Source: Chloroflexota bacterium (GTDB taxonomy: Bacteria > Chloroflexota > Anaerolineae > Anaerolineales > Villigracilaceae). From it: a DNA stretch of 64,000 bases. Below, one piece after another: positions 1 through 64,000 of this stretch. A program made the position numbers and the translations under genes. Location of the stretch: positions 1 to 64,000 of the forward strand of contig JAJYLQ010000009.1 in NCBI GenBank assembly GCA_021787595.1, given 5' to 3'. Position 1 is the first letter of the stretch; each line of letters starts with the position of its first letter. Under the pieces are notes generated by a model that saw nothing but the letters and a program-made list of their open reading frames with translations, had not been told where the DNA came from and did not search any database.

Positions 1-103
1 CATCTTCTACTCCTCTTCTAAAGTAGGGCTCACTTCCTATCGCCAGATCGGCGTTTTTCCGATTATCCCTCACTTTTGCCTACCCAGAGGACCACCCATG
101 GAA

Positions 104-140
104 TTCGCCAACAGTATCAAAGTTTGATACTGTTGGCGAA
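104..140. repeat. Perfect 18-bp inverted repeat (hairpin) with a third arm downstream
   Basis: Two 18-bp arms, TTCGCCAACAGTATCAAA and its exact reverse complement, are separated by a single G. The same 18 bases occur once more in direct orientation at 200-217. No gene is visible in the first 360 bases. The motif could be a regulator site, a mobile-element end or a structured transcript; nothing decides between these. Confidence 0.8.
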
Positions 141-260
141 ATCGAGAAATTGCGCTTGTATAACTGTTTCCAGCCGCACATTTACAGGCGAAAAATGAAT
201 TCGCCAACAGTATCAAACTTTGAGCACTCCCCCAATGCGGTATCGGGAGCGGCAAACGTA

Positions 261-283
261 GGGACAATTTGCCAAATTGTCCC
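261..283. repeat. Short inverted repeat
   Basis: GGGACAATTT and AAATTGTCCC flank a 3-nt loop in the otherwise gene-free segment before tRNA-Glu. There is no T-run, so it is not an obvious terminator. A similar hairpin, GTAGGG...CCCTAC, follows uvrA at 35875-35895. Confidence 0.6.
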
Positions 284-333
284 ACAAATGGCGAAGGTAT
301 TGTCTTGTAGATTCGAATATCATCTTATAAAGA

Positions 334-359
334 AAAGCCCATCATAAATGATGGGCTTT
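334..359 (-). terminator. Rho-independent terminator of tRNA-Glu
   Basis: A 12-bp perfect stem (AAAGCCCATCAT/ATGATGGGCTTT) with a 2-nt loop lies 5 nt beyond the tRNA 3' end. It is followed on the minus strand by TCTTTAT. The stem's A/T flanks would also allow termination from the other side. Confidence 0.85.
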
Positions 360-364
360 GTTTG

Positions 365-437
365 TGCCCCCATGGAGATTCGAACTCCAGTTTTGACCTT
401 GAAAGGGTCGCGTCCTGGGCCTCTAGACGATGGGGGC
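365..437 (-). tRNA. tRNA-Glu (anticodon TTC)
   Basis: Read on the minus strand, the 73-nt gene has the acceptor stem GCCCCCA/TGGGGGC. The anticodon loop CTTTCAA carries TTC inside the stem CGACC/GGTC, and the T-arm loop contains GTTCGAATC. The discriminator base is A and the 3' CCA is not encoded. It appears to be a single-gene transcript ending at the adjacent terminator. Confidence 0.97.
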
Positions 438-555
438 AGACTGTACGCGCTGACTCATGTCAGCCGTTTGATATGCGGCGGCAGGAAGCCGCCCATATCA
501 AAGCGGGCGGATTTTATCATCCCCCATGGTACAGGTCAAGCAATTTGCGGCACAT

Positions 556-675
556 GCCATTGCGAGAAGTGGCGCTAACAGCGCCACGACGAAGCACTGC
601 GTTCTCTCAGTGTGGCAATCTCCTCTTGTAAACACGGGATTGCTTCGTCGAGTAGAACGCTCTCCTCGCAATGAC
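556..675. repeat. Dispersed repeat family A, copy 1
   Basis: The element is bounded by inverted ends related to GTCATTGCGAGGAGTGGCGC and CTCGCAATGAC, with an internal hairpin GTGGCGCTAACAGCGCCAC. Two relatives lie at 12461-12558 and 39221-39335. All three are intergenic. The ends resemble the CATTGCGAGGAG... repeats seen in many bacterial genomes. No coding capacity is supported. Confidence 0.8.
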
Positions 676-684
676 ATCAAGATA

Positions 685-1233
685 TTAACTTTCGGCTTTG
701 ACGCGTTGATTGAGCAGCGCGATCAAGTCAACCTGCCGGCGATTGACCAACATCCCGCCGCTTTCGATTCGCAGGTTGGGGATAAGGATGGCTGTCAGCG
801 TGGCATTGAAGACCGGGATGAAATCGCGCGTTCCCTCGGTCATCAGAGATGCAAAGTCGAGGCGGCCCGGCAATTCCATGATACCCTCGATCTCGAACAT
901 CTGCGTTGTGATGCGGATCGGATATTCGACAACGTTCGTATATCCGCCGCGCACCAAAGCCTGCGGGCCCAAATCCTCGCGGCGCGCCATGCAGACCGCA
1001 TACACGTGCGATTTCATCATGCGGGTCATTTCGAAATGATCCACCAGCTTGGTCGGCATGTGCAGCCGCGCCAGCCGCGCATCATGGATTTCGAGCACCG
1101 AGCGCGTGTTATCGTTCAACATGCCTATCGTGCCGGTATTGGTGACCATGATCTTCCCAACCACACGGTAGCCGGATGTCAAAACATCAGCGGGCAAAAA
1201 GCGATAGGTACGCGGAGACGTGTCCATGGCCAT
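685..1233 (-). CDS. Conserved-looking hypothetical protein, 182 aa
   Basis: I do not recognise the family. The protein is soluble, with no signal peptide or membrane segment. It has an N-terminal mixed region, an RPADVLTSG-like stretch and a C-terminal part rich in Leu/Ile. Codon use matches its neighbours. It ends just before family A copy 1 and lies about 14 nt downstream of the zinc-finger gene, so the two probably share a transcript with lepB. The start follows a weak AGGA-type site; a second ATG two codons on is possible. Confidence 0.7.
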   Translation of the reverse strand: MAMDTSPRTYRFLPADVLTSGYRVVGKIMVTNTGTIGMLNDNTRSVLEIHDARLARLHMPTKLVDHFEMTRMMKSHVYAVCMARREDLGPQALVRGGYTNVVEYPIRITTQMFEIEGIMELPGRLDFASLMTEGTRDFIPVFNATLTAILIPNLRIESGGMLVNRRQVDLIALLNQRVKAES

Positions 1234-1247
1234 GATGGGAATCCTCG

Positions 1248-1538
1248 TCAGCTGAGATCAGCCGAAGGCCGGGGAGACCGCCCCGGTATCCGGCGTGGAG
1301 AAGCGGGTTTGTGTCCAGTGGGTTTGCCTGCATTTGGATCCAATAACATGCTCAGCCACGAAATGGCGCTCTCATCGTACTCGCGGCGTCCGCACACATC
1401 GCAAATCCAGGCCGGGAAATTTTGAACCGTGATCAGCTCTTCGCCCAGCCACGTAAAGTACGTAATGAATCTCAGGTTCATCACACCCGCCTGACATTCG
1501 TCGCACGGCATTGACTCAGGTAATTTTTCTTCGCTCAT
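1248..1538 (-). CDS. YgiT-type zinc-finger protein, 96 aa
   Basis: A small protein with two CxxC knuckles, CDEC near residue 18 and CDVC near residue 47. They are separated by a beta-rich stretch containing GEELITVQNFPAWICDVCG, which is the layout of YgiT/MqsA N-terminal zinc-binding domains. The helix-turn-helix of true MqsA antitoxins is absent; the C-terminus is a basic, Pro-rich tail. No MqsR-like toxin is adjacent, so a toxin-antitoxin role is not supported. GAGG lies 6 nt before the start. It sits between lepB and the hypothetical gene on the same strand. Confidence 0.75.
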   Translation of the reverse strand: MSEEKLPESMPCDECQAGVMNLRFITYFTWLGEELITVQNFPAWICDVCGRREYDESAISWLSMLLDPNAGKPTGHKPASPRRIPGRSPRPSADLS

Positions 1539-1546
1539 GTGAGCCT

Positions 1547-2140
1547 CTATGGCGCGGCCAGCGCAATCTTGACGTGATCAATCATCGCCCATTCCGGCGG
1601 CGGCCAGTAGATCAACAGGGCTTTGCCAATCACATTTTGGAGAGGCAGGTAGCCCCACGCATGGGAGTCCGACGAATCGTTGCGGTTATCGCCCAGCACG
1701 AACAGATGGCCGCTTGGCACCTGCCACTCTCCATCGTAATTTGGCGCGGCGGCGATGTATGGTTCGTTGAGCGCCTGCCCATTGACGATCACTTTGCCGC
1801 CCCGAATGACGACCTTGTCGCCGGGCAGGCCGATGACGCGTTTGATCAGATCGAGGTCGGGGGTGTTGACCGAACGGAACACGATGATGTCGCCGCGCGT
1901 GGGCGTGCCGGTTTGATACGCCAGCTTGTTCACCAGAACGAATTCGCCGTCGTGCAAAGTTGGCATCATGCTGAAGCCGTCCACGCGCACGCGCGCCGAA
2001 ACCGCGTTGATGGCTAGAAACAATACGAGCGCCAGCCCAATCGTTTCGAACAGGTCCAGCACGAAACGTTTGAAATCGAAATTTTCCTGCGCTCCGGCTG
2101 GCTGTTCAGGCTGGCTTTGTGGTTGTAAAGATTCCAACAT
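1547..2140 (-). CDS. lepB: Signal peptidase I
   Basis: A membrane-bound serine protease that removes signal peptides from secreted proteins. One N-terminal transmembrane segment (about residues 33-48) is followed by the catalytic Ser motif GFSMMPT (Ser57). The Lys motif LIKRVIGLPGD (Lys100) and the box GDNRNDSSDSHAWG follow. At 197 aa it is of normal bacterial size. I chose the internal ATG that sits directly behind TTTTGGAGGT; the upstream alternative would add 13 residues and lacks such a site. The Ser/Lys dyad is intact. Confidence 0.95.
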   Translation of the reverse strand: MLESLQPQSQPEQPAGAQENFDFKRFVLDLFETIGLALVLFLAINAVSARVRVDGFSMMPTLHDGEFVLVNKLAYQTGTPTRGDIIVFRSVNTPDLDLIKRVIGLPGDKVVIRGGKVIVNGQALNEPYIAAAPNYDGEWQVPSGHLFVLGDNRNDSSDSHAWGYLPLQNVIGKALLIYWPPPEWAMIDHVKIALAAP

Positions 2141-2163
2141 ACCTCCAAAAAATTTCTGCCTAA

Positions 2164-2895
2164 TTATACCTGACCCCATGCGAAGTACGTCGGCACGTTC
2201 AAGGTGCGTGTGCCGCGCGCCCGCGCTTCCTCATCCAGATGTTTCATCTTTTGGATTTCTTCCCGCGGGACGAATCCCGATAGATCTGATTCGATCACAG
2301 CCCATTCATTTTTCCATTCGCCAGGATCCATCGCTTCGGGGCTTCGACGTTGGATGGCTCCCGTTTCGACGATTTGGATTCCGGCCCGGTGGAACAGTCC
2401 CGCCAAACGCTCGCCGAGGCCGATGTCCGCGCCCTGGCGTTTCAACGCTTCGGTCTGCCACTTTCCAAGCGCGGCAAGTTGACCGGGTTGATCTTCGCGG
2501 GACGTGTAATCCGGCTCGGCAAACGCGAGGATGTGACCTTTGGGTTTTGTCACGCGTTTCATTTCAAAAATTGCCTTCAATGGTTCTTTGATCCATAACA
2601 AAAGAAAGTGGCAGTAGGTGATATCGAAACCTCCGCTTCGATAAGGAAGATCACGCGCGTCGCCGCGCGTCAGGCGGGCGTTCGATGCGCGGAAGCGGCA
2701 GCCGGCCAGCGCGCCCGCGTCGAGGTCGAGGCCGTGCAGCGCCGCCGGCGTTTGCAGCGAGGATAAAATCGCGCCCGTCCCGCATCCGACTTCAAGAACG
2801 GAATTTGCGCCGGATAGTCCCGCCTGCCGGAAAAGATACTCCCGCAGATCGCGCGTCCATGCCGCCTGCTGGGTATAGCGTTCGTGCCAATTCAT
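2164..2895 (-). CDS. Class I SAM-dependent methyltransferase
   Basis: A 243-aa Rossmann-fold methyltransferase. Motif I, VLEVGCGTGAILSSL, lies at about residues 33-47, the acidic loop (HGLDLDAGAL) follows, and the post-I motif ARDLPYRSGGFDITYCHFLL is present. The substrate cannot be read from the sequence; it resembles the broad UbiE/COQ5-like group (Methyltransf_11/25). It lies just upstream of lepB on the same strand with a 23-nt gap. Confidence 0.88.
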   Translation of the reverse strand: MNWHERYTQQAAWTRDLREYLFRQAGLSGANSVLEVGCGTGAILSSLQTPAALHGLDLDAGALAGCRFRASNARLTRGDARDLPYRSGGFDITYCHFLLLWIKEPLKAIFEMKRVTKPKGHILAFAEPDYTSREDQPGQLAALGKWQTEALKRQGADIGLGERLAGLFHRAGIQIVETGAIQRRSPEAMDPGEWKNEWAVIESDLSGFVPREEIQKMKHLDEEARARGTRTLNVPTYFAWGQV

Positions 2896-2915
2896 GATTT
2901 ATTCCGCATCATAGT

Positions 2916-3087
2916 GTTGCAGCACAAAGTTAGAGCGTTGAGGGTTCTGCTCATGGCTTTCCTACTGTTTTCGCCCTCATCCCCAACCCTTCCCCCGAAT
3001 GGGGAAGGGAGTCTCCTCTCCCTTTGGGAGAGGGAAAGGGTGAGGGAGAATTGGCAGGGAACGATTGCTTGACCTTGCGCGGTAATA
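2916..3087. mobile_element. MITE-like element, repeat family B, full copy 1
   Basis: The element of about 172 bp is related along its whole length, in opposite orientation, to the 171-bp copy at 20411-20581. Both have imperfect terminal inverted repeats around ATTACAGCGCAA and a core of nested hairpins (CTCTCCC...GGGAGAG and TTCCCC...GGGGAA). ATAGT occurs directly on each side (2911-2915 and 3088-3092) and may be a target-site duplication. It has no coding capacity. Core-only relatives occur near 30013, inside uvrA and near 37262. Confidence 0.8.
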
Positions 3088-3167
3088 ATAGTATTGCTCC
3101 GCGAAAGCCAACGAAGATTTTGCAGCGCGATATTCATATCGCCTTTGGCCGCGGAATTCATTCCGCG

Positions 3168-4205
3168 CTACGGATTTGCGGCGCACAGGTTTGTCAAAAT
3201 CTGCTGGCGCAGTCGGACGAGTTCGGGAAACTGGTAAAAGAATTTTATTTTTTGATCGGCAATGCTGCTGCCTTTTGGTTCGGGACTCAAGATGTAGTAT
3301 GCCCATGTTTCCGCGATATCTTCCGATGGATCGGTCACGGCATAATCGTCAATGAATTGCTCCCGATACTTCCTGTAAAAAGACTCGAGCCGGTTCTCGC
3401 GCTTTTGATCATTTTCGATGTCATCAATTTTCTGCCATTCGGCGTAAATGTCCGTCCAGAAACGGTCGAAGAAAACATTGATGTAGGAATTCGCCAGGCT
3501 GCAGCCTTCGCCTGGAAAATACGTTGAACAGGCGTTGACTTCCTGGTTGTAGATATCATCGTTCGTTGGATTGTCGAACACTTTCAGATCGGGCGGCACC
3601 TGCGATGGATTGAGCGTAAGCAGGTGCCCGAATTCGTGGAGCATGGTGAAAACGAGATCCTTGGTATCGGGCGCATCGGCGATATCCACTTCGAGCATCC
3701 ATGAATTGGGATCGAAAGAAGATTGTTCGACCGCGCCGAGAACGCCGCCCTGGCCGTCGGTGATGATCTCATATTGGCGCACGATGGCGCGTTGGTCCGG
3801 CGGGATGATCGCCGCGAACAAATCCCAGCTTTGTTTCTGGAGCTTGTAATCGTCTTGATACCTGATCAAATTGCGCGGGACTTTTTCCAAAATCGGATTG
3901 GCGATCTCATTGCCGCTGACGGTGTAGATGACCAGCGGAATATCGGACTGGTCGCCGGTGTCCACGCTGGGAAAACTGCTTTGATAAGTCGAGTTGTTGG
4001 CTGCGTCGAGGATGGAGGATGTTTCTGCCGGGCACGAATCGGATGCCTGACTGGTCGCAGTCGGCGAGGCGGGAGCGGGGAACGTCGCTGCAGATCGCGC
4101 GGGCGGGACCGGCGTATCGCCGGAGATCAGGCGCGTGGCGGCGCGGCAGGCCAAAGTCGAGGCGAGAACGAGGACCACAAACAAGATGACGCGGGAGCGT
4201 CCCAT
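3168..4205 (-). CDS. Secreted lipoprotein, HEFGH putative zinc metallopeptidase (paralogue 1)
   Basis: The 345-aa protein starts with a lipoprotein signal (lipobox STLAC, about residues 16-20), so it should be anchored outside the membrane. A low-complexity Pro/Ala/Ser linker follows. The core contains LHEFGHLLTLN, a zincin-type HExxH helix. Downstream, DPSEDIAETWAYYIL supplies a plausible third ligand Glu. It is a tandem paralogue of the next upstream gene, with the same HEFGHLLTLN and EDIAE blocks. The substrate is unknown. I start at the ATG of MGRSRV because it gives a proper signal peptide. Confidence 0.8.
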   Translation of the reverse strand: MGRSRVILFVVLVLASTLACRAATRLISGDTPVPPARSAATFPAPASPTATSQASDSCPAETSSILDAANNSTYQSSFPSVDTGDQSDIPLVIYTVSGNEIANPILEKVPRNLIRYQDDYKLQKQSWDLFAAIIPPDQRAIVRQYEIITDGQGGVLGAVEQSSFDPNSWMLEVDIADAPDTKDLVFTMLHEFGHLLTLNPSQVPPDLKVFDNPTNDDIYNQEVNACSTYFPGEGCSLANSYINVFFDRFWTDIYAEWQKIDDIENDQKRENRLESFYRKYREQFIDDYAVTDPSEDIAETWAYYILSPEPKGSSIADQKIKFFYQFPELVRLRQQILTNLCAANP

Positions 4206-4283
4206 GCGGTTAGGATACCATAACGTTTCTATGGAGGCTTGTCTCAATATCAATTTGTAACGAGCGCTTTTCGCGGGGCGGTT

Positions 4284-5363
4284 TCATTGCCCGGATGCGG
4301 AAGCATAATTGCAAATTCCATTCACCATTCGAATGCGTAATTGCACCAGGTCGGGGAGTTCGTAGAAGAACAGCATTTTCTCGTGCGCGATACTGTCGGC
4401 GGGCGGCCTGGGATTCAGGATGAAGCGGGCAAAACTTTCCGCGATGTCTTCCTCCGGGCTGGTGGCGGCGTACGTGCTGACGAATTGGGTCGGGTGCCGC
4501 TCATAAAAATGAGCCAGGTTCGCGAAATAATTCTTTTGGTCTCTTTCCGCGTTGACCTGGCTCCACTCGTTGAACAACTTGACCCAAAAGAACTGGAAGA
4601 ACTCGTTGATGTACGAATTGGGATGGCTGCATCCGACAGTCGTGAAGTATTGCGGACAACTGGCGGCTTCCTGCTGATACACTTGCAGGCTCGGGTTGGC
4701 GAGATACAACGGGTCGGGCGTGACCTGTGTGCCATTCAGAGTCAGCAAATGGCCGAATTCGTGCGCGAGGGTGTAGGTGAGATTGATGGGCTTCGTGGCA
4801 TCCAGGGGGTCCACATTCAAGGCCCAGTGCTGAGGCTGGTTGGAAGATTCCTCCACGCTTGCGAGCATGCCGCCTTTGCCGTCAGTGGAAAGAATGAAAG
4901 CAGTCAATTCCGTTCTTTGGTTCGCGGGAACCATCGCGGTGAAATAATTCCAGATGCGCTGCTGGGAAACTGCATCCTGCTGGTATGGAATCAGGTCGGA
5001 CGGAATATTCGAAGCGAATCTTGGAGCGCTGAGCTGGTCGCCCTGGACCAAATAACTTGCCAGCGTTGTGGCGTGGGTCTGCGTGCCGTGAGGCGCGGCG
5101 ACTTCCGGCGGCGATAGCAGCGCCGAATTGGTTTGGAGGATGGAATTTATTTTCGCCAGGCACGCGTCCACGCAATCTCCGTCCGGGCAGACAAGCGGCG
5201 GCGTTGGGGATATTTGCGCGACGGGAATGGGTGTTGGGCTGAGGAATGAATTTGTTGGCTGAATGGGTATCGTTGGGATGGAACCGATAAAGCTCAACAA
5301 CACCAGCATCATGAGCGCAAGCGAAATAAGGAGCGCTGCCCATATAGGCAATCTGGTTTTCAT
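4284..5363 (-). CDS. Secreted HEFGH putative zinc metallopeptidase (paralogue 2)
   Basis: The 359-aa protein has an N-terminal hydrophobic signal/anchor (about residues 9-27) and a Pro/Thr-rich linker, but no lipobox cysteine. It shares the core of the neighbouring paralogue: IPYQQDAVSQQRIWNYF, LAHEFGHLLTLNGTQV with HExxH, the conserved Cys-containing QEAASCPQYF...GCSHPNSYINEFF block, and SPEEDIAESFARFIL with a possible third ligand. The two genes are about 80 nt apart in the same direction and probably co-transcribed. Predicted location is outside the membrane. Confidence 0.8.
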   Translation of the reverse strand: MKTRLPIWAALLISLALMMLVLLSFIGSIPTIPIQPTNSFLSPTPIPVAQISPTPPLVCPDGDCVDACLAKINSILQTNSALLSPPEVAAPHGTQTHATTLASYLVQGDQLSAPRFASNIPSDLIPYQQDAVSQQRIWNYFTAMVPANQRTELTAFILSTDGKGGMLASVEESSNQPQHWALNVDPLDATKPINLTYTLAHEFGHLLTLNGTQVTPDPLYLANPSLQVYQQEAASCPQYFTTVGCSHPNSYINEFFQFFWVKLFNEWSQVNAERDQKNYFANLAHFYERHPTQFVSTYAATSPEEDIAESFARFILNPRPPADSIAHEKMLFFYELPDLVQLRIRMVNGICNYASASGQ

Positions 5364-5541
5364 GTCCGCAAAATTCTAACTTAAATTGGTCAGGCTGGAA
5401 TAAGCCTGGTTGCGACCACAGCCTGCCGGCCGTCAAATTTCGCAATGGGCGAATCTTTCCCTGACGAAATATCGAAAGATGCCCAGCCTTAAAACGCCGG
5501 ATGCCTTCGGATTGGATTTTGCGCGAATTGTGAAAATGATG

Positions 5542-6021
5542 TTAGTTTGTTGTTACCAGCCTGAATACCGGATATTCCGATGCTATTTTTTCGAACTCGG
5601 AAACCGGCGCATCCCTGCTCACCGGTATGTGCGGACGCGCTCCGGGCGCAACCTGCAGATACGCCTTCAAGATCGGCGCTCTCTCCTCGACAGGTACTTC
5701 TTTTAGAATCACCTGTTCGCTTATTCCATGTCGAAGCGTCACTCTGCCGCCCGCAGCTTTAACATTTCGTACCCAATTTGCTTCCTCTCCCAGCATGGAC
5801 ACCAAATATCTTTCTCCGTTCATTGATGTCATCGCAAGCGGGAAACTTATTATTTTCCCCGATTTTCTTCCCGCCACTTCCAGCGTGACGAAGCTTTCAG
5901 GTAATATCCCTGACGAGTGAAGGATTGCCCAGAACCGATTTTGTATTTTTGCCAACGTATTGGGTTGGCCGTCGCGATATTCCCATCTTTTAAAGCCAGC
6001 GAAAATGCTCGACATTTTCAT
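5542..6021 (-). CDS. Deazaflavin (F420)-dependent nitroreductase-family protein
   Basis: The 159-aa protein matches the DDN/DUF385 split-barrel family. It has the central stretch FVTLEVAGRKSGKIISFPLAM followed by GERYLVSMLGEEANWVRNVKAAGG, the family's usual cofactor-binding signature. Family members bind coenzyme F420 or FMN, or act on quinones. F420 use here is inferred from the family only; no F420 synthesis gene is in the window. The start shown avoids an 11-residue extension that overlaps the upstream gene. It may be the last gene of the radical SAM operon. Confidence 0.82.
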   Translation of the reverse strand: MKMSSIFAGFKRWEYRDGQPNTLAKIQNRFWAILHSSGILPESFVTLEVAGRKSGKIISFPLAMTSMNGERYLVSMLGEEANWVRNVKAAGGRVTLRHGISEQVILKEVPVEERAPILKAYLQVAPGARPHIPVSRDAPVSEFEKIASEYPVFRLVTTN

Positions 6022-6029
6022 ACTGCCTC

Positions 6030-7160
6030 TTACTTCTGATAAATCTTCCCCCATGGATCGCGCAACAAGTTGCCCAGAATTTTATCTGCCGCGCCCTGTG
6101 TCGGAAGGACATCGCCATCCGGCTCGACATATAACCACGCCTTTCCGGCTCCAGCCGGGACTTCATCTTCCGCTGTTTGATGCGCGACCGGATTCTCCGC
6201 TGAATACGGAACCGGCAAATCCCAGCGGAGGGTCATTCCAAGAGATGCGGCAGTATTGTGCAGACCGTGCATGGCGTCATGCAGTGAGGCGTCGGATGCG
6301 CTCAACGAAAGGCTCTTGACGCCAAGTTCGGATAACCGGCTGAGAGTCTCTTGCGCGCCTTGCGCGTTTTGCGGCGTCAGCGTGAAATGCGCTGTGACAA
6401 AAATATCTTCGGGCATGATGGTTTCGAGCGCTTTCCAGGAATCGTTGTTATCGGGTTGGAGCAGGAAGAGAATATGATCAAGTCCGGTCTTCAACAACGA
6501 CTCGAGATAATTTTTATCGGCGAGTTTCAAACCATCGGTCAGCAGCCCGCAGACCTGGCCGTTCTTCTCGGCGCACGCGATCAGATCGGTTAAGTCGTCA
6601 CGCAGAGTCGCTTCGCCGCCGGTAAACGTGACGTGTGGGATTCCAAACTTCCAGGCGTTATCGAGGATGGCGCACCATTCGTCAGTGGTCAGTTCGCGGT
6701 CGACGCGTTTGGCCGGCGCGTAATCGGCCTGCGTCCCGGCGGGGAGGCGATAGGTCAGCGCGCAGTCGAGTCGCAAGGGAGCGGTGAGATCGGTCGAATG
6801 GGGCGCGACCCGCTCAAAGTCGAGGTAGGAGACGGGATCCAAATCCGTCGCGGTCACCAGTCTTTGGATCCGCGCGGCGAAGTCGTTGTAATCCTGCAAT
6901 GCAATGCTTTTCTTGATTCGGTAACGCGAGGCGACTTCCTTCGCCGCGTCTTCGGGCGCAGCGCCTTTGATGAAGTGATAGGCGAACTCAGCCGCCGTCG
7001 GATTCAGATGCAGAACGGTCGAGGCGTTGACGATCAACACGCCGGAGCTGTCAGGCTGCAATCGCAGGTGAATACGGTAGGGAGGTTGTTCCTGCGGCGC
7101 GGATTGTTTATGATAAATGCCGGATTGAATCGGTTGGACTTTCGTAAAGAGTTTTTTCAT
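6030..7160 (-). CDS. Radical-SAM-like pseudoenzyme lacking the cluster cysteines
   Basis: The 376-aa paralogue of the radical SAM protein at 8587-9975 has the same order. There is a PqqD-like N-terminal domain (LIVNASTVLHLNPTAAEFAY) and then the barrel with its second-strand motif HVTFTGGEATLRDDL. Where the paralogue has TYRCNNDCAHC, this protein reads TYRLPAGTQADY. All three cysteines that would hold the 4Fe-4S cluster are gone, and no SPASM cysteines follow; the C-terminus ends VEPDGDVLPTQG.... The reading frame is intact, so it is probably a regulatory or substrate-binding partner. GGAGGG lies 5 nt before the chosen ATG. It overlaps or abuts the preceding gene. Confidence 0.8.
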   Translation of the reverse strand: MKKLFTKVQPIQSGIYHKQSAPQEQPPYRIHLRLQPDSSGVLIVNASTVLHLNPTAAEFAYHFIKGAAPEDAAKEVASRYRIKKSIALQDYNDFAARIQRLVTATDLDPVSYLDFERVAPHSTDLTAPLRLDCALTYRLPAGTQADYAPAKRVDRELTTDEWCAILDNAWKFGIPHVTFTGGEATLRDDLTDLIACAEKNGQVCGLLTDGLKLADKNYLESLLKTGLDHILFLLQPDNNDSWKALETIMPEDIFVTAHFTLTPQNAQGAQETLSRLSELGVKSLSLSASDASLHDAMHGLHNTAASLGMTLRWDLPVPYSAENPVAHQTAEDEVPAGAGKAWLYVEPDGDVLPTQGAADKILGNLLRDPWGKIYQK

Positions 7161-7171
7161 GGTGCCCTCCA

Positions 7172-8194
7172 TCAACGTAATCGGAATATGCCGGATTCGA
7201 GAAAGAACAAAATGAAATAGCCGATCAGCAGGACGATCCAGCCCGCCAATTCGACGCGCTCCATCAGGCCCTGCCAGGTGAGCGAGAAATTTTCCTGAAT
7301 GGTTTGGATGATGCCTTCCAGATTATCGAGTTTGCCTTTGACCGTTTCCTTCCATCCGTTCAAATAAAATTCTTCGAGGATGGCGTGATAAAGCTGTGAC
7401 GTGTACCAATCGCCGATCAACAGCAGATTTTGTTCGGTGTGTTCGAAGTCGAGCATCAAGTCGAGGCGATGCTGGACGATGCGGCGGATCTGGCTTCGCG
7501 TCGGACCGATGCGGCGCGGGTCGGCGCGGAATTGTTCGTTGAGATCACGCAAGCTCTTTTCGATGTTCTGGTCGAGCCTGCGATAACGCATGAGCTGATA
7601 GTTGCCGATCTTCAACAATTCGATGTCCGATTGAAAATCGCCGTCCGGCGCGATGATGATCGCGGCCTGCCAATCTACCAGCGTCAGGTCGTCTTTCGAA
7701 TAGCGCACTTGAGAACTGAGGATGTCTTTTATCTCGCGCTGGTCGAACGTCTCGCGCTGTGAGCGGATGAAACGCGCCAGCGCAGCCGCGTTCTTGTCAA
7801 TAAATTTATCGGGCGTCGGCGTCGCTTTTTTGAGCAGAAGAATGTAGTACTCCTCGAACATGCCGCTTTCGCGATGCTCGGCGGGGACGAATTTTTCCTG
7901 CAAGGATTTCTCGATGGAGGCGCGCTGCTGGATCGCCGCGAGACTCAGCACATCGTCCAGCATGAAGCGGCATTCGACCATTTGGATTCGGTCATCGTAC
8001 CTTTGCCGCGCGACGGAAATTTGTGCGCCTCTCGCCTCGACTTTAGCCTGCTCGAGCGTTCTGACGGAGATGTCCACCGGCTGGAAGTACGGCGCGTCCT
8101 TCAGGCCGCGAATCTGTTCGGGCGGCTCGTTGGATGCTTCCGCGTGATCGGGGAAAGCCAGCAGGTAGCAAATCTCAGCGTTTTTCAAAGGCAT
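7172..8194 (-). CDS. C-terminally membrane-anchored protein of unknown function
   Basis: The 340-aa protein is largely helical and charged. One predicted membrane segment lies at the very end (about residues 316-335, LAGWIVLLIGYFILFFLESG), preceded by a coiled-coil-like stretch. This order (soluble domain, long helices, terminal anchor) recalls the DUF155/RMD1 family, but I see no decisive motif. It lies between the PAS gene and the cysteine-less radical SAM gene with almost no spacing, so it likely belongs to the same operon. Confidence 0.7.
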   Translation of the reverse strand: MPLKNAEICYLLAFPDHAEASNEPPEQIRGLKDAPYFQPVDISVRTLEQAKVEARGAQISVARQRYDDRIQMVECRFMLDDVLSLAAIQQRASIEKSLQEKFVPAEHRESGMFEEYYILLLKKATPTPDKFIDKNAAALARFIRSQRETFDQREIKDILSSQVRYSKDDLTLVDWQAAIIIAPDGDFQSDIELLKIGNYQLMRYRRLDQNIEKSLRDLNEQFRADPRRIGPTRSQIRRIVQHRLDLMLDFEHTEQNLLLIGDWYTSQLYHAILEEFYLNGWKETVKGKLDNLEGIIQTIQENFSLTWQGLMERVELAGWIVLLIGYFILFFLESGIFRLR

Positions 8195-8211
8195 GTTCGG
8201 TAATCAAATCA

Positions 8212-8559
8212 TCAAGATCGAACGAAGTGCGGCACCTCGAATGGAATCTCAAGTGACAGTTCGACGAAGCCGGCATATTTTCCGTCTTTGAACCACGGCG
8301 ATTGAAAGATCATTTTCTTCACGCCATTCTTCTCGATGGTGTAAACATTTTTCTCATGCGCAGCCAGCAATTGTTCGACTTTCTCGCGCGCTGCCTCTTT
8401 ATCCTTGTGACAATCGCGAATGTTCCTGCCGATCAATGCGTAACCGCCGCCTTTCTCGTATGTTTTGGCGGCCTTGTCGTTCATTTCGAGAATGACGCCG
8501 TCCGCATCGCAGACGGTGACCGCCGCGGGGAATTCCTTGATCCAATCGTGTTGACTCAT
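8212..8559 (-). CDS. Single PAS-domain protein, 115 aa
   Basis: The whole protein is one PAS fold. FPAAVTVCDADGVILEMNDKAAKTYEK is the typical first strand and helix, GRNIRDCH follows, and the C-terminal strands read KKMIFQSPWFKDGKYAGFVELSLEI. No output domain is fused, so it must act through a partner or simply bind a ligand or cofactor. It sits directly downstream of the radical SAM/SPASM gene and may sense redox state or a small ligand for that system; this role is inference. Confidence 0.85.
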   Translation of the reverse strand: MSQHDWIKEFPAAVTVCDADGVILEMNDKAAKTYEKGGGYALIGRNIRDCHKDKEAAREKVEQLLAAHEKNVYTIEKNGVKKMIFQSPWFKDGKYAGFVELSLEIPFEVPHFVRS

Positions 8560-8570
8560 GTTCTCTCCGG

Positions 8571-8659
8571 TTGAAGGTTTGAAGGTTCAAAGTTTGAAGG
8601 TTGCTGCTGTGGACGGAATTTGACTTGCAGCTTGCAAACCTTCAACTTGAAACTGCAAC
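8571..8659. repeat. Palindromic repeat family G, copy overlapping the 3' end of the radical SAM gene
   Basis: Alternating GTTGAAGGTTTGAAGG and AAACCTTCAACTTGAAAC arms form an imperfect hairpin that crosses the stop codon of the radical SAM gene. It supplies the enzyme's last 20 or so residues (starting FQVEGLQ). A related copy at 38857-38938 lies inside argS, in the same reading frame (FQVESLKVEG). Confidence 0.7.
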
Positions 8660-9975
8660 GGGCATCCGCCGCCACATTCCAGCGCGAGCGAACAGCCACT
8701 GCACTTCGCAGGCAAATTCTGCCGCTCGCGCAGTTGAACCGATAGTTTGTGATTCCAAATCGAATCCCATGAATCGGTCAGCATATTGCCAAGCGGATGA
8801 TAATAAGACTGGCACGGCAAAACATTTCCATTCGATTCGATGCACATGCTGTACAGCGCGGCGGTGCAGCCTTTGACGCCGAGATTATTTGCCGTGGGGT
8901 CGAACTGGCAATATTGCGTCGGCGTGTACCAGATGAGTTTCTGTCCGCGTTCGGCGGTTTTGCGCGTGGCCATGTCGAGGATGGGTTGCAGTTCGTTTTC
9001 TTTGAGTCCGGTACCAACGGTTAGAGCGTGACCGGAATAGATCAGCGCATTCAATCCAATGGTCGGCACGCCAAGGTCGGCGAGGAAATCCAGGGTGTCA
9101 GGAATTTTGGGAACATTGGTTTTCAGCATCGTGGTGTTGGTCATCACATACAGCGGACTGGCGAGCGCGTTCTTGAGTCCGCGAATGGTTTGCTTGAACG
9201 CACCCTTTGCGCGCATCATCTCGTCGTGGATTTGCTCATCGCAGGATTCGACCGTGATCTGCACATGATCGAGTCCGGCGGCGATGAGTTGCTGCAAATA
9301 TTTTTCATCAGCCAGGCGGCGGGCGTTGGTGTTCAAGCCTGTGATCTGTCCGTTCGATTCGGCGTGGGCAATCAACTCCGGCAGGTCATTTCTCAGCGTC
9401 GCTTCGCCGCCGGTGAAGACGATGTGCGGCACGCCCAGCTCCCAGAGCTTGTCAATGATCTTGAACCATTGCTCCGTCGTCAGTTCCGGGAAGTTTCGTT
9501 CGCGGGCGTTGTAGCAGTGGGCGCAGTCGTTGTTGCAGCGATACGTGACGGCCAGATCCATTCGATATGGCGCGGACGGCCGCGCGCTGAACGGCATGGT
9601 CGTGTCCAAATCAAGCTCGTGGATGGGGCAGGCGCCGTCGGGACGAATCAATTCGGTGAGTTGAAAGTGAAAAGTAGAAAGATCGTCTCGCAACTGCCCG
9701 CTCTCCACTTTCCACTTTTTGGAGCAGTTCTTGAGAATCTCGTCATCACGCTTTCCCTCCAAAATCATCCATGCCATAAAAGCCGCAGTCGGATTCAGGT
9801 GCATGACGCGGTTGGCGTTGACGATCAACGTGCCGGTGCCATCGGGATCAACGCGGAGATGAATGCGCGATTTCTCGTCCGCGTCCTGGCGGGTGTAATG
9901 ATAAAGACCGGAGGATGGTTCGTGGGTCATGGAGAATGGAGTCCAGATTGTTTTAAGCGAATCAATAAAAGTCAT
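8587..9975 (-). CDS. Radical SAM/SPASM peptide-modifying enzyme with PqqD-like N-terminal domain
   Basis: The 462-aa protein has three parts. Residues about 37-110 form a PqqD/RRE-like domain (LIVNANRVMHLNPTAAFMAWMILEGKRDDEIL), the fold used by RiPP enzymes to hold precursor peptides. Residues about 140-340 are the radical SAM barrel with CNNDCAHC (Cys147, 151, 154) and FTGGEATLR. The C-terminal SPASM region has CTAALYSMC, ESNGNVLPC, CSGCSLALEC and GGGC, enough for auxiliary clusters. The gene directly upstream encodes a membrane protein with a Cys-Ala tail, the natural candidate substrate. Residues about 86-106 and the extreme C-terminus are encoded by palindromic repeats. Confidence 0.9.
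   Translation of the reverse strand: MTFIDSLKTIWTPFSMTHEPSSGLYHYTRQDADEKSRIHLRVDPDGTGTLIVNANRVMHLNPTAAFMAWMILEGKRDDEILKNCSKKWKVESGQLRDDLSTFHFQLTELIRPDGACPIHELDLDTTMPFSARPSAPYRMDLAVTYRCNNDCAHCYNARERNFPELTTEQWFKIIDKLWELGVPHIVFTGGEATLRNDLPELIAHAESNGQITGLNTNARRLADEKYLQQLIAAGLDHVQITVESCDEQIHDEMMRAKGAFKQTIRGLKNALASPLYVMTNTTMLKTNVPKIPDTLDFLADLGVPTIGLNALIYSGHALTVGTGLKENELQPILDMATRKTAERGQKLIWYTPTQYCQFDPTANNLGVKGCTAALYSMCIESNGNVLPCQSYYHPLGNMLTDSWDSIWNHKLSVQLRERQNLPAKCSGCSLALECGGGCPLQFQVEGLQAASQIPSTAATFKL
9661..9720. repeat. In-frame palindromic repeat within the radical SAM gene
   Basis: Inverted segments of the type AAAGTGGAAAGTGGAGAG and CTACTTTTCACTTTCAAC flank a short centre. They encode residues about 86-106 (KKWKVESGQL...STFHFQL) at the end of the PqqD-like domain, without breaking the frame. 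The cysteine-less paralogue has a different, non-repetitive sequence at this position. Confidence 0.6.
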
Positions 9976-10020
9976 CTCGCGCCTTCAATCATAAATCGTC
10001 AATCTAAAATCGTAAATTGA

Positions 10021-11694
10021 TTATCGTCCGCCCCCCGCGCAGGCGCAGGCGCAGCCGGCGCACGCGCAGGCACAGGCGCAGCCGCCGCCACCGCCGCCGC
10101 GATAGCCGCCAGTCGAGGGCGGAGGCGGAGGATTCGTCGCATTGGTCACGCGGCTGGTGAAGGAGTTCAAGTTGCCAAGCACATTGCCCGAGAAGGTTTG
10201 GACTCCTCCGACGACGGATGCCGCGAAATCCGCGCCGGGCAGCGCAGAAGAAGATCGTCCGCCAGTTGGCATGGAGGCCGGCACGGCGGCGCCGGTCATT
10301 GCCGGGCCGGGACGATACATCGGGTCGTAGCTTCCCCACCACATCGGGACAAAGATCGGTCCGGTGAAGACACGCCGTGAGCGTTGATCGTAATCGTGGT
10401 CGAGCATCGTCCATTCGAGATTCTGATCGAGCAGCTGCCCCTTCACTTCGGGCGTCTGCGCGGTTTCAACCTGCGACCAGGCCTGTTCCATGATGTTCTT
10501 GTAATAGTCCTGCGTCTCCCTGCGGCTGAAGCCCTTCATTTTTTCGCCGACGGATTTGACCAGCGCAATGGTCATATTTTGCAGCGCGGTCTGACGAGCG
10601 CGGATGTCGGCAAGTTTGAACGCGCTCAGGAAGCTGATTTCATAATCATGCAGACCTTCGGGCTGCGGTTCGGTAACCTTGACGTTGAGCGGATCGCGCG
10701 AAACGACGGTGGCCGCGCCTTTCTTGATCGCGCCGAACAGGATCATGGTCATGACCTTATCGAGCGGCTGTTCCATCAAGATGGCGGCTTCGACAGCGGT
10801 CAAACCGCGCTTGATGCCGTGGCCCTCGATCCCAATTTTGGGCGGGATGTATTGCAGTTTGCGCCGCTGTCCCTGAATGGCGCCAATGATCGGCAAGCCG
10901 ATGAACATGAACGCGAAAAATCCAAAGCAAAGGATGTTTCCGAGGCCGGCGATCAGGAAGGAGAAAATGCCGCCCAGCACATCAAAGATTGACGTTTGCA
11001 CGATGGCGGAATCAGGCACGTAGCTTTTCGGGAAGGACGCGCCGAATGTGTATTGTGTGTATGCGTTGGCGCCGGCTGATTGCCATGTGTACGTGACGCG
11101 GTTCTGCGAATCGATTCCAGTCTGCGGCTGGGATGCGAATCCGGATGGCGATGAATGCCAGCGCGGTTCGTTTGGCTTGACTCCCGGCGGCAGATGGAAC
11201 GTAACGGTCAAATCGGTATTACCGGACACAGAATGCGAATCGAAATAGGTCGGCGCGAAATCGGCGCTGGCGTACGTGTTGTCGCTGGTATCCGGATACA
11301 AAACGCCCGCGATGCTCCCAATGTAAACGTGAACTGACCCGCTCGCGCCGGGTTGGATGGTGTATTGTCCCATCACAACGGCGAAGCCCGAACCGTTTCC
11401 CTGGTAATCGCTTTGCGAAACATCAACGTTATTGCCGTTCACGTCCGCGGTGACGGTACTCATGTTGAAGCTGCCGTTCGGCATGCCCACGTCAACAAAA
11501 TCAATCGGATGCGCGCCAGGCTGGTTCGTGAAGTTGAACGTGTATTCCAGCGATTCGGTGCCATCCGCATTCCAATAAACGTTGACGACTTCCTTGTCCA
11601 CGCTGAAGAGATACGAACCTTGCGCCAGTGCGCTGGCAGGCAGAGCCAGCCCAATCCAAAAAATGAATAGAAAAATGGAAATACGTCGAAGCAT
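10021..11694 (-). CDS. DUF2207-like membrane protein with a Cys-Ala repeat tail
   Basis: The 557-aa protein has a signal peptide (cut near ALAQG, residues 23-27) and an extracellular beta-rich domain (about 30-230). A membrane segment lies near residues 245-272, and a cytoplasmic region follows (KIGIEGHGIKRGLTAVEAAILMEQPLDKVMTMILFGAIKKGAATV). This is the general layout of DUF2207 proteins, which usually end in plain Gly-rich tails. Here the end is Gly-rich and then CACACACAGCACACA plus GGGR: four Cys-Ala units, a Gly, three more Cys-Ala units. Seven closely spaced cysteines next to a SPASM radical SAM gene suggest post-translational crosslinking; this is inference. Confidence 0.85.
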   Translation of the reverse strand: MLRRISIFLFIFWIGLALPASALAQGSYLFSVDKEVVNVYWNADGTESLEYTFNFTNQPGAHPIDFVDVGMPNGSFNMSTVTADVNGNNVDVSQSDYQGNGSGFAVVMGQYTIQPGASGSVHVYIGSIAGVLYPDTSDNTYASADFAPTYFDSHSVSGNTDLTVTFHLPPGVKPNEPRWHSSPSGFASQPQTGIDSQNRVTYTWQSAGANAYTQYTFGASFPKSYVPDSAIVQTSIFDVLGGIFSFLIAGLGNILCFGFFAFMFIGLPIIGAIQGQRRKLQYIPPKIGIEGHGIKRGLTAVEAAILMEQPLDKVMTMILFGAIKKGAATVVSRDPLNVKVTEPQPEGLHDYEISFLSAFKLADIRARQTALQNMTIALVKSVGEKMKGFSRRETQDYYKNIMEQAWSQVETAQTPEVKGQLLDQNLEWTMLDHDYDQRSRRVFTGPIFVPMWWGSYDPMYRPGPAMTGAAVPASMPTGGRSSSALPGADFAASVVGGVQTFSGNVLGNLNSFTSRVTNATNPPPPPSTGGYRGGGGGGCACACACAGCACACAGGGR

Positions 11695-11704
11695 GGGACC
11701 CTCC

Positions 11705-11762
11705 GCGCGCTTTACGTTTTGCGTTTTACTGATTCAAAACGCATACCGCAAAACGCAATTGA
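11705..11762. repeat. Palindromic repeat family D, copy 1
   Basis: CTTTACGTTTTGCGTTTTAC and AAAACGCATACCGCAAAACGC form an imperfect hairpin between two genes. A second copy with the same GCGTTTTGCG/CGCAAAACGC arms lies at 24136-24196. No promoter or coding function is evident. Confidence 0.6.
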
Positions 11763-11763
11763 A

Positions 11764-12162
11764 TTACCACTTTGGTTCTTCAGTTAACTGATACGTTGTT
11801 CCGCAGAATGGACATTCGACCATCGGCGCTCCGGCTACCATTTTGATGTTCTCCGGTTTCAATGCGCCGCCGCAATTCCGGCAGGTGACTTGCGAGATTT
11901 TGGTGTCGCCAGGCAAATCCACTTTCATCGTGACCTGCTGGACGACTTCTGTTTTTTGTCCGCGTATCCCGGCATAGACCAATCCCGCGCCGCCTGCCAA
12001 GAAGAGGACACCCACGCATCCAAAGCCGAGGCCGAATGTGAGCCAGCTTTGGCTGCCTGTCGGCGCGGTGGAGCCGATCGCATAAAATCCGCCCAATACA
12101 ACCAAGCCTAAGCCAAAGAGAAATAAGATTCCTGCGCCGATGTATAACAAGGTTTTGCCCAT
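11764..12162 (-). CDS. Small membrane protein with C-terminal zinc ribbon
   Basis: The 132-aa protein has two predicted transmembrane helices (about residues 5-27 and 40-65). A cytoplasmic zinc-ribbon-like end follows, with VTCRNCGGALKPEN and ECPFCGTTYQL (two CxxC pairs, 25 residues apart). AGGAGG lies about 9 nt before this ATG, which decides against the longer reading. It precedes the DUF2207-like gene on the same strand, separated by a repeat. Function unknown. Confidence 0.8.
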   Translation of the reverse strand: MGKTLLYIGAGILFLFGLGLVVLGGFYAIGSTAPTGSQSWLTFGLGFGCVGVLFLAGGAGLVYAGIRGQKTEVVQQVTMKVDLPGDTKISQVTCRNCGGALKPENIKMVAGAPMVECPFCGTTYQLTEEPKW

Positions 12163-12460
12163 GAGACGAAGCCTCCTGAAGAAGGTATACGAAGAGTCTA
12201 GCATTTTCGTTTTCGCTGGGCAAATGACATTTGTCTCAATTTCTTCCTGTTTTTATCTGAATTTCGAAAGCCAGGCAGCAGGCTGATTGGGCGGCGCAGC
12301 CGCACAGATGCTTCGAGGCGATATTCCGCTGACGCCCGCGATCCCGATCCATCCGGATGAATCATCGCCATCGCCAGCACCATAATCAATAACATCCATC
12401 TAAATCCATCCATCGCAGTTCACTGCTTGGGTTAAAGTTTGGCTGTATACTTATACAAAT

Positions 12461-12558
12461 GTCATTGCGAGGAGTGGCGCCTTGGCGCCACGACGCGGCG
12501 ATCTCGTGCAAATCAGGAAATCATAAGTATGTTATTTGAGATTGCCACTTGCAATGAC
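12461..12558. repeat. Dispersed repeat family A, copy 2
   Basis: It begins GTCATTGCGAGGAGTGGCGC and ends GCAATGAC, with the hairpin GTGGCGCCTTGGCGCCAC near the left end. It lies in the 412-bp gap between the zinc-ribbon gene and the mutase gene, where I see no supported gene. The rest of that gap holds only weak, unsupported reading frames. Confidence 0.8.
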
Positions 12559-12575
12559 ATCCTGAGGCAGACTAT

Positions 12576-14261
12576 ATGACTCTCCAAGATCAATACAAAA
12601 AATGGCAGGAGAATACGCTCAAGAGATCGTTGGATAGATTCCCGGAGCGGAAAAAGAAATTCGAGACGACAGCCGGGATCGAGGTCCCGCGCGTGGCGCT
12701 GCCTTATGGTGTTGTTGATAAAGGGCGAGAGGACCTCGCCCCCACCGATGAATCATATTTAGAAAAGATTGGATTCCCCGGCGAGTTCCCATTCACGCGC
12801 GGCGTTCAGCCGACGATGTATCGTTCGCGCTTTTGGACGATGCGCCAATACGCGGGCTTTGCCACCGCCGAAGAAACCAACCAGCGCTATCTCTATTTAT
12901 TGCAGCACGGGCAGACTGGGTTGAGCGTTGCATTCGACTTGCCGACGCAAATCGGCTACGACGCGGACGATGCAATGGCGCTCGGCGAAGTGGGCAAGGT
13001 CGGCGTTTCGATCTCGACCATCGAAGACATGGCGCGGCTCTTCGATCGAATCCCGCTCGACAAGGTTTCGACTTCGATGACCATCAACGCGCCCGCAGGA
13101 ATTTTGCTGGCGATGTATATCGCAGTAGCGAAGCGTCAAGGCGCGCAGATGAAGACTCTGCGCGGCACGATCCAAAATGATATCCTGAAAGAATACGTGG
13201 CGCGTGGGACCTATATCTTTCCGCCTGCGCCCTCGATGCGGCTCATCACCGACATCTTTTCGTTTTGTGCGCGCGAAGTTCCAAATTGGAACACGATTTC
13301 AGTTTCCGGTTATCACATCCGTGAAGCCGGTTCGACTGCGGTGCAGGAAGTGGCGTTCACGCTCGCAAATGGAATCGCTTACGTGGAAGCGGCGCTCAAA
13401 GCGGGTTTATCCGTTGACGATTTCGCGCCGCAGATTTCGTTCTTCTTCAACGCGCATAATAATCTGCTCGAAGAAGTTGCCAAATTCCGCGCCGCACGCC
13501 GGCTGTGGGCAAAGGTCATGCGCGATCGCTTCAAAGCGCAGAAGCCCGCGTCGTGGCAACTGCGCTTCCACACGCAGACCGCCGGTTCGACACTCACCGC
13601 GCAGCAGCCAGAGAACAATGTCGTGCGCGTGACTCTGCAAGCTCTTTCCGCCGTCCTCGGCGGAACACAAAGTTTACACACCAATTCGATGGATGAAGCG
13701 CTTTGGCTTCCAACGGAAAAATCCGTGCGCGTCGCGCTGCGGACACAACAAATCATCGCGTTCGAATCGGGCGTGGCTGATTCGGTGGATCCGCTGGCAG
13801 GCTCGTATCTGATCGAATATCTGACCGATCAAATCGAACAAGGCGCGACCGAATACATCTTCAAGATTGACGAGATGGGCGGCGCATTGACTGCCATCGA
13901 GCGCGGCTTCATGCAAAGTGAAATCCAGAACGCGGCGTATGAAGCGCAGCAGGCCATTGAAAAGAAAGAGCAGATCGTGGTCGGCGTCAATCAATTCCAA
14001 ACTGAAGAGACGATTGCGCTGGATAAATTGAAGATTGATCCCGCCATCGAGATTGCGGCGCGTGAACGTTTGAAGAAGTTCAGAGAGAATAGAGATCGGA
14101 GAATCGTGGAGCAGTTGCGCGGAAAGTTGATCGCCGCGGCACAAGGCACACAGAATATGATGCCGCTCTTTATTGAATGTGTGGAAAATAACCTGACGCT
14201 CGGCGAAATCTGCAATACTCTGCGCGGCGTGTGGGGAGAGTATGTGGCGGAAGGGTTTTAA
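12576..14261 (+). CDS. Methylmalonyl-CoA mutase, large (catalytic) subunit
   Basis: The 561-aa TIM-barrel subunit interconverts (R)-methylmalonyl-CoA and succinyl-CoA with adenosylcobalamin. The family signatures are clear: [25 protein letters not shown] near the N-terminus, [59 protein letters not shown], and [16 protein letters not shown]. The B12-binding domain is not fused, as in the forms that use a separate small subunit; that partner is not in this window. The last 23 codons recur twice downstream (see the repeat entries). Confidence 0.95.
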
Positions 14262-14285
14262 AAGTATCAAGTGCCAAGTGTCAGG
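14188..14285 (+). repeat. Mutase 3'-end repeat, copy 1 (functional gene end plus flank)
   Basis: The final 24 codons of the mutase gene ([23 protein letters not shown] and stop) are followed by AAAGTATCAAGTGCCAAGTGTCAG. The coding part is repeated at 14752-14842 and 15859-15930. The non-coding tail recurs at 15001-15025. Confidence 0.9.
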
Positions 14286-14328
14286 TGTCAAGCATTTGAT
14301 TATAATCAATGAAGACTTGGAGGTTGCC

Positions 14329-14550
14329 ATGACTCTTTCAGAACAAATCGAAAAGCAATTGAACACGTTGCCTCCTGAAAAACAGCGCGAGGTCTTGGAC
14401 TTCATCGCGTTCTTACAGCAGCATATAACGGTCACGCAAGTCACAAAGCCGCGTTCGCTTAAAAAACATACCGCCTTTGGTTCGTGGAAAAGCCGAAAAA
14501 TTGACGCAATCAAATATCAGCAGAACCTGCGCTCCAAATGGGGCAATTGA
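14329..14550 (+). CDS. DUF2281-type small protein, probable antitoxin
   Basis: The 73-aa protein begins MTLSEQIEKQLNTLPPEKQREVLDFIAFLQQ, the helical signature of DUF2281/VapB-like proteins found in toxin-antitoxin modules. A basic C-terminal tail (KPRSLKKHTAFGSWKSRKID) follows. GGAGG lies 5 nt before the ATG. It is the first gene after the mutase 3' end. No PIN-type toxin follows, only the short basic gene, so the module may be incomplete. Confidence 0.75.
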   Translation: MTLSEQIEKQLNTLPPEKQREVLDFIAFLQQHITVTQVTKPRSLKKHTAFGSWKSRKIDAIKYQQNLRSKWGN

Positions 14551-14577
14551 TTTTAGTTTGTAAACAGGAGGGAGAAT

Positions 14578-14736
14578 ATGTCTCTCATTAAGAGCAAACT
14601 CAGCAAAAAGAAATCGAGCAAGAAAGCTGAAAAGAAATCCACGCAGGGAAAGAAATATCCGTTGCGCGGTAAACCCGTCAAACTTCGTAATCCATTCAAA
14701 GGCGTAGCTACAAGTGATTGGGAGGCTATAAAATGA
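14578..14736 (+). CDS. Very basic 52-aa protein
   Basis: AGGAGGG lies directly upstream of the ATG. The product is Lys/Ser-rich (MSLIKSKLSKKKSSKKAEKK at the start) and ends SDWEAIK. No family is recognised. The short C-terminal end after a basic tail recalls a second antitoxin-like peptide. Its stop codon overlaps the next ATG (ATGA), which opens a reading frame running into the second copy of the mutase 3' end. The position suggests translational coupling to a lost partner gene. Confidence 0.55.
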   Translation: MSLIKSKLSKKKSSKKAEKKSTQGKKYPLRGKPVKLRNPFKGVATSDWEAIK

Positions 14737-14751
14737 GCTTATCACATATCC

Positions 14752-14842
14752 TCATCGAATATTTTAGGAACAACCTCACGTTCGGCGAGATTTGCAATAC
14801 CCTGCACGGATTGTGGGGAGAGTACGTGGCGGAAGGGTTTTA
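14752..14842 (+). repeat. Mutase 3'-end repeat, copy 2 (displaced, partly degenerate)
   Basis: The segment encodes [30 protein letters not shown]. This aligns with the mutase end [18 protein letters not shown]... but carries amino-acid changes (L to F, R to H, V to L). An ATG overlapping the upstream stop could allow its translation as a short fusion running on to 14966. The original stop region is interrupted by the miniature element at 14850-14999. Confidence 0.85.
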
Positions 14843-14849
14843 TAAAGTA

Positions 14850-14999
14850 GGCTCTACCGTTTCCAGCGGGACGAGCAATAAACTTAACAGCTCTTTGCCA
14901 CGAATTCCACGAATTGTCGCGAATGTCTCCAAAAAATTCGTGCGAATTCGCGAAATTCGTGGCTGAGGATTTGGCTTTCCCGTTAAAAACGGGAGAGCC
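14850..14999. mobile_element. 150-bp miniature inverted-repeat element with 8-bp direct repeats
   Basis: The left end GGCTCTACCGTTTCCAGCGG matches the inverted right end GGCTCTCCCGTTTTTAACGG at 15 of 20 positions. ATAAAGTA flanks it directly on both sides (14842-14849 and 15000-15007), as expected of a target duplication. The centre holds a CCACGAATT...AATTCGTGG palindrome. Removing it rejoins the copy-2 flank to match copy 1. It is non-coding, with no transposase in the window. Confidence 0.8.
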
Positions 15000-15027
15000 A
15001 TAAAGTATCAAGTGCCAAGTGTCAGGG

Positions 15028-15033
15028 TATAAT
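15028..15033 (+). promoter_or_regulatory. -10 box of the MNT gene, leaderless arrangement
   Basis: TATAAT ends 6 nt before the ATG of the nucleotidyltransferase gene and there is no Shine-Dalgarno sequence. The transcript would therefore begin at or near the start codon. Confidence 0.6.
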
Positions 15034-15039
15034 TTTGTT

Positions 15040-15339
15040 ATGCAGATTTCGACTCGTGATGGCGTAGTTTCCAAAATCAAAGCCAATCGCCGCGCGCTTA
15101 AGCGTTACAGCGTGAAGTCACTGGCTTTGTTCGGTTCCGCGGCAAGAAACAAGTTGCGAAAACGAAGCGACGTGGACATTCTCGTTCAGTTCGACAAGAC
15201 GACTTGGGCAAATTATATTGGGTTGAAATTTTATCTGGAAGATTTGCTCGGGCGCGAAGTGGACTTGGTCACGTCCAAAGCATTGAAGCCCGCCGCAAAA
15301 CCATCTATCGAAAAAGACTTGGTGTATGTCGTCTCGTAA
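15040..15339 (+). CDS. Minimal nucleotidyltransferase (MNT) antitoxin
   Basis: The 99-aa protein has the pol-beta nucleotidyltransferase motif ALFGSAARNKLRKRSDVDILVQF: GS followed by the DxD metal-binding pair. In MNT/HEPN toxin-antitoxin pairs this protein neutralises the HEPN ribonuclease, in studied cases by modifying it with AMP. Its 3' end overlaps the start of the HEPN gene by 14 nt, the usual gene order. The partner toxin is broken here, so this antitoxin may be an orphan. Confidence 0.88.
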   Translation: MQISTRDGVVSKIKANRRALKRYSVKSLALFGSAARNKLRKRSDVDILVQFDKTTWANYIGLKFYLEDLLGREVDLVTSKALKPAAKPSIEKDLVYVVS

Positions 15340-15859
15340 TGGCAAGCTCTACGTTCAGGATATTTTGCAAGCCTGTGAAGATATTCTCAGTAGATCACGA
15401 AAACGTAGTGAAAACCTTGTTGCTTGGCCGTTATGATTTTTAATATCCAATATCCAGATTTTTGCACATATCCGGCATCTCTCTTAGCTTTGACCGCCAT
15501 ACCTGGCGGTTAAAATCTTGATTTTTTGCGTCCGCGCTAAAGGCATAATTTCAAATCTGTTTCGTGAAGTACTGATTCTGAACTTCACACAAGTCATGGA
15601 TTCAGCAGACGATTTGCAAAATGATCGCCGTACTTATATGGCAGTGATTCATTGCATCGAAATCATCGGCGAAGCGGCGCGTCAGATGCCGGAGAAGTTT
15701 CGTGAAGAGCACCCTGAAATCCCTTGGCGTGAGACAGTCGGTTTGCGAAACGTGATCGCCCACGAATATTTTGGGCTGGACAATGAGATCATTTGGGATG
15801 TGATCCAAACTCGAATTCCTTTATTGGCGGAACAGTTGAAACACGTCGAGTTGGAATGA
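15326..15859 (+). pseudogene. HEPN (DUF86) toxin gene interrupted by a miniature element
   Basis: The 5' part encodes MSSRNGKLYVQDILQACEDIL and the 3' part NFTQVMDSADDLQNDRRTY...GLRNVIAHEYFG, with the HEPN RNase motif RxxxxH (RNVIAH). A 192-bp insertion (element plus one ATTCT) separates them and brings a stop at 15434-15436. Both halves are in the same frame. Precise excision would give a normal 113-aa DUF86 protein whose start overlaps the antitoxin gene. A truncated C-terminal product could still be made from internal starts. Confidence 0.85.
15388..15574. mobile_element. 187-bp MITE inside the HEPN gene
   Basis: The left end CAGTAGATCACGAAA and the inverted right end CAGTACTTCACGAAA match at 13 of 15 positions. 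ATTCT flanks the element directly (15383-15387 and 15575-15579). It contains a hairpin ACCGCCATACCTGGCGGT followed by TTAAAATCTTGATTTTTT; part of this (GGCGGYTAAAATCTTGA) recurs at about 26999-27015. It encodes nothing recognisable. Confidence 0.85.
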
Positions 15860-15930
15860 ACCTCACGCTCGGCGAGATTTGCAATACCTTGCGCGGCGTA
15901 TGGGGTGAGTATGTGGCAGAAGGATTTTAG
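15859..15930 (+). repeat. Mutase 3'-end repeat, copy 3 (synonymous copy)
   Basis: It begins inside the HEPN stop codon and encodes [23 protein letters not shown] and a stop, exactly the C-terminus of the upstream mutase. The codons differ at about ten positions, all silent (for example CTG/CTC, GAA/GAG, ATC/ATT, GTG/GTA, TAA/TAG). This points to a former functional gene end that has been displaced. Confidence 0.9.
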
Positions 15931-15979
15931 AAGTCGTATAATTTGGATTAAGTTTATATTATCCTGTTAGGAGGAGAAC

Positions 15980-17872
15980 ATGCCAAAGATTTTGTCCGCC
16001 TCGTTGAGCGACCAAGGTCGCAGACGCAGTAACAATGAAGATTTTGTTACTTTCTTTGAACCAATAGATCCGAAAGAACGTCAAGCTAACGGATGTTTAT
16101 ATATTGTTGCGGATGGAATTGGCGGGGCTTCTTCCCGTGGGGAACGTGCTAGCGAATATGCGGCAAAGAAAGTTTTATATGATTATTTTCAACCTTCTAA
16201 CCTAAAGCCTATTGAACGTTTGCGAGAAGCAATCCAGCACGTCAATAAAGATATCTTCAACTACACGGAAGAAAGCAAACATGTGCCGCGCATGGCAACC
16301 ACAATGGTAGCGGCAGTGATACGAGACAACACACTCTTAGTTATAAATGTGGGCGACAGCCGTGCATATTTGATTCGAAATGGCAAGGCGATGCAAATAA
16401 CCCGCGATCACAGCATCATTGGCGAAATGCTTGCGAACGGTGAACTGACTGAGGAGGAAGCTCTGCATTCCCGAATCAAAAATCGACTTACGCGCAGTAT
16501 TGGAGGAGAAGCGGAAGTTCATGTTCAAGTTTATGATCCAATCGTCCTCCAAGCAGGCGATAAAATTTTGCTTTGCACTGATGGCTTAACTCGTTATGCA
16601 TTAAGCCAGAAAATAGCCGAGCTAACAGCCGGAGGGGCACCTGACGAAATTAGTCAACGATTAGTTCGTTATGCTAATGAACATGGTGGCGCAGATAATG
16701 TTTCAGTTATTCTTGTGTTATATGAAGCAGGCCCTGATTCGCCGAATGTTTTTCCTCCTCCAATGTACTCGCATCCTTTACTTGAAATAAACAATAATGC
16801 TGATGTAGCCGCAATTCCTTCGAGACGCGGATCCTTGGATTTAGACGAAGATGAAACAGAACTGGGGCGCGCAAGGATTGAGAGCGAGGATGCTACTGAA
16901 TTAGAAATCCCCACGACAGGTCCTATCGGAATTTTGTGGGTTACATCAGGATTTCGCCGAGGCAAGTATTATCCGATTCGCAACGGAACTATTATTGGCC
17001 GAAGAGATGGTGATTTGATTCTAGACGACCCAAAAGTCTCGGGCTCTCACGCGAAATTTACAATGGAAGGTAATCAGTTCATTATTTGGGATTTAGGCTC
17101 TTCTAGCGGAACCTATGTTAATGGTAAGCGAATCAGAGAAAGGACACTGCTCACCGAAAATAATCTTATCAAAATCGGCAACACAACATTCGTTATAAAA
17201 CTCCTCACTCAGAAAGCTAACACTGAATTGATCAAGAGATCAGAAAACCGAGAGTCGATTCAGGAAAAAGAACACTTTAGAATTTCTGTATCATATCCTT
17301 TATGTTTGGCTAAGAGATTCGCAAGCATACTCATATTCCATTTTTACCTACCAGAATATCACGCTGATGTTCAGAGAAGTGTTCGGTCAGAATTTAAAGA
17401 TTATGGTTCAAGTGAAACTGTCGATTATGCCAGCTCAGTTCGTATTAGACAAAAGGTGAAAATCAAATTATCAAATCCGAATTTTTCTTTTTCAGATTCT
17501 GGCATTAAGATAGTCGATGATTCGATAAATAAAATAACCTTTTTAGTTCAGCCAAATGACAATTGTGAACCAGGCTCGCATAAAATTTTAGTTTCAATTG
17601 TAGACGCAGATGCAGATTATGAACTTGAATCAATAACTATTAATGTTCAAGTGGTAGATTTTGCTTTCGACCATGTTTCCCGTCCATTGCTTTCAAAAGC
17701 TTTCGCTATTGTATTGGGCGTTGGTTCTTTTGCTATGTTTATTCTTACATTCTTGGAGCAAATTGATAAAACCTTTGGACTTACATATGGCACGGCGGCA
17801 GGCGTTTTAGCACTAGCAATTTATGTAAATTTTTACAACTTATACCAGCGTATTCGCCCAAACACACCATGA
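15980..17872 (+). CDS. PP2C-type Ser/Thr phosphatase fused to FHA and a membrane-anchored C-terminal domain
   Basis: Residues about 5-250 form a PP2C/SpoIIE-type phosphatase: QGRRRSNNEDF, VADGIGG, TTMVAAVI...NVGDSRAYLIR, LLCTDGLTR, GGADNVSVILV. Residues about 315-405 form an FHA phosphothreonine-binding domain (IIGRRDGDLILDDPKVSGSHAKF, SSSGTYVNG). The rest is a beta-rich region I do not recognise, then two membrane helices near the C-terminus. AGGAGGAG precedes the ATG. Base composition is visibly more A/T-rich than in neighbouring genes, possibly from transfer. With the nearby FHA regulator and kinase it suggests a phospho-signalling unit. Confidence 0.9.
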   Translation: MPKILSASLSDQGRRRSNNEDFVTFFEPIDPKERQANGCLYIVADGIGGASSRGERASEYAAKKVLYDYFQPSNLKPIERLREAIQHVNKDIFNYTEESKHVPRMATTMVAAVIRDNTLLVINVGDSRAYLIRNGKAMQITRDHSIIGEMLANGELTEEEALHSRIKNRLTRSIGGEAEVHVQVYDPIVLQAGDKILLCTDGLTRYALSQKIAELTAGGAPDEISQRLVRYANEHGGADNVSVILVLYEAGPDSPNVFPPPMYSHPLLEINNNADVAAIPSRRGSLDLDEDETELGRARIESEDATELEIPTTGPIGILWVTSGFRRGKYYPIRNGTIIGRRDGDLILDDPKVSGSHAKFTMEGNQFIIWDLGSSSGTYVNGKRIRERTLLTENNLIKIGNTTFVIKLLTQKANTELIKRSENRESIQEKEHFRISVSYPLCLAKRFASILIFHFYLPEYHADVQRSVRSEFKDYGSSETVDYASSVRIRQKVKIKLSNPNFSFSDSGIKIVDDSINKITFLVQPNDNCEPGSHKILVSIVDADADYELESITINVQVVDFAFDHVSRPLLSKAFAIVLGVGSFAMFILTFLEQIDKTFGLTYGTAAGVLALAIYVNFYNLYQRIRPNTP

Positions 17873-17887
17873 CATGAAATAACCAAA

Positions 17888-18076
17888 ATGAAAAACATTA
17901 CCTTTTCCACCCTCTTCAAATCTCTTGCCATCGCCGGGAACGTGCTGTTCATTCTGTGGATCACGTAATACAGAATTGACGAAGGCTTTCAAGACACGCT
18001 GCCAGAGAAAGTGTTGTATGGCGGCTTGATGCTGCTGTTGGCGCTCGATACGGTTTTGATCTTGAGAAAAGAATGA
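17888..18076 (+). pseudogene. Small two-helix membrane protein gene with an internal stop
   Basis: The frame reads MKNITFSTLFKSLAIAGNVLFILWIT, then TAA at 17966-17968, then YRIDEGFQDTLPEKVLYGGLMLLLALDTVLILRKE and stop. Both hydrophobic halves are in one frame and together make a plausible 62-residue two-helix protein. The gene therefore appears inactivated by one nonsense mutation, unless the stop is read through. Family not identified. Confidence 0.65.
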
Positions 18077-18161
18077 TGCGTCGCACCACACCGGTAAGAT
18101 AAGCCGTTCAATGGGATTCACCGTTCTGTGGATCAATCTTATTTCGCAAGGTGCGACGCAT
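18076..18161. mobile_element. 86-bp terminal-inverted-repeat element, family C, copy 1
   Basis: It is bounded by ATGCGTCGCACC and its exact reverse complement GGTGCGACGCAT. An 87-bp relative with the same ends lies at 55907-55993 between kdpB and the next gene; both contain AATGGGA. It starts at the end of the broken membrane-protein gene. From here to 18486 I see no supported gene, only a possible decayed hydrophobic remnant on the minus strand (VVIVIGFLLLIPYRS). Confidence 0.75.
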
Positions 18162-18486
18162 TCGCGCGTCCACTTTATCTTGTGTAGAACGATAGGGAAT
18201 CAGCAGCAGGAATCCGATGACAATGACAACTTGAGTTTAGAGCAGCAGAATAGCACGTGCGAAGCGTGTGAAGCAAGTCGAAGCTTAACAAGAAAAGCAA
18301 ATACCAGTTCCCCAGCCGTAACCAATGACGAAGAAACCTCTGTCTGAGAAATTCCGGTCCGTTTATCGTGTTGTTAGGATGCTCCTTGTTCCGTTTCACT
18401 AACAAGGTTCGTTGTGTTTGTCAAAAGTCCAATTAAAAAATCCTTCAAATAGAATTCGCGCTCCAGAGAAAAAATTATCAACATTG

Positions 18487-19137
18487 TCATACCGGCGGGT
18501 TATCCAACCGGACGCCATGACCGCGCACGGTGTCAATATATTGATGCGTCGAATCGAGCGCGGCGAGGCGGTCGCGCAGGCGGCGGATCAATGCGTCCAG
18601 CGCCTGGTCCGAAACGCCTGCAGCCTGATCTTCGCCCCACACTTCGGACACCAGGTCCATGCGGCTGATGACCTGTCCCGAACTTTCATAAAGAAGCCAT
18701 AATAATTTGAATTGCTGCGCCGATAACGGCGGGGCAATCTGTTTTTGATTCACCCACACGCGCCGCGATTTTTGTTCCATCACGAGACGGCCCGGCTTCC
18801 CGGAACCTTCCGTGAGCGGCACGGTTGCATCCGAGGTGAAGAACATGAATTCCTGGACAAAGCTGACCTGCACCAAATCGCCGTCCTGCAGCATCACCGG
18901 GGACGAGAGCGGATTGCCGTTATGGTGCGTCCCATTTTTGCTGCCGAGGTCTTCGAGGATCACACCCTCCGAAGTCGGCGTGAGACGCGCGTGAAAACGC
19001 GAGACCTGCCGATCCGCGATCACCACATCGCAGGTTGACTCGCGTCCCAGCACGAGCGTGCGGCTCAAAGCCCAGCGCTGACCTTTCAGCGGGCCTTCCT
19101 GCGCCACCAACATGGGGAATTCTTCGTGATCAGACAT
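18487..19137 (-). CDS. FHA domain fused to an OmpR-type winged-helix DNA-binding domain
   Basis: The 216-aa protein starts MSDHEEFPMLVAQEG. Residues about 20-100 are an FHA domain (TLVLGRESTCDVVIADRQVSRFHARL, EDLGSKNGTHHNG). Residues about 130-214 form a Trans_reg_C winged helix (LSAQQFKLLWLLYESSGQVISRMDLVSEVWGE...LIRRLRDRL...YIDTVRGHGVRL). There is no receiver domain; phosphothreonine recognition by FHA seems to replace it. The neighbouring kinase and PP2C-FHA phosphatase could write and erase the signal. Confidence 0.9.
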   Translation of the reverse strand: MSDHEEFPMLVAQEGPLKGQRWALSRTLVLGRESTCDVVIADRQVSRFHARLTPTSEGVILEDLGSKNGTHHNGNPLSSPVMLQDGDLVQVSFVQEFMFFTSDATVPLTEGSGKPGRLVMEQKSRRVWVNQKQIAPPLSAQQFKLLWLLYESSGQVISRMDLVSEVWGEDQAAGVSDQALDALIRRLRDRLAALDSTHQYIDTVRGHGVRLDNPPV

Positions 19138-19292
19138 CCAGTCCCTCGTTTGCGAAACACAAACACAGAGTATGTTCATGCTGAACTGCGAAGTCCGAAG
19201 GCCTCGCAGAAATTTTTAAGTTGTTGACGCTCTCCGCGCACATACGCGCTTCCCTCTCTTTGTTCGGATGGTGTAATGTTAATAAAGACGTT

Positions 19293-19298
19293 TATAAT
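19293..19298 (+). promoter_or_regulatory. Candidate -10 box in the divergent gap before the kinase gene
   Basis: TATAAT lies within an A/T-rich stretch of the roughly 240-bp gap between the divergent FHA-regulator and kinase genes, about 77 nt upstream of the kinase start. I do not see a good -35. It could serve the kinase gene; a minus-strand promoter for the FHA regulator is not clear. Confidence 0.4.
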
Positions 19299-19375
19299 AT
19301 AGCATAAATTTGGTTTCTGTGCTGATACCACGCCGAAAAGATTTGCACGGAGCCAATCAGGCATCAAAGGAAGAA

Positions 19376-20374
19376 ATGGCTCTCTCGCTGAACAGCGGCG
19401 AGGTCTTGCACGACCGCTACAAGGTCCGCGAACGGATCGGACAAGGCGGCGCAGGCTCCATTTATCTGGCCGACGATCTCCGGCTGGAGGGACGTCTGTG
19501 CGCGCTGAAAGAGGTCGAGTACGACACCGCCCTTCCAGAGAATATTCGCGAAGAGGCCCGCGGACAGTTTTTGCGCGAGGCCACTATTTTAGCGCGTCTC
19601 GATCATCCCAACCTGCCCAAGGTTTCGGACTTCTTCTCCAACGGCCCGCGCGATTATCTCGTGATGGATTACGTTCCCGGCGACGATCTGCGAACGGTCA
19701 TGCTGGAGGCGCGCCGCAATAAAACCTTTTTGCCTGAAAATCAAGTTCTGGGATGGGCGCGCCAGCTTGCGGACGCGCTCGCCTACCTGCATGGGCAGGA
19801 ACCCGCCATCGTCCATCGCGACATCAAGCCCAGCAACCTGAAGATCACGCCGAATGGACTCTTGAAGCTGGTGGATTTTGGCCTAGTCAAGATCATGTCC
19901 CCGAACGAGGAAGTGACCATCACGGTCATTCAGGGACAAGGCACGGCGCTTTATACGCCGCTGGAGCAATATGGCAGCGACGACGCACACACCGACACGC
20001 GTTCCGATATTTATTCCTTTGGCGCGACGTTGTATCACATGTTGACCAACGAGCCGCCCATTGATGCGCGCAAACGGTTCATCCAGCCGGCGAGCCTGGT
20101 CCCGCCGCGCCAGATCAATCCATCCATCAGCGCGCGCACCGAAAAGGCCGTCTTGTGGGCCATGGCTTTGCATCCCGATGAGCGCCCCGCATCCATTGAA
20201 ATCTTCGACGACTTTCTATTCGAAGGCCATGAGATTTCGACCCGGCCCGTGCCGCTTCAAACCGCATTCGATTTGGGCACGATTCGAATTTTCGGCCAGC
20301 GGGCAGATGCGCTTCTCGCGTGGACCACTGCCGGACTCCTGATCCTGAGCCTGATCGCCACCCTCATGCGTTGA
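19376..20374 (+). CDS. Ser/Thr protein kinase with C-terminal membrane anchor
   Basis: The 332-aa eukaryotic-type kinase has the glycine loop RIGQGGAGSIYLA, catalytic Lys in CALKEV, the catalytic loop HRDIKPSN, DFG, and the DTRSDIYSFGATLYHMLT segment. A single membrane helix at the extreme C-terminus (LLAWTTAGLLILSLIATLM) ends the protein with no extracellular sensor domain. AAAGGA precedes the chosen ATG. It is divergent from the FHA-winged-helix gene, a probable partner. Confidence 0.92.
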   Translation: MALSLNSGEVLHDRYKVRERIGQGGAGSIYLADDLRLEGRLCALKEVEYDTALPENIREEARGQFLREATILARLDHPNLPKVSDFFSNGPRDYLVMDYVPGDDLRTVMLEARRNKTFLPENQVLGWARQLADALAYLHGQEPAIVHRDIKPSNLKITPNGLLKLVDFGLVKIMSPNEEVTITVIQGQGTALYTPLEQYGSDDAHTDTRSDIYSFGATLYHMLTNEPPIDARKRFIQPASLVPPRQINPSISARTEKAVLWAMALHPDERPASIEIFDDFLFEGHEISTRPVPLQTAFDLGTIRIFGQRADALLAWTTAGLLILSLIATLMR

Positions 20375-20410
20375 CCGATAACGATCCGCAGATTACACAG
20401 ATCGTTTAAC

Positions 20411-20581
20411 ATTACAGCGCAAGGTCGAGCAATCGTTCCCTGCCAATTCTCCCTCACCCTTTCCCTCTCCCTTCGGGAGAGGAGACTCCCTTCCCCATTC
20501 GGGGGAAGGGTTGGGGATGAGGGCGAAAACGGTAGGAAAGCCATGAGCAGAACCCTCAAAACTCTAACTTTGCGCTGTAAT
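20411..20581. mobile_element. MITE-like element, repeat family B, full copy 2
   Basis: The 171-bp element runs from ATTACAGCGCAA to TTTGCGCTGTAAT, with nested hairpins in between. It is nearly the same as the element at 2916-3087 in the opposite orientation. It lies in the convergent gap between the kinase and GH3 genes, where its hairpins may act in termination. No clean target duplication is visible. Confidence 0.8.
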
Positions 20582-20621
20582 ATTAATTTGTCTGCGAAAT
20601 CTGCATCGTCTGCGGATGTTT

Positions 20622-23363
20622 TTATCTTCGCACATTACGCGACCAGATCCACCCGCCTCCCCAGCCCAACAATGCTCCGACAATCGTGATCGTCAATATG
20701 CCATTGATTCCGTTCGAGATGGCAAATGTGGAACTGCCGGGTAATCCCAGGGCAAAATAGTTGTAAGCCAGCAGACCGCCGGCCAACACGCACATTCCCC
20801 ACCGCGCGCCCCACTGCGCGCTTTCGATTCGATAGCCGGCCCAGAAGGCCAGGCCCGCCGTCACCAAAAGCAATATGAGCGCCAACAGCCACGCGGAGAA
20901 TCGCGGCGCACCCTGCAGCGTTACAAAATTATCTTCTGCCGGGGCCTGGGTTTTGACCGCTTCCGTCGTGGGTTGAGGCGTCAGCGCCGGGACGATCACG
21001 GTCACCGCCGCGGGCTGTCCGCTGGAAACATCCAATTGAATCACAGCCGATACCTCCGCCGGGTCACTCGTGGCGCGGATTTGAAGCAGGCCCGGCTTGT
21101 CAAGCCCGAAGGAAACGCGCGCTACGCCCTGAGTGGTGATCGCGTCCGCTTGATGCAAAATGCCGCCGCCCTCGCCGGTCAATGTCATCGAAAAATGCAC
21201 GACCGTCCCATCTGGAACCGGCTGGCCGTTATGATCTTCGATGACGCCGGTACGGATGGCAATCGTATCGCCGATCCTGAACAACGGCACAGCGGTGGCC
21301 GAGGGAGTTACGGCAGCCGCGCCTCCTGTCGGAACGGGAGCCGCCGGGATGTCGAGGACGAGCGTGATGATTTGGTTTGGATCCGGCGAGGTGGCCTTGA
21401 TCAAATCATATCCAAGTCCCGGGATGGAAACCGGCGACGCGCCTGCTGGCGTCAGTTCCTGAAAGAGAAGCCGGGCGGCCACTTCCACAAAGGGCGGCTG
21501 TTTGCTGTACAAAGCATAATACGCGCTGAGGCGCGAAATATCGGTTGCATCCATGTAATACGGCGCGCCGAACGCAAACAGCACCACGCGTTTGTTGCGG
21601 AGCAAATCCTGCTGCGCGGAGAGGAAATTGCTGATCAACTGCGGCTGGCCGCGGCTGGAATCCGTCAGTGAAAAGATCACCCACGTTGCCTGACTCAAAT
21701 CCCCCTGAAGCGGCTGCGGACCTTTTCCATTCATGTAACCGGCAAGATCGTCCAGCGAATAGGAGGAGACGCGGTACGAGGAGGTTTGATTTCCGCTCTG
21801 CGGGCCATAAAGCTGGACAACGGCATTCTGCAGCGCGTTCAATGGGAGCGCTGATTCGACCGAACACGTGCTGCATTGCCTGGTCTGCGAAGTGTCGGTA
21901 AAAAAGACAATGCGGTCGCGAACCTGGGGCGGCGAAGGCAAATCCTGAACATCGGGGCTGAGCAGCGTCGCCGCACTGCGCGCGACTTGAAACGTCAATT
22001 CCTGAGATTGTCCAAGATCGCCCGTGCCCTGTCCGGGCACCAGCACATTCTGCAGAGTGAACGATCCATAAAGCGAATTCTTGAGCGTCAGGATTCGCAA
22101 AACAGATGCATCCACGCTCTGCGCAAAGGCCGGGTCTTCCTGGTATTTCTGCGTGAAGAAATCGAGGATTTGAAGAACGGTCGAGTAGTTATCCGGCGCA
22201 TCGCTGGAGACAATGTTTCCAAGATCGAGCAGATCATTGCCTGCCACGAACGCGTCGCGGGCGACAGTGCGTGCGGAAAAGCTTCCATCCGAAGAATAGA
22301 ACTGGCGCACAGCTGGCGTACCGAGATCGTCGCTGATCATCAGGCCGCCCTGATCGTGCCAGGACGAGAATTGCGGGAGACTGAGAATGGCAGCCAGCGC
22401 CTGCGGGTCGAAACTAACCGGACGCGTGGCAGCGCGAATATTGCCTTGAAAACCCTGATAGCGAATATGCGATACAAGCAGGCCATCAGCTGTTGCGTTG
22501 CGCGTGGGGGCATCGCCGGTCACCTGGAAAAAAGGAAGCAGTTCGATCTGTTTCAATTGATCGAGCGATTTCCGAATGGTTGGAACTTCCTGATCAATGG
22601 GGCGGTCGGTGCTGCCATCGCCGGGAAAATGTTTGGCAATGACCAGCAGTCGGCCCCCGGAACCAACGTGCAGTCCGGCAATGTAGGCGCTGCCCATCTG
22701 CCCCACCCAATACGGATCGCCGCCAAACACAGACGAACCAAGGTCGCCTTGTGCGGCGGGGTTCGGAGAATCGAGCACATCGAGCGAAGGGCCGAGGTAC
22801 ATGTTGACACCCAGCGATGAAAGCTCGCGTCCCATGACCTGCGCAACTTTATTGGCAAGATCAGGCGACCATGTTGCACCAATCGCCATTTCTGATGGAA
22901 GCGGAGTCAGCCCGCTTAGAATCTGATCGGCGGGCGCGCCATCGCCGTTCTGGGTCATCGCGATGAACAGCGGAATGTAGGCATGAGGCGTTGAATTCGG
23001 CGCGGGGGTCGCAGGCATGGCGCTATCCCATTCGAGCTGCTGCAGGTTCTGAATCAATTGGGCCGCACCTTTGACGGTGTTCGGCGCGGCGAAAAAGTTG
23101 TCGTTGTCGGCGCGTAAAACAACGCCGCCGATGTGATGATTTGCAATCAAATCATGGATTTGAGACTGGCTGCCTGTATCCGTGCCTGTAAACGAGACCA
23201 AGAATAATTGTCCGACACGCTCTTCAGGCGTCATCTGATCGAACACCTGACGAACCTGCACCGGAGGCGCGGTGGTCTGGGCCGCGACCCGGGACGGGCT
23301 GCCAGCCGAGGTGACGATCAGCGCCGAAAACAGGGCCGCGAGAAAAGCGCGCCGCAATTTCAT
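20622..23363 (-). CDS. Secreted GH3-family glycosidase (beta-N-acetylhexosaminidase-like) with C-terminal membrane region
   Basis: The 913-aa protein has a signal peptide (about 1-28), then a GH3 barrel: MTPEERVGQLFLVSF, HIGGVVL, IAKHFPGDGSTD (about 242-253, close to the NagZ KH(F/S)PGHG site) and MISDDLGTP. A second alpha/beta region follows (about 450-640), then a Thr/Pro linker, an Ig-like part, and two to three membrane helices at the C-terminus. It would act on cell-wall or extracellular amino-sugar glycans. The usual NagZ His in the catalytic loop is not obvious, so activity is only probable. Confidence 0.85.
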   Translation of the reverse strand: MKLRRAFLAALFSALIVTSAGSPSRVAAQTTAPPVQVRQVFDQMTPEERVGQLFLVSFTGTDTGSQSQIHDLIANHHIGGVVLRADNDNFFAAPNTVKGAAQLIQNLQQLEWDSAMPATPAPNSTPHAYIPLFIAMTQNGDGAPADQILSGLTPLPSEMAIGATWSPDLANKVAQVMGRELSSLGVNMYLGPSLDVLDSPNPAAQGDLGSSVFGGDPYWVGQMGSAYIAGLHVGSGGRLLVIAKHFPGDGSTDRPIDQEVPTIRKSLDQLKQIELLPFFQVTGDAPTRNATADGLLVSHIRYQGFQGNIRAATRPVSFDPQALAAILSLPQFSSWHDQGGLMISDDLGTPAVRQFYSSDGSFSARTVARDAFVAGNDLLDLGNIVSSDAPDNYSTVLQILDFFTQKYQEDPAFAQSVDASVLRILTLKNSLYGSFTLQNVLVPGQGTGDLGQSQELTFQVARSAATLLSPDVQDLPSPPQVRDRIVFFTDTSQTRQCSTCSVESALPLNALQNAVVQLYGPQSGNQTSSYRVSSYSLDDLAGYMNGKGPQPLQGDLSQATWVIFSLTDSSRGQPQLISNFLSAQQDLLRNKRVVLFAFGAPYYMDATDISRLSAYYALYSKQPPFVEVAARLLFQELTPAGASPVSIPGLGYDLIKATSPDPNQIITLVLDIPAAPVPTGGAAAVTPSATAVPLFRIGDTIAIRTGVIEDHNGQPVPDGTVVHFSMTLTGEGGGILHQADAITTQGVARVSFGLDKPGLLQIRATSDPAEVSAVIQLDVSSGQPAAVTVIVPALTPQPTTEAVKTQAPAEDNFVTLQGAPRFSAWLLALILLLVTAGLAFWAGYRIESAQWGARWGMCVLAGGLLAYNYFALGLPGSSTFAISNGINGILTITIVGALLGWGGGWIWSRNVRR

Positions 23364-23385
23364 CGTCCGAACGGTTCAAACGGAT

Positions 23386-24138
23386 TCATGCCTGCCTCCC
23401 CACTTTTTGAAGCGCAAGTTTTGGATCGTCCGTGAAAACACCATCCACTCCCCAGCCGTGCAGGCGGACAATGTCATCCGGATCATCCACTGTCCAAACA
23501 TGGATGCGGCGTTTCAGGCGATGCGCGCGCTGGACTTGCTGCGGATTAACATCCGTGAGATATGGATGCAGGGCGGCATAATTGCCGAACGAAAAACCAA
23601 ATGAGCGCGCCCACGCGCCCAGCCATCCATTCATCGCCAGCAATCCGCGCGGAACTTCGGGGAGCAGCCGGGCGGCCTTCGTCAAGTTGGAGGCGAAGAA
23701 AGACGAAAAGATCACGCTCTTTTCGAGCGCATGTTTCTTCACCAGCGCGCAGACTTTTTCTGTCAATGGATCGCGCGGCGTGGAATAATTGGTCAGCTCG
23801 ACATTGATGAAAATATTCCTGCCGACCGTTTCAAAGACCTCACTCAACAGCGGGATTTTTTCACCGCAAAACTTTTCAGAGAAGAAGCTGCCTGCGTCCA
23901 ACGAGCGCAGGTCGGCCAGTTTCATGCGGGAGACGCGGCCATGTCCATTGGTCGTGCGGTCCACGGTCGGATCGTGGATCACGACGATTTCACCGTCAGC
24001 GCTGAGTTTGGCGTCCAGCTCGATGGCGTCCGCGCCTTCCGTCAGGGCCAGTTGGAAGGAAGCAAGCGTGTTTTCAGGCGCATGAGCCGAGTCGCCGCGG
24101 TGAGCGAAGATAACAGGACGAGGGAGATCAGTAAGCAT
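23386..24138 (-). CDS. Glycerophosphodiester phosphodiesterase
   Basis: The 250-aa GDPD-family protein has IFAHRGDSAHAPENTLASFQLALTEGADAIELDAKLSADGEIVVIHDP with the catalytic His/Arg pair (HRG), acidic metal ligands (ELD) and second His (VIHDP). RRIHVWTVDDPDD near the end is also typical. It hydrolyses glycerophosphodiesters to glycerol-3-phosphate and an alcohol. No signal peptide is seen, so it is cytoplasmic. I reject the 20-residue upstream extension because it is encoded by a repeat. Confidence 0.92.
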   Translation of the reverse strand: MLTDLPRPVIFAHRGDSAHAPENTLASFQLALTEGADAIELDAKLSADGEIVVIHDPTVDRTTNGHGRVSRMKLADLRSLDAGSFFSEKFCGEKIPLLSEVFETVGRNIFINVELTNYSTPRDPLTEKVCALVKKHALEKSVIFSSFFASNLTKAARLLPEVPRGLLAMNGWLGAWARSFGFSFGNYAALHPYLTDVNPQQVQRAHRLKRRIHVWTVDDPDDIVRLHGWGVDGVFTDDPKLALQKVGRQA

Positions 24139-24196
24139 GGTTTGCGTTTCTCGTTTTGCGTTTTGCGAAAATAAAACGAAAAGCGCAAAACGCAAC
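24136..24196. repeat. Palindromic repeat family D, copy 2
   Basis: GTTTTGCGTTTTGCG and CGAAAAGCGCAAAACGC form an imperfect hairpin covering the gap between the AAA ATPase and GDPD genes. It is related to the element at 11705-11762. Confidence 0.6.
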
Positions 24197-24200
24197 AAAT

Positions 24201-25514
24201 TTAGATTTCGACAAAATACGCCTGCGCGGCGCGGTCTATCATTTCACGCGTCATCGTGGGCGGGACAGCCAGGTAGGATGAAATGTCGAGGATTTGATCG
24301 CACAGATCGCGCGGATGCGAGGCGCGCAGTTTGCGGTTGCGTTTGATATACCATTCCTGCAGGAGATAGGCGAGACCCTGATCGTTGTATTCGATCTTTT
24401 TGTCCGCGGCCACGCGGCGGAAGATTTCGCGATACTCTTCGTAAGATGGATCGCCGATCTCGACCTTGTGCCGCAGGCGGCGGAGAAATGCTTCATCCAC
24501 CAAATCCTTGGGCGGGAGATTCGTCGAGAAGACGATCAGCACATCGAACGGCACCTCGACCTTTCGTCCGGTGTGGAGGCGCAGGAAATCCACGCGGTTC
24601 TCGAGTGGGACGATCCAGCGGTTCAACAAATCGCGCGGACGAACCTGCTGCCGCCCGAAGTCATCAATCAAAAGGATGCCGCCGTTCGCCTTGACCTGGA
24701 ACGGCGCTTCATAGAATTTGTGCGTATCATCGAAGACGAGGTCGAGGCCCTCGAGCGTCAATTCACCGCCGACGACAATGAACGGACGGCGAATCTTCAC
24801 CCAGCGCGGATCGCGGCGCGTGTTGGAGCGCAGGCCGCCGGTGCTGGATCCATTGGCTTCGGCTTCCGGCGCGAGTTTGTGACTGACAGCATCGTATACC
24901 TTGATCACCTGTCCGTCCAGATAAAGAGCAAACGGAATGTACATGGTCTGGCTCAACACAAGATTGCCAAAGGCGCGGGCGATGCTGGTCTTGCCGTTGC
25001 CCGGAGGGCCGTACATAAAAATGGATGTTCCGGAATTCAGGGCCGGGCCAAGCCGTTGAAATGTGGTTTCGGAGATGACCAGCTGCGAAAGGATTTGCCG
25101 CATCGTGCGCGTGGTAACCGTCATGCGCCCGCTCTTCTGGCGGCGGATCGCTTCGTTATAAACTTCAAACGGCACGGGCGCCTGCCCGGCATATTGACTG
25201 CGTTCGAGCGCTTCACGCGCGCGTGTATTGCCCGCGCTTGTAATACCGTATGTATATGCGCCTTCGCCCAGCCCGCCCTGGGACGATCTCACCTCGATGA
25301 ATTTTTCCTGTTTCAGCGCAGTCAACAACTGGTCAGTCACGCTGGCAAAGGGCAGGGCAATCTCCTCAGCGATTTTGAATCCGGTCATGTAGCCGCGCGA
25401 ATACAACACCTTTAGCACCAAATCCTGCAGCCAAAGCGGGGAAAGACCCGTGTCGTCCAAACTGTTGATTTGGGGCGGAATAAATGAAACATTGGAGGAT
25501 GATGGATAGGTCAT
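24201..25514 (-). CDS. AAA ATPase with N-terminal winged-helix-like domain
   Basis: The 437-aa protein has a helical, winged-helix-like N-terminus (LQDLVLKVLYSRGYMTGFKIAEEI). An AAA module follows: Walker A YGPPGNGKTS (about 171-180), Walker B GGILLIDDFG, sensor-like VFSTN and arginine-rich FLRRLRHKVEI. The specific role is unknown. It is followed closely by the GDPD gene but separated by a repeat. A remodelling role in secretion or regulation is possible; I have no stronger evidence. Confidence 0.8.
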   Translation of the reverse strand: MTYPSSSNVSFIPPQINSLDDTGLSPLWLQDLVLKVLYSRGYMTGFKIAEEIALPFASVTDQLLTALKQEKFIEVRSSQGGLGEGAYTYGITSAGNTRAREALERSQYAGQAPVPFEVYNEAIRRQKSGRMTVTTRTMRQILSQLVISETTFQRLGPALNSGTSIFMYGPPGNGKTSIARAFGNLVLSQTMYIPFALYLDGQVIKVYDAVSHKLAPEAEANGSSTGGLRSNTRRDPRWVKIRRPFIVVGGELTLEGLDLVFDDTHKFYEAPFQVKANGGILLIDDFGRQQVRPRDLLNRWIVPLENRVDFLRLHTGRKVEVPFDVLIVFSTNLPPKDLVDEAFLRRLRHKVEIGDPSYEEYREIFRRVAADKKIEYNDQGLAYLLQEWYIKRNRKLRASHPRDLCDQILDISSYLAVPPTMTREMIDRAAQAYFVEI

Positions 25515-25644
25515 GCCGCCTCACTACTCAAGGAAAATGAAAAAATTCTCGAATGGATTGGATTATAGCACGCCGCGTCAAAACCACTCCTGACAAACAC
25601 ATTTCGATTGGCAACACCGATTCTGATCGGCGAAGTCAGGAGGC

Positions 25645-25673
25645 TTCGACGCTGCCACCGACTCGTTTATAAT
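25645..25673 (+). promoter_or_regulatory. Promoter of the glycosyltransferase gene, leaderless arrangement
   Basis: TTCGAC and TATAAT are separated by 17 nt. The -10 box ends 8 nt before the ATG, leaving no room for a Shine-Dalgarno sequence. Confidence 0.65.
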
Positions 25674-25681
25674 CACGCATT

Positions 25682-26365
25682 ATGAATCTATCCGTGGTCA
25701 TTCCTGTCTATAATGAAAAAGACAATGTCGAAACGATCATCCAGCGCGTCGAGGATTCGAAGCTGGCGCGCGAAATCGTCATCGTGGATGACGGCTCGAT
25801 GGACGGAACGCGCGACATCCTGAAGAAGCTCGATGGCCGGGGCGGACTGCGCGTCATCCTGCACGAAAAGAATCAAGGCAAAGGCGCCGCCGTCCGCACG
25901 GGACTGGAGGCGGCCACCGGCGATGTGATTTTGATCCAGGACGCGGACCTCGAGTACAGTCCGCGCGATTATCCGGTTCTGCTCCAGCCGCTCGAAGAGG
26001 GCATCGCGGACGTCGTATATGGTTCGCGGTTTTTGGGCGGGCCGCATCGGGTTGTCATGTTCTGGCATTTGCTTGCCAACCAGCTGCTGACCTTCATGAC
26101 AAACCTTCTGTACGACACGATCCTGAGCGACATGGAGACCGGCTATAAGGTTTTCCGCCGCGAGGTCATTGCCGGGATGAAACTGCGCGCCAACCGCTTC
26201 GATTTCGAGCCGGAGTTCACCGCCAAAGTGATCAAGCGCCATTACCGGATTTACGAAGTGCCGATCTCGTTCAACCCCCGCGATTATTCACAGGGCAAGA
26301 AGATCAAACTCCAGGATGCCTTTGCCGCTGTGTGGACGTTGTTGAGATACAGGTTTATGGATTAA
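25682..26365 (+). CDS. Family 2 glycosyltransferase (dolichyl-phosphate-mannose-synthase-like)
   Basis: The 227-aa GT-A enzyme starts MNLSVVIPVYNEKDNVETII and has VDDGSMDGT, the DxD motif QDADLEYSPRDY, SRFLGG and the late KVFRREV...FEPEFTAKV. It lacks the C-terminal membrane helices of larger DPM-type proteins, so it is cytoplasmic or peripheral. It would transfer a sugar from a nucleotide donor to a lipid-phosphate or glycan acceptor. Confidence 0.92.
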   Translation: MNLSVVIPVYNEKDNVETIIQRVEDSKLAREIVIVDDGSMDGTRDILKKLDGRGGLRVILHEKNQGKGAAVRTGLEAATGDVILIQDADLEYSPRDYPVLLQPLEEGIADVVYGSRFLGGPHRVVMFWHLLANQLLTFMTNLLYDTILSDMETGYKVFRREVIAGMKLRANRFDFEPEFTAKVIKRHYRIYEVPISFNPRDYSQGKKIKLQDAFAAVWTLLRYRFMD

Positions 26366-26380
26366 ATTTGCAAAGGCACA

Positions 26381-26412
26381 GTGGCGCCTCTGGCGCCATA
26401 CCCCTACTTTTT
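26381..26412 (+). terminator. Terminator between convergent genes
   Basis: The stem TGGCGCC/GGCGCCA has a 3-nt loop and is followed after about 10 nt by a run of seven T. It lies between the glycosyltransferase gene and the convergent protease gene. Confidence 0.5.
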
Positions 26413-26874
26413 TTACCCAAACAATTCCACGCACAACGCTTCCAACCCATCCAGCGCAACGCGGACGGAATCGGAGACGCCCTGATGGCTGCCCGTCTCC
26501 GGCTGGACCCCGATCACAAATATCTCAGGTCGAACATCCTTCGGCAGAATTTTGAAGAACAATGACAAGTTCGCCGCCGGCGTGGAAACGCCCGCAATGC
26601 GAAGCTCATCGAGCTGGAATAAAGCCATATCGCCGGGAACCGCATCCGGTATGCTGGCCGCGCAAATCACCAGCACCACATCCGGGTGGGACGTTTCTAT
26701 CGAACGCAATTGCTTTTCGGGAACGAGGCCGCCGTCAATCAATGGGACGTTCACTTTGCCCTGCAAACGTTTGATCAGGAAACAGCCAATGCCCTCATCC
26801 CCGCGCTGGCGGTCGCCAATGCCGAGGATCAGGACTTTCTTGTTTTCGAGACGCGTCCCCAATTCGTCAATCAC
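26413..26874 (-). CDS. Hydrogenase-maturation-type protease
   Basis: The 153-aa protein is of the HyaD/HybD/HycI family, which trims the large-subunit C-terminus of NiFe hydrogenases. The signature GIGDRQRGDEGIGCFLIKRL is present (family GxGNxLxxDDGxG; here the first Asn is Asp and the second acidic residue is Glu). So is a mid-protein Asp-rich LVICAASIPDAVPGDM. No hydrogenase subunit or hyp gene lies in the window, so its substrate is elsewhere or it has another role. Confidence 0.78.
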   Translation of the reverse strand: MIDELGTRLENKKVLILGIGDRQRGDEGIGCFLIKRLQGKVNVPLIDGGLVPEKQLRSIETSHPDVVLVICAASIPDAVPGDMALFQLDELRIAGVSTPAANLSLFFKILPKDVRPEIFVIGVQPETGSHQGVSDSVRVALDGLEALCVELFG

Positions 26875-26943
26875 ATTTTGATTTTAATGCCATTTGGGCA
26901 GGTTGCGTTTGCGAAGTTCCCCAAGAGAGAAACGTCGGCTCAT

Positions 26944-26979
26944 AAAAAAAGCCAACTCCCTGACTGGGTTGGCTTTTTT
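26944..26979 (-). terminator. Terminator downstream of the S41 protease gene
   Basis: AAAAAAAGCCAAC and GTTGGCTTTTTT form a strong stem with a T-run on either strand. It stops transcription of the S41 protease gene before the hydrogenase-type protease gene. Confidence 0.85.
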
Positions 26980-27064
26980 CGCGCTAATTCGTGAAATTGG
27001 CGGCTAAAATCTTGAAAGATTAAATTCGGGGCGAGTCATGTTTCTCGCCGCAATTGCTGATTTC

Positions 27065-29629
27065 TTACGGCACGATGTTCACCGTGTAATCCAGCACATA
27101 ATCGCCCGCCGCATAATCAGACGTGCCGTCATTGATCTTGCTGGTGAATGTGGCAGTCGTCGTGAGATGATGCTGCCCAACGGGCCAATTGCTCAAAGCC
27201 GCATACCATGTGTGGCATTGCTGTCCGTTTTGAGCGTTGTCCGTCGCGGCAAAATCGCTCACGGGAACGTCCTTGCCATCCAGCGTAAATTTTAATTGAA
27301 TGCTTTCCAAGTCGGTATTGAGTACATCGGCGGTGGTCGCGCACCAGCCATAATCCCAAAGAATCTGATCCGTCACGGACAAAGCAGCCGTAAATGTCAG
27401 CGTACCGGGCCTGGCATAATCAGAGGGTTGATACTGCTCGACAACTTTTTGATCAAGGGGAGACACGCCGGAGGCCGCCGCGGCTTGCGACTGGCTGACC
27501 GTGTCAATCGTCGGCGCGCTGGCCGCGGGTTGAAGCGTCACGGATGGAGTCGGAACGCTGGATGATGTCGAACCCTGCGGCGATGAACTCGATTGTCCGA
27601 GCACGGCCTGGACAGCCGCGTTCAACACAACGTCATCGGTGGATGCGGCATTGGACGCGTCGATCGGGACTTTGATCGTCGGCTTGACGCCCTGCCCCTC
27701 GAGGAAGATGCCGCCATCCGGCAGGACGAAACGCCCGAACGGGAATTGCATTGCAAAACCTTCAGGCATCTGGAACTGTCCGCGCGAGACTTCCGCCTCC
27801 GCGCCCGCCGTCGGATATTGGCCGATCACCATCATGCCGGGCACCTGGCTGAATCCATAAGATTCCAACTCACAGGCGCTGAAACAGGCGGGGCCGACCA
27901 GCAGCGCCATCTTGTTGAAATGATACTGCTCCACGTTAGGTGTGAACTTTTCCGGAATCCCTTCCGGTTGGAATTTTCCAGACTCGGCGCTGTAATATTC
28001 GAGTTGCCCAAGCGTGACTGTGTTTGTGTTCAAAAATCCTTCCAGGCCAAGCGGAGCGCCGCCGCTGTTGTAGCGCATGTCAATGATCAGGCCGTTCACC
28101 TGGCGATCCTGGAATTGTTGAAGCGCGCGCTGGAACAAGCGGATGATGAGATTCAAATCGTCATCGTTGCTGTTGATGCGGATATAACCGATCTGTGCGC
28201 TTCTTACAGAACCACTCTGCGAATTGCCGTTGCCAAGAATTTGATAGTCAACCGGCAAAAGCGGATCGGTGTTGACTCCATAATAGAGCGAAGTCCGCGC
28301 AAAGCTGTCGCGTTCCTGGATGGCGGTCAACGTTGCGGTCTGGGACTGCCCGCCGGGATTCGTAAATGCGACTGCGGCTTTTGTTCCCGGCTGGGCGCGC
28401 AAGAGATAACGCGCCTGCTGGAGTTGAATCGCAAAGTCGGATGATTGATCGGAATACGAGTGTGCGCTGGCAACCGCGTCCTTGATCGGCTTGCCGTTGA
28501 AAGCCGTCACGGTTGCGCCAACCTTCATGCCCGCCTGCTCCGCCGGGCCGCCGCTCGTCAAGTAAATGACCATGTAACTTCCATCGTCCAATTGGCGGAT
28601 CGAGAATCCATAACCGCCTGCGGTGGCATTGGTGAAATCCTGCTGGGCGTATTGTCCGCCATCCAGACCAACATGCGCGTCCTTGAATGCCCACGTGAAA
28701 TCGCGCAAGGCAAGGTAGAACGCGTTCGGGTCGTGATTCTGTTCCGCGGCGGCAACGCGCGGCCGGATCTGCGAATACAACTGATCCCAATTGGGCTGCT
28801 TGCCCTGGATGCCGTTGAAGGCATAATCCTGCTTGACGAGATTGAACATATCGTCGAACGCTTTGGTGTACGACTCATTCGAAAAATCTTTTACAGCTGC
28901 GGATTTCGGTTCATACAACGTCAGGCTGGGAGTCGGCACCTGCGTGACGGTAAACGGCTCCTTGTCCAGGTTGACGATCGAATACCCTGCGGGAATCGGA
29001 CCCACCGGATCGTCCGCCGTGAAAAGCTTTTTATCCGCGCCGAATCCGGTTGGGAATTTTTGGTTGGCGTCCGGCGCCCAAACCACAAGGTTCCCGCCGA
29101 CGACTTCATCATTGTTGTCGCTGTCGGTGATGACGGATGCCAGATAATTCGGCCAGCCTTGCGACGGATCATCGCCTTCGGAATACGGGCCGCCGGTCAG
29201 GTTCGGCCAGTAAGACACGGCAAAGACCTGCACGCCCGCATCGTTCCTGCCATCGTTCGAAACATTCACCATCGTGCCGGTTGGCCGCGCGGGCAGCTGC
29301 AAAGTATATTTGCCGGTTTTTGCTTTGGCATCTATGGAAAGAAAACCAAGCGTCTGCGAAGAAACCGGGATCGTCCAGTTTTGATCGCGTTTGACAAAGC
29401 CGTACATATCCACCAATGCCACGGCGTTTTCAACATAATACGTTGTGATAATGTCATTGGTATAAGTGAAACTTCCCGTGATCTCGTACGGCTGGTTGCC
29501 CGAGGCGGGAATTCGAACGACGGGACTTTGGGTCTGCGTGATCTGCGGCAGGTTGAAACTGCTGCACGCCGCCTGCGCCAGACTCAAAACCACAAGCACT
29601 GCCGTGATCTTAAATAGTTTTGATCTCAT
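27065..29629 (-). CDS. S41-family secreted peptidase lipoprotein with PDZ domain
   Basis: The 854-aa protein has a lipobox (AQAACSS, Cys near residue 22). An Ig-like N-terminal region is followed by a helical S41 cap (YTKAFDDMFNLVKQDYAF), and a PDZ domain (MVIYLTSGGPAEQAGMKVGATVTAFNGKPI, about 355-385). The tail-specific-protease core holds GYIRINS..., GLIIDMRYNSGGA and LVGPACFSACELESYGF with the probable catalytic Ser. A Ser/Thr-rich linker and a beta-sandwich end follow. It should act outside the membrane. The catalytic Lys/Tyr partner is not certain from sequence alone. Confidence 0.88.
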   Translation of the reverse strand: MRSKLFKITAVLVVLSLAQAACSSFNLPQITQTQSPVVRIPASGNQPYEITGSFTYTNDIITTYYVENAVALVDMYGFVKRDQNWTIPVSSQTLGFLSIDAKAKTGKYTLQLPARPTGTMVNVSNDGRNDAGVQVFAVSYWPNLTGGPYSEGDDPSQGWPNYLASVITDSDNNDEVVGGNLVVWAPDANQKFPTGFGADKKLFTADDPVGPIPAGYSIVNLDKEPFTVTQVPTPSLTLYEPKSAAVKDFSNESYTKAFDDMFNLVKQDYAFNGIQGKQPNWDQLYSQIRPRVAAAEQNHDPNAFYLALRDFTWAFKDAHVGLDGGQYAQQDFTNATAGGYGFSIRQLDDGSYMVIYLTSGGPAEQAGMKVGATVTAFNGKPIKDAVASAHSYSDQSSDFAIQLQQARYLLRAQPGTKAAVAFTNPGGQSQTATLTAIQERDSFARTSLYYGVNTDPLLPVDYQILGNGNSQSGSVRSAQIGYIRINSNDDDLNLIIRLFQRALQQFQDRQVNGLIIDMRYNSGGAPLGLEGFLNTNTVTLGQLEYYSAESGKFQPEGIPEKFTPNVEQYHFNKMALLVGPACFSACELESYGFSQVPGMMVIGQYPTAGAEAEVSRGQFQMPEGFAMQFPFGRFVLPDGGIFLEGQGVKPTIKVPIDASNAASTDDVVLNAAVQAVLGQSSSSPQGSTSSSVPTPSVTLQPAASAPTIDTVSQSQAAAASGVSPLDQKVVEQYQPSDYARPGTLTFTAALSVTDQILWDYGWCATTADVLNTDLESIQLKFTLDGKDVPVSDFAATDNAQNGQQCHTWYAALSNWPVGQHHLTTTATFTSKINDGTSDYAAGDYVLDYTVNIVP

Positions 29630-29667
29630 CTCTGCTCCTTGAAATGCGGGCTATTATATCGCGAAGG

Positions 29668-29673
29668 TATAAT
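29668..29673 (+). promoter_or_regulatory. -10 box directly before a GTG start
   Basis: TATAAT ends 6 nt before GTG in the 50-bp gap between divergent genes. There is no Shine-Dalgarno sequence. Confidence 0.6.
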
Positions 29674-29679
29674 TGGATT

Positions 29680-30003
29680 GTGAACGTGCAAACGCAGATC
29701 AATGCAGAATTCGAACGCGCCGAACGAGCCCGCGCCCGCGGCAAGGAGGGACAGGCACGCGTTTGCGCACGGCGCGCAGCGGGGATCGCGGCGCGCGAAT
29801 ATTTTACGCGGCGCGGACGCATCATCCGCTCACCAAGCGCGATGGATTTGTTGAATCTGCTCACGGATGAACCGCTTCTTTCCCCGGACCTCAAGCAGTC
29901 TGCCGTTTATTTGACTTTGCGCGTGAACGAGGAATTCAAACTGCCGGTGGATGTGGATTTGATCGAGGACGCGAGGAAATTGTGCGAGGGATTATTGAAA
30001 TAA
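29680..30003 (+). CDS. Helical 107-aa protein, possibly HEPN-like
   Basis: I start at GTG, just after a TATAAT box; the longer reading would cross the promoter. The protein is all-helical: INAEFERAERARARGKEGQARVCARRAAGIAAREYF, then SAMDLLNLL and a C-terminal DVDLIEDARKLCEGLL. The arrangement (basic N-terminal helices with a conserved-looking AARRAAGIA core) recalls small HEPN-type helical bundles, but the catalytic RxxxxH motif is not present. Function unknown. Confidence 0.6.
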   Translation: MNVQTQINAEFERAERARARGKEGQARVCARRAAGIAAREYFTRRGRIIRSPSAMDLLNLLTDEPLLSPDLKQSAVYLTLRVNEEFKLPVDVDLIEDARKLCEGLLK

Positions 30004-30012
30004 CTGATGTTA

Positions 30013-30100
30013 CGCAAACTTCTCCCTCATCCCCCAACCCTTCCCCCGAATGGGGAAGGGAGTCCCCTCTCCCCGCGGGAGAGGGCCGGGGTGAGGGTGT
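30013..30100. repeat. Repeat family B, core-only copy
   Basis: TTCTCCCTCATCCCC, CTTCCCCCGAATGGGGAAG and CTCTCCCCGCGGGAGAG hairpins match the centre of the 171-bp family B elements without their terminal repeats. The wider flanks GTTACGCAA and TTGCGTAAC (30010-30018 and 30123-30131, both followed or preceded by CATCAG-type sequence) form their own inverted repeat. Confidence 0.7.
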
Positions 30101-30150
30101 ATAAGATGAAAAAATGATTGGATTGCGTAACATCAGTGAAATAATATTGT

Positions 30151-30417
30151 TTATGTCCGTCTTCCAAACAAATGGAACAGTGCGCGGGCAACGGTGAGAA
30201 CAACCAGGGTTCCCGAAATCACGCCGCCGAACACAAGCAGCAATCTCTCCCAGTCATGCAAACGGAACGCGATCTCTTCGCGCGGCGGAAGATGAATTCG
30301 CCCGTGCAGGCCGCGGACAAAATCCCTTCGAGGCGTGATCCGCCTCAGCGTCCCGGCCAGACGCGTTTCCAGTTCGTCCAATCTTGATGTTTCAGAAGAT
30401 GTCTTTCTCTTGCTCAT
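30151..30417 (-). CDS. Small single-pass membrane protein, 88 aa
   Basis: A basic, helical N-terminal half (LDELETRLAGTLRRITPRRDFVRGLHGRI) is followed by one membrane helix (LLLVFGGVISGTLVVLTVARALF). It lies 15 nt downstream of degV in the sigma factor operon. An anti-sigma role is conceivable from position, but the zinc-binding motif of common anti-sigma factors is absent. No family recognised. Confidence 0.65.
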   Translation of the reverse strand: MSKRKTSSETSRLDELETRLAGTLRRITPRRDFVRGLHGRIHLPPREEIAFRLHDWERLLLVFGGVISGTLVVLTVARALFHLFGRRT

Positions 30418-30431
30418 TCGATCTCACAAGT

Positions 30432-31274
30432 CTATTCGGCAGGGTACAAAACAAGCGCCAAAGAGCCAGGCCCAAATTGGACAACGAGAGAAATGGTGAA
30501 GTCGGTCAATTCCGCATCTTTGACCTTGAAATTCTTCCTTGCCTCTTCCAATAAGGTTTTGCCCGCTTCCAGATCGCGCGCGTGGGCCACATTGACATGA
30601 ACAGGAATATCGTCCATGGCCTGCTTTCCTAATTCGATCACGCGCGCCAGGGCAGCCTTTCGAGTGCGAACCTTGTCCACCATGTCGAGAATCCCGTCCT
30701 CGATACGGGCGATCGGCTTGACGTTCAAAACGGAAGCCAGCGCGGAGGAAAGAGTCCCGACGCGCCCGCTGCGGCGGGCGTACTCCAGCGTGTCCATGGT
30801 GACGATCAATTGGGTGCGGCCGCGCACCGACTCGAGGTAGCTCACGATTTCCTGAACGCTTTTTCCGGCGCGATCCATTTGACGCGCCGTCCGGCACATG
30901 AACGCCAGACTCGCCGAGCCGTTCAGGGAATCGAACGGAACGATCTTGAACGTATCCTTCAGCTCATCTGCCGCGGCGACCGCGGAGGCATACGTCCCGG
31001 AAAGTTTGCTGGTCACATGAATGGAAAGGATGGTGTCGCCCGGCTTGAAATTTTTCCTATAGAATTCGACGAACTGATGCGGGGAGGGCTGGGAGGTTTT
31101 CGGAAAGGCTTTGTTCGCCGCCACTTCCTTGTAAAAATCTTCAAGCCCCATTTCCGCAAACTGAATGAAGGTTTTATCGCCAAATTGAATATTGATCGGA
31201 ATGACTTGAATGTCGAATTCCTTTTCCCATCCTGACGGCATATCCGCCGCGCCATCGGTCACAATTCTCAACAT
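30432..31274 (-). CDS. DegV-family fatty-acid-binding protein
   Basis: The 280-aa EDD-fold protein has IVTDGAADMPSGW at the N-terminus, the KTSQPSPHQFVEFYRK block, ILSIHVTSKLSGTYASA around the carboxylate-binding Ser, and GSASLAFMCRTARQM. DegV proteins bind fatty acids; the related FakB delivers them to the FakA kinase, which is not in this window. It starts 4 nt after the sigma factor gene stop, so the two are in one operon. Confidence 0.9.
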   Translation of the reverse strand: MLRIVTDGAADMPSGWEKEFDIQVIPINIQFGDKTFIQFAEMGLEDFYKEVAANKAFPKTSQPSPHQFVEFYRKNFKPGDTILSIHVTSKLSGTYASAVAAADELKDTFKIVPFDSLNGSASLAFMCRTARQMDRAGKSVQEIVSYLESVRGRTQLIVTMDTLEYARRSGRVGTLSSALASVLNVKPIARIEDGILDMVDKVRTRKAALARVIELGKQAMDDIPVHVNVAHARDLEAGKTLLEEARKNFKVKDAELTDFTISLVVQFGPGSLALVLYPAE

Positions 31275-31277
31275 AGC

Positions 31278-31850
31278 TCAATCTCCTTCCAGGTTTATGC
31301 TTTGATCGCCGAGCTGATCACGCAGCGCCAAAAGCGTGCGATGATAAAGGCTTTTGACCGCGCCTTCGCTGCGTCCCATGATCTGGCCGATCTCCGCATT
31401 CGACAAATTCTCGACGAACTTGAGAATGAGCAGAGTCTGACGTTCCGGAGGCAGCTGCCGGATCAAGCGCAGAAGCGACTCCTGTTCCTGCGAATGCACC
31501 AGCGTGGACTCCGGCCGGTCTTCCCTCGACGAGGCGATGGGCGCGTCGTTCAACGGGATTTCCTGCCGCCGGCTGCGATCCCGGTGCCAGTTCGCCACCA
31601 AATTGTGAGCAATGCGATACAACCACGCAGAGAACGGCAGGCCGCGGTCCGTATAATTGTGGATGTGATTCATCGCCCGCTGGAAAACGCGGGCAGTGAG
31701 GTCCTCTGCGTCGTGCAGGTTGCCCGTCCGGTAATACACATAGTTGAAGATGCGGTCAATGTAACGCTCGTAAAGCTGACCGAACGCATCGCGGTCGCCT
31801 TGCGCGGCACGGGACAAAACCTCTTCTTCGTTGAACTCGATTTCCGGCAC
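31278..31850 (-). CDS. ECF-type sigma-70 family sigma factor
   Basis: The 190-aa protein has region 2 (FGQLYERYIDRIFNYVYYRTGNLHDAEDLTARVFQRAM) and region 4 (LPPERQTLLILKFVENLSNAEIGQIMGRSEGAVKSLYHRTLLALR), with no regions 1 or 3. It therefore directs RNA polymerase to a special promoter set. It heads an operon with degV and a small membrane protein. The promoter motif it recognises cannot be read here. Confidence 0.9.
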   Translation of the reverse strand: MPEIEFNEEEVLSRAAQGDRDAFGQLYERYIDRIFNYVYYRTGNLHDAEDLTARVFQRAMNHIHNYTDRGLPFSAWLYRIAHNLVANWHRDRSRRQEIPLNDAPIASSREDRPESTLVHSQEQESLLRLIRQLPPERQTLLILKFVENLSNAEIGQIMGRSEGAVKSLYHRTLLALRDQLGDQSINLEGD

Positions 31851-32068
31851 AGATTAACCTTACCGGCGAGGTCTGTTACAAATAACCCCGCCGGATTTGA
31901 GAAGTTGCACAATGCTGTTTTCAGATCGAACTCGTCTTCACGCCAAAGTATATCATGTTCGATTGTGTAAAAAATACATCCGACCTCGCATCTGCGAACG
32001 AGAAAACACGGAACATGAAGGCCGGGCTTTCGTCTATAATCATAAGACCCCCAAAAGGAGATTTGCTT

Positions 32069-32803
32069 ATGCAATTCAATAAAGAAAATAGAAACATGTA
32101 TATTTTGCTGGGTGTGGCCGTCCTGGTGATCCTGGCTGGGATGATTACCCTGATAATATGGGGATCGTCAGGGCGCGGCGGCGGCACGCCCACCGCCAGC
32201 GTGGACGCGATCTACACCGCGGCCTATCAAACTGTCGCCGCGGCGCAGACCGCGCAGCAAGCCTCGCTTCCGCCAACAGATACTCCGGCGCCAAGTCCAT
32301 CCCCAACCTCGCCTGCGGCTGCCACACAGCCAATCAACACGCTAGTCTTTGCCAGCCCCACGACGGGAGCCGCTCAGGGATGCGACAATTCCGCTTTCGT
32401 AAGCGACGTCACCATTCCAGATGGAACCGTCATGTCGCCGGGACAAACCTTCACGAAAACATGGTTGATGCAGAACACAGGCACCTGCGCGTGGGACACA
32501 ACGTACAACATCGCATTCGTGTCGGGAGACGCGATGTCCGGCGCCAAAACGCCATTGACCTTGTCCGTTCCGCCGGGGCAGCAGGTAAAAGTCTCGGTCA
32601 ATTTGACTGCTCCTACAACCCTCGGTGATGCCAAAGGCTACTGGAGATTGATGAATGCCAGCGGCGTATTCTTCGGAGATAGTCCGTGGGTGTTGATCAA
32701 AGTCGCGGCGGCAACTCCAACAGCCACAACCGCCCCGCCGACGAGTACCAACACCAGCGCGCCGCCGACCAATACACCAACCCCAACAACCAAAGCTCCA
32801 TAA
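32069..32803 (+). CDS. Membrane-anchored NBR1-Ig domain protein
   Basis: The 244-aa protein has one N-terminal membrane helix (about 10-30) and a Thr/Pro/Ala linker. An extracellular NBR1-type Ig-like domain follows (about 105-215: [41 protein letters not shown]...[22 protein letters not shown]), then a Thr-Pro tail. The conserved Trp and Cys of the family are present. AAAGGAG precedes this ATG. A terminator follows directly. It is a surface display or wall-binding protein. Confidence 0.87.
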
Positions 32804-32811
32804 CAGGGAAC

Positions 32812-32845
32812 AAAAAACCGGAACCGAAATTGGTTCCGGTTTTTT
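32812..32845 (+). terminator. Terminator after the NBR1-Ig gene
   Basis: A perfect 14-bp stem, AAAAAACCGGAACC/GGTTCCGGTTTTTT, has a 6-nt loop, ends in T6 and lies 8 nt after the stop codon. Confidence 0.92.
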
Positions 32846-32891
32846 GTTTTAAAAAATCCCCATTGGTATAATTTAATTTTGCCCGTTCGCA

Positions 32892-32919
32892 TTGATTCTT
32901 GAAACAGATGTGCTATAAT
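32892..32919 (+). promoter_or_regulatory. Promoter of uvrA
   Basis: TTGATT and TATAAT are separated by 16 nt. The ATG is 20 nt after the -10 box, behind a weak AAAGG site. No LexA-like box is evident. Confidence 0.55.
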
Positions 32920-32938
32920 CGAATTCCCAAAGGTTGAT

Positions 32939-35878
32939 ATGTCTGCAAACGTTATTCGCGTCGTCGGCGCGCGCGTCCATAATTTGAAAAACATTACCGT
33001 TGAAATTCCGCGCGACAAGCTGGTGGTCATCACCGGCCTGTCGGGTTCGGGAAAATCATCGCTGGCCTTCGACACCATTTTTGCGGAGGGCCAGCGCCGT
33101 TACGTTGAATCATTATCAGCTTATGCGCGCCAGTTCCTCGGCCAGATGGACAAGCCCGATGTGGATTCCATTGACGGCCTCTCCCCCGCCGTTTCGATTG
33201 ACCAGAAGGGCACGTCTCACAATCCGCGCTCGACGGTGGGAACCGTCACCGAAATCTATGATTACCTCCGTTTGCTTTTTGCGCGCGCAGGAATCCCTCA
33301 CTGCCCGATCTGCGGACGCGAAGTGGTCAGGCAATCCGCGCAGGAAATTGTGGATGCCATCGAAGCTCTTCCGGACGGAAGCCGGATTCTGGTTCTCGCG
33401 CCGGTCGTCCGCGGACGGAAAGGCACGTACCAAGCCGTCTTCGAGGAGATCCGCAAGGCCGGTTTTGTCCGCGCCCGCGTGGATGGGACAGTCCATTCCC
33501 TCGATGATGAGATCAACCTCGACCGCTACAAGCAACACGACATCGACGCGGTCGTTGATCGTCTCGTCATCTCGCAGGATGGAAGCGATGAGGATAAAAA
33601 AGCCGCGCGCTCGCGTCTGACCGATTCGGTCGAAACCGCGTTGAAGTTTGGCGAAGGCTATGTGACGATTCAAACTCTCCCTCACCCTAGCTCCTCTCCC
33701 GCTGGGAGAGGGCGACCCGAAGGGTCGGGTGAGGGGAGCGACTTGCACTTCTCCGAAAATCTTTCCTGCCCGGTGCATGGCATCAGCCTGCCGGAGATCG
33801 AACCGCGCACCTTTTCATTCAATACACCGCATGGCGCCTGCCCCGATTGTCAGGGACTTGGCAACAAACTTGAGATTGACCCCGATCTTTTGATCCCCGA
33901 CAAAGATTTGACCTTGAACGAAGGCGCGATCATCGCCATGGAATGGAGCGGGCCGAAAGAGGAAGGCGGTTATTACTGGCAATCGCTCGAAGCTGCCGCA
34001 CATTTTTACGGCGTTGACCTCGATAAGCCTGTCAGGGAATTGACGAAAGAACAACTCGATATCGTTTTGTATGGCACAAAGGGCAAGGAAATCCCGATCA
34101 AATACAAGAGCAGCAAGGGACATGAATTCACTTTTGCGCGCGATTTTGAGGGCGTAGTCGGCAATCTGGAACGCCGTTACCGCGAAACGAATTCAGAATA
34201 TATTCGCGAACGTATCACGGAATTCATGTCCGATAAGCCCTGCCCGACGTGCAAAGGAAAACGTCTGCGCCCTGAAGCCATCGCGGTGACGGTGGCGGGC
34301 ACGAACATCATCGAAGTGACCGCATGGCCGATCCTGAAAACATTGGAATGGATCAGCGAACTCAGCGGCAAGAAATCATCGCTGACCAATCGTCAAAAGG
34401 CGATTGCGGAACGCGTCATCAGAGAAATCAAATCGCGCCTCGGTTTTCTGGTTGACGTTGGACTCGATTATTTGACTCTCAATCGTTCCGCGGGTTCGCT
34501 TTCGGGCGGCGAGGCGCAGCGCATCCGGCTCGCGACACAAGTCGGCTCGCGGCTGGTCGGTGTGTTGTATGTTCTGGACGAGCCGTCCATCGGGTTGCAC
34601 GCACGCGATAACACGCGATTGCTGAACACACTCAAAGGTCTGCGCGATCTTGGCAATACCGTCCTGGTCGTCGAACACGATGATGAGACGATTCGCGAAG
34701 CGGATTGGATCGTTGATCTCGGTCCCGCGGCGGGCGAACACGGCGGTCGCATCGTCGCCGAGGGAACGCCGAAGGCGATTCTGGCAAATCCACATTCGCT
34801 GACAGGCGCCTATCTTTCGGGGCGCAAACAGGTCGAAGTCCCGAAGAAGAGGCGGGAGGGAAACGGCAAACATCTCACCATCATCGGCGCGCGCGCCAAC
34901 AATCTCAAAGACCTGACCGTCCAAATCCCGCTTGGAAAATTGGTCTGCATCACCGGCGTTTCGGGCAGCGGCAAATCCACGTTGATGACCGAAGTCCTCT
35001 ACAACGCGCTCGCCGCAAAACTGATGGGCGCGCACACGATGGCGGGAGAACATAAGCGCATCGAAGGAATCGAATTGCTCGATAAAGTGATTGATATTGA
35101 TCAATCACCGATTGGCCGAACGCCGCGCTCGAATCCCGGAACGTACACCGGCATGTTCGATGAGATCCGAAAATTATTCGCGGAACTTCCCGAAAGCAAA
35201 GTGCGCGGCTATAAGCCCGGACGTTTTTCGTTCAACGTCCACGGCGGACGATGCGAAGCATGCCAGGGCCAGGGCGAGCTGCGAATCGAAATGCAATTTC
35301 TGCCAGATGTTTATGTACCGTGTGATGTGTGTCATGGAAAACGATTCAACCGCGAAACGCTGCAGGTCATGTTCCACGAAAAATATAACATCTCCGACAT
35401 TTTGGATATGACCGTGGATCACGCGCTGACTGAGTTCTCAGCGTTCCCGGCCATGATGAGCAAATTGACATTGCTGCAGGAAGTCGGGTTAGGCTATGTG
35501 AAGATCGGACAACCGGCCACGACGTTGAGCGGAGGCGAAGCCCAGCGCGTCAAACTGGCGAAGGAACTTTCGCGCCGCGCCACCGGCCGGACTTTGTACG
35601 TGCTCGACGAACCCTCGGTCGGACTCCACGCCGCAGATGTTCACAAGTTAATCGAAGTGTTGCAGCGATTGGTCGAGGCGGGCAATTCGGTGCTGATCAT
35701 CGAACACAATCTCGATATCATCAAAGTCGCCGACTGGCTGATTGACCTCGGGCCCGAAGGCGGCGACCGCGGCGGCGAACTGGTCGCCGAAGGCACGCCG
35801 GAACAGGTGATGAAAGTCAAAGCCTCGTACACCGGACAATTTTTGAAAGAGCATTTGACACATTTCAACAAATCGTAG
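32939..35878 (+). CDS. uvrA: Excinuclease ABC subunit A
   Basis: The 979-aa protein is the DNA-damage recognition ATPase of nucleotide excision repair. Two ABC modules are complete: Walker [10 protein letters not shown] near residue 33 and GVSGSGKST near 675, signatures [12 protein letters not shown] and [12 protein letters not shown], and two DEPS(I/V)GLHA Walker B blocks. Zinc knuckles CPICG, CPDCQG and CEACQGQG...CDVCHGK are present. Residues about 246-267 are an extra Pro/Ser/Gly-rich segment encoded by a family B palindromic repeat. It precedes [18 protein letters not shown], where ordinary UvrA has only a short turn. All catalytic motifs are intact, so the protein is probably functional. 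Confidence 0.97.
33677..33738. repeat. Family B repeat core inserted in frame in uvrA
   Basis: Nested palindromes CTCCCTCACCC...GGGTGAGGGGAG, CTCTCCCGCTGGGAGAG and CGACCCGAAGGGTCG lie one inside or beside the other. They encode [20 protein letters not shown] without a stop or frameshift. Confidence 0.85.
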
Positions 35879-36006
35879 GGGCACAGTGTCCCTACTCTAT
35901 CCCCCTTTCCTTATCCCTTGCTCTTTTCCTCCCCCCAAAATCTCCAAAGTTCAGGTAGAATTATTTCATGCGCGAGGGATAGAAAGCGCGCAAAGAGGAT
36001 AATGCC

Positions 36007-36765
36007 ATGGACAACAAAGGTTCCACCCGTGATGTGATTTCATCCTACCGCCGGCGCCGCCAGCAAAGCAACACGCTTTTTGTGTACGGCGCGGCCGGCA
36101 TCCTTGTGCTGGCGGGATTGATCCTGCTTATTTTGTGGCTGAGCGGGCCAAGCAAGCCGCTGACCAGATTATTCGCGACCAGCACACCAACCCCGACGTT
36201 GACCTATACGCCAACCATCACTCCCTCGCCGACTGACACTCCCACTGAAACGCTCACGCCCACCGCCACCGTGTCGCCAACTGCATCCGGGCCATTCAGC
36301 TATACCGTACAGGAAGGCGACTCGCTAGCCACCATCGCCGATAAATTTGGCCTGGGCAGCAAGGGAATTCTGCTCATCCTGCAATTAAATCCGCAGATTG
36401 ACCCTACGACACAAATCATCAAGGTTGGCGATCAAATCATTGTACCGAATCCTGGAATGGAATTGTTCACGTCAACGCCGGTTCCCGCAAATCTGCCGCG
36501 CGGACAATTGGTCCCGTACATCGTCCAGCCCAACGATACGCTGGCCGGGATCGCCAGCCTGTTCAACAGCACCGTCGACGCGATTGTCACCGCCAACAAC
36601 CTGACCAATGCCAATGCGATTCAAGTCGGACAGCAATTGAAGATCCCGGTCAACATGGTGACGCCCACCGCCACGCGTCCGCCGACGAGCACGCCGCGCA
36701 CACCCACCACGCCGCTGGCAAGTGTGACGCCCGTGCCGAGTGTTACAGCCTCAGCCACGCCTTAA
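36007..36765 (+). CDS. Membrane-anchored protein with two LysM domains
   Basis: The 252-aa protein has a basic N-terminus, one membrane helix (about 24-46) and a Thr/Pro linker. Two LysM domains follow (about 97-150 YTVQEGDSLATIADKFGL...VGDQIIVP; about 167-215 YIVQPNDTLAGIASLFNS...VGQQLKIP), then a Thr-Pro tail. LysM domains bind N-acetylglucosamine-containing glycans, so it likely tethers the membrane to the cell wall. The build is like that of the NBR1-Ig protein upstream. Confidence 0.9.
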   Translation: MDNKGSTRDVISSYRRRRQQSNTLFVYGAAGILVLAGLILLILWLSGPSKPLTRLFATSTPTPTLTYTPTITPSPTDTPTETLTPTATVSPTASGPFSYTVQEGDSLATIADKFGLGSKGILLILQLNPQIDPTTQIIKVGDQIIVPNPGMELFTSTPVPANLPRGQLVPYIVQPNDTLAGIASLFNSTVDAIVTANNLTNANAIQVGQQLKIPVNMVTPTATRPPTSTPRTPTTPLASVTPVPSVTASATP

Positions 36766-36786
36766 CTCGATGAAGCCTTGGTTTCC

Positions 36787-36809
36787 AAAAAAGAAGCCGG
36801 GCTTTTTTC
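36787..36809 (+). terminator. Short terminator after the LysM gene
   Basis: AAGCC and GGGCTT form a short stem flanked by A6 and T6. The stem is only 5-6 bp, so it is a moderate candidate. Confidence 0.5.
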
Positions 36810-36902
36810 TAGACAAAAACCCATCCATCATGTAAAATTCGCCTTCGCTGTGCAATAAGCAATTGTTGTGCAAGTTTGAAAGCAATACCTGGAGGAACGA
36901 CC

Positions 36903-37214
36903 TTGGCTAACATCAAGTCTCAGATCAAACGGAACCGTCAGAACGAGAAGCGCCGTCTGCGTAATCGTAATTACCGCGGCGCGGCCCGGACTGCCGTCAA
37001 AGACGCGCGCGTCTCACTCGAAGGCGGACAGGATACAAAGGCTGCCGTAATGGCTGCCATCAGCGCCCTCGACATCGCCGCGCAAAAAGGAGCGATTCAC
37101 CCGCGCAACGCCGCGCGCCGCAAAGGTCGCCTGATGAAACACCTCGCCGCGTTGGGTTCCCAATCAACGCCAGCCGCCGAACAGGAAGCCAAAAAGAAAC
37201 CAGCCAAAAAGTAA
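36903..37214 (+). CDS. rpsT: Small ribosomal subunit protein bS20
   Basis: The 103-aa protein matches bS20: LANIKSQIKRNRQNEKRRLRNRNYRGAARTAVKDAR and the C-terminal IHPRNAARRKGRLMKHL. It binds 16S rRNA in the small subunit. I start at TTG (read as Met), 7 nt after GGAGG; the upstream ATG would add nine residues and lies before the ribosome binding site. The Ala/Lys-rich tail is longer than in E. coli. A terminator follows. Confidence 0.95.
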   Translation: MANIKSQIKRNRQNEKRRLRNRNYRGAARTAVKDARVSLEGGQDTKAAVMAAISALDIAAQKGAIHPRNAARRKGRLMKHLAALGSQSTPAAEQEAKKKPAKK

Positions 37215-37227
37215 TTCTTCGAGTTTG

Positions 37228-37256
37228 AAAAGCGGGAGCGCAATGCTCCCGCTTTT
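37228..37256 (+). terminator. Terminator of rpsT
   Basis: The stem AAAAGCGGGAGC/GCTCCCGCTTTT has a 5-nt loop and ends in TTTTG, 14 nt after the stop codon. Confidence 0.9.
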
Positions 37257-37261
37257 GTTAC

Positions 37262-37350
37262 CTCCCCCTTTCCCACCCTGCCCTCCCCTTCCCTCTCCCA
37301 ATGGGAGGAAGGGAGGGTGTCACGCAGTGACCGGAGGGGTTAGGTGAGGT
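37262..37350. repeat. Diverged family B-like palindromic repeat
   Basis: CCTCCCCTTCCCTCTCCC/GGGAGGAAGGGAGGG and GTGTCACGCAGTGACCGG-type hairpins lie between the rpsT terminator and the argS promoter. It is related in style, but not end-to-end, to the 171-bp elements. Confidence 0.55.
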
Positions 37351-37357
37351 CGAATGA

Positions 37358-37363
37358 TATAAT
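37358..37363 (+). promoter_or_regulatory. -10 box of argS, leaderless arrangement
   Basis: TATAAT ends 8 nt before the ATG of argS. There is no Shine-Dalgarno sequence. Confidence 0.6.
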
Positions 37364-37371
37364 CCATCATC

Positions 37372-39213
37372 ATGTTCGAAAAAGAACAGCAAATCATCGA
37401 AGCAAAGATACGCGAGTTCTGCGCGCAAAATAATCTTCCACTCGCTGAACTGAAATGGACTTCGATTCCGTTCAGCGGCGAATGGGGAATGTCCACTTCG
37501 TTTTTTGCGACCGCGGCCAGCGAAGCGCGCGCCGGGAAAAAGATTCAGGTGCCGCAGCGCGCTCAGGAAATCGCGGAGCAAATCAAAGTCCAGATCGGAC
37601 GCGTGGACGGCATCAGTCACATCGAAGCGGTCAAAGGTTATCTCAATCTTTATTTTTCGGCATCCGAATATGCGCGTCGCGTGGTGGATGAAGTGCTCGC
37701 CTCCGGCGCGGACTTTGGGCGGGGCGCGGCGAAAAATGAGCGGATCATGGTCGAATACGCCCAGCCCAACACGCATCATTCATTTCATATTGGACATGCG
37801 CGTACAACTCTTTTAGGCGAATCGCTAGCGCGCATTGTGCAATTTGCCGGCTTCGATACGATCCGCGCCTCGTATCCCGGCGACATCGGACTTGGCGTCA
37901 TTACGATCTTGTGGGCTTACGATAAATTTTATAAAGGAAAGGAACCACAGGGGATTCACGAGCGCGGACAATGGCTGTTGAAAATCTATGCCGAAGCCAC
38001 CGCGATGCTCGAGCCAAAAGAGAATGAAACGCCCGAAGAGAAAGCCAGACGCGAGGCTTATGATGCGGAGCGCCGCGAAATGTATCGCAAATGGGACGCG
38101 GGCGACAAATATGTGCGCGACCTGTGGCTGAAGACGCGCGAATGGAGCCTCGAAGAACTGCGGGACATCTTGAACATGATGGATGTGAAAATTGACGTAT
38201 GGTTCTTCGAGAGCGACGTAGATGAGCCATCCAAAGCCATTGTGGATGAATTAATTCAACGCGGCATTGCGGAGGATGAACGACCACAGGGGCCGGTGAT
38301 CGTTAAGATTGACGAGAAGTTGGGTCCCACGAAGGAAAAATATCGTACTGCGGTCATTTTGCGCAGTGATGGCACGAGTTTGTACTTGACTAAAGATTTG
38401 GCACTGGCAAAGGAAAAGTTCGAAAAATACAAAGTGGATCGTTCCATTTATGTGGTAGACACGCGCCAGAGTTTGCACTTCCAGCAAGCATTTAAGATTT
38501 TAGAATTATGGGGCTTTCCACAAGCCGCGAAATGCTATCACTTGAGTTATGGTTTCATCACGTTGCCCGAAGGAGCGATGTCGGCGCGGCGCGGACGAGT
38601 GGTGCTTTTCAAAGATGTGATGGATGAGGCCATCCGCCGCGTGCTGGCGGTTGAATCAGAGAAATCGCCGGAGATGAGCGCAGCCGAACGCAGAAAAGTC
38701 GCGGAACAAATCGGTTTGGGCGCGTTAACTTATTCGATTCTCTCAGTAGATAATAATCGTGACATCGTTTTTGAAATGGATGAAGCATTATCCTTCGATG
38801 GACATACGGGACCGTACATTCAAAACGCGCATGTGCGCGCCAATTCGATTTTGCGGAAGTTTCAAGTCGAAAGTTTAAAGGTTGAAGGTTCATCCAAACC
38901 CGATGTAACTTTAAACCTTAAACCTGCGGCCTTCAACTATGAATTGACTCCGCATGAGATCGAACTTATCGAACACATCTCGCGCTTCCCCGATGCAGTG
39001 CAGCAGGCCGCCAATGAATATCGTCCCATGGTGATGGCGAGTTACGCGTATGATCTGGCAAACGCATTCCATTCGTTCTATCATGCGGCGCCGGTGCTGC
39101 AATCGGGGAACGAAGAAATCCGCACGGCGCGTTTGCGGCTGGTGGCGGCGGCGAAGCAAGTCATCGCCAATGCGCTGAGATTACTGGACATCCAGGCGCC
39201 CGAAGTTATGTGA
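37372..39213 (+). CDS. argS: Arginyl-tRNA synthetase
   Basis: The 613-aa class I synthetase has an N-terminal Add-1-like domain, the HIGH motif in THHSFHIGHARTTLLGE (near residue 140), and WGFPQAAKCYHLSYGFITLPEGAMSARRGRVV as the degenerate KMSKS region. The C-terminal anticodon-binding helices include PYIQNAHVRANSILRKF and ASYAYDLANAFHSFYHAAPVL. Residues about 496-522 (FQVESLKVEG...NLKPAAF) are encoded by a family G palindromic repeat inserted in frame between the first and second helices of the anticodon domain. Motifs are otherwise intact. Confidence 0.95.
   Translation: MFEKEQQIIEAKIREFCAQNNLPLAELKWTSIPFSGEWGMSTSFFATAASEARAGKKIQVPQRAQEIAEQIKVQIGRVDGISHIEAVKGYLNLYFSASEYARRVVDEVLASGADFGRGAAKNERIMVEYAQPNTHHSFHIGHARTTLLGESLARIVQFAGFDTIRASYPGDIGLGVITILWAYDKFYKGKEPQGIHERGQWLLKIYAEATAMLEPKENETPEEKARREAYDAERREMYRKWDAGDKYVRDLWLKTREWSLEELRDILNMMDVKIDVWFFESDVDEPSKAIVDELIQRGIAEDERPQGPVIVKIDEKLGPTKEKYRTAVILRSDGTSLYLTKDLALAKEKFEKYKVDRSIYVVDTRQSLHFQQAFKILELWGFPQAAKCYHLSYGFITLPEGAMSARRGRVVLFKDVMDEAIRRVLAVESEKSPEMSAAERRKVAEQIGLGALTYSILSVDNNRDIVFEMDEALSFDGHTGPYIQNAHVRANSILRKFQVESLKVEGSSKPDVTLNLKPAAFNYELTPHEIELIEHISRFPDAVQQAANEYRPMVMASYAYDLANAFHSFYHAAPVLQSGNEEIRTARLRLVAAAKQVIANALRLLDIQAPEVM
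38857..38938. repeat. Palindromic repeat family G, copy inserted in frame in argS
   Basis: AGTTTAAAGGTTGAAGG and AACTTTAAACCTTAAACC arms lie inside the anticodon-binding domain coding region. The left part reads AAGTTTCAAGTCGAAAG, close to the element at the 3' end of the radical SAM gene (AGTTTCAAGTTGAAGG), and is used in the same frame. Confidence 0.7.
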
Positions 39214-39220
39214 TCAAGAT

Positions 39221-39335
39221 GTCATTGCGAGGAGTGGCGCCATGGCGCCACGACGAAGCAATCTCATCTTACTAGCAACCGTTTGTTTGAAAGTTTATCG
39301 AGATTGCCACAGGCGCTGCGCGCCTTCGCAATGAC
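39221..39335. repeat. Dispersed repeat family A, copy 3
   Basis: It begins GTCATTGCGAGGAGTGGCGC and ends CTTCGCAATGAC, with the hairpin GTGGCGCCATGGCGCCAC. It lies between argS and the next gene, and its right half contains GGCGCTGCGCGCC. Confidence 0.85.
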
Positions 39336-39357
39336 ATAAAGATAATAAGGAGAATCT

Positions 39358-40680
39358 ATGCCAATCAAAACCATCATCATGGGCGCGGCGGGACGCGACT
39401 TTCACAACTTCAACACGTTCTTCCGCGGCAACAAGGATTATGAAGTTGTGGCGTTCACCGCAACACAAATCCCCGATATCGAAGGGCGTGTCTATCCCAA
39501 AGAATTGGCGGGGGATCTTTACCCGAAGGGAATCCCAATCCGGGCCGAGGAGGAGTTACCTGAACTCATCAAGAAGCACGGCGTGGAACAGGTCATCTTT
39601 GCTTATTCCGACGTGCCTTACGAGTATGTGATGCACAAAGCGTCGCTGGTCAATTCATTGGGCGCGGACTTCCGTTTGATGGGGCCGAAGTACACGCAGG
39701 TCAAGTCCACGAAGCCTGTCGTGTCGGTCTGCGCCGTTCGGACGGGATCCGGCAAAAGTCAGACGACCCGACGCGTGTCCCTCATCCTGCGCGGGATGGG
39801 ATACAAAGTCGCCGCGATTCGCCACCCGATGCCGTATGGAAATCTTGTCGCTCAGGAAGTCGAGCGCTTCGCGGATTACGACGACCTCGACGAATACGAT
39901 ACGACCATCGAGGAGCGCGAGGAATACGAGCCGCACATTGACAACGGCGTGATCGTTTATGCGGGTGTGGATTACGAAAAGATTTTGCGCGCCGCTGAAA
40001 AAGAAGTGGACATTATTTTGTGGGACGGCGGCAACAATGACTTCCCATTTTATGTGTCAGATTATCAAATTGTCGTCGCCGACCCGCATCGTCCGGGGCA
40101 TGAGTCGAGATATTATCCAGGCGAGACCAATGTGCGAATGGCAGATGTGTTCGTCATCAACAAGGTGGACACCGCCGATCCCGATAACGTGATCGCGGTG
40201 CGCGAGAATTTGCACCGGCTCAACCCGAACGCGGTGGTGATCGAGGGCGCATCGCCGCTGTTCGTTGACAACCCCGAAGCGATCCGCGGCAAGCGCGTGC
40301 TGGTCGTCGAAGATGGCCCGACGTTGACTCACGGTGAGATGGCTTACGGCGCGGGTTACGTCGCAGCGCGGCGCTTCGGTGCGGCAGAGATCGTTGACCC
40401 GCGCCCGTTCGCGGTCAAATCCATCGCGGCAACGTATCAGAAATATCCGAAGACGGGACCGATCCTGCCTGCGATGGGATACGGTGCGGAGCAGATGAAA
40501 GACCTCGAGGCCACGATTGACAAATCCGATGTGGACATGGTCATCGTCGGCACGCCGATTGACCTGACGCGCGTGATCAAGTTGAAGAAGCCGTATCAGC
40601 GCGTGCGATATGAATTGCAGGAGATCGGCCAGCCGACATTGCAGGATTTGTTGATGAAGAAGTTTGGAAAGAGAAAGTGA
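39358..40680 (+). CDS. Cyclic 2,3-diphosphoglycerate synthetase-like GTPase (COG2403 type)
   Basis: The 440-aa protein has an N-terminal Rossmann-like half (IIMGAAGRDFHNFNTFFRGNKDYEVVAFTATQIPDIEGRVYP). A P-loop NTPase half follows (SVCAVRTGSGKSQTTRRVSLILRGMGYKV..., VIRHPMPYG region, DIILWDGGNNDFPF, VFVINKVDTAD). This is the structure of archaeal cyclic-2,3-diphosphoglycerate synthetases and their widespread bacterial relatives. The bacterial function is not established. AAGGAGAA precedes the ATG. Confidence 0.82.
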   Translation: MPIKTIIMGAAGRDFHNFNTFFRGNKDYEVVAFTATQIPDIEGRVYPKELAGDLYPKGIPIRAEEELPELIKKHGVEQVIFAYSDVPYEYVMHKASLVNSLGADFRLMGPKYTQVKSTKPVVSVCAVRTGSGKSQTTRRVSLILRGMGYKVAAIRHPMPYGNLVAQEVERFADYDDLDEYDTTIEEREEYEPHIDNGVIVYAGVDYEKILRAAEKEVDIILWDGGNNDFPFYVSDYQIVVADPHRPGHESRYYPGETNVRMADVFVINKVDTADPDNVIAVRENLHRLNPNAVVIEGASPLFVDNPEAIRGKRVLVVEDGPTLTHGEMAYGAGYVAARRFGAAEIVDPRPFAVKSIAATYQKYPKTGPILPAMGYGAEQMKDLEATIDKSDVDMVIVGTPIDLTRVIKLKKPYQRVRYELQEIGQPTLQDLLMKKFGKRK

Positions 40681-40715
40681 CCAGTAAGCAGTAGGCAGTA
40701 GGCAGTGAGCAGTTG

Positions 40716-40745
40716 AGAGTCGGGCGATAAGCTGCCCGACTCTTT
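40716..40745 (+). terminator. Terminator candidate after the cDPGS-like gene
   Basis: The 10-bp stem AGAGTCGGGC/GCCCGACTCT has an 8-nt loop but only a short T-run. It is preceded by the tandem motif GCAGTAGGCAGTAGGCAGT. Confidence 0.65.
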
Positions 40746-40840
40746 AGATTTCTAACACTCTCATTATGTAAGACATTTTACTATTTACTTACATAAGGCC
40801 TTATGGTACACTAGCGGCGAGAATTCAGAAGGAGTATCGA

Positions 40841-41071
40841 ATGGAAACCGTTACGACGTCCAAAGGACAGGTGGTCATCCCCTCAAAAATCCGCCGGAAA
40901 TTGGGGATCAAGGAGGGAACGTATCTCCAAATAGACGTGGATGAAGCAACCAAAAAAATCATCCTTACTCCAGTTACACGAGAGTATGTTCATTCTCTAC
41001 GTGGAAAATATAAAGGCAAGGGCTTGATGAAAGCCTTGATGGCTGAGAAAAAGCGGGAAAGGGAGTTGTAA
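40841..41071 (+). CDS. vapB: AbrB/MazE-type antitoxin
   Basis: The 76-aa protein begins with a SpoVT-AbrB swapped-hairpin domain (METVTTSKGQVVIPSKIRRKLGIKEGTYLQIDVDEATKKIILTPV). A C-terminal toxin-binding tail (LMKALMAEKKRERE) follows. It directly abuts the PIN toxin gene (stop codon immediately followed by ATG). It should neutralise that toxin and repress its own promoter; the palindrome ATAAGGCCTTAT upstream (40793-40804) is a candidate operator. AAGGAG lies before the start. Confidence 0.9.
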   Translation: METVTTSKGQVVIPSKIRRKLGIKEGTYLQIDVDEATKKIILTPVTREYVHSLRGKYKGKGLMKALMAEKKREREL

Positions 41072-41482
41072 ATGCCACGCAAAGCCAAAGCGATTGTCCT
41101 CGACTCGTGGTCAGTGATTGCCTATTTGGGCGATGAGCCTGCTGCCCAACAAATCGCTGACCTGATTTCAAGTGCGCATGAAGAAGAGATTCCGGTTTAC
41201 ATGACCGTCGTTAATGTGGGAGAAGTCTGGTACATCATTGCGCGGGAAATCTCGGAGGAGGAAGCTGACATAAGCGTAAAGGAACTTCGTGATTTAAGAA
41301 TTCAAATTGAAGATGCAGATTGGGAGCTAACACGGGAAGCCGCTCGTTTTAAGTCCAAGCACAAAATGTCTTACGCGGATTGTTATGCAGCAGCTTTAGC
41401 AAAATCAAAAAAGGCAGACTTAGTGACGGGGGACAAAGAGTTTGGTGCTTTACAAGATCAAATTAAAATCGAATGGGTATAA
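41072..41482 (+). CDS. vapC: PIN-domain ribonuclease toxin
   Basis: The 136-aa PIN domain has the acidic residues in place: IVLDSWSVIAYLGDE (first Asp), VVNVGEVWYII (Glu), KMSYADCYAAALAKSKKADLVTGDKEF (late Asp residues). VapC toxins cleave specific RNAs. It forms a complete operon with the AbrB-type antitoxin. The 200-bp gap to bioY that follows holds no gene I can support. Confidence 0.92.
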   Translation: MPRKAKAIVLDSWSVIAYLGDEPAAQQIADLISSAHEEEIPVYMTVVNVGEVWYIIAREISEEEADISVKELRDLRIQIEDADWELTREAARFKSKHKMSYADCYAAALAKSKKADLVTGDKEFGALQDQIKIEWV

Positions 41483-41689
41483 GCCTTGGCTGGGCAGCGA
41501 ACAATGAATGATCTTGCGAACAGCAGATACTCTTTTAGAAGCATTGAGAACAGAATAATTGCGCATTCCCAAAATGCTCTTTTGGTCTTTGAGCGGAATT
41601 ACGGATGAACATCAATTGAGTTTGCGAATAACGAATTCAGCGCAAATGTGTTATTAGTGGAAACTGAAGACTCTTATAAAGGATATATC

Positions 41690-42265
41690 ATGACCACTTT
41701 GGTCCCCGCCCTTTCCACTCGTTACTTCCCGCGCACATCTTCGTGGCTGCGTGACTTTGCATTGATCGTCGCCGGCAGTCTGCTCGTTGCAGCGTTGGCA
41801 CAAATAGCCATTCCCCTGCTGCCCTTTACACCCGTCCCGCTGACCGGACAAACCTTCGCGGTGTTACTCGTCGGCGCGGCGCTCGGGTCGAAACGCGGAT
41901 CAGCTTCCATGATTCTTTACATCATCGAAGGCGCGCTCGGATTGCCGTTCTTCGCGGGCGGCGCAAGCGGACTGCATGTGCTTGTTGGGGCGACGGCGGG
42001 TTATCTGGTTGGCTTCGTCGGCGCGGCATATATCATCGGTCTGCTGGCCGAACGAGGACTCGAAAGAGATATAAAGACATCCATCATTCCGTTTCTCGTT
42101 GGCGTATTTATCATTTATGTCTTTGGCGTGGCATGGCTGGCGGTCTTTTTGCATAGCCTCAGTAAAGCCATCCTCGCGGGCCTGTTGCCATTTCTCATCG
42201 GCGATGCAATCAAATTAATTCTGGCGGCTTTGGCATTGCCTGCCGCATGGAAGTTAGTCAAATAG
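41690..42265 (+). CDS. bioY: BioY-family biotin transporter substrate-binding subunit
   Basis: The 191-aa membrane protein has about six helices and the BioY signature PFTPVPLTGQTFAVLLVGAALGSKRGSASMILYIIEGALGLPFFAGG. GYLVGFVGAAYIIGLLAERG is also typical. It captures biotin, either alone or as the S component of an ECF transporter; energising subunits are not in this window. AAAGGA lies before the chosen ATG, 14 codons inside a longer frame. Confidence 0.93.
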   Translation: MTTLVPALSTRYFPRTSSWLRDFALIVAGSLLVAALAQIAIPLLPFTPVPLTGQTFAVLLVGAALGSKRGSASMILYIIEGALGLPFFAGGASGLHVLVGATAGYLVGFVGAAYIIGLLAERGLERDIKTSIIPFLVGVFIIYVFGVAWLAVFLHSLSKAILAGLLPFLIGDAIKLILAALALPAAWKLVK

Positions 42266-42284
42266 TCCAACAGGTCGAGTGTCT

Positions 42285-42325
42285 AAAAGGTCTTACAAGT
42301 CGGCATTGGACTTGTAAGACCTTTT
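42285..42325. terminator. Long bidirectional hairpin between convergent genes
   Basis: AAAAGGTCTTACAAGTC and GACTTGTAAGACCTTTT form a perfect 17-bp stem with a 7-nt loop, ending in T4 in either direction. It lies between bioY and the convergent phosphoesterase gene. Confidence 0.8.
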
Positions 42326-42357
42326 GACTGGTTGGGCTTATCAGACCTGTGAGGCTT

Positions 42358-43848
42358 TTACTTTGATTTCTTCAAACCGCCTTTGAGCAGCGACAAAATA
42401 TTTTTGGCAAAGTCCTTGAGCGGTTGGAAAATTCCGTAGTTCGTTCCCAGACTTGGGTGCGGATTCAGGATCAACGGCGGACGCGGCGCCTGATTGAAAT
42501 CGAAATCCTGCGTCAGATCGCCGAGGATGGACACATTCTCCCGCACGGTCGGACGCGAATCGGGGCGGCCATCCGTCCCCGGGTCGAGGCGCTGACCGTT
42601 GAGGAAGTCATCCTCGATGAACTTGGCATACGCGTCGAAGCTGAGCGTCTGATGGTCAATATAACCCTTCTTCGCATACGGGCTGATCACGAGAGCCGGG
42701 ACGCGCAAACCGTATCCGTTCTGATCCACGACCGGCGGAACAACATGATCGTAGAAGCCGCCCCAATCATCCCACGCCAGAAAGATCGCGGTGGAAGACC
42801 AATCCGGGCCCTGCATGGCGGCATTGATCAAACCGGTCACGTAGGTTTGACCGTCCGCAATGGATGACGGCGGGTGCTCGCTGTTGTGGTTGTTGGGCGC
42901 GATCCAAACCACCTTCGGCAGCGTTCCATTCTTTGCGGCAGCATAGAAATTTTCCAGCGTTTGGATGTTGCCCAACTGGTGATCCTGGTGAACCGTGATG
43001 AAATACGGAAGCGGATTCCAAATCTCCGGTGTCTTGGCGTTCTGCGGCTGGGGATTACAGAACATCGAATCATCCACGCAGTCGGGCTGGGTTCCCGGCG
43101 CAACGTAATACACCCAGGAAACATTGTTCCGGTAGAGCAGGTACGTTAAATCCGTCCAGGCATAATTCGGGGTTTTGTACGGCGGCAGGCCGATGATGAT
43201 GCTGTCGGGTTTGTCTATGTTGCTCGCGCAGCTCATCGGGTCCTGGCTGGCGCAGGTTGCCGACCATTCCGAAACCATGAACAAATGCGATGGCAGACTC
43301 CACGAGGCGTTCGAGGCGAACATGCGATCCTGCAAAACAAAGTTCTGCGCGTAAGACCAGTAATTGGGAATTTCGCGCGCGTCGTGATAGCCCATCACAT
43401 CGGGTTTGCCGGAAACCAATTGGACGCAGTTGGGGTCCTGCTTATCCGCGCAGTGTTTCTGTACGGCAATCCGCTGGCTGGCAACGAAGCCGTCCATTTT
43501 GCCGCCGTCAATATCGGCGATGGCCGCGCCCACGCCATGTCCGCCGCCGGCGTTGACAACACTCGGATCATGATACGGTTTGATGCATTGCTTCGTCACC
43601 GGGTCCGGCGAGCAGACGGCCGGGACGCCGTCCTTCATCGGGATTCCGTCCGCGCCGGGGTACGTGCCAAAATAGGAATCGAAGGAACGATTCTCCTGCA
43701 TGATAATGATGACATGTTGAATTTTGTGTATTCCCTGCAGGCTCGAGCTCGCTGCTGTGGGACTTTGCGAATTCGATGTTGAAGAACTGCATCCCGCGAG
43801 GAATGCAATGATCAATATGCTGGACAGAATACGAACCTTTATACTCAT
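42358..43848 (-). CDS. Secreted phospholipase C / acid phosphatase-type phosphoesterase lipoprotein
   Basis: The 496-aa protein has a lipobox (AFLAGCSSS, Cys near residue 20) and the phosphoesterase-family start [24 protein letters not shown]. The metal or catalytic segments [32 protein letters not shown] and [17 protein letters not shown] follow. The family includes phospholipases C and AcpA-type phosphatases; the true substrate cannot be read. AGGAAAGG precedes this ATG. It may scavenge phosphate outside the membrane. Confidence 0.88.
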
Positions 43849-44016
43849 ACCTTTCCTTCCTGCCGCAATGAATTTTACGAACGCCAAATTTTACAAACGC
43901 CGGTTAAACGCCAAATGAGATTCGCCCCCCTTCCTCCCCAAAATCAATAACCGGTTTGGGGAGGCACTAAAGCGTGCCTTGCGAAGGTGTTCGTAGGACA
44001 ATGGGGGTTTGCCGTT

Positions 44017-44022
44017 TATAAT
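44017..44022 (+). promoter_or_regulatory. -10 box of obgE, leaderless arrangement
   Basis: TATAAT ends 6 nt before the ATG, with a weak -35 (TAGGAC) 17 nt upstream. The preceding hairpin CCTCCCCAAA...TTTGGGGAGG (about 43934-43964) separates it from the divergent phosphoesterase gene. Confidence 0.6.
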
Positions 44023-44028
44023 CAAAGC

Positions 44029-45294
44029 ATGTTCATTGACGAAGCAGAGATTCTTGTAAGATCGGGCAAAGGCGGCGACGGCATGATGCACTTCCATCGC
44101 GAGAAGTTCGTGCCGCGCGGCGGCCCCGATGGCGGCGACGGCGGCCAGGGCGGCGATGTGATCCTCGAAGTCAGGCCGAGCCTGAACACATTGCAAAACT
44201 TCCGGCATGTCTCGCGTTACATCGCCAACGATGGCAGGAACGGCGGGCCGAATAACATGTCGGGCAGGTCGGCTGATGATCTGATCGTGGCGGTCCCCGC
44301 AGGAACCGTTGTCCATGACGCGGATACGGGTGATCTGATCGGCGACCTGACAAAAGCGGGCGAACGCCTGACGATTTGCAGAGGCGGGCGCGGCGGACGC
44401 GGCAATCAACATTTTGCGACGGCGCGCAACCAGGCGCCGCGCACCGCGGAACGCGGCGAACCCGGCGAAGAGAAACGCCTCAAACTGGAATTGAAGCTGA
44501 TCGCCGACATCGGATTGATCGGCGTCCCGAACGCGGGCAAATCCACGCTGCTCTCGGCGCTGACCCATGCCAGGCCGAAGATCGCGCCTTATCCATTTAC
44601 CACACTCGAACCGAATCTCGGCGTGGCGAACGTTGACGAGGAAACCAGCATCGTGCTGGCCGATATTCCGGGCTTGATCGAAGGTGCATCGCACGGCGCA
44701 GGACTCGGCCACGATTTTCTGCGCCACATCCAGCGGACGCGGGTGCTGATCCATCTGCTCGACGGCTTGTCGAACGATCCGGTTGCGGATTACAGCCAGA
44801 TCAACAGCGAGTTATCTTTATTCGATCCAAATCTTGCAAAGAAACCGCAAGTCGTGGCGTTGAACAAAATTGACCAGCCTGAAGCGCAAGCGCGATTAGC
44901 CGAGATCACCAGGGCGATGAAAAAGAAAAAGGTCGAGATCATGACCGTCTCCGCGCTGGCGCGCACGAATGTCCGCGAGTTATTGCTCAGGGCCGCGCGG
45001 GAACTGGCCGAGGCTCCAGCGTTGGAAGAAGTCCCGGTAACGGTGCCCGTTTATCGTCCAAAGGAGGATGCGAAGGATTTTCACGTCACGCGCGAGGGCG
45101 CGCGCGAATGGAGATTATCCGGTTCGGCCATCGAACGCGCCGCGTCCATGACGTTTTGGGAACACGACGGCTCGGTGCGGCGCTTCCAGAAAATCATGGA
45201 AACGCTCGGCGTGGACGAGGCGTTACGCAGGGCCGGTGTGAAGGAGGGCGATACCGTTGCCATCGGCGATTTCGAATTGGAGTGGCAGGAATAA
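44029..45294 (+). CDS. obgE: Obg-family GTPase
   Basis: The 421-aa ribosome-associated GTPase has a glycine-rich Obg fold (GGPDGGDGGQGGDVILEV, GGRGGRGNQHFATA). The G domain has GVPNAGKSTLLSAL, DIPGLIEGA and NKIDQP, and the C-terminal OCT domain (FHVTREGAREWRLSG...EWQE) is present. It takes part in large-subunit assembly and the stringent response. The ATG used lies 6 nt after a TATAAT box. The DltD-like gene starts 5 nt after the stop. Confidence 0.96.
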   Translation: MFIDEAEILVRSGKGGDGMMHFHREKFVPRGGPDGGDGGQGGDVILEVRPSLNTLQNFRHVSRYIANDGRNGGPNNMSGRSADDLIVAVPAGTVVHDADTGDLIGDLTKAGERLTICRGGRGGRGNQHFATARNQAPRTAERGEPGEEKRLKLELKLIADIGLIGVPNAGKSTLLSALTHARPKIAPYPFTTLEPNLGVANVDEETSIVLADIPGLIEGASHGAGLGHDFLRHIQRTRVLIHLLDGLSNDPVADYSQINSELSLFDPNLAKKPQVVALNKIDQPEAQARLAEITRAMKKKKVEIMTVSALARTNVRELLLRAARELAEAPALEEVPVTVPVYRPKEDAKDFHVTREGAREWRLSGSAIERAASMTFWEHDGSVRRFQKIMETLGVDEALRRAGVKEGDTVAIGDFELEWQE

Positions 45295-45299
45295 ATTCG

Positions 45300-46526
45300 A
45301 TGACGAAGCGCACACCACATTTAATCGCGGGGACAACAACCATTATTTTATTCATGCTGGCATTGATCGGATTCAATACATACGCTGTCCGGCTGGAAAC
45401 AAAATATGTCAAGGCGCTCGTGCCGTTGAATTTGGAACAGACCCTCGTCGGCACGGCTGTCCAGCGCGCCGCGCTTCGGTCATCGGACATCCTGCCGGTC
45501 TTCGGCAGCTCGGAGCTTGTGCTGCTGCCTACGCCTTATCAGGCCAGTAAATTCTTCGCGAAATATCCAACCGGCTTTACGGTGATGGATGTCGCAGGAC
45601 TGGGGGTTCTGTCCATCACGATGGCGCAGGATTTGGCGGCGCTGGGGCCGGACTTGCGAGGAAGAAAAATCGTGATTTCGATCATGCCGGGATCTTTCTT
45701 CATCAGCAAACACAATCTGATCCAGAACAATCCGACGCACGATTTTGCGATGAACTTTTCGCGCCTGCATGCGTACGAAGCGATCTTTCGTCCGCAGCTC
45801 AGTTACGGCGTCAAAAATCAGATCGCACAGCGCGTGCTGGATTTTCCAGAGACGATCAAAAGCGATCCGTTCCTTGTGTTTTCCCTCCAAACAACAGCCG
45901 GGACTTCCATTGCAAAGCGCGCATTATATTACCTGATCTGGCCGCTCGGCGAGCTTCAAATTCAAATATTAAAGCTGCAAGACCATGCTGAAATTGTCTT
46001 TTATATCTGGAGCAGTCACGTTGACCTGGACGTAAAGAAGGTTCCGCAGGCCATTGACTGGAACAAGGAACTTGGCGATGCGCTGGCGCAGCAAAAACTG
46101 AACACGAACAATAATCTGTATGCCGTGGAAAATTCACTCTGGTGGTACTTCGACCGGATTGACCTGCCCCAGCCCCCCGGCTCGGAAGACGGCGCGTACA
46201 CGAAAAACCTGCTCAATGCCCAGGAGTGGTCTGACTTCAAAGTCCTGCTGACTGTCCTGCAACAACTCGGCGCACAGCCGTTGATCGTGAGCCGCCCGCT
46301 GAATACTCCGCTGTGGGAAGTATTGGGAGTCAGCGAACCCACGCAGAAGATCTTTTATACGAAACTGCACTCCGTGGTTGATCCGTTCCACATGCCGCTG
46401 CTGGATTTAAAGCAATACGACCAGGACAGATATTTCAGCATTGACCAGGGATCGCACACCAGCCGCGAAGGCTGGGTTTATATTGATCAAATCCTCGACG
46501 ACTATTATCATGGGCGAGTTCCATAG
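45300..46526 (+). CDS. DltD-like protein, paralogue 1
   Basis: The 408-aa protein has an N-terminal membrane anchor (about 8-28) and an extracellular SGNH-like domain with the serine motif PVFGSSEL (Ser about 70). It ends with FSIDQGSHTSREGW, supplying Asp and His. This matches DltD, which works in D-alanylation of teichoic acids. No dltA, dltB or dltC is present, so the acyl group and acceptor may differ. Tandem paralogue of the next gene. Confidence 0.82.
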   Translation: MTKRTPHLIAGTTTIILFMLALIGFNTYAVRLETKYVKALVPLNLEQTLVGTAVQRAALRSSDILPVFGSSELVLLPTPYQASKFFAKYPTGFTVMDVAGLGVLSITMAQDLAALGPDLRGRKIVISIMPGSFFISKHNLIQNNPTHDFAMNFSRLHAYEAIFRPQLSYGVKNQIAQRVLDFPETIKSDPFLVFSLQTTAGTSIAKRALYYLIWPLGELQIQILKLQDHAEIVFYIWSSHVDLDVKKVPQAIDWNKELGDALAQQKLNTNNNLYAVENSLWWYFDRIDLPQPPGSEDGAYTKNLLNAQEWSDFKVLLTVLQQLGAQPLIVSRPLNTPLWEVLGVSEPTQKIFYTKLHSVVDPFHMPLLDLKQYDQDRYFSIDQGSHTSREGWVYIDQILDDYYHGRVP

Positions 46527-46626
46527 CCGTGCCGACCCATCTGCATTCAATCGTTTTCACATAAGCACAATTCTTTCTTAGCCTGTACTTATCCACAAAA
46601 TATATAATCGCCAGCTTGTCCTTGCA

Positions 46627-47844
46627 ATGAACAAGTCCGTGAAATCCACGCCACATTTAAATGCGGCTGTTGCTTCGTCGATTCTGCTTGCGATTGGGCT
46701 GGCGGGATTAGGGATCCGTGCCCAAGCGCTGGAACGGCGCTACGCGAATGCCCTGGCACCGTTAAATCTTCCCCTGACTTATTATGGCATAGCCATCCAA
46801 CGCGCTGCCACCCAAAAGCCTGATCTGCTGCCTATTTACGGCAGTTCAGAATTAACCCTGCTGGATAACACGTACGAGGCGAGCGACCTCTTCAGAACGT
46901 ACCCGACTGGATTTGCAGTGCTCGAGGTTGCCAATCTGGGAGCATCCTCCATCACACTGGCGCAGGATTTAGCGGCGCTGGGTCCTGAACTGCGCGGGCG
47001 AAAGATCGTAATATCCATCTCCCCTTCAGATTTCACAACAGGCAATTTCGCAGCCCCATCTTACAAAGGCAATTATTCGAGATTACATGCCTATGCCATG
47101 ATCTTCAGCCCGTATCTCAGCATGGAACTCAAAACGGCCGCAGCGCAAAGCATGCTTCTGCACCCGGGAACTCTAACAAACGATCCCTTCCTGCAATTCA
47201 CTCTGGATCAAATGACCTCGTCGAGGCTCGGACGCGCCCTTTATTATGTGCTCTGGCCGCTGGGCGAACTGCAGACTGAAATCATGTATGTTCAAGATCA
47301 CGCCGCAGTTGTTTCATTGATTGCGGAAGGCGATATCCAGCCACATGTCCGGCATATTCCACGGGTGATTGACTGGACCAGTCTCCACACCCTCGCCCTT
47401 GAAAAACAGAAGAAGCGCACAACGAACAATCCATTGGGCATCGAAGATTCCAAGTGGTGGGTTTATTCGCATGTGTTGACCAATCCAATCCATCCGGGTT
47501 CCAGCGATAAAAGATTCATCTGGCGGGTTGGCAGCCATCCCGAATGGACGGACCTGCAAATCCTGTTGGACGTACTGCATGAATTGGGCGCGCAGCCGCT
47601 GCTTCTGAGTCGTCCATTGAACGTCCATCTATGGGAGGCGCTCGGCGTTTCAGCGCAGGCGCAAAATACCTACTACACAAAGTTGCAAAAAATCGCCGCT
47701 CCTTACCACATACCAGTCGTTGACATGCGCCAATACGGCACAGACATTTATTTCAGCATTGATCTTGGCTCGCACACCAGCCGCGAAGGCTGGGTGTATG
47801 TAGATCAGATTCTCGACGACTTCTATCATGGGCAAATTCCATAA
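46627..47844 (+). CDS. DltD-like protein, paralogue 2
   Basis: The 405-aa protein is similar along its length to the preceding gene. It has an N-terminal anchor (about 13-32), PIYGSSEL, the shared SSITLAQDLAALGPELRGRKIVISISP block, and FSIDLGSHTSREGWVYVDQILDD at the end. The serine and the terminal Asp/His remain. A 100-nt gap separates the two genes, so they are probably co-transcribed. Function of the pair unknown. Confidence 0.82.
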   Translation: MNKSVKSTPHLNAAVASSILLAIGLAGLGIRAQALERRYANALAPLNLPLTYYGIAIQRAATQKPDLLPIYGSSELTLLDNTYEASDLFRTYPTGFAVLEVANLGASSITLAQDLAALGPELRGRKIVISISPSDFTTGNFAAPSYKGNYSRLHAYAMIFSPYLSMELKTAAAQSMLLHPGTLTNDPFLQFTLDQMTSSRLGRALYYVLWPLGELQTEIMYVQDHAAVVSLIAEGDIQPHVRHIPRVIDWTSLHTLALEKQKKRTTNNPLGIEDSKWWVYSHVLTNPIHPGSSDKRFIWRVGSHPEWTDLQILLDVLHELGAQPLLLSRPLNVHLWEALGVSAQAQNTYYTKLQKIAAPYHIPVVDMRQYGTDIYFSIDLGSHTSREGWVYVDQILDDFYHGQIP

Positions 47845-47933
47845 CTAGACTTGCGTAACTGCTCTCGTCGCCGCCGTGAGCATATTGTCATTGACCTGAT
47901 TTAAGGCACATTCGCGGTCAAAATATCCTTGAA

Positions 47934-48623
47934 TTAATTCGCGATCTTTAGACGATACCCCACGCCCGGCTCGGTGATGATGTGCTGCGGCGCGGCGGGG
48001 TCCTTCTCGATCTTTCGGCGCAGGTTGCTGACGTTCACGCGCAGAAGATGCATTTCAGATTCATACGCCGCGCCCCACACCATCCGCAATAACTGGCGAT
48101 GCGTCAGCACGCGGCCCGCGTATTGAATCAACGCGTGCAAAATATCATATTCAGTCGGCGTTAAAAATATTTCCTGCTTATTCACCAACACCACGCGGCG
48201 TGCCAGATCAACAGTCAAGTCATCGCTGGTGAAAACGGATTCCGCTTCAGGCTGGGAGGAACGCCGCAGTGCTACACGGATGCGCGCCATCAATTCTCCC
48301 GCGCCGAACGGCTTCGTCAGGTAATCATCCGCGCCCGCATCCAACGCGGCGACCTTGTCGCTCTCCTGTTCGCGCACCGAGACGATGATGATCGGCGTTT
48401 GAGTCCACTCACGCAGGCGGCGAGTCACTTCCACGCCATCAATATCAGGCAAGCCAAGATCAAGGATGATCAAATCGGGCCGCTCGCTGACCGCGGCGCG
48501 GATCGCGTCTTCGCCATTGGCAGCTTCGGTGATTTCGTATTGCTCGCCCAGCGACGCGCTGAGAAATCGCCGGATGGGACGCTCGTCATCAACGATCAAA
48601 ATGCGAGGCAGTTTCCCGCTCAT
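47934..48623 (-). CDS. kdpE: KdpE-type response regulator 1
   Basis: The 229-aa OmpR-family regulator has a receiver domain with phosphoacceptor Asp (LIILDLGLPDIDG), the Lys motif DDYLTKPF, and a winged helix ending HIITEPGVGYRLKIAN. Its ATG overlaps the kdpD stop (ATGA), so the pair is translationally coupled. Together they would sense low potassium or ionic stress and switch on kdp genes. Close paralogue of the regulator at 53344-54063. Confidence 0.94.
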   Translation of the reverse strand: MSGKLPRILIVDDERPIRRFLSASLGEQYEITEAANGEDAIRAAVSERPDLIILDLGLPDIDGVEVTRRLREWTQTPIIIVSVREQESDKVAALDAGADDYLTKPFGAGELMARIRVALRRSSQPEAESVFTSDDLTVDLARRVVLVNKQEIFLTPTEYDILHALIQYAGRVLTHRQLLRMVWGAAYESEMHLLRVNVSNLRRKIEKDPAAPQHIITEPGVGYRLKIAN

Positions 48624-51268
48624 GAATTCTCCGCGAGAGGCAAGGCAATCGTCATCACCGTCCCACCGCCCGCGCGGTTCTCCGCCCAAATGCGCCCGCC
48701 GTGCGCTTCCACAATTCCTTTGCAAATCGCAAGCCCAAGCCCGGTGCCGGTCACTTGTTCCGGGCGCTGGACGCGATAAAACTTGTCGAACACGCGCTCC
48801 AAATCTTCGGGCGGAATTCCCATCCCGCGATCCAGAATCGAAATGCAGACATTTTTCGATTCGGGGCGCGCTTCAATTTCCAATGGCGAATCGGGCGATG
48901 AATATTTGAGGGCATTGTCCAACAGATTATTGAGAACGTGGACAATCAGAACAAAGTCTACGCCGATCATGGGCAGCGCCTCGGGCATGCGGACCTGAAC
49001 GCCGCGTCCCGCCAAACGGTCTTTCATCTGCCCGAGGGCCGTGCCGATAACATCTTCCACATCGCAGGGTTCGCGCTTGACGCGCAGCGCGCCCGCCTGG
49101 AGCCGCGTCATATCCAATAGATTGCCGACGAGCCGATTCAAACGGTCGGCTTCCTCGCGCGCGGTCTGCACCAAACTGCTCTGCGTCGAATCTGCGAGAT
49201 GGTGATTTTCCTCCAACGTACTTAGTGCGCCTGTGATCGAAACCAGCGGCGTGCGTAAGTCATGTGAAATCGAATTGAGCAAAGCCGTCTGAAGTTTTTC
49301 GGTAGCCTGGAGCAGTTCAGCCTGCTGCGCTTGTTTGGCAAGGCCGGCACGTTCGATGGCCAACGCGGCCTGGTTGGAAAACGCGGCCACCGCCTGGCGC
49401 TGTTCCGGCGTGAGCAATCCGCCCGGCTCTTTGGGCCGGATACCCAGCACACCTACCAGGCCGCGCGCCGTATTCAAAGGCTGGCATCGAAGCGACGCGG
49501 CCGGTAATGTGCTCGTGCCGCGGCCAGCAGGTTGATTATGCTCAAAGGTCCAACCGGCTACGGCGAGTTCATTGGCATCCGGGTGATAATCGTGTGAACT
49601 GGCAAATACCCGCAGATGGCCATTCTCAGGCAGGAAGATGGCAACCTCGCGGCCAAACACTTCGCTGATATGCCAGATGATGATATCCGCCACCTGCTCG
49701 AGATCCACTGCGGCGGTCAGGTCGCGGCCCAGATTGTAAAGCGCGGTGGTCTGCGCTTCGCGCTGAATGGCTACCTCTGCCTGTTCGCTCACGCGCACCG
49801 TCAGCGCGCTGATGACAAGGCTTACAACCAATAGCCCGACAAAAGTCAGCAGGTATTGAGTATCACTGACTGCCAGAGTAAGATAGGGTGGGATGATGAA
49901 GAAATCGTAAGCAAGGACGCTCGAAATGGCGGCCAACAGAGACGGCCCGCGCCCAAGATAGACTGCCGCGATGACAACCGCAGCCAGGTAGATCATGACG
50001 ATGTTGGCCGGCTCGATGCTGTGACGAAGGAACATTCCCGCCATCGTTGCAAGCGCCACCAATCCCGCGCTGAGCAAATACCGTCCCAATGGGCGATGCG
50101 GCTGCCACGCTGCTGGAACTACCGGCTTGTCGTTTTCCCGTTCGGCGCTCAATACATAGATGTCAATGTCTCCGCTGGCGCGAATCAATTCATTTACAAC
50201 GGAACGTCCGCCAAACTCCCACCAGTGCGGACGCGGCGGCTTGCCGATCACGATCTTGGTCACGTTATGTTTGCGGGCATAAGCCAGCACTGCCTCGGGA
50301 ATGGAACGACCGGCAATCGTGCGCGCCCGCGCGCCCAGCTCCTCCGCAAGCTGAATCGTCTGTCCAATGCGGGCGCGATTGGCGGGATTAAGCTCCGGCC
50401 TTAGCGCCACATCCACATAAACGGCAAACCAGTCCGCGTTCAGTTCGTCCGCGAGACGGCGCGTGGCACGCACAAGTTTTTCGGCCAGCGGGCTTGGACT
50501 GATGCAAACAAGAAGACGTTCCGCCGCAGGCCACACGCTGGGAATCGCGCGCGTCCGCATGTACGAACGCATCTGATCGTCAACCCGTTCGGCGGCGCGG
50601 CGCAGGGACATCTCGCGCAGCGCTGTCAGGTTTCCCTTGCGGAAGAAATCCTCGATGGCCCGCGCAGCCTGCTCCGGCACATAGACTTTGCCCTCCTGCA
50701 GGCGCGTGAGCAATTCATCGGGCGGCAGGTCAATGACTTCGATCTCGGAGGCTTCATCAATCACCCGGTCCGGGACCGTCTCGCGCACGATCACGCCAGT
50801 GACCTGTGCCACTGCATCATTCAAACTTTCAAGATGCTGGATGTTGAGCGTGGTGTACACATCAATTCCGGCATCCATGATTTCTTCCACATCGAGATAA
50901 CGTTTTTCGTGGCGCAAACCCGGCGCATTGGTATGAGCGAATTCATCTACTAAAACCAATTGCGGGTGACGCTTCAAAACCGCATCCACGTCCATTTCAG
51001 GAATCATGACGCTGTGATATTCCACCTGCTTGCGCGGCAATACTTCCAGATCTGCGACCATTGTCTCGGTCTCAATGCGTCCGTGTGTCTCGACATAACC
51101 GACAGCCACATCCACGCCTTGTTCTTTCCGTTGATGTGCGGCCTCGAGCATGGCAAACGTCTTGCCCACGCCGGCGGCGTAGCCCAAAAAAATCTTGAGC
51201 TTGCCGCGCGTTTGCTCTTCCGCTTGAACGCGTTTTAAAAGCGCATCGGGGTCAGGGCGGTGTTCCAT
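48620..51268 (-). CDS. kdpD: KdpD sensor histidine kinase
   Basis: The 882-aa protein has the N-terminal KdpD domain with Walker A GYAAGVGKTF (about 29-38) and DEFAHTN, then a USP-like domain. Four closely packed membrane helices (DUF4118) and a GAF domain follow. The kinase core has SHDLRTPLVSITGAL with the phospho-His, NNLLDNALKYS and TGTGLGLAIC. It senses potassium limitation and phosphorylates KdpE. The ATG chosen starts MEHRPDPDALL, the usual KdpD start. The gap upstream contains a palindromic repeat. Confidence 0.95.
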   Translation of the reverse strand: MEHRPDPDALLKRVQAEEQTRGKLKIFLGYAAGVGKTFAMLEAAHQRKEQGVDVAVGYVETHGRIETETMVADLEVLPRKQVEYHSVMIPEMDVDAVLKRHPQLVLVDEFAHTNAPGLRHEKRYLDVEEIMDAGIDVYTTLNIQHLESLNDAVAQVTGVIVRETVPDRVIDEASEIEVIDLPPDELLTRLQEGKVYVPEQAARAIEDFFRKGNLTALREMSLRRAAERVDDQMRSYMRTRAIPSVWPAAERLLVCISPSPLAEKLVRATRRLADELNADWFAVYVDVALRPELNPANRARIGQTIQLAEELGARARTIAGRSIPEAVLAYARKHNVTKIVIGKPPRPHWWEFGGRSVVNELIRASGDIDIYVLSAERENDKPVVPAAWQPHRPLGRYLLSAGLVALATMAGMFLRHSIEPANIVMIYLAAVVIAAVYLGRGPSLLAAISSVLAYDFFIIPPYLTLAVSDTQYLLTFVGLLVVSLVISALTVRVSEQAEVAIQREAQTTALYNLGRDLTAAVDLEQVADIIIWHISEVFGREVAIFLPENGHLRVFASSHDYHPDANELAVAGWTFEHNQPAGRGTSTLPAASLRCQPLNTARGLVGVLGIRPKEPGGLLTPEQRQAVAAFSNQAALAIERAGLAKQAQQAELLQATEKLQTALLNSISHDLRTPLVSITGALSTLEENHHLADSTQSSLVQTAREEADRLNRLVGNLLDMTRLQAGALRVKREPCDVEDVIGTALGQMKDRLAGRGVQVRMPEALPMIGVDFVLIVHVLNNLLDNALKYSSPDSPLEIEARPESKNVCISILDRGMGIPPEDLERVFDKFYRVQRPEQVTGTGLGLAICKGIVEAHGGRIWAENRAGGGTVMTIALPLAENS

Positions 51269-51354
51269 ATTTCCAAACCTATTGTATTCTAATTCCACTT
51301 CTTCTTTGGATAAGTGATCGCAATAAGAAACATGATAATCCCCCAATTTAATCC

Positions 51355-51424
51355 GGACGCGGAGAACGCGGATTTACGCTGATGCGGGAATGAAATTCCG
51401 CGTTCTCCGCGATAATCCGCGTCC
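51355..51424. repeat. Palindromic repeat (GGACGCGGAGAACGCGGA type)
   Basis: GGACGCGGAGAACGCGGA and TCCGCGTTCTCCGCGATAAT with TCCGCGTCC form an imperfect hairpin between the KimA-like gene and kdpD. Similar repeats (GACGCGGATTAACGCGGA style) are common in genomes of this kind. Confidence 0.65.
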
Positions 51425-51478
51425 CCAGGCGCATGACTCACACTCGAAAATGAGATTCGAGGCAAGTCATGTCTGGCT

Positions 51479-53299
51479 CTACATGATTTCCCGTTCGCCC
51501 GGTTCAGTCTGCTTCGGCGCACCACCGAGTTTCGGCTCAGGTTCTTTGATGTACTGGTCCAGGAACGAGGGCGCATCTGGATGGTCCACGTGCAGGGCAT
51601 GATCGTAATCACCTGCGACCACCGGCCTCTCATATCGCACCGGCCGTCGAATGCCAAATAATTCATAGAAGCGGGCAATGCTGAGCAACAGATCATAGCG
51701 ATATTCCTGCATCTTAAGGGACTGCCATTCGACGATGGAAGCCATCGCGCCGCGCACGCGCGCTTTCTCGCGAACGATGCGGTGGATCTGTTTTGGCTCG
51801 CGATAGCCAACCGGTGAAAGCAGGACAAGGTGCGCGGTGGTAAAGAGGGTTGTAAATGAGATCAGGCGAATCCATCCGCCCTCTTCCCATTTGCCGACGA
51901 GCTGGCCGATAAACACCGTGCCGGATAACAGCGCCGCGAACAAAGCCATATTGGCACCCCATGTCCGGGCCCGCCCGCTGAAATTCTGCAGAATGTGCTG
52001 GCGGATGGCAAGACCCATGATCATGATCGGCAGGAAAACGCCCACGCCATAGAACGGCGCGGCCAAGTCCGTTTGTCCATGGACAAGCAGCATGATCAGA
52101 ACCGCTACGCCAAACGTGATGGTGACCGAGCGCGTGAACGTCCCGCGCGGGTCGCGATAAATGATAACTTCCGGGATCTCGCCAATGGCAACATCCCGCC
52201 ATTCCGTGGCCTGCGCATCCTGGAAGGCCGTCATCGAGGCTGCGGCCAGCAAACCAACAGCGAGGAATTGATAGGCCCAATAAAGGACCACGCCGCCCGG
52301 GAGCTGCTCAAAACCGATATAAGCCAGGTTGCCGACCAGGGTCCGTCCCAAAGTGCCGTCAAAAACATTGAAGCGGATGGCGAAGAAGGTCAGGATCAGC
52401 GTGGTCAGCCCGCCATAGAAAAGGAAGGAAGTCTGAACGAAACGGCCAATGCCCTCTTTGCCGCTGTAGAAATCCCATAATTTTTTCAAGCGCGGCAGTT
52501 TCTTCTTGCCCCATTTCACAATGGCTGCGTCTTCGTCGATTACAAATTGGATGCCATTCGACATGGCTTCCAGGCCGGTCAATGCCACCATGCCTTTCAT
52601 GGATGCCGTTATCATGTGAAGAATCGCATCGGCCAGTGAGGCAGATTGATATGCGGTTGTGGTCGCCGCCGCTGGAATGCCATTGAGGTCGGCAAGGATC
52701 AGGCCGGCGATCATGATGACCGTCAGCATGAAAAATATACCAAGCATGGTAAAGACCGTGCGGGCTGATTCACCGCGTCCGCGGATGGTGAGGAACCAGG
52801 TGACCGCAGCCAGCGCTGCGCCGATCAGGAAATGCCAGAACCAATTCGCATCGTAGGCATTGATGATGGATAAAAGCTGGTCGCCGCCCGAAAGCGCCGA
52901 GACAACGATGGTCAGGACATAATCCTCGATCAAAGTGACCGCCACGATCAGGCTCAAGGTCGGCTTGAGGTAACGCATGGAGGCCGTGTAGGAACCGCCG
53001 CCCTCATTGAAAATCCCCAGGGAATATATGTACAGGCTGCCAAAGACAATGTTTGCAAACGCGATGACCACCACGGCAATATAGGCATATTTTTGTTCGC
53101 CGTAGGGATGCAGTGCGCTCATCAATTCGCCGGTTGCATAGTAATAAGACGTAAAATAATCCACGCCAAATAGCGCCACCGCCGCCAGTAACCCAATCTG
53201 TCCCGCGCCGTGAATGTGAGCGTGTTCCTCCTTCTCAACAGGAGCGATCTTGAATGCGACAAAAACAATTACGATCAATAGTCCGATAGAGAAAAGCAT
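51479..53299 (-). CDS. APC-superfamily permease, KimA-like potassium importer
   Basis: The 606-aa protein has about 12 membrane helices (VALFGVDYFTSYYYATGELM..., GGGSYTASMRYLKP). A C-terminal cytoplasmic part of about 100 residues follows. The size, the C-terminal domain and the position inside the potassium region fit KimA/KUP-like proton-coupled K+ importers rather than an amino-acid permease. No signature fixes the substrate. It lies between kdpE2 and kdpD on the same strand, only 44 nt after kdpE2. Confidence 0.78.
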   Translation of the reverse strand: MLFSIGLLIVIVFVAFKIAPVEKEEHAHIHGAGQIGLLAAVALFGVDYFTSYYYATGELMSALHPYGEQKYAYIAVVVIAFANIVFGSLYIYSLGIFNEGGGSYTASMRYLKPTLSLIVAVTLIEDYVLTIVVSALSGGDQLLSIINAYDANWFWHFLIGAALAAVTWFLTIRGRGESARTVFTMLGIFFMLTVIMIAGLILADLNGIPAAATTTAYQSASLADAILHMITASMKGMVALTGLEAMSNGIQFVIDEDAAIVKWGKKKLPRLKKLWDFYSGKEGIGRFVQTSFLFYGGLTTLILTFFAIRFNVFDGTLGRTLVGNLAYIGFEQLPGGVVLYWAYQFLAVGLLAAASMTAFQDAQATEWRDVAIGEIPEVIIYRDPRGTFTRSVTITFGVAVLIMLLVHGQTDLAAPFYGVGVFLPIMIMGLAIRQHILQNFSGRARTWGANMALFAALLSGTVFIGQLVGKWEEGGWIRLISFTTLFTTAHLVLLSPVGYREPKQIHRIVREKARVRGAMASIVEWQSLKMQEYRYDLLLSIARFYELFGIRRPVRYERPVVAGDYDHALHVDHPDAPSFLDQYIKEPEPKLGGAPKQTEPGEREIM

Positions 53300-53343
53300 T
53301 TTTTACCTTTTGCGCGACGAGAGAAAGGATGCGCGCTTGACGT

Positions 53344-54063
53344 TCATTCCTTTTCGTCTTCGATGTTCTTGAGCCGGTAACCCACTCCCGGCTCGGTGAT
53401 GATGTGACACGGATGCAGCGCATCCGCCTCGATCTTCTTTCGCAGGTTGCTCACGTTGACGCGCAGCAAATGCGGATCCGCTTCATAATTGCCGCCCCAC
53501 ACTTCCTGGATCAACTGCCTGTGGGTGAGCACTCCTCCGGCGTGATTGACCAGCGCGCGCAGGATGTCGTATTCAGTGGGCGTCAACGTCACATACAAAT
53601 CCTTGACGCGGACTTCGCGCTTCTGCAAATCCACGCTGAGATCTCCGCTCCGATAGACCGACACGTTCCCCCGTTTGACCGAGCGCCGCAGTGCCGCCCG
53701 GATGCGCGCCATTAACTCTCCGGCGCTGAATGGCTTCGTTAAGTAGTCATCCGCCCCGGCGTCCAGTGCGGCGATCTTGTCTTCGTCGCGGTCACGGACC
53801 GAAATGATGATCACCGGGACATCCGTCCACTCGCGCAAGCGGCGCGTCACATCTGTTCCATCCATATCGGGCAGTCCCAAATCCAAAATGACCAAATCGG
53901 GACGATCCACTGCCGCAACGCGTAAAGCATCATTGCCGCTTTCCGCCTCGGACACAGTGAAACGGCCACCGAGCGAGGCGTTCAAGAAACGCCGAATCGG
54001 GCGCTCATCATCAACGATGAGAACGCGCAATGGAAAATCAGATATCAAGGAATTGCTTTGCAT
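53344..54063 (-). CDS. KdpE-type response regulator 2
   Basis: The 239-aa OmpR-family regulator is a close paralogue of the one at 47934-48623. It has Asp in LVILDLGLPDMDG, DDYLTKPFSAGELMARI, and the winged helix HLLRVNVSNLRKKI...HIITEPGVGYRLK. It has no kinase of its own next to it; KdpD downstream could phosphorylate both. The ATG chosen lies just before a pair of TCAAGAA boxes. Upstream is a four-half-site operator, suggesting autoregulation. Confidence 0.92.
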   Translation of the reverse strand: MQSNSLISDFPLRVLIVDDERPIRRFLNASLGGRFTVSEAESGNDALRVAAVDRPDLVILDLGLPDMDGTDVTRRLREWTDVPVIIISVRDRDEDKIAALDAGADDYLTKPFSAGELMARIRAALRRSVKRGNVSVYRSGDLSVDLQKREVRVKDLYVTLTPTEYDILRALVNHAGGVLTHRQLIQEVWGGNYEADPHLLRVNVSNLRKKIEADALHPCHIITEPGVGYRLKNIEDEKE

Positions 54064-54065
54064 GG

Positions 54066-54159
54066 TCAAGAAAATATCAAGAACGCCGACTATTCTACAA
54101 GGGAGCGTGTCAATTTCAGCGCAAGAAAGGCGCGGAATGTGTCAAGAAAGTGTCAAGAA
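54066..54159 (-). promoter_or_regulatory. Putative KdpE operator array upstream of the second kdpE
   Basis: On the plus strand half-sites start at 54110 (TCAATTT), 54121 (GCAAGAA), 54142 (TCAAGAA) and 54153 (TCAAGAA), giving spacings 11, 21 and 11. A further pair, 54066 and 54077 (both TCAAGAA), sits right before the start codon. Direct repeats one helical turn apart fit a dimeric OmpR-family regulator. TTGACA, read on the minus strand, overlaps the proximal half-site. Confidence 0.65.
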
Positions 54160-54217
54160 AAATTTGGAAAAAAGCTTTAACCTGTCCCCACCTTTGCAGA
54201 GCTGAAAGGTCAATCGG

Positions 54218-54391
54218 TTATTGTCCAAGCCATGCTTTGAACAAAAAGAACATGTTAACCCAAATGATCAAAAGCAGGATCAAGTACTGGCGTTCGAATG
54301 TGGTCAGGTTCAGTAAAGATGCGCCCAGAATCCCAACAGGCGGCGCGTACGTAATGATTTGTCCAATACGCTGAAAGATCTTGTTTTTCAT
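54218..54391 (-). CDS. Small membrane protein with a kdp-type operator
   Basis: The 57-aa protein starts MKNKIFQRIGQII; one clear membrane helix (LILLLIIWVNMFFLFKAWL) and a second hydrophobic stretch (ITYAPPVGILGASLLN) are visible. The start follows GAAGGG. It lies between the kdpC end and the second kdpE gene, behind its own promoter and a four-half-site operator like that of kdpFABC. No family recognised; a role in potassium homeostasis is inferred only from regulation and position. Confidence 0.6.
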   Translation of the reverse strand: MKNKIFQRIGQIITYAPPVGILGASLLNLTTFERQYLILLLIIWVNMFFLFKAWLGQ

Positions 54392-54451
54392 GCAACCCTT
54401 CGCCAATCAAGCCGAATGATCGTTACGCTGCCGATGAAACAAATACCGGCA

Positions 54452-54524
54452 TTTATAGTTTATTCAATTGGATGTCAAAAAGGGGACAAGAAAACGGCCG
54501 GCAGAGTCAAGATTGCATCAAGAT
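54452..54524 (-). promoter_or_regulatory. Promoter and putative KdpE operator of the small membrane protein gene
   Basis: On the minus strand, TTGACA (54478-54473) and TATAAA (54457-54452) are separated by 15 nt. Half-sites on the plus strand start at 54475 (TCAAAAA), 54486 (ACAAGAA), 54507 (TCAAGAT) and 54518 (TCAAGAT). The 11/21/11 spacing is the same as at the other two loci, and the first half-site overlaps the -35. Confidence 0.65.
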
Positions 54525-54553
54525 ATTTTGTCCATCGGCCTGCTGAAAATGTA

Positions 54554-55129
54554 TCAGGGCTTGTAATCATCCAAAGCAAGATTCAATTCCAGAACATTCA
54601 CGCGCGGTTCGCCGAGAAATCCAAATTGGCGGCCTTCGATGTGTTGATTGACCAAAGCTTGAACTTCCGCATCGCTCCACCCGCGTGCGGACGCCACACG
54701 ATGGACTTGATACAACGCCGACGCCACGCTGATATCCGGGTCAAGGCCGCTGCCAGACGCCGTGACCAGATCAACGGGAATCGGCGCGGTGTTGGACGGG
54801 TCCGCGGCGCGCAAGGCTTGGATGCGCGCCTCCGCAGCGGAGGTCAAAGCCGGATTGGATGGCCCAAGATTCGATCCAGAAGAAGATGCGGCATTGTAAG
54901 GTTCAGGCGATGTCGCGGAAAGTCGCCCCCAGAAATCTTTCGGATCGTCAAACTGCTGGCCGATCAATTGCGAGCCGACCACTTTTCCATTTTGAGTCAT
55001 CAAGCTTCCACTAGCCTGTGATGGGAAAACAGCTTGAGCAATCCCGGTCACGACCAGCGGATAAACGATGCCAGTCAGCACGGTAAAAATGAGCAGAAGT
55101 ATCAAAGCGGGTTTGAGTTGCGAAAACAT
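54554..55129 (-). CDS. kdpC: Potassium-transporting ATPase KdpC subunit
   Basis: The 191-aa protein has one N-terminal membrane helix (about 8-30), the conserved [61 protein letters not shown], and the late [11 protein letters not shown]. It stabilises the KdpFABC complex. Start lies 9 nt after the DUF4118-GAF gene stop. It is the last kdp structural gene of the operon. Confidence 0.95.
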
Positions 55130-55138
55130 TTTTGCCTT

Positions 55139-55888
55139 CTACACTGCTGATGACTTCGAGGCGAAGCCATTGGCGGGTTCTCTGTTTTCTATCGGCTGAG
55201 TCCGCTCCAACGCTTTCGCAATTTGCGACGCAAAATTCTGAAGCAAGCGGCTGTCTTCGGATGGAAGTTTCCCAAACTCGCCGCGCCAAATTTGGACTTC
55301 GCCGATCAATCCCCACGCGTTCAAAATCGGGAGCAGACAATCCGGCCGGCCTTCGCCGTTTCCATCGTGCGGCTCGCTGACCACGACGCGCGGCGACTGA
55401 CTCGATGGCTGGTAAATCACATTGACCAACGCGGCCTGAAACAATCGCTGGATATAACGCGCCGCCGTATGAGCGACAGCATCCTGTGTGCGCGTGCTTG
55501 CCAAAACCGAACTCAGTTCATACATGAATGTCGTCTCGCGCGCTTTGGCAAGATTTGCTTCAAAGCGGCCAATCAAAAGAACAGCAACGGCGAGGAAGAT
55601 CGCCAAAACCAGCCAGCCTTCCAAATTGCCAACCGTGAATGTATAAAAGGGCGGGATGAAAAGAAAGTCAAAGGATAATGCAGCCGCCAACGCTGCGCTC
55701 ATCCCCGGTCCCTGGCCCCAGCGATAGCCGCTCCAGATCACCGGGACCAAATACGCCAACGCGATGACGCCTTCGCCAATTTCATTTCGTCCAATGAGCA
55801 GGAGGACGAACGTTGTGGCAAAAACAATCAAGACAGCATAAGCAGAGTTTCTGAATAATTCGGCAGTGAAGCGCAAATGACGATTCAT
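55139..55888 (-). CDS. Kinase-less KdpD-like sensor (DUF4118 membrane domain plus GAF)
   Basis: The 249-aa protein has four membrane helices typical of the KdpD DUF4118 region (YAVLIVFATTFVLLLIGRNEIGEGVIALAYLVPVIWSGYRWGQGPGMSAALAAALSFDFLFIPPFYTF). A GAF-like domain follows to the end. It lacks the N-terminal KdpD/USP domains and the whole histidine-kinase core. It lies between kdpB and kdpC, where ordinary operons have nothing. It may tune KdpD or the pump itself; this is inference. Confidence 0.85.
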   Translation of the reverse strand: MNRHLRFTAELFRNSAYAVLIVFATTFVLLLIGRNEIGEGVIALAYLVPVIWSGYRWGQGPGMSAALAAALSFDFLFIPPFYTFTVGNLEGWLVLAIFLAVAVLLIGRFEANLAKARETTFMYELSSVLASTRTQDAVAHTAARYIQRLFQAALVNVIYQPSSQSPRVVVSEPHDGNGEGRPDCLLPILNAWGLIGEVQIWRGEFGKLPSEDSRLLQNFASQIAKALERTQPIENREPANGFASKSSAV

Positions 55889-55906
55889 TTATTTCTCCGT
55901 TTAGTT

Positions 55907-55993
55907 ATGCGTCGCACCCTGTTTAATGGGAAAGCTTCAAGCGAAATCCAATTCCGTTTAAGCGGTTTCATCTCAAAGTGTATGTGCGACGCA
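55907..55993. mobile_element. 87-bp terminal-inverted-repeat element, family C, copy 2
   Basis: The left end ATGCGTCGCACC and right end TGTGCGACGCA match the element at 18076-18161. It lies in the 117-bp gap between kdpB and the DUF4118-GAF gene, which is otherwise within one operon. Confidence 0.75.
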
Positions 55994-56005
55994 AGAAATA
56001 CTCCT

Positions 56006-58093
56006 TCAAACCAAATGCAATGCTGCAAGCAGCATGTCAATCAATTTGATTCCAATGAATGGCGCGACCAAACCGCCGAGGCCGTAGATCAACAAGTTGT
56101 CGCGCAGAAGCCGCGCCGCGCCGAGCGGACGATATGGCACGCCGCGCAAAGCCAGCGGGATCAAGGCAATGATGACCAGCGCGTTGAAAATCACCGCCGA
56201 GAGAATCGCGCTTTGCGGAGTTGCCAGGCGCATGATGTTGAGCGTAGTCAAAACCGGGTATGTCGAAGCAAACGCGGCGGGAATGATGGCAAAATATTTC
56301 GATACATCGTTGGCAATGCTGAATGTAGTCAATGCGCCGCGCGTCATCAACAATTGTTTTCCAATTTCAACGATTTCAATTAACTTCGTTGGATTGCTGT
56401 CGAGGTCAACCATGTTGGCAGCCTCACGCGCGGGCTGCGTGCCGGTGTTCATCGCAACCGCGACATCTGCTTGAGCAAGCGCGGGCGCATCGTTCGTGCC
56501 ATCGCCGGTCATCGCAACCAATCGTCCGCCGCTCTGATATTCGCGGATCAATTTCAATTTCGCTTCGGGCGTGGCCTGCGCGAGAAAATCGTCCACCCCG
56601 GCTTCGGCGGCAATCGCCGCGGCCGTCAACGGATTATCGCCGGTGATCATTACGGTTTTGATTCCCATCTTTCGCAAATGCGCGAAGCGCTCGTTGATGC
56701 CGCCTTTGACAATATCTTTCAAATGAATCACGCCCAACGCGCTGCGATTGCGCGCTACAACCAGCGGCGTCCCGCCCGAACGCGCGATGGAATCCACGCT
56801 GGTCTGCAAATCAGGCGGAACAGCCTGTCCATTCGATTGAACGAGCGCCATCATCGTATCCGGCGCGCCTTTGCGAATGGACGTGCCATCGAAGTCCACG
56901 CCGGACATGCGCGTCTGGGCGGTGAACGGGACGAAGCGCATTCCTTCAGGCGCTCCTTCACTGGACCCGATGGTGCGTCCGCGCAAACCAAATTTTTCCT
57001 TGGCGAGGACGACGATCGAACGGCCCTCCGGCGTTTCATCCGCGAGAGAAGCGAGTTGGGCGGCCTCAGCCAATTCCTGTGCGGAGACCCCATTGACCGG
57101 AAGCAAATCCACGGCCTGACGATTGCCAAGCGTGATCGTACCGGTTTTATCGAGCAGCAAAACATCCACATCGCCCGCGGCCTCGACAGCGCGTCCCGAC
57201 ATCGCGATCACGTTGCGCTGGATCATGCGATCCATTCCAGCGATACCAATTGCGGAAAGCAACCCGCCGATGGTTGTTGGGATCAGACAAACGAGCAACG
57301 CAACCAAAACAGTAATTGTGATCGGCACGCCCTTGCCTGAAATCTGAACGCTATACAGCGAATAAGGCAAAAGCGTGGCGCACACGATCAAAAAGACGAT
57401 GGTGAAGCCAGCCAGTAAAATATTGAGCGCGATTTCATTGGGCGTCTTTTGGCGCTTTGCACCTTCAACCAATCCGATCATGCGATCAAGAAATCCCTCG
57501 CCGGGATTCGCTGTCACGCGCACGATCAACCAATCAGACAGAAGTCGCGTCCCACCGGTGACCGCCGAGCGGTCGCCGCCTGCTTCGCGGATGACGGGCG
57601 CGCTTTCGCCGGTCACCGCGCTTTCGTCAACGGATGCAATGCCCTCGATGACCTCGCCATCCACCGCGAGAAGGTCGCCCGCTTCCACAAGATAAACCTC
57701 GCCCTTGCGTAAAGCCGTGGAAGGCACAAGCTCATATTTCGATTCGCGATTTGGAGCTTTCAACTTTTTCGCCTGCGTCATCTGGCGAGTCTTGCGTAAC
57801 GCTTCGGCCTGCGCTTTGCCGCGTCCTTCTGCAACGGCTTCGGAAAAGTTTGCAAATAAAACGGTGAACCACAACCAGATCGCGACCGCGCCGATAAAAC
57901 CGGCCGGCGCTTCACCTTTGCCGAATAAAGCTTGAACCCATAAAGCAGTAGTCAGCGCACTGCCAACTTCCACAACGAACATGACCGGATTGCGAACCAT
58001 CCAGCGCGGATCGAGTTTGACGAACGAATCCAAAATGGCGCGTTGATAAAGTTCGCGCCGAAAAGCAGATTGTTTCTTGAGCTGGTTATTCAT
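56006..58093 (-). CDS. kdpB: Potassium-transporting ATPase KdpB subunit
   Basis: The 695-aa P-type ATPase has phosphorylation site DKTGTIT, TGES in the actuator domain (VTGESAP), [28 protein letters not shown] and [10 protein letters not shown]. It hydrolyses ATP to power potassium import through KdpA. Length and motifs are normal. Downstream, a family C element separates it from the kinase-less sensor gene. Confidence 0.97.
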
Positions 58094-58138
58094 TCTCTAA
58101 ATCCTAAACCGGGCAAGCCGGAGCCAAAAAAGATTTCG

Positions 58139-58228
58139 CCACGAAGGTCACGACACTTGCGCCTGGCGCAAGTGCAGGTGAGGAACACAAAGGAAAACCT
58201 TTTGAAAATCCTTCGTGCTCTTCGTGCC
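58139..58228. repeat. Palindromic repeat between kdpA and kdpB
   Basis: The outer arms CCACGAAGGTCACGA and TCCTTCGTGCTCTTCGTG flank an inner perfect hairpin CACTTGCGCC/GGCGCAAGTG (58154-58174). It sits within the kdp operon and could affect mRNA processing. Confidence 0.65.
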
Positions 58229-58252
58229 CTCAGCGGTAAAAAAAACTCTGCG

Positions 58253-59998
58253 CTACTGAGCGAAGACCATCAAATGTTCAACGATCGGTCCGAGCGCAAG
58301 GGCCGGCAAAAACCCAAGCGCGCCGACGATGATGACAACGCCAATCGTCCACGCGATAAAAAGCGGCGTGTGCGTCGGCAGCGTCCCCGCGCCGGCCGGG
58401 ACTTTTTTCTTGCGCGCCAACGAGCCGCCAATAGCCAAAGCGGGAATCGCCAGCCAATAGCGCGCGATGAACATGATGATTCCCAAAGCCGTGTTATAGA
58501 AGGGCGTGTTTGCGTTAAGTCCGGCAAAGGCGCTGCCATTGTTTCCGCTGGCGGAGGAGAACGCGTACAAGATTTCGCTAAAGCCGTGCGGACCCGGATT
58601 CAGCACGCTGGATTGGCCCGCAGGTGTCAGGACACCGATGGCAGTCCCGACCAGAGCGGTGAAAACCGGAATCAAAAGAATCAGCGAAGCCATTTTCATT
58701 TCATAGGCTTCGATCTTTTTGCCAAGATATTCCGGCGTGCGTCCCACCATCAGGCCGGCCACGAAGACTGCCACAATAACGAACGCCAGCATTCCATACA
58801 AACCCGAACCAACGCCGCCATAAACAACTTCGCCGAGATGGATCATCCACATCTCAACCAATCCGCCCAGCGGCATGTAAGAGTCGTGCATCGAATCAAC
58901 CGAACCGTTGGACGCGGCGGTTGTGGCCGTTGCCCACAACGCAGAATTGGCAACTCCAAAACGAACCTCCTTGCCCTCCATGTTTCCGCCCGGATTGATG
59001 TCGCTTTGTTGGATGTCCACACCCAGCTTTGCAATGGCTGGATTACCAGTCTGTTCCGTCCAAACATTGACTGCGAACAAAGCCACAAAGATCACCGTCA
59101 TCGCGGTTAGAATCGCCCAGCCCTGGCGCGTATCGCCGACCATCTTTCCGAACGTGTAACAGAGCGCCGCGGGAATGAGGAGAATGGAAAGCATCTCGAG
59201 GAAATTCGAAAACGGTGTTGGATTCTCGAACGGATGCGACGAGTTGACGTTGAAGAATCCGCCGCCGTTGGTTCCCAATTGTTTGATCGCGATTTGCGAA
59301 GCCGCGGGGCCAACAGCCAATGTCTGCGTGGTCACGGTTTTTCCGCTTGCATCTGTGATTGGCTGCAGCAAAGTCGCGGTTTGATATTGACTGAAGGTTT
59401 GAACAACGCCTTGAGATACAAGCGCAAGTCCCAACATAAAAGCCAATGGCAGCAAAATATAGAGAACCGTACGAGTCAGATCAACCCAGAAGTTGCCAAT
59501 TTTGTCTGTTGTGTGACGGGCAAGTCCGCGGATCATCGCTGCCAATGCTGCCATTCCGGTCGCGGCGGAAACAAAATTCTGCGCCGTCATCGCCAGCATC
59601 TGCGTGAGATAGCTCATGGTCGTCTCGCCGCCATAACCCTGCCAGTTCGTATTGCTGGCAAAACTGACCGCGGTGTTCCATGATGAATCTGGCGAGACCG
59701 CGCTGAAGCCTTGCGGATTAAGCGGCAAGAATCCCTGCAAACGTTGCAAGGCATAAACCGCCAACAATCCAAGAACGTTGAAAACCATCAAGGCAATGGC
59801 ATAGACTTTCCAATTCATTTCTTCATCGGCACGGACTCCGCCGAGGCGATAAATCAACCGTTCCAGCGGACCGAACACCGGATCAAGAAAAGTCCGCTCG
59901 CCTTGATACACGTGAGCCATGAAAAGTCCCAGCGGTTTTACCAGCAGGAATAAAACAACAAAATAGAAAATAAGTTGAAACCAGTTGTAAGGATTCAC
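58253..59998 (-). CDS. kdpA: Potassium-transporting ATPase KdpA subunit
   Basis: The 581-aa multi-pass membrane protein is related to Trk/Ktr-type channels. It has the selectivity-loop blocks NTAVSFASNTNWQGYGGETTMSYLTQM, KQLGTNGGGFFNVNSSHPFENPTP, and SGNNGSAFAGLNANTPFYN. It binds and translocates K+. I start at GTG overlapping the kdpF stop codon (GTGA), giving MNPYNWFQLIFYF. Confidence 0.97.
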   Translation of the reverse strand: MNPYNWFQLIFYFVVLFLLVKPLGLFMAHVYQGERTFLDPVFGPLERLIYRLGGVRADEEMNWKVYAIALMVFNVLGLLAVYALQRLQGFLPLNPQGFSAVSPDSSWNTAVSFASNTNWQGYGGETTMSYLTQMLAMTAQNFVSAATGMAALAAMIRGLARHTTDKIGNFWVDLTRTVLYILLPLAFMLGLALVSQGVVQTFSQYQTATLLQPITDASGKTVTTQTLAVGPAASQIAIKQLGTNGGGFFNVNSSHPFENPTPFSNFLEMLSILLIPAALCYTFGKMVGDTRQGWAILTAMTVIFVALFAVNVWTEQTGNPAIAKLGVDIQQSDINPGGNMEGKEVRFGVANSALWATATTAASNGSVDSMHDSYMPLGGLVEMWMIHLGEVVYGGVGSGLYGMLAFVIVAVFVAGLMVGRTPEYLGKKIEAYEMKMASLILLIPVFTALVGTAIGVLTPAGQSSVLNPGPHGFSEILYAFSSASGNNGSAFAGLNANTPFYNTALGIIMFIARYWLAIPALAIGGSLARKKKVPAGAGTLPTHTPLFIAWTIGVVIIVGALGFLPALALGPIVEHLMVFAQ

Positions 59999-60087
59999 CC
60001 GAACCACTCCGGTTTGACCAATGCAAGCACCAGATAAATAAACAGAATCGAAGCGATCAGTCCAACAATAAGATATAACGCGTTCAT
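59995..60087 (-). CDS. kdpF: KdpF small subunit
   Basis: The 30-aa single-helix peptide begins MNALYLIVGLIASILFIYLV and ends ALVKPEWFG, the typical KdpF form. TGGAGGATCC provides the ribosome binding site. Its stop overlaps the kdpA GTG and its start overlaps the stop of the small upstream gene. It stabilises the Kdp complex in the membrane. Confidence 0.9.
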   Translation of the reverse strand: MNALYLIVGLIASILFIYLVLALVKPEWFG

Positions 60088-60182
60088 GACGGATCCTCCA
60101 TCAAGCGCTCACAAGCCAGGATGAACAAATAGCTCAGAGCCAAAAGCAAAAGCGTGAGACCAATATAAATGAAATCGCTCAT
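60084..60182 (-). CDS. Tiny membrane protein at the head of the kdp operon
   Basis: The 32-aa single-helix peptide begins MSDFIYIGLTLLLLALSYLF and ends ACERLMEDPS. CGGAGGTAG precedes the ATG, and its TGA overlaps the kdpF ATG (ATGA). Similar tiny ORFs occur ahead of kdpF in other genomes as I recall, but I cannot name the family. Its position suggests a second small subunit or assembly peptide. Confidence 0.7.
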   Translation of the reverse strand: MSDFIYIGLTLLLLALSYLFILACERLMEDPS

Positions 60183-60227
60183 ACTACCTCCGCAGTAAAG
60201 TGAACTGAAATAGTGTAAGCAACTTCG

Positions 60228-60279
60228 CGTCAAATTGTGGGCAAGAATATACCGGCGAACGTCAAGAACGCGTCAAAAA
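60228..60279 (-). promoter_or_regulatory. Promoter and putative KdpE operator of the kdp operon
   Basis: Half-sites on the plus strand start at 60230 (TCAAATT), 60241 (GCAAGAA), 60262 (TCAAGAA) and 60273 (TCAAAAA): spacing 11/21/11. The first lies 48 nt from the operon's first ATG. A minus-strand TTGACG (60233-60228) is followed after 15 nt by TATTTC, a weak activator-dependent promoter form. Confidence 0.7.
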
Positions 60280-60360
60280 TCCACCCTGACCAAGCATGGC
60301 CGACATTTTCTAATTCGGGCTTCCAGCACGAAAATTTCTTATGCAGAGATCAAATTAAAC

Positions 60361-60394
60361 AATCAGTCCCTGAGAAAACACTCAGGGACTGATT
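60361..60394 (-). terminator. Terminator of the malic enzyme gene
   Basis: AATCAGTCCCTGAG and CTCAGGGACTGATT form a perfect 14-bp stem with a 6-nt loop, followed on the minus strand by GTTTAATTT. Confidence 0.85.
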
Positions 60395-60414
60395 ACTGAT
60401 CACCTCTTAACTAA

Positions 60415-62694
60415 TCACTTGCTTTTCCTTGCTTTCCCTTCGCGCCCCATCGCGTCCATGACGGCCACTGCTGCAATTTGGACAATGGCATTCACATCGT
60501 CGCCGGTTTGCAGAACGTGGACCGGCGCGCCCATGCCGAGCAAAATCGGGCCAATGGCTTTTGCCTTGCCAAGCCGCGCCAGAAGCTTGTAAGCGATGTT
60601 CGCGGATTCAAGGGAGGGGAAGACCAACACGTTCGCGTCCTTGACCGCGCTGAACGGATAGCGCTCATCAACGATCTCGGGCACAACGGCGGTATCGGCC
60701 TGCATCTCGCCGTCCACAGCGAGGCCGGGGCAGCGCGTCTTGACCAATTTAACGGCCTCCCGCACTTTGTCCGAGAGCGGATGCGGCGTCGAGCCAAAGT
60801 TTGAAAATGATAGGAACGCCACGCGCGGTTCAATCTCAAGCTTCTGCGCAAAGTCCGCCGCGAGGCAGGCAATCTCAGCCAGGTCTTCCGCGGACGGGTC
60901 AATGTTGACCGTTGCATCGGTGAAGAGATAAACGCGATCCTCAACGATCATGAGATAAACGCCAGCCGCGCGAGCTGCTTCCTTCGCGGTGTGATGAATC
61001 TCCAACGCCGGACGAATGACCTCAGGATAATCATACGTCAGGCCAGAAACGAACGCGTCCGCATCACCCATCTTGACCATCATCGGTCCAAGCACATTCG
61101 GGTCGCTGACCTTCTTGACCGCATCCTTCATCGTTAAGCCTTTGCGATTTCGCATTTCGTAGTACGCAGCGGTGTATTTATCGAGGTTCGCGAAGTTGGA
61201 TGGATCGGTAATGATTGGCTTATAGTCCAAGCCGAGGTTGTTGAGTTGTTCTGTGATGACGCTGGGACGCCCAATCAGGATTGGCGTTGCAATGCCCTCT
61301 TCCTTCACTTGATACGCAGCGCGAATAACTTTCTGTTCTTCGCCTTCCGCAAACGCAACACGCTTCATTCCACCCGAGGAGCGCGCCTTGTTCTGGAAGA
61401 AGTAACGAACCTGCTCGCCCCGGCCCTGGCGATAGGCAAGTTGTTCGCGATATTCGTTGATGTCAATGGTCTTGCGCGCCACGCCCGTCTCCATGGCGCT
61501 TTGCGCCACCGCAGGCGCTTCCCACAACAACACGCGGGGATCGAGCGGCTTGGGAATGATGTACTCGCGCCCGAACTTGATGCTGTCCACGCCATACGCG
61601 CGCAGAACGGAATCGGGCACATCCTCCTTGGCAAGGGCAGATAGCGCCTTGGATGCCGCGAATTTCATATCATCATTGATGGCTTTGGCGCGGACATCGA
61701 GCGCGCCGCGGAAGATGAACGGGAATCCGAGCACGTTGTTGATTTGATTGGTGTAGTCGGAACGGCCTGTCGCAATGACGACATCCTTGCGCGCTTCCTT
61801 CGCCAGATCGGGATTGATCTCGGGATCGGGATTCGCCATCGCAAATACGATTGGATCTTTTGCCATGGATTTCACCATGTCCGGCGTCAACACGTTGGCA
61901 ACGGAGAGGCCGTAGAAAACGTCCGCGCCGCGCACCGCGTCCGCAAGCGTGCGCGCATCCGTCTCGACCAGGAAACGCTCCTTATATTTGTTCATGCCTT
62001 CCTTGCGGCCTTTGTAGACCACACCTTTGGAATCCACGAGCATGATATTTTCGCGCTTCACGCCCCAGCGGATGGCAAGTTCCGCGCACGAAATGGCAGA
62101 CGCCCCCGCGCCCGAAATCACCAGCCGAACTTCGCTGTGCTTCTTGCCGACGATCTGCAGCGCATTGGCAAGCCCCGCCGAGGAAATGATGGCCGTCCCA
62201 TGCTGGTCGTCATGGAAGACCGGGATATCCAGCATGCCCTTGAGCGTCTCTTCGATATAAAAGCATTCCGGCGCTTTGATATCCTCGAGGTTGATTCCGC
62301 CAAACGTCGGTGCGATGGCGGCTGCCACTTTGATGACTTCGTCCGGGTCGTGGGTGTTGACCTCGATGTCGAATACATCCACATCGGCAAACTTCTTGAA
62401 AAGAACGCCCTTGCCTTCCATCACAGGCTTGGAAGCCAGCGCTCCGCGATCACCCAATCCAAGGATGGCCGTCCCATTGGTAATGACTGCAACCAGATTG
62501 CCCTTTGACGTGTATTCGTAAGCCAGCTCGGCGTCCTTCTCGATATCCAACACCGGTTCGGCTACGCCAGGCGTATACGCCAGACTCAGGTCGCGCTGTG
62601 TATCCATTGGTTTGGTGGGCACAACCGCGATCTTGCCGGGTTTCCCTTTTAGGCGGTGATATTCAAGCGCATCTTCACGTGTGATTTTTGCCAT
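60415..62694 (-). CDS. maeB: NADP-dependent malic enzyme with phosphotransacetylase-like domain
   Basis: The 759-aa protein has an N-terminal malic enzyme ([80 protein letters not shown]). A C-terminal phosphotransacetylase-like domain (about 430-755) is regulatory in MaeB-type enzymes. It converts malate to pyruvate and CO2. AAAGGAGG lies 4 nt before the ATG starting [13 protein letters not shown]. Confidence 0.95.
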
Positions 62695-62888
62695 AAGGCC
62701 TCCTTTGATTATCACTTCATTGTGAATTATGGCACAGCGGCCAGGTTATAACCAGTTGCATTTGTCACGTTCTCACGAATGTCAACCGCTCCCATTTAAC
62801 TTACCCCATGAGCATAAAAAAGTTTTGAACTTCATGGAATTGGAAAAAACCGCCAGTTACATCAAGGAACAAAATGTTAAAAATCATG

Positions 62889-63067
62889 TATAATATCAGC
62901 CAATCCGCAAGGATTGATTGGATACTTCTGCCGCTTCGGCGGCCTGGCTTGCTAACGGAACTCTGGAACCCGCTCTAAAAGTAGACAGCACCCGAGCAAT
63001 ACTGGCTTCAGGAGATTTTGACGGTCGCCGTCTTTATGGACGGATCATTTGACAGAATGCCTTTTTG
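62889..63067 (+). ncRNA. Candidate structured RNA or recX leader
   Basis: After TATAAT (62889-62894) come compact hairpins: CAATCC/GGATTG with a GCAA loop and GCCGC/GCGGC with a TTCG tetraloop. A long-range stem TTGCT..CGG with CCG/AGCAA (62949-62999) follows. Then GACGG-TCG-CCGTC-TTTATG-GACGG, where CCGTC can pair either way, and a T-run at 63061. No protein frame is supported. It could be a 6S-type small RNA or a switching leader of recX; I recognise no known family. Confidence 0.4.
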
Positions 63068-63217
63068 GATTCTATTGATGACTGGCGTGGCATAATTCTT
63101 CACGCGATAATTTGTCTCTTCCCTGCCCGCCGCGCGCGGGACCTGGGGCCAATTCCACACATCCAGAATCGAAACGCAGCTGAGGCCGCCCTGGCAGGTT
63201 CTCGGCTGTTCTTATTT

Positions 63218-63871
63218 ATGGCAAGGATTACCGCCATCGAACCACAAAAGCGCGATCCCAACCGGGTGAATATCCACCTCGATGGTAATTACGCATTCAG
63301 CCTGGCCCGCATCGTGGCGGCCTGGTTGAAGGTCGGGCAGGAAATAGGCGAGGATAAAATCGCCTCGCTCCAGACTGAGGACACGCGCGAGCGCGCTTAT
63401 CAACAGGCATTGATATTCCTGAGCTACCGGGCGCGGTCCGAGTCCGAGATCAGACAGAATTTACGCAGGCATGAATTTTCCGATGAAATCATCGAGCACA
63501 CACTCACACGGCTTCGCGAACATCGGCTTGCGGATGACTCTCAATTTGCGCGCGCCTGGGTGGAAAACCGCAGCACCTTCCGCCCGCGCAGCCGCCGAGC
63601 ATTGCAAATGGAGCTTCGACAAAAAGGCTTGTCCGACGAAGCCGCGCAGTCCGCGCTGGCCGGGTTGGACGAAGAAGCCCTGGCCTATGAAGCAGGTCTA
63701 AAGAAAGCGCGCCGCCTCGAGGTCCTGGACTGGAACGAGTTTCGCAAAAAGCTCTCCGAGTTCCTCGCCCGGCGCGGCTTCCCATACTCCGTCATCGCGC
63801 CCGTTGTAGCGCGCATCTGGAACGAGACGCACGCGGAGCAACATTCATTCGATCATGAGGAATTTGTATGA
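63218..63871 (+). CDS. recX: Regulatory protein RecX
   Basis: The 217-aa all-helical protein is of the RecX family, which controls RecA filament growth: RARSESEIRQNLRRHEFSDEIIEHTLTRLREHRLADDSQFARAWVENRS, then a second repeat GLSDEAAQSALAGLDEEALAYEAGLKKA. An N-terminal strand region (ITAIEPQKRDPNRVNIHLDGNYAFSL) is typical of longer members. I start at ATG of MARITAIE. The stop overlaps the rny start (ATGA). Confidence 0.92.
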   Translation: MARITAIEPQKRDPNRVNIHLDGNYAFSLARIVAAWLKVGQEIGEDKIASLQTEDTRERAYQQALIFLSYRARSESEIRQNLRRHEFSDEIIEHTLTRLREHRLADDSQFARAWVENRSTFRPRSRRALQMELRQKGLSDEAAQSALAGLDEEALAYEAGLKKARRLEVLDWNEFRKKLSEFLARRGFPYSVIAPVVARIWNETHAEQHSFDHEEFV

Positions 63872-64000
63872 ACCTGATCAGCATCTTATTTGATTTTCTT
63901 GCGCTGGTCGTGGGCGTTGCCGCAGGTTATTTCGCTCATCGCTATCAGCAGGAACGCGCCCTCAAAAACCAGCAGGACAAGGCAGACAGTATTTTGAAAG
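63868..64000 (+). CDS. rny: Ribonuclease Y, 5' part (cut by window end)
   Basis: The first 44 residues are present: an N-terminal membrane helix (LISILFDFLALVVGVAAGYFAHRY) and the start of a charged coiled coil (QQERALKNQQDKADSILK), the standard RNase Y beginning. The KH and HD domains lie beyond the window. It overlaps recX by 4 nt. RNase Y is the membrane-bound endonuclease that starts mRNA decay. Confidence 0.85.
   Translation, partial: MNLISILFDFLALVVGVAAGYFAHRYQQERALKNQQDKADSILK

Follow-up and report, generated by a model that had tools for sequence, protein, structure and literature searches.

Knowledge of radical SAM RiPP maturases comes mostly from small peptides that are secreted or have a signalling role. 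The sactipeptide maturases SkfB, CteB and RumMC and the enteropeptin maturase act on Cys of ribosomal peptides, as is proposed below for the enzyme B, and their substrates are small peptides. According to PMC12395415, Ala12 is a thioether acceptor in ruminococcin C1 and enteropeptin contains a thiomorpholine ring; a thioether to deuterated Ala is reported in PMC8188230. A repeat-bearing substrate together with a radical SAM enzyme is described for the His-Xaa-Ser systems (HxsA/B/C; PMC9062424), and the ACGX system is comparable by its NCBIfam name alone, which suggests repeated Ala-Cys. In the account of PMC12452194, TIGR04222 membrane proteins have a C-terminal low-complexity Cys/Gly/Ser tail, predicted to be periplasmic, and are genetically linked to MNIO (DUF692) enzymes, which are iron-dependent; C-proximal Cys is given there as absent from more than a quarter of the TIGR04222 proteins.

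The locus described here was analyzed in a window of 64,000 nt, that is, positions 1-64,000 of the forward strand of contig JAJYLQ010000009.1 (GCA_021787595.1; Chloroflexota bacterium, Villigracilaceae). It resembles the TIGR04222/MNIO pair in that a Cys-tailed membrane protein is linked to a putative peptide-modifying enzyme, and differs from it in that the enzyme is a radical SAM protein and the tail is predicted to be cytosolic. Unlike in sactipeptides, the proposed core forms the end of a large membrane protein; it has 5-13 Cys arranged as short repeats, and the carriers are bacteria and Asgard archaea. No MNIO gene was present among the nine window genes scanned, and searches of an open-access library found no earlier description of such a system. 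A previous sequence-only reading of this DNA had proposed five genes in the same direction with small gaps, and the ORF coordinates agree with this: A, B, C, D and E all lie on the minus strand, separated by 45 nt (A-B), 27 nt (B-C) and 17 nt (C-D), with an overlap of 4 nt between D and E.

Gene A (10021..11694, minus strand) encodes a protein of 557 aa with a hydrophobic N-terminus (probable signal peptide), a beta-sandwich ectodomain, one TM segment, a cytosolic domain, a leader-like helix and a Cys-Ala tail. The tail, CACACACAGCACACAGGGR (10024..10080, minus strand; residues 539-557), is the proposed substrate region; the sequence closes ...GGGGGGCACACACAGCACACAGGGR, and the Cys-Ala units, exactly seven as had been read, stand at the extreme C-terminus as four, Gly and three. 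The doubled CACACAG pattern was matched once in the window and in none of 100 dinucleotide shuffles. A is predicted to be a single-TM protein with the tail on the cytosolic side: the charge is higher after the TM segment in 56 of 59 cross-phylum members, and 32 of the 59 contain an AxA motif. The AF2 model of A (pLDDT 85, pTM 0.48) shows helices at residues 487-505 and 509-520. They belong to the leader-like region before the Gly-rich linker (residues 485-526; 10117..10242, minus strand), whose mean column identity is 0.59 vs 0.28 in the linker preceding it.

The description of A as DUF2207-like holds at the level of remote homology and fails at the level of the family model. The Pfam DUF2207 model (PF09972) matched neither A of the window nor anything else in its genome, and at E 0.1 it matched none of the 59 cross-phylum type-1 A members; a type-2 A (locus L351, see below) passes its cut-off (25.5 vs 24.4). 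Comparison in hhalign of tail-free A (23 sequences) with DUF2207 proteins of relatives gave a probability of 98.8% and E 1.4e-16 over 359 columns, the homology covering the signal peptide, ectodomain and cytosolic domain. Tails were compared with those of 17 DUF2207 loci of relatives, two of which overlap in one gene. Thirteen have a Gly-rich end, and all 13 have no Cys in the last 60 residues, which bears out the contrast drawn earlier between plain Gly-rich tails and the Cys-Ala tail. The remaining four comprise two whose ends lie beyond the locus and two that lack a Gly-rich tail and have 3 and 1 Cys. A DUF2207 knock-out in Streptococcus mutans has reportedly been published (PMC10457818). 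TIGR04222 gave no match in A of the window and weak matches in eight of the 59 members (best E 3e-4), none of which reached the cut-off of 43 bits; type-2 A of L351 scored 22.8 bits at residues 279-383, also below it.

Scanning of GTDB genomes with the tail pattern gave at least 119 loci. Among the matches listed, most are from Chloroflexota and others from further bacterial phyla and Asgard archaea, including the named carriers Bellilinea caldifistulae GOMI-1, Levilinea saccharolytica KIBI-1, Ornatilinea apprima P3M-1 and Leptolinea tardivitalis YMTK-2; 118 of the 119 listed loci hold an ORF, and all 118 ORFs are A homologues ending in GGGR. The last 17 residues are invariant in 59/59 cross-phylum members, and 64 tails are encoded by 64 distinct DNA sequences that differ synonymously at 10.3 of 17 codons per pair without amino acid changes, an invariance that is partly by construction because both sets were selected by the tail. 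Where A was found by its profile, the tail was present in 20/20 genomes. Low-complexity Gly tails are frequent in DUF2207 proteins, so a chance repeat without function was also considered; it is refuted by the occurrence of one peptide in bacteria and Asgard archaea alike, its codons varying only synonymously, and we give it practically no credence.

The sequence-only reading had suggested a search for co-occurrence of the tail and the radical SAM gene, and this was found. Of 301 genomes of the phylum, 20 match the A profile; the same 20 have type-1 B, and these are also the ones, and the only ones, with the doubled tail. In 103 of the 118 tail loci (among the matches listed), B follows downstream of A on its strand, at a distance of no more than 700 nt. 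In the searched genomes of nine loci lacking B at this place, B was present in all nine, on another contig in six and within ~4 kb on the other strand in three. In an Asgard sample of 148 genomes, type-1 B was found in 28/29 genomes with type-1 A, and the type-2 enzyme B2 in 21/23 genomes with type-2 A (A2), a 22nd having the start of B2 at a contig end. A search with B only in 396 genomes gave 33 matches, and a Cys-repeat-tailed A neighbours B in 28 of the 30 fetched. Distances between A proteins correlate with those between B proteins (r 0.896, 48 loci), a value reached in 0/2000 permutations. This co-occurrence is less than independent evidence because of linkage and shared ancestry. Exceptions were also found. 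A CHSA-tailed A2 occurs without B2 in the near-complete Asgard genome G491 (a contig of 2.58 Mb in an assembly of 2.6 Mb), and in G377 type-1 A is present and type-1 B was not found. Type-1 B is present with no A detected in G393, G412, G418 and G400, and B2 with no A2 found in G470 and G431; a short A2-like N-terminal fragment lies near B2 of G470. The tail is present with no B within the locus stretch in L269 and L282.

Searches independent of the tail pattern found CHSA-repeat tails (type 2) and CACACVSCACACACAGGGG tails (type 3) in addition to the Cys-Ala tails (type 1). In a tree of 88 enzymes, the 19 enzymes beside CHSA tails fall within one clade of 24 (support 1.0), which contains no type-1 and no type-3 members, and the two type-3 enzymes pair with support 1.0. 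At least three types of tail are each associated with an enzyme branch of their own, the third type resting on two enzymes. In L430 and L434, a B-like gene from within the CHSA clade has no tail protein nearby. Ala precedes Cys in the last 70 residues for 715/989 Cys of type 1, 303/351 of type 2 and 15/28 of type 3; the Ala-Cys dipeptide is common to all three types, in part because of the repeats themselves. In CHSA repeats, His and Ser are added at fixed positions.

Gene B (8587..9975, minus strand) adjoins A and encodes, as had been recognised, a SPASM radical SAM enzyme with a PqqD-like N-terminus: all three Pfam matches are above cut-off (Radical_SAM, 97.3 bits; SPASM, PF13186, 39.7 bits; PqqD, 23.8 bits), PqqD barely so (cut-off 23.4). 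The RRE-like domain (about residues 22-110; 9646..9912, minus strand) is modelled with four strands within residues 23-60 and three helices. PqqD was also detected in B2 of L351 (2.2e-9), and no match to it was obtained in the type-3 enzyme B3 of L426. The CxxxCxxC motif for [4Fe-4S]/SAM, CNNDCAHC (9514..9537, minus strand), corresponds to C147, C151 and C154, which are invariant in both B alignments (23 and 48 proteins); in the larger one, the SPASM cysteines C356, C370, C388, C425, C428 and C434 are invariant and C438 nearly so. With this motif, the PqqD-like N-terminus, the SPASM auxiliary-cluster cysteines and a neighbouring Cys-containing putative substrate, B has the features of an RRE-containing SPASM RiPP maturase.

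According to Foldseek, SkfB is the top relative of B (E 1.2e-18), followed by SuiB and CteB; a profile search gave SkfB (1.4e-28) and PqqE (5e-28). B is thus nearest to the RiPP maturases SkfB, SuiB, CteB and PqqE, and SkfB and CteB share its RRE, radical SAM and SPASM/Twitch architecture as described in PMC6231123. Among the best 25 of each list, no cut-off of a named NCBIfam radical SAM equivalog (PqqE, SkfB, HxsC, ACGX and others) was reached: the best scores were 134.2 vs 381.35 (PqqE) for B, 128.7 vs 500 for B2 and 128.6 vs 381.35 for B3. B and B2 remain far below the HxsC, HxsC4 and ACGX cut-offs, although the CHSA tail contains His and Ser, as in the His-Xaa-Ser systems.

These family relations suggest that B would be a maturase of peptides with the tail as its target. 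A would be its membrane-anchored protein substrate, with the ectodomain exported, one helix across the membrane and the Cys-repeat tail in the cytosol. B would recognise A, probably through the conserved helix preceding the Gly-rich linker, a proposed RRE-binding site that may act as a leader in this maturase-substrate pair, and B would then modify the repeated Cys. That B modifies the tail of A, thioethers being the likeliest chemistry, we regard as likely. The earlier proposal of such an action is favoured by the shared genomes, the displaced B genes, the match of enzyme branch to tail type and the fold of B, and stands as a probable reading. The structural, metal-binding or redox surface that the crosslinked tail was suggested to form is hypothetical.

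As to the bond type, the part of the methyltransferase M and the role of the mature tail, we infer the following. Since Ala-Cys occurs in all three tail types, the most likely product would be a series of thioethers (sactionines) from Cys sulfur to Ala alpha-carbon, each bond costing 2 Da. In the simplest version, a six-membered thiomorpholinone would join each Cys with the preceding Ala (compare enteropeptin and the residue before its Cys); taken alone, this ring is a doubtful choice. In type-1 loci, M would subsequently methylate A, at the tail or elsewhere, and mature A would have at the membrane a cytosolic tail that is rigid, poor in thiols and covalently folded. B may also modify the tail otherwise, for example by ranthipeptide-like thioethers to beta- or gamma-carbons, by oxidation or desulfurisation of Cys, or by crosslinks involving the His and Ser of CHSA. 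SPASM and related relatives of B (SkfB, SuiB, PqqE, anSME and BlsE, near to it in profile and fold) catalyse very different reactions, and CHSA repeats bring His and Ser at fixed positions; however, the top relative in both profile and fold is a sactisynthase, and the residues common to all tails are Cys and Ala. This alternative, which overlaps the core of the preferred explanation, is rather unlikely.

Two further explanations concern the fate of the tail. CxC arrays and CHSA repeats resemble metal ligands, and a zinc ribbon is present in the product of the upstream gene Z, so the tail could be an unmodified Cys (or Cys/His) array binding a metal or an iron-sulfur cluster, with B acting elsewhere in A or on another molecule. 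A bare metallothionein-like tail, however, needs neither an RRE-SPASM enzyme tracking the tail type so closely nor near-invariant Ala and GGGR, and we consider this very improbable. Alternatively, the tail could be a precursor that is cleaved from its carrier A after maturation to yield a free peptide or cofactor, as with PQQ and mycofactocin. The Gly-rich linker before the tail, the resemblance of B to PqqE and putative metallopeptidase genes in the window agree with this; but A would be a large membrane protein for a carrier, with conservation extending to its other domains, and by inspection alone of the loci looked at no conserved protease or exporter was recognised, which makes release of the tail improbable. 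A more far-reaching reading, which we consider rather doubtful, is that the system is no natural-product pathway but a conserved modification of proteins in many bacteria and Asgard archaea. A dedicated radical SAM enzyme would turn the cytosolic Cys-Ala tail of a membrane protein into a rod-like row of Ala-Cys thiomorpholinone rings, later methylated in type 1, and CHSA tails into Cys-Ala loops. If modification of the tail is confirmed, it would be a widespread and apparently undescribed protein modification. What it appears to act on is the cytosolic terminus of a large membrane protein, fixed in sequence as the same peptide across bacterial phyla and Asgard archaea, and through its repeats the tail would itself allow the modifications to be counted by mass.

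Genes Z and M, absent from the sequence-only reading, both recur with the system. Z (11764..12204, minus strand), directly upstream of A, encodes a small TM protein with a C-terminal zinc ribbon ending in W; a Z-like ORF lies upstream of tailed A in 45/48 tail-selected loci, 10/26 Acidobacteriota-type loci and 5/38 loci of L300-L367. M (2164..2895, minus strand) encodes a class I SAM-dependent methyltransferase (Methyltransf_11, 7.2e-18). Of the type-1 loci (L032-L245) that extend 2.5 kb or more downstream, 63 of 88 contain it; where the downstream stretch is 6.5 kb or longer, 28 of 37 do. It is also present in 5 of 12 Acidobacteriota-type loci, and it is missing from nine of the 37, seven of the 12 and most type-2 loci. 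Between the operon and M, the window contains two genes for putative metallopeptidases.

The PAS, membrane-anchored and Cys-less radical SAM genes proposed earlier as parts of the system are present in the window and are not core to it, since C, D and E occur in 19/51, 12/51 and 43/51 loci of relatives. C and D are variable accessory genes: C (8212..8559, minus strand) encodes a single PAS-domain protein barely above the PAS_4 cut-off (24.3 vs 23.1), and D (7172..8194, minus strand) a C-terminally membrane-anchored protein without a Pfam family above cut-off. E (6030..7175, minus strand) is indeed a Cys-less radical SAM paralogue, a putative non-catalytic partner: Radical_SAM matches with 36 bits, the PqqD-like N-terminus is below cut-off (16.9 bits), and CxxxCxxC is lacking in 44/44 E ORFs, a few being fragments. 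Its best NCBIfam score, among the best 25, is 70.7 vs 381.35. The TIGR04347 pseudo radical SAM/SPASM family is likewise Cys-less and has its own partner gene; E scores far below its cut-off (45 vs 525 bits). E was found in none of 31 tail loci titled outside Chloroflexota, nor did the Asgard stretches examined contain it. E is monophyletic, and locus L444 holds one Cys-less relative (Ex type).

In the window, the single-TM protein A with a Cys-repeat tail and the radical SAM enzyme B, proposed as its maturase, are encoded by neighboring genes of a minus-strand series. In transcription order, gene Z (11764-12204), encoding a protein with a TM segment and a zinc ribbon, is followed by genes A (10021-11694) and B (8587-9975), the latter encoding PqqD-like (RRE), radical SAM and SPASM domains. 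Further downstream are the genes of a PAS protein (C, 8212-8559), a membrane-anchored protein (D, 7172-8194), a radical SAM paralogue (E, 6030-7175) and an F420-dependent reductase-like protein (5542-6054). Two tandem putative zinc metallopeptidases (4284-5363 and 3168-4253; 361 and 359 aa; Peptidase_Mx matches below the cut-off) lie between the operon and the last gene of the series, encoding methyltransferase M (2164-2895). Translation of ORF A gave a C-terminus of seven Cys-Ala units, exactly as the sequence-only reading had it, followed by GGGR, and the description of E as a Cys-less paralogue was confirmed by a retained radical SAM match without the CxxxCxxC motif.

The same reading called A DUF2207-like; this stands as remote homology and fails as ordinary DUF2207 membership, the window protein giving no match over the cut-off. 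It is not an ordinary TIGR04222 protein either (no match over the cut-off, remote homology only). Assignment of B to a named radical SAM family was rejected, every score among the matches listed being below the cut-off. C, D and E were rejected as core parts of the system because many relatives do not contain these genes.

The co-occurrence of tail and enzyme that had been suggested as a check was found in the phylum of the window. The A profile matched 20 of 301 genomes, and the B profile matched 22, namely the same 20, G031 (E only) and G178 (only B2, the enzyme of the second tail type); the doubled tail was present in exactly the 20 genomes with both A and B. Presence of the tail on unrelated proteins was considered and rejected: the 301 genomes yielded 11 single-copy CACACAG matches, none of which was doubled, and a reversed control pattern occurred in 14 genomes. 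At the nine of these 11 sites inspected by eye, no ORF ended in a Cys-Ala tail. The tail pattern had no matches in viral contigs. In G031, E is located at 2598-3743 of the fetched stretch L077, no A or B was found, and the neighboring genes resemble, by eye, those of leucine biosynthesis.

At an E-value of 1e-30, B was matched in 48 of 61 genomes (the window genome and E-only matches included), and 45 of the 51 regions fetched around B matches contained 48 A-like ORFs. The tail is present at the C-terminus of 43 of them (CACACACAGCACACAGGGR in 27, CACACAGCACACAGGGR in 9 and small variants in 7); of the remaining five, three are broken or cut by a contig end, and two are short tail-less homologues (loci L071 and L073). 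Whole-protein identity to the window A drops to 40-84% in these relatives, and the tail stays fixed. In a set of 64 full-length tailed A proteins, taken from 80 loci and the window and picked by the tail pattern, the last 17 residues are identical in all tails, every tail DNA is distinct, and a mean of 10.3 of the 17 codons differ synonymously per pair. Third bases were free to vary even in this tail-picked set, and they show constraint at the protein level. The A and B profile searches in the 301 phylum genomes, the search in 148 Asgard genomes and a B-only search in 396 genomes used sets not picked by the tail.

In the GTDB collection, the doubled tail was found in at least 119 loci, whose titles are mostly Anaerolineae or Chloroflexi. 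The other titles (31 loci) include bacteria (Sabulitectum, Hyd24-12, Fermentibacteraceae, Aegiribacteria, Aminicenantes, Acidobacteriota, Thermoanaerobaculum, Zixiibacteriota, Coatesbacteria, Edwardsbacteria, Cloacimonadota, Chrysiogenales, UBP2 and Geohydrothermomicrobium) and Hod-, Heimdall-, Loki- and Sigynarchaeota. The tail ORF was present in 118 of the 119 listed loci, each time with an A-profile match and a GGGR end (118/118). In 103 of these 118 loci, B lies no more than 700 nt downstream of A in the same orientation; the locus end cuts three, and B is not there in 12. Among the 12, B was found in all nine genomes searched. It lies on another contig in L183, L184, L199, L200, L223 and L238, and about 4 kb or less away on the other strand in L179, L186 and L232. 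A tenth of the 12, L261, likewise has B about 4 kb from A on the opposite strand, and no B was detected in the fetched stretches of the last two, L269 and L282. In L234, apart from these 12, B directly adjoins A past the locus edge. The distances of A and B, calculated for 48 loci with both proteins full length (64 of each), correlate with r = 0.896, a value reached in none of 2000 permutations. Bin contamination is conceivable for single MAGs; the archaeal genes nevertheless cluster together.

The tails are of at least three types. In the 148 Asgard genomes, a tail-free A profile gave 52 matches, 29 of type 1 (CA repeats) and 23 distant ones (A2) of about 700-800 aa, alignable over the TM and cytosolic part only. 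The CA tail was present in all 25 type-1 proteins with a visible C-terminus (e.g., CACACACACACAGGGR and CACACACVSCACACAGGGR), and CHSA repeats (type 2) in all 20 A2 proteins fetched. Type-1 B occurs in 28 of the 29 type-1 genomes and B2 in 21 of the 23 A2 genomes, with a B2 start at a contig end in a 22nd; in two genomes from the window's phylum (G070 and G178), CHSA-tailed A2 adjoins B2. The B-only search, which covered the phylum of an Aminicenantes genome (396 genomes, one Acidobacteriota-titled genome included), gave 33 matches, and 28 of the 30 fetched have a tailed A neighbor with CA (17), CHSA (8) or a third kind of tail (3), the last being CACACVSCACACACAGGGG with a further 18-22 residues after it. 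An enzyme tree was built from 88 sequences, leaving out those <380 aa or <250 bits and three duplicates of genes already included; in it, all 19 CHSA-adjacent enzymes belong to one 24-member clade with a support of 1.0, which contains no type-1 or type-3 enzymes. The five further members have no tail protein in the fetched stretch; for one, L360, a second contig of the same genome (L361) carries a CHSA tail, and two others are L430 and L434. The two type-3 enzymes form a pair adjoining this clade.

According to AlphaFold2 modeling (pLDDT 89), the closest folds to B are SkfB, SuiB, CteB, BlsE and PqqE. The model of A (pLDDT 85, pTM 0.48) comprises an ectodomain, a helix (residues 236-280) with the TM segment, a cytosolic domain (about 300-456), which by family resemblance is presumably winged-helix-like, helices at 487-520 and a disordered tail. 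Residues past the TM segment carry the higher net charge in 56 of 59 A proteins; thus, the tail is predicted to be cytosolic, on the same side as expected for B. In fold comparison with whole A, coverage was mainly of the ectodomain. The ectodomain model (residues 26-227, window 11014-11619) matched beta domain 2 of eukaryotic Ost1/ribophorin I with Z 17.4 over 183 residues at 2.7 A, and the match with M1 aminopeptidase N-domains (Z about 12) was clearly lower. Of the 148 Asgard genomes, 52 encode A homologues, 23 of which align without the ectodomain. Together with the modeled Ost1-like fold, these homologues may offer a lead on the origin of Ost1.

Within the last 70 residues, type-1 proteins have Ala directly before 715 of 989 Cys, type-2 proteins before 303 of 351 and type-3 proteins before 15 of 28 (identical proteins dropped; loci overlapping in genomes pooled and thus non-independent). 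Ala-Cys is the unit common to the tails. Ruminococcin C1, as described in PMC12395415, contains a Cys-to-Ala sactionine at Ala12, and enteropeptin (MKGOCPPS) a six-membered ring formed by Cys and the preceding residue. Given the common unit and these precedents, repeated Cys-to-Ala thioethers would be the likeliest product of B. E may aid substrate handling; pairs of active and Cys-less radical SAM proteins are likewise found in a Bx/Ex cassette. M could perform a later methylation step. However, among loci with enough flank, likewise pooled and non-independent, long type-1 loci lack M in 9 of 37 cases, Acidobacteriota-type loci in 7 of 12, type-2 loci in 20/20 and 6/8 (two sets) and type-3 loci in 3/3.

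No report of this system or its modification was found among the open-access papers searched. The nearest published idea (PMC12452194) casts certain TIGR04222 membrane proteins, those whose tails are rich in Cys, as substrates of MNIO enzymes. This proposal has the same form as that for A and B; the enzyme class, tail, predicted membrane side and taxonomic range all differ.

Some genomes depart from the pairing. The near-complete Asgard genome G491 (L339) has CHSA-tailed A2 without B2, which indicates either B2 loss or a different maturase. G377 has type-1 A with no B found, and in six Asgard genomes B or B2 is present with A not detected. L430 and L434 contain B-like genes of the CHSA clade with no Cys-tail protein nearby. 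A accompanies the Bx/Ex cassette (Bx active, Ex Cys-less) in L072, L074, L075 and L444; this A carries the tail CACACAGCACACACAGGGR in L072, L075 and L444 and is cut in L074. M adjoins the cassette in L075 and L444, and Bx has a C-terminal extension in L072, L074 and L075. In L071 (7102-8112) and L073 (6323-7195), a Bx-type enzyme precedes a short A-like protein that has no Cys tail and ends in NDIRRTTFFG or NDITRTTFYG; a tailed A is located elsewhere in the genome, beside E.
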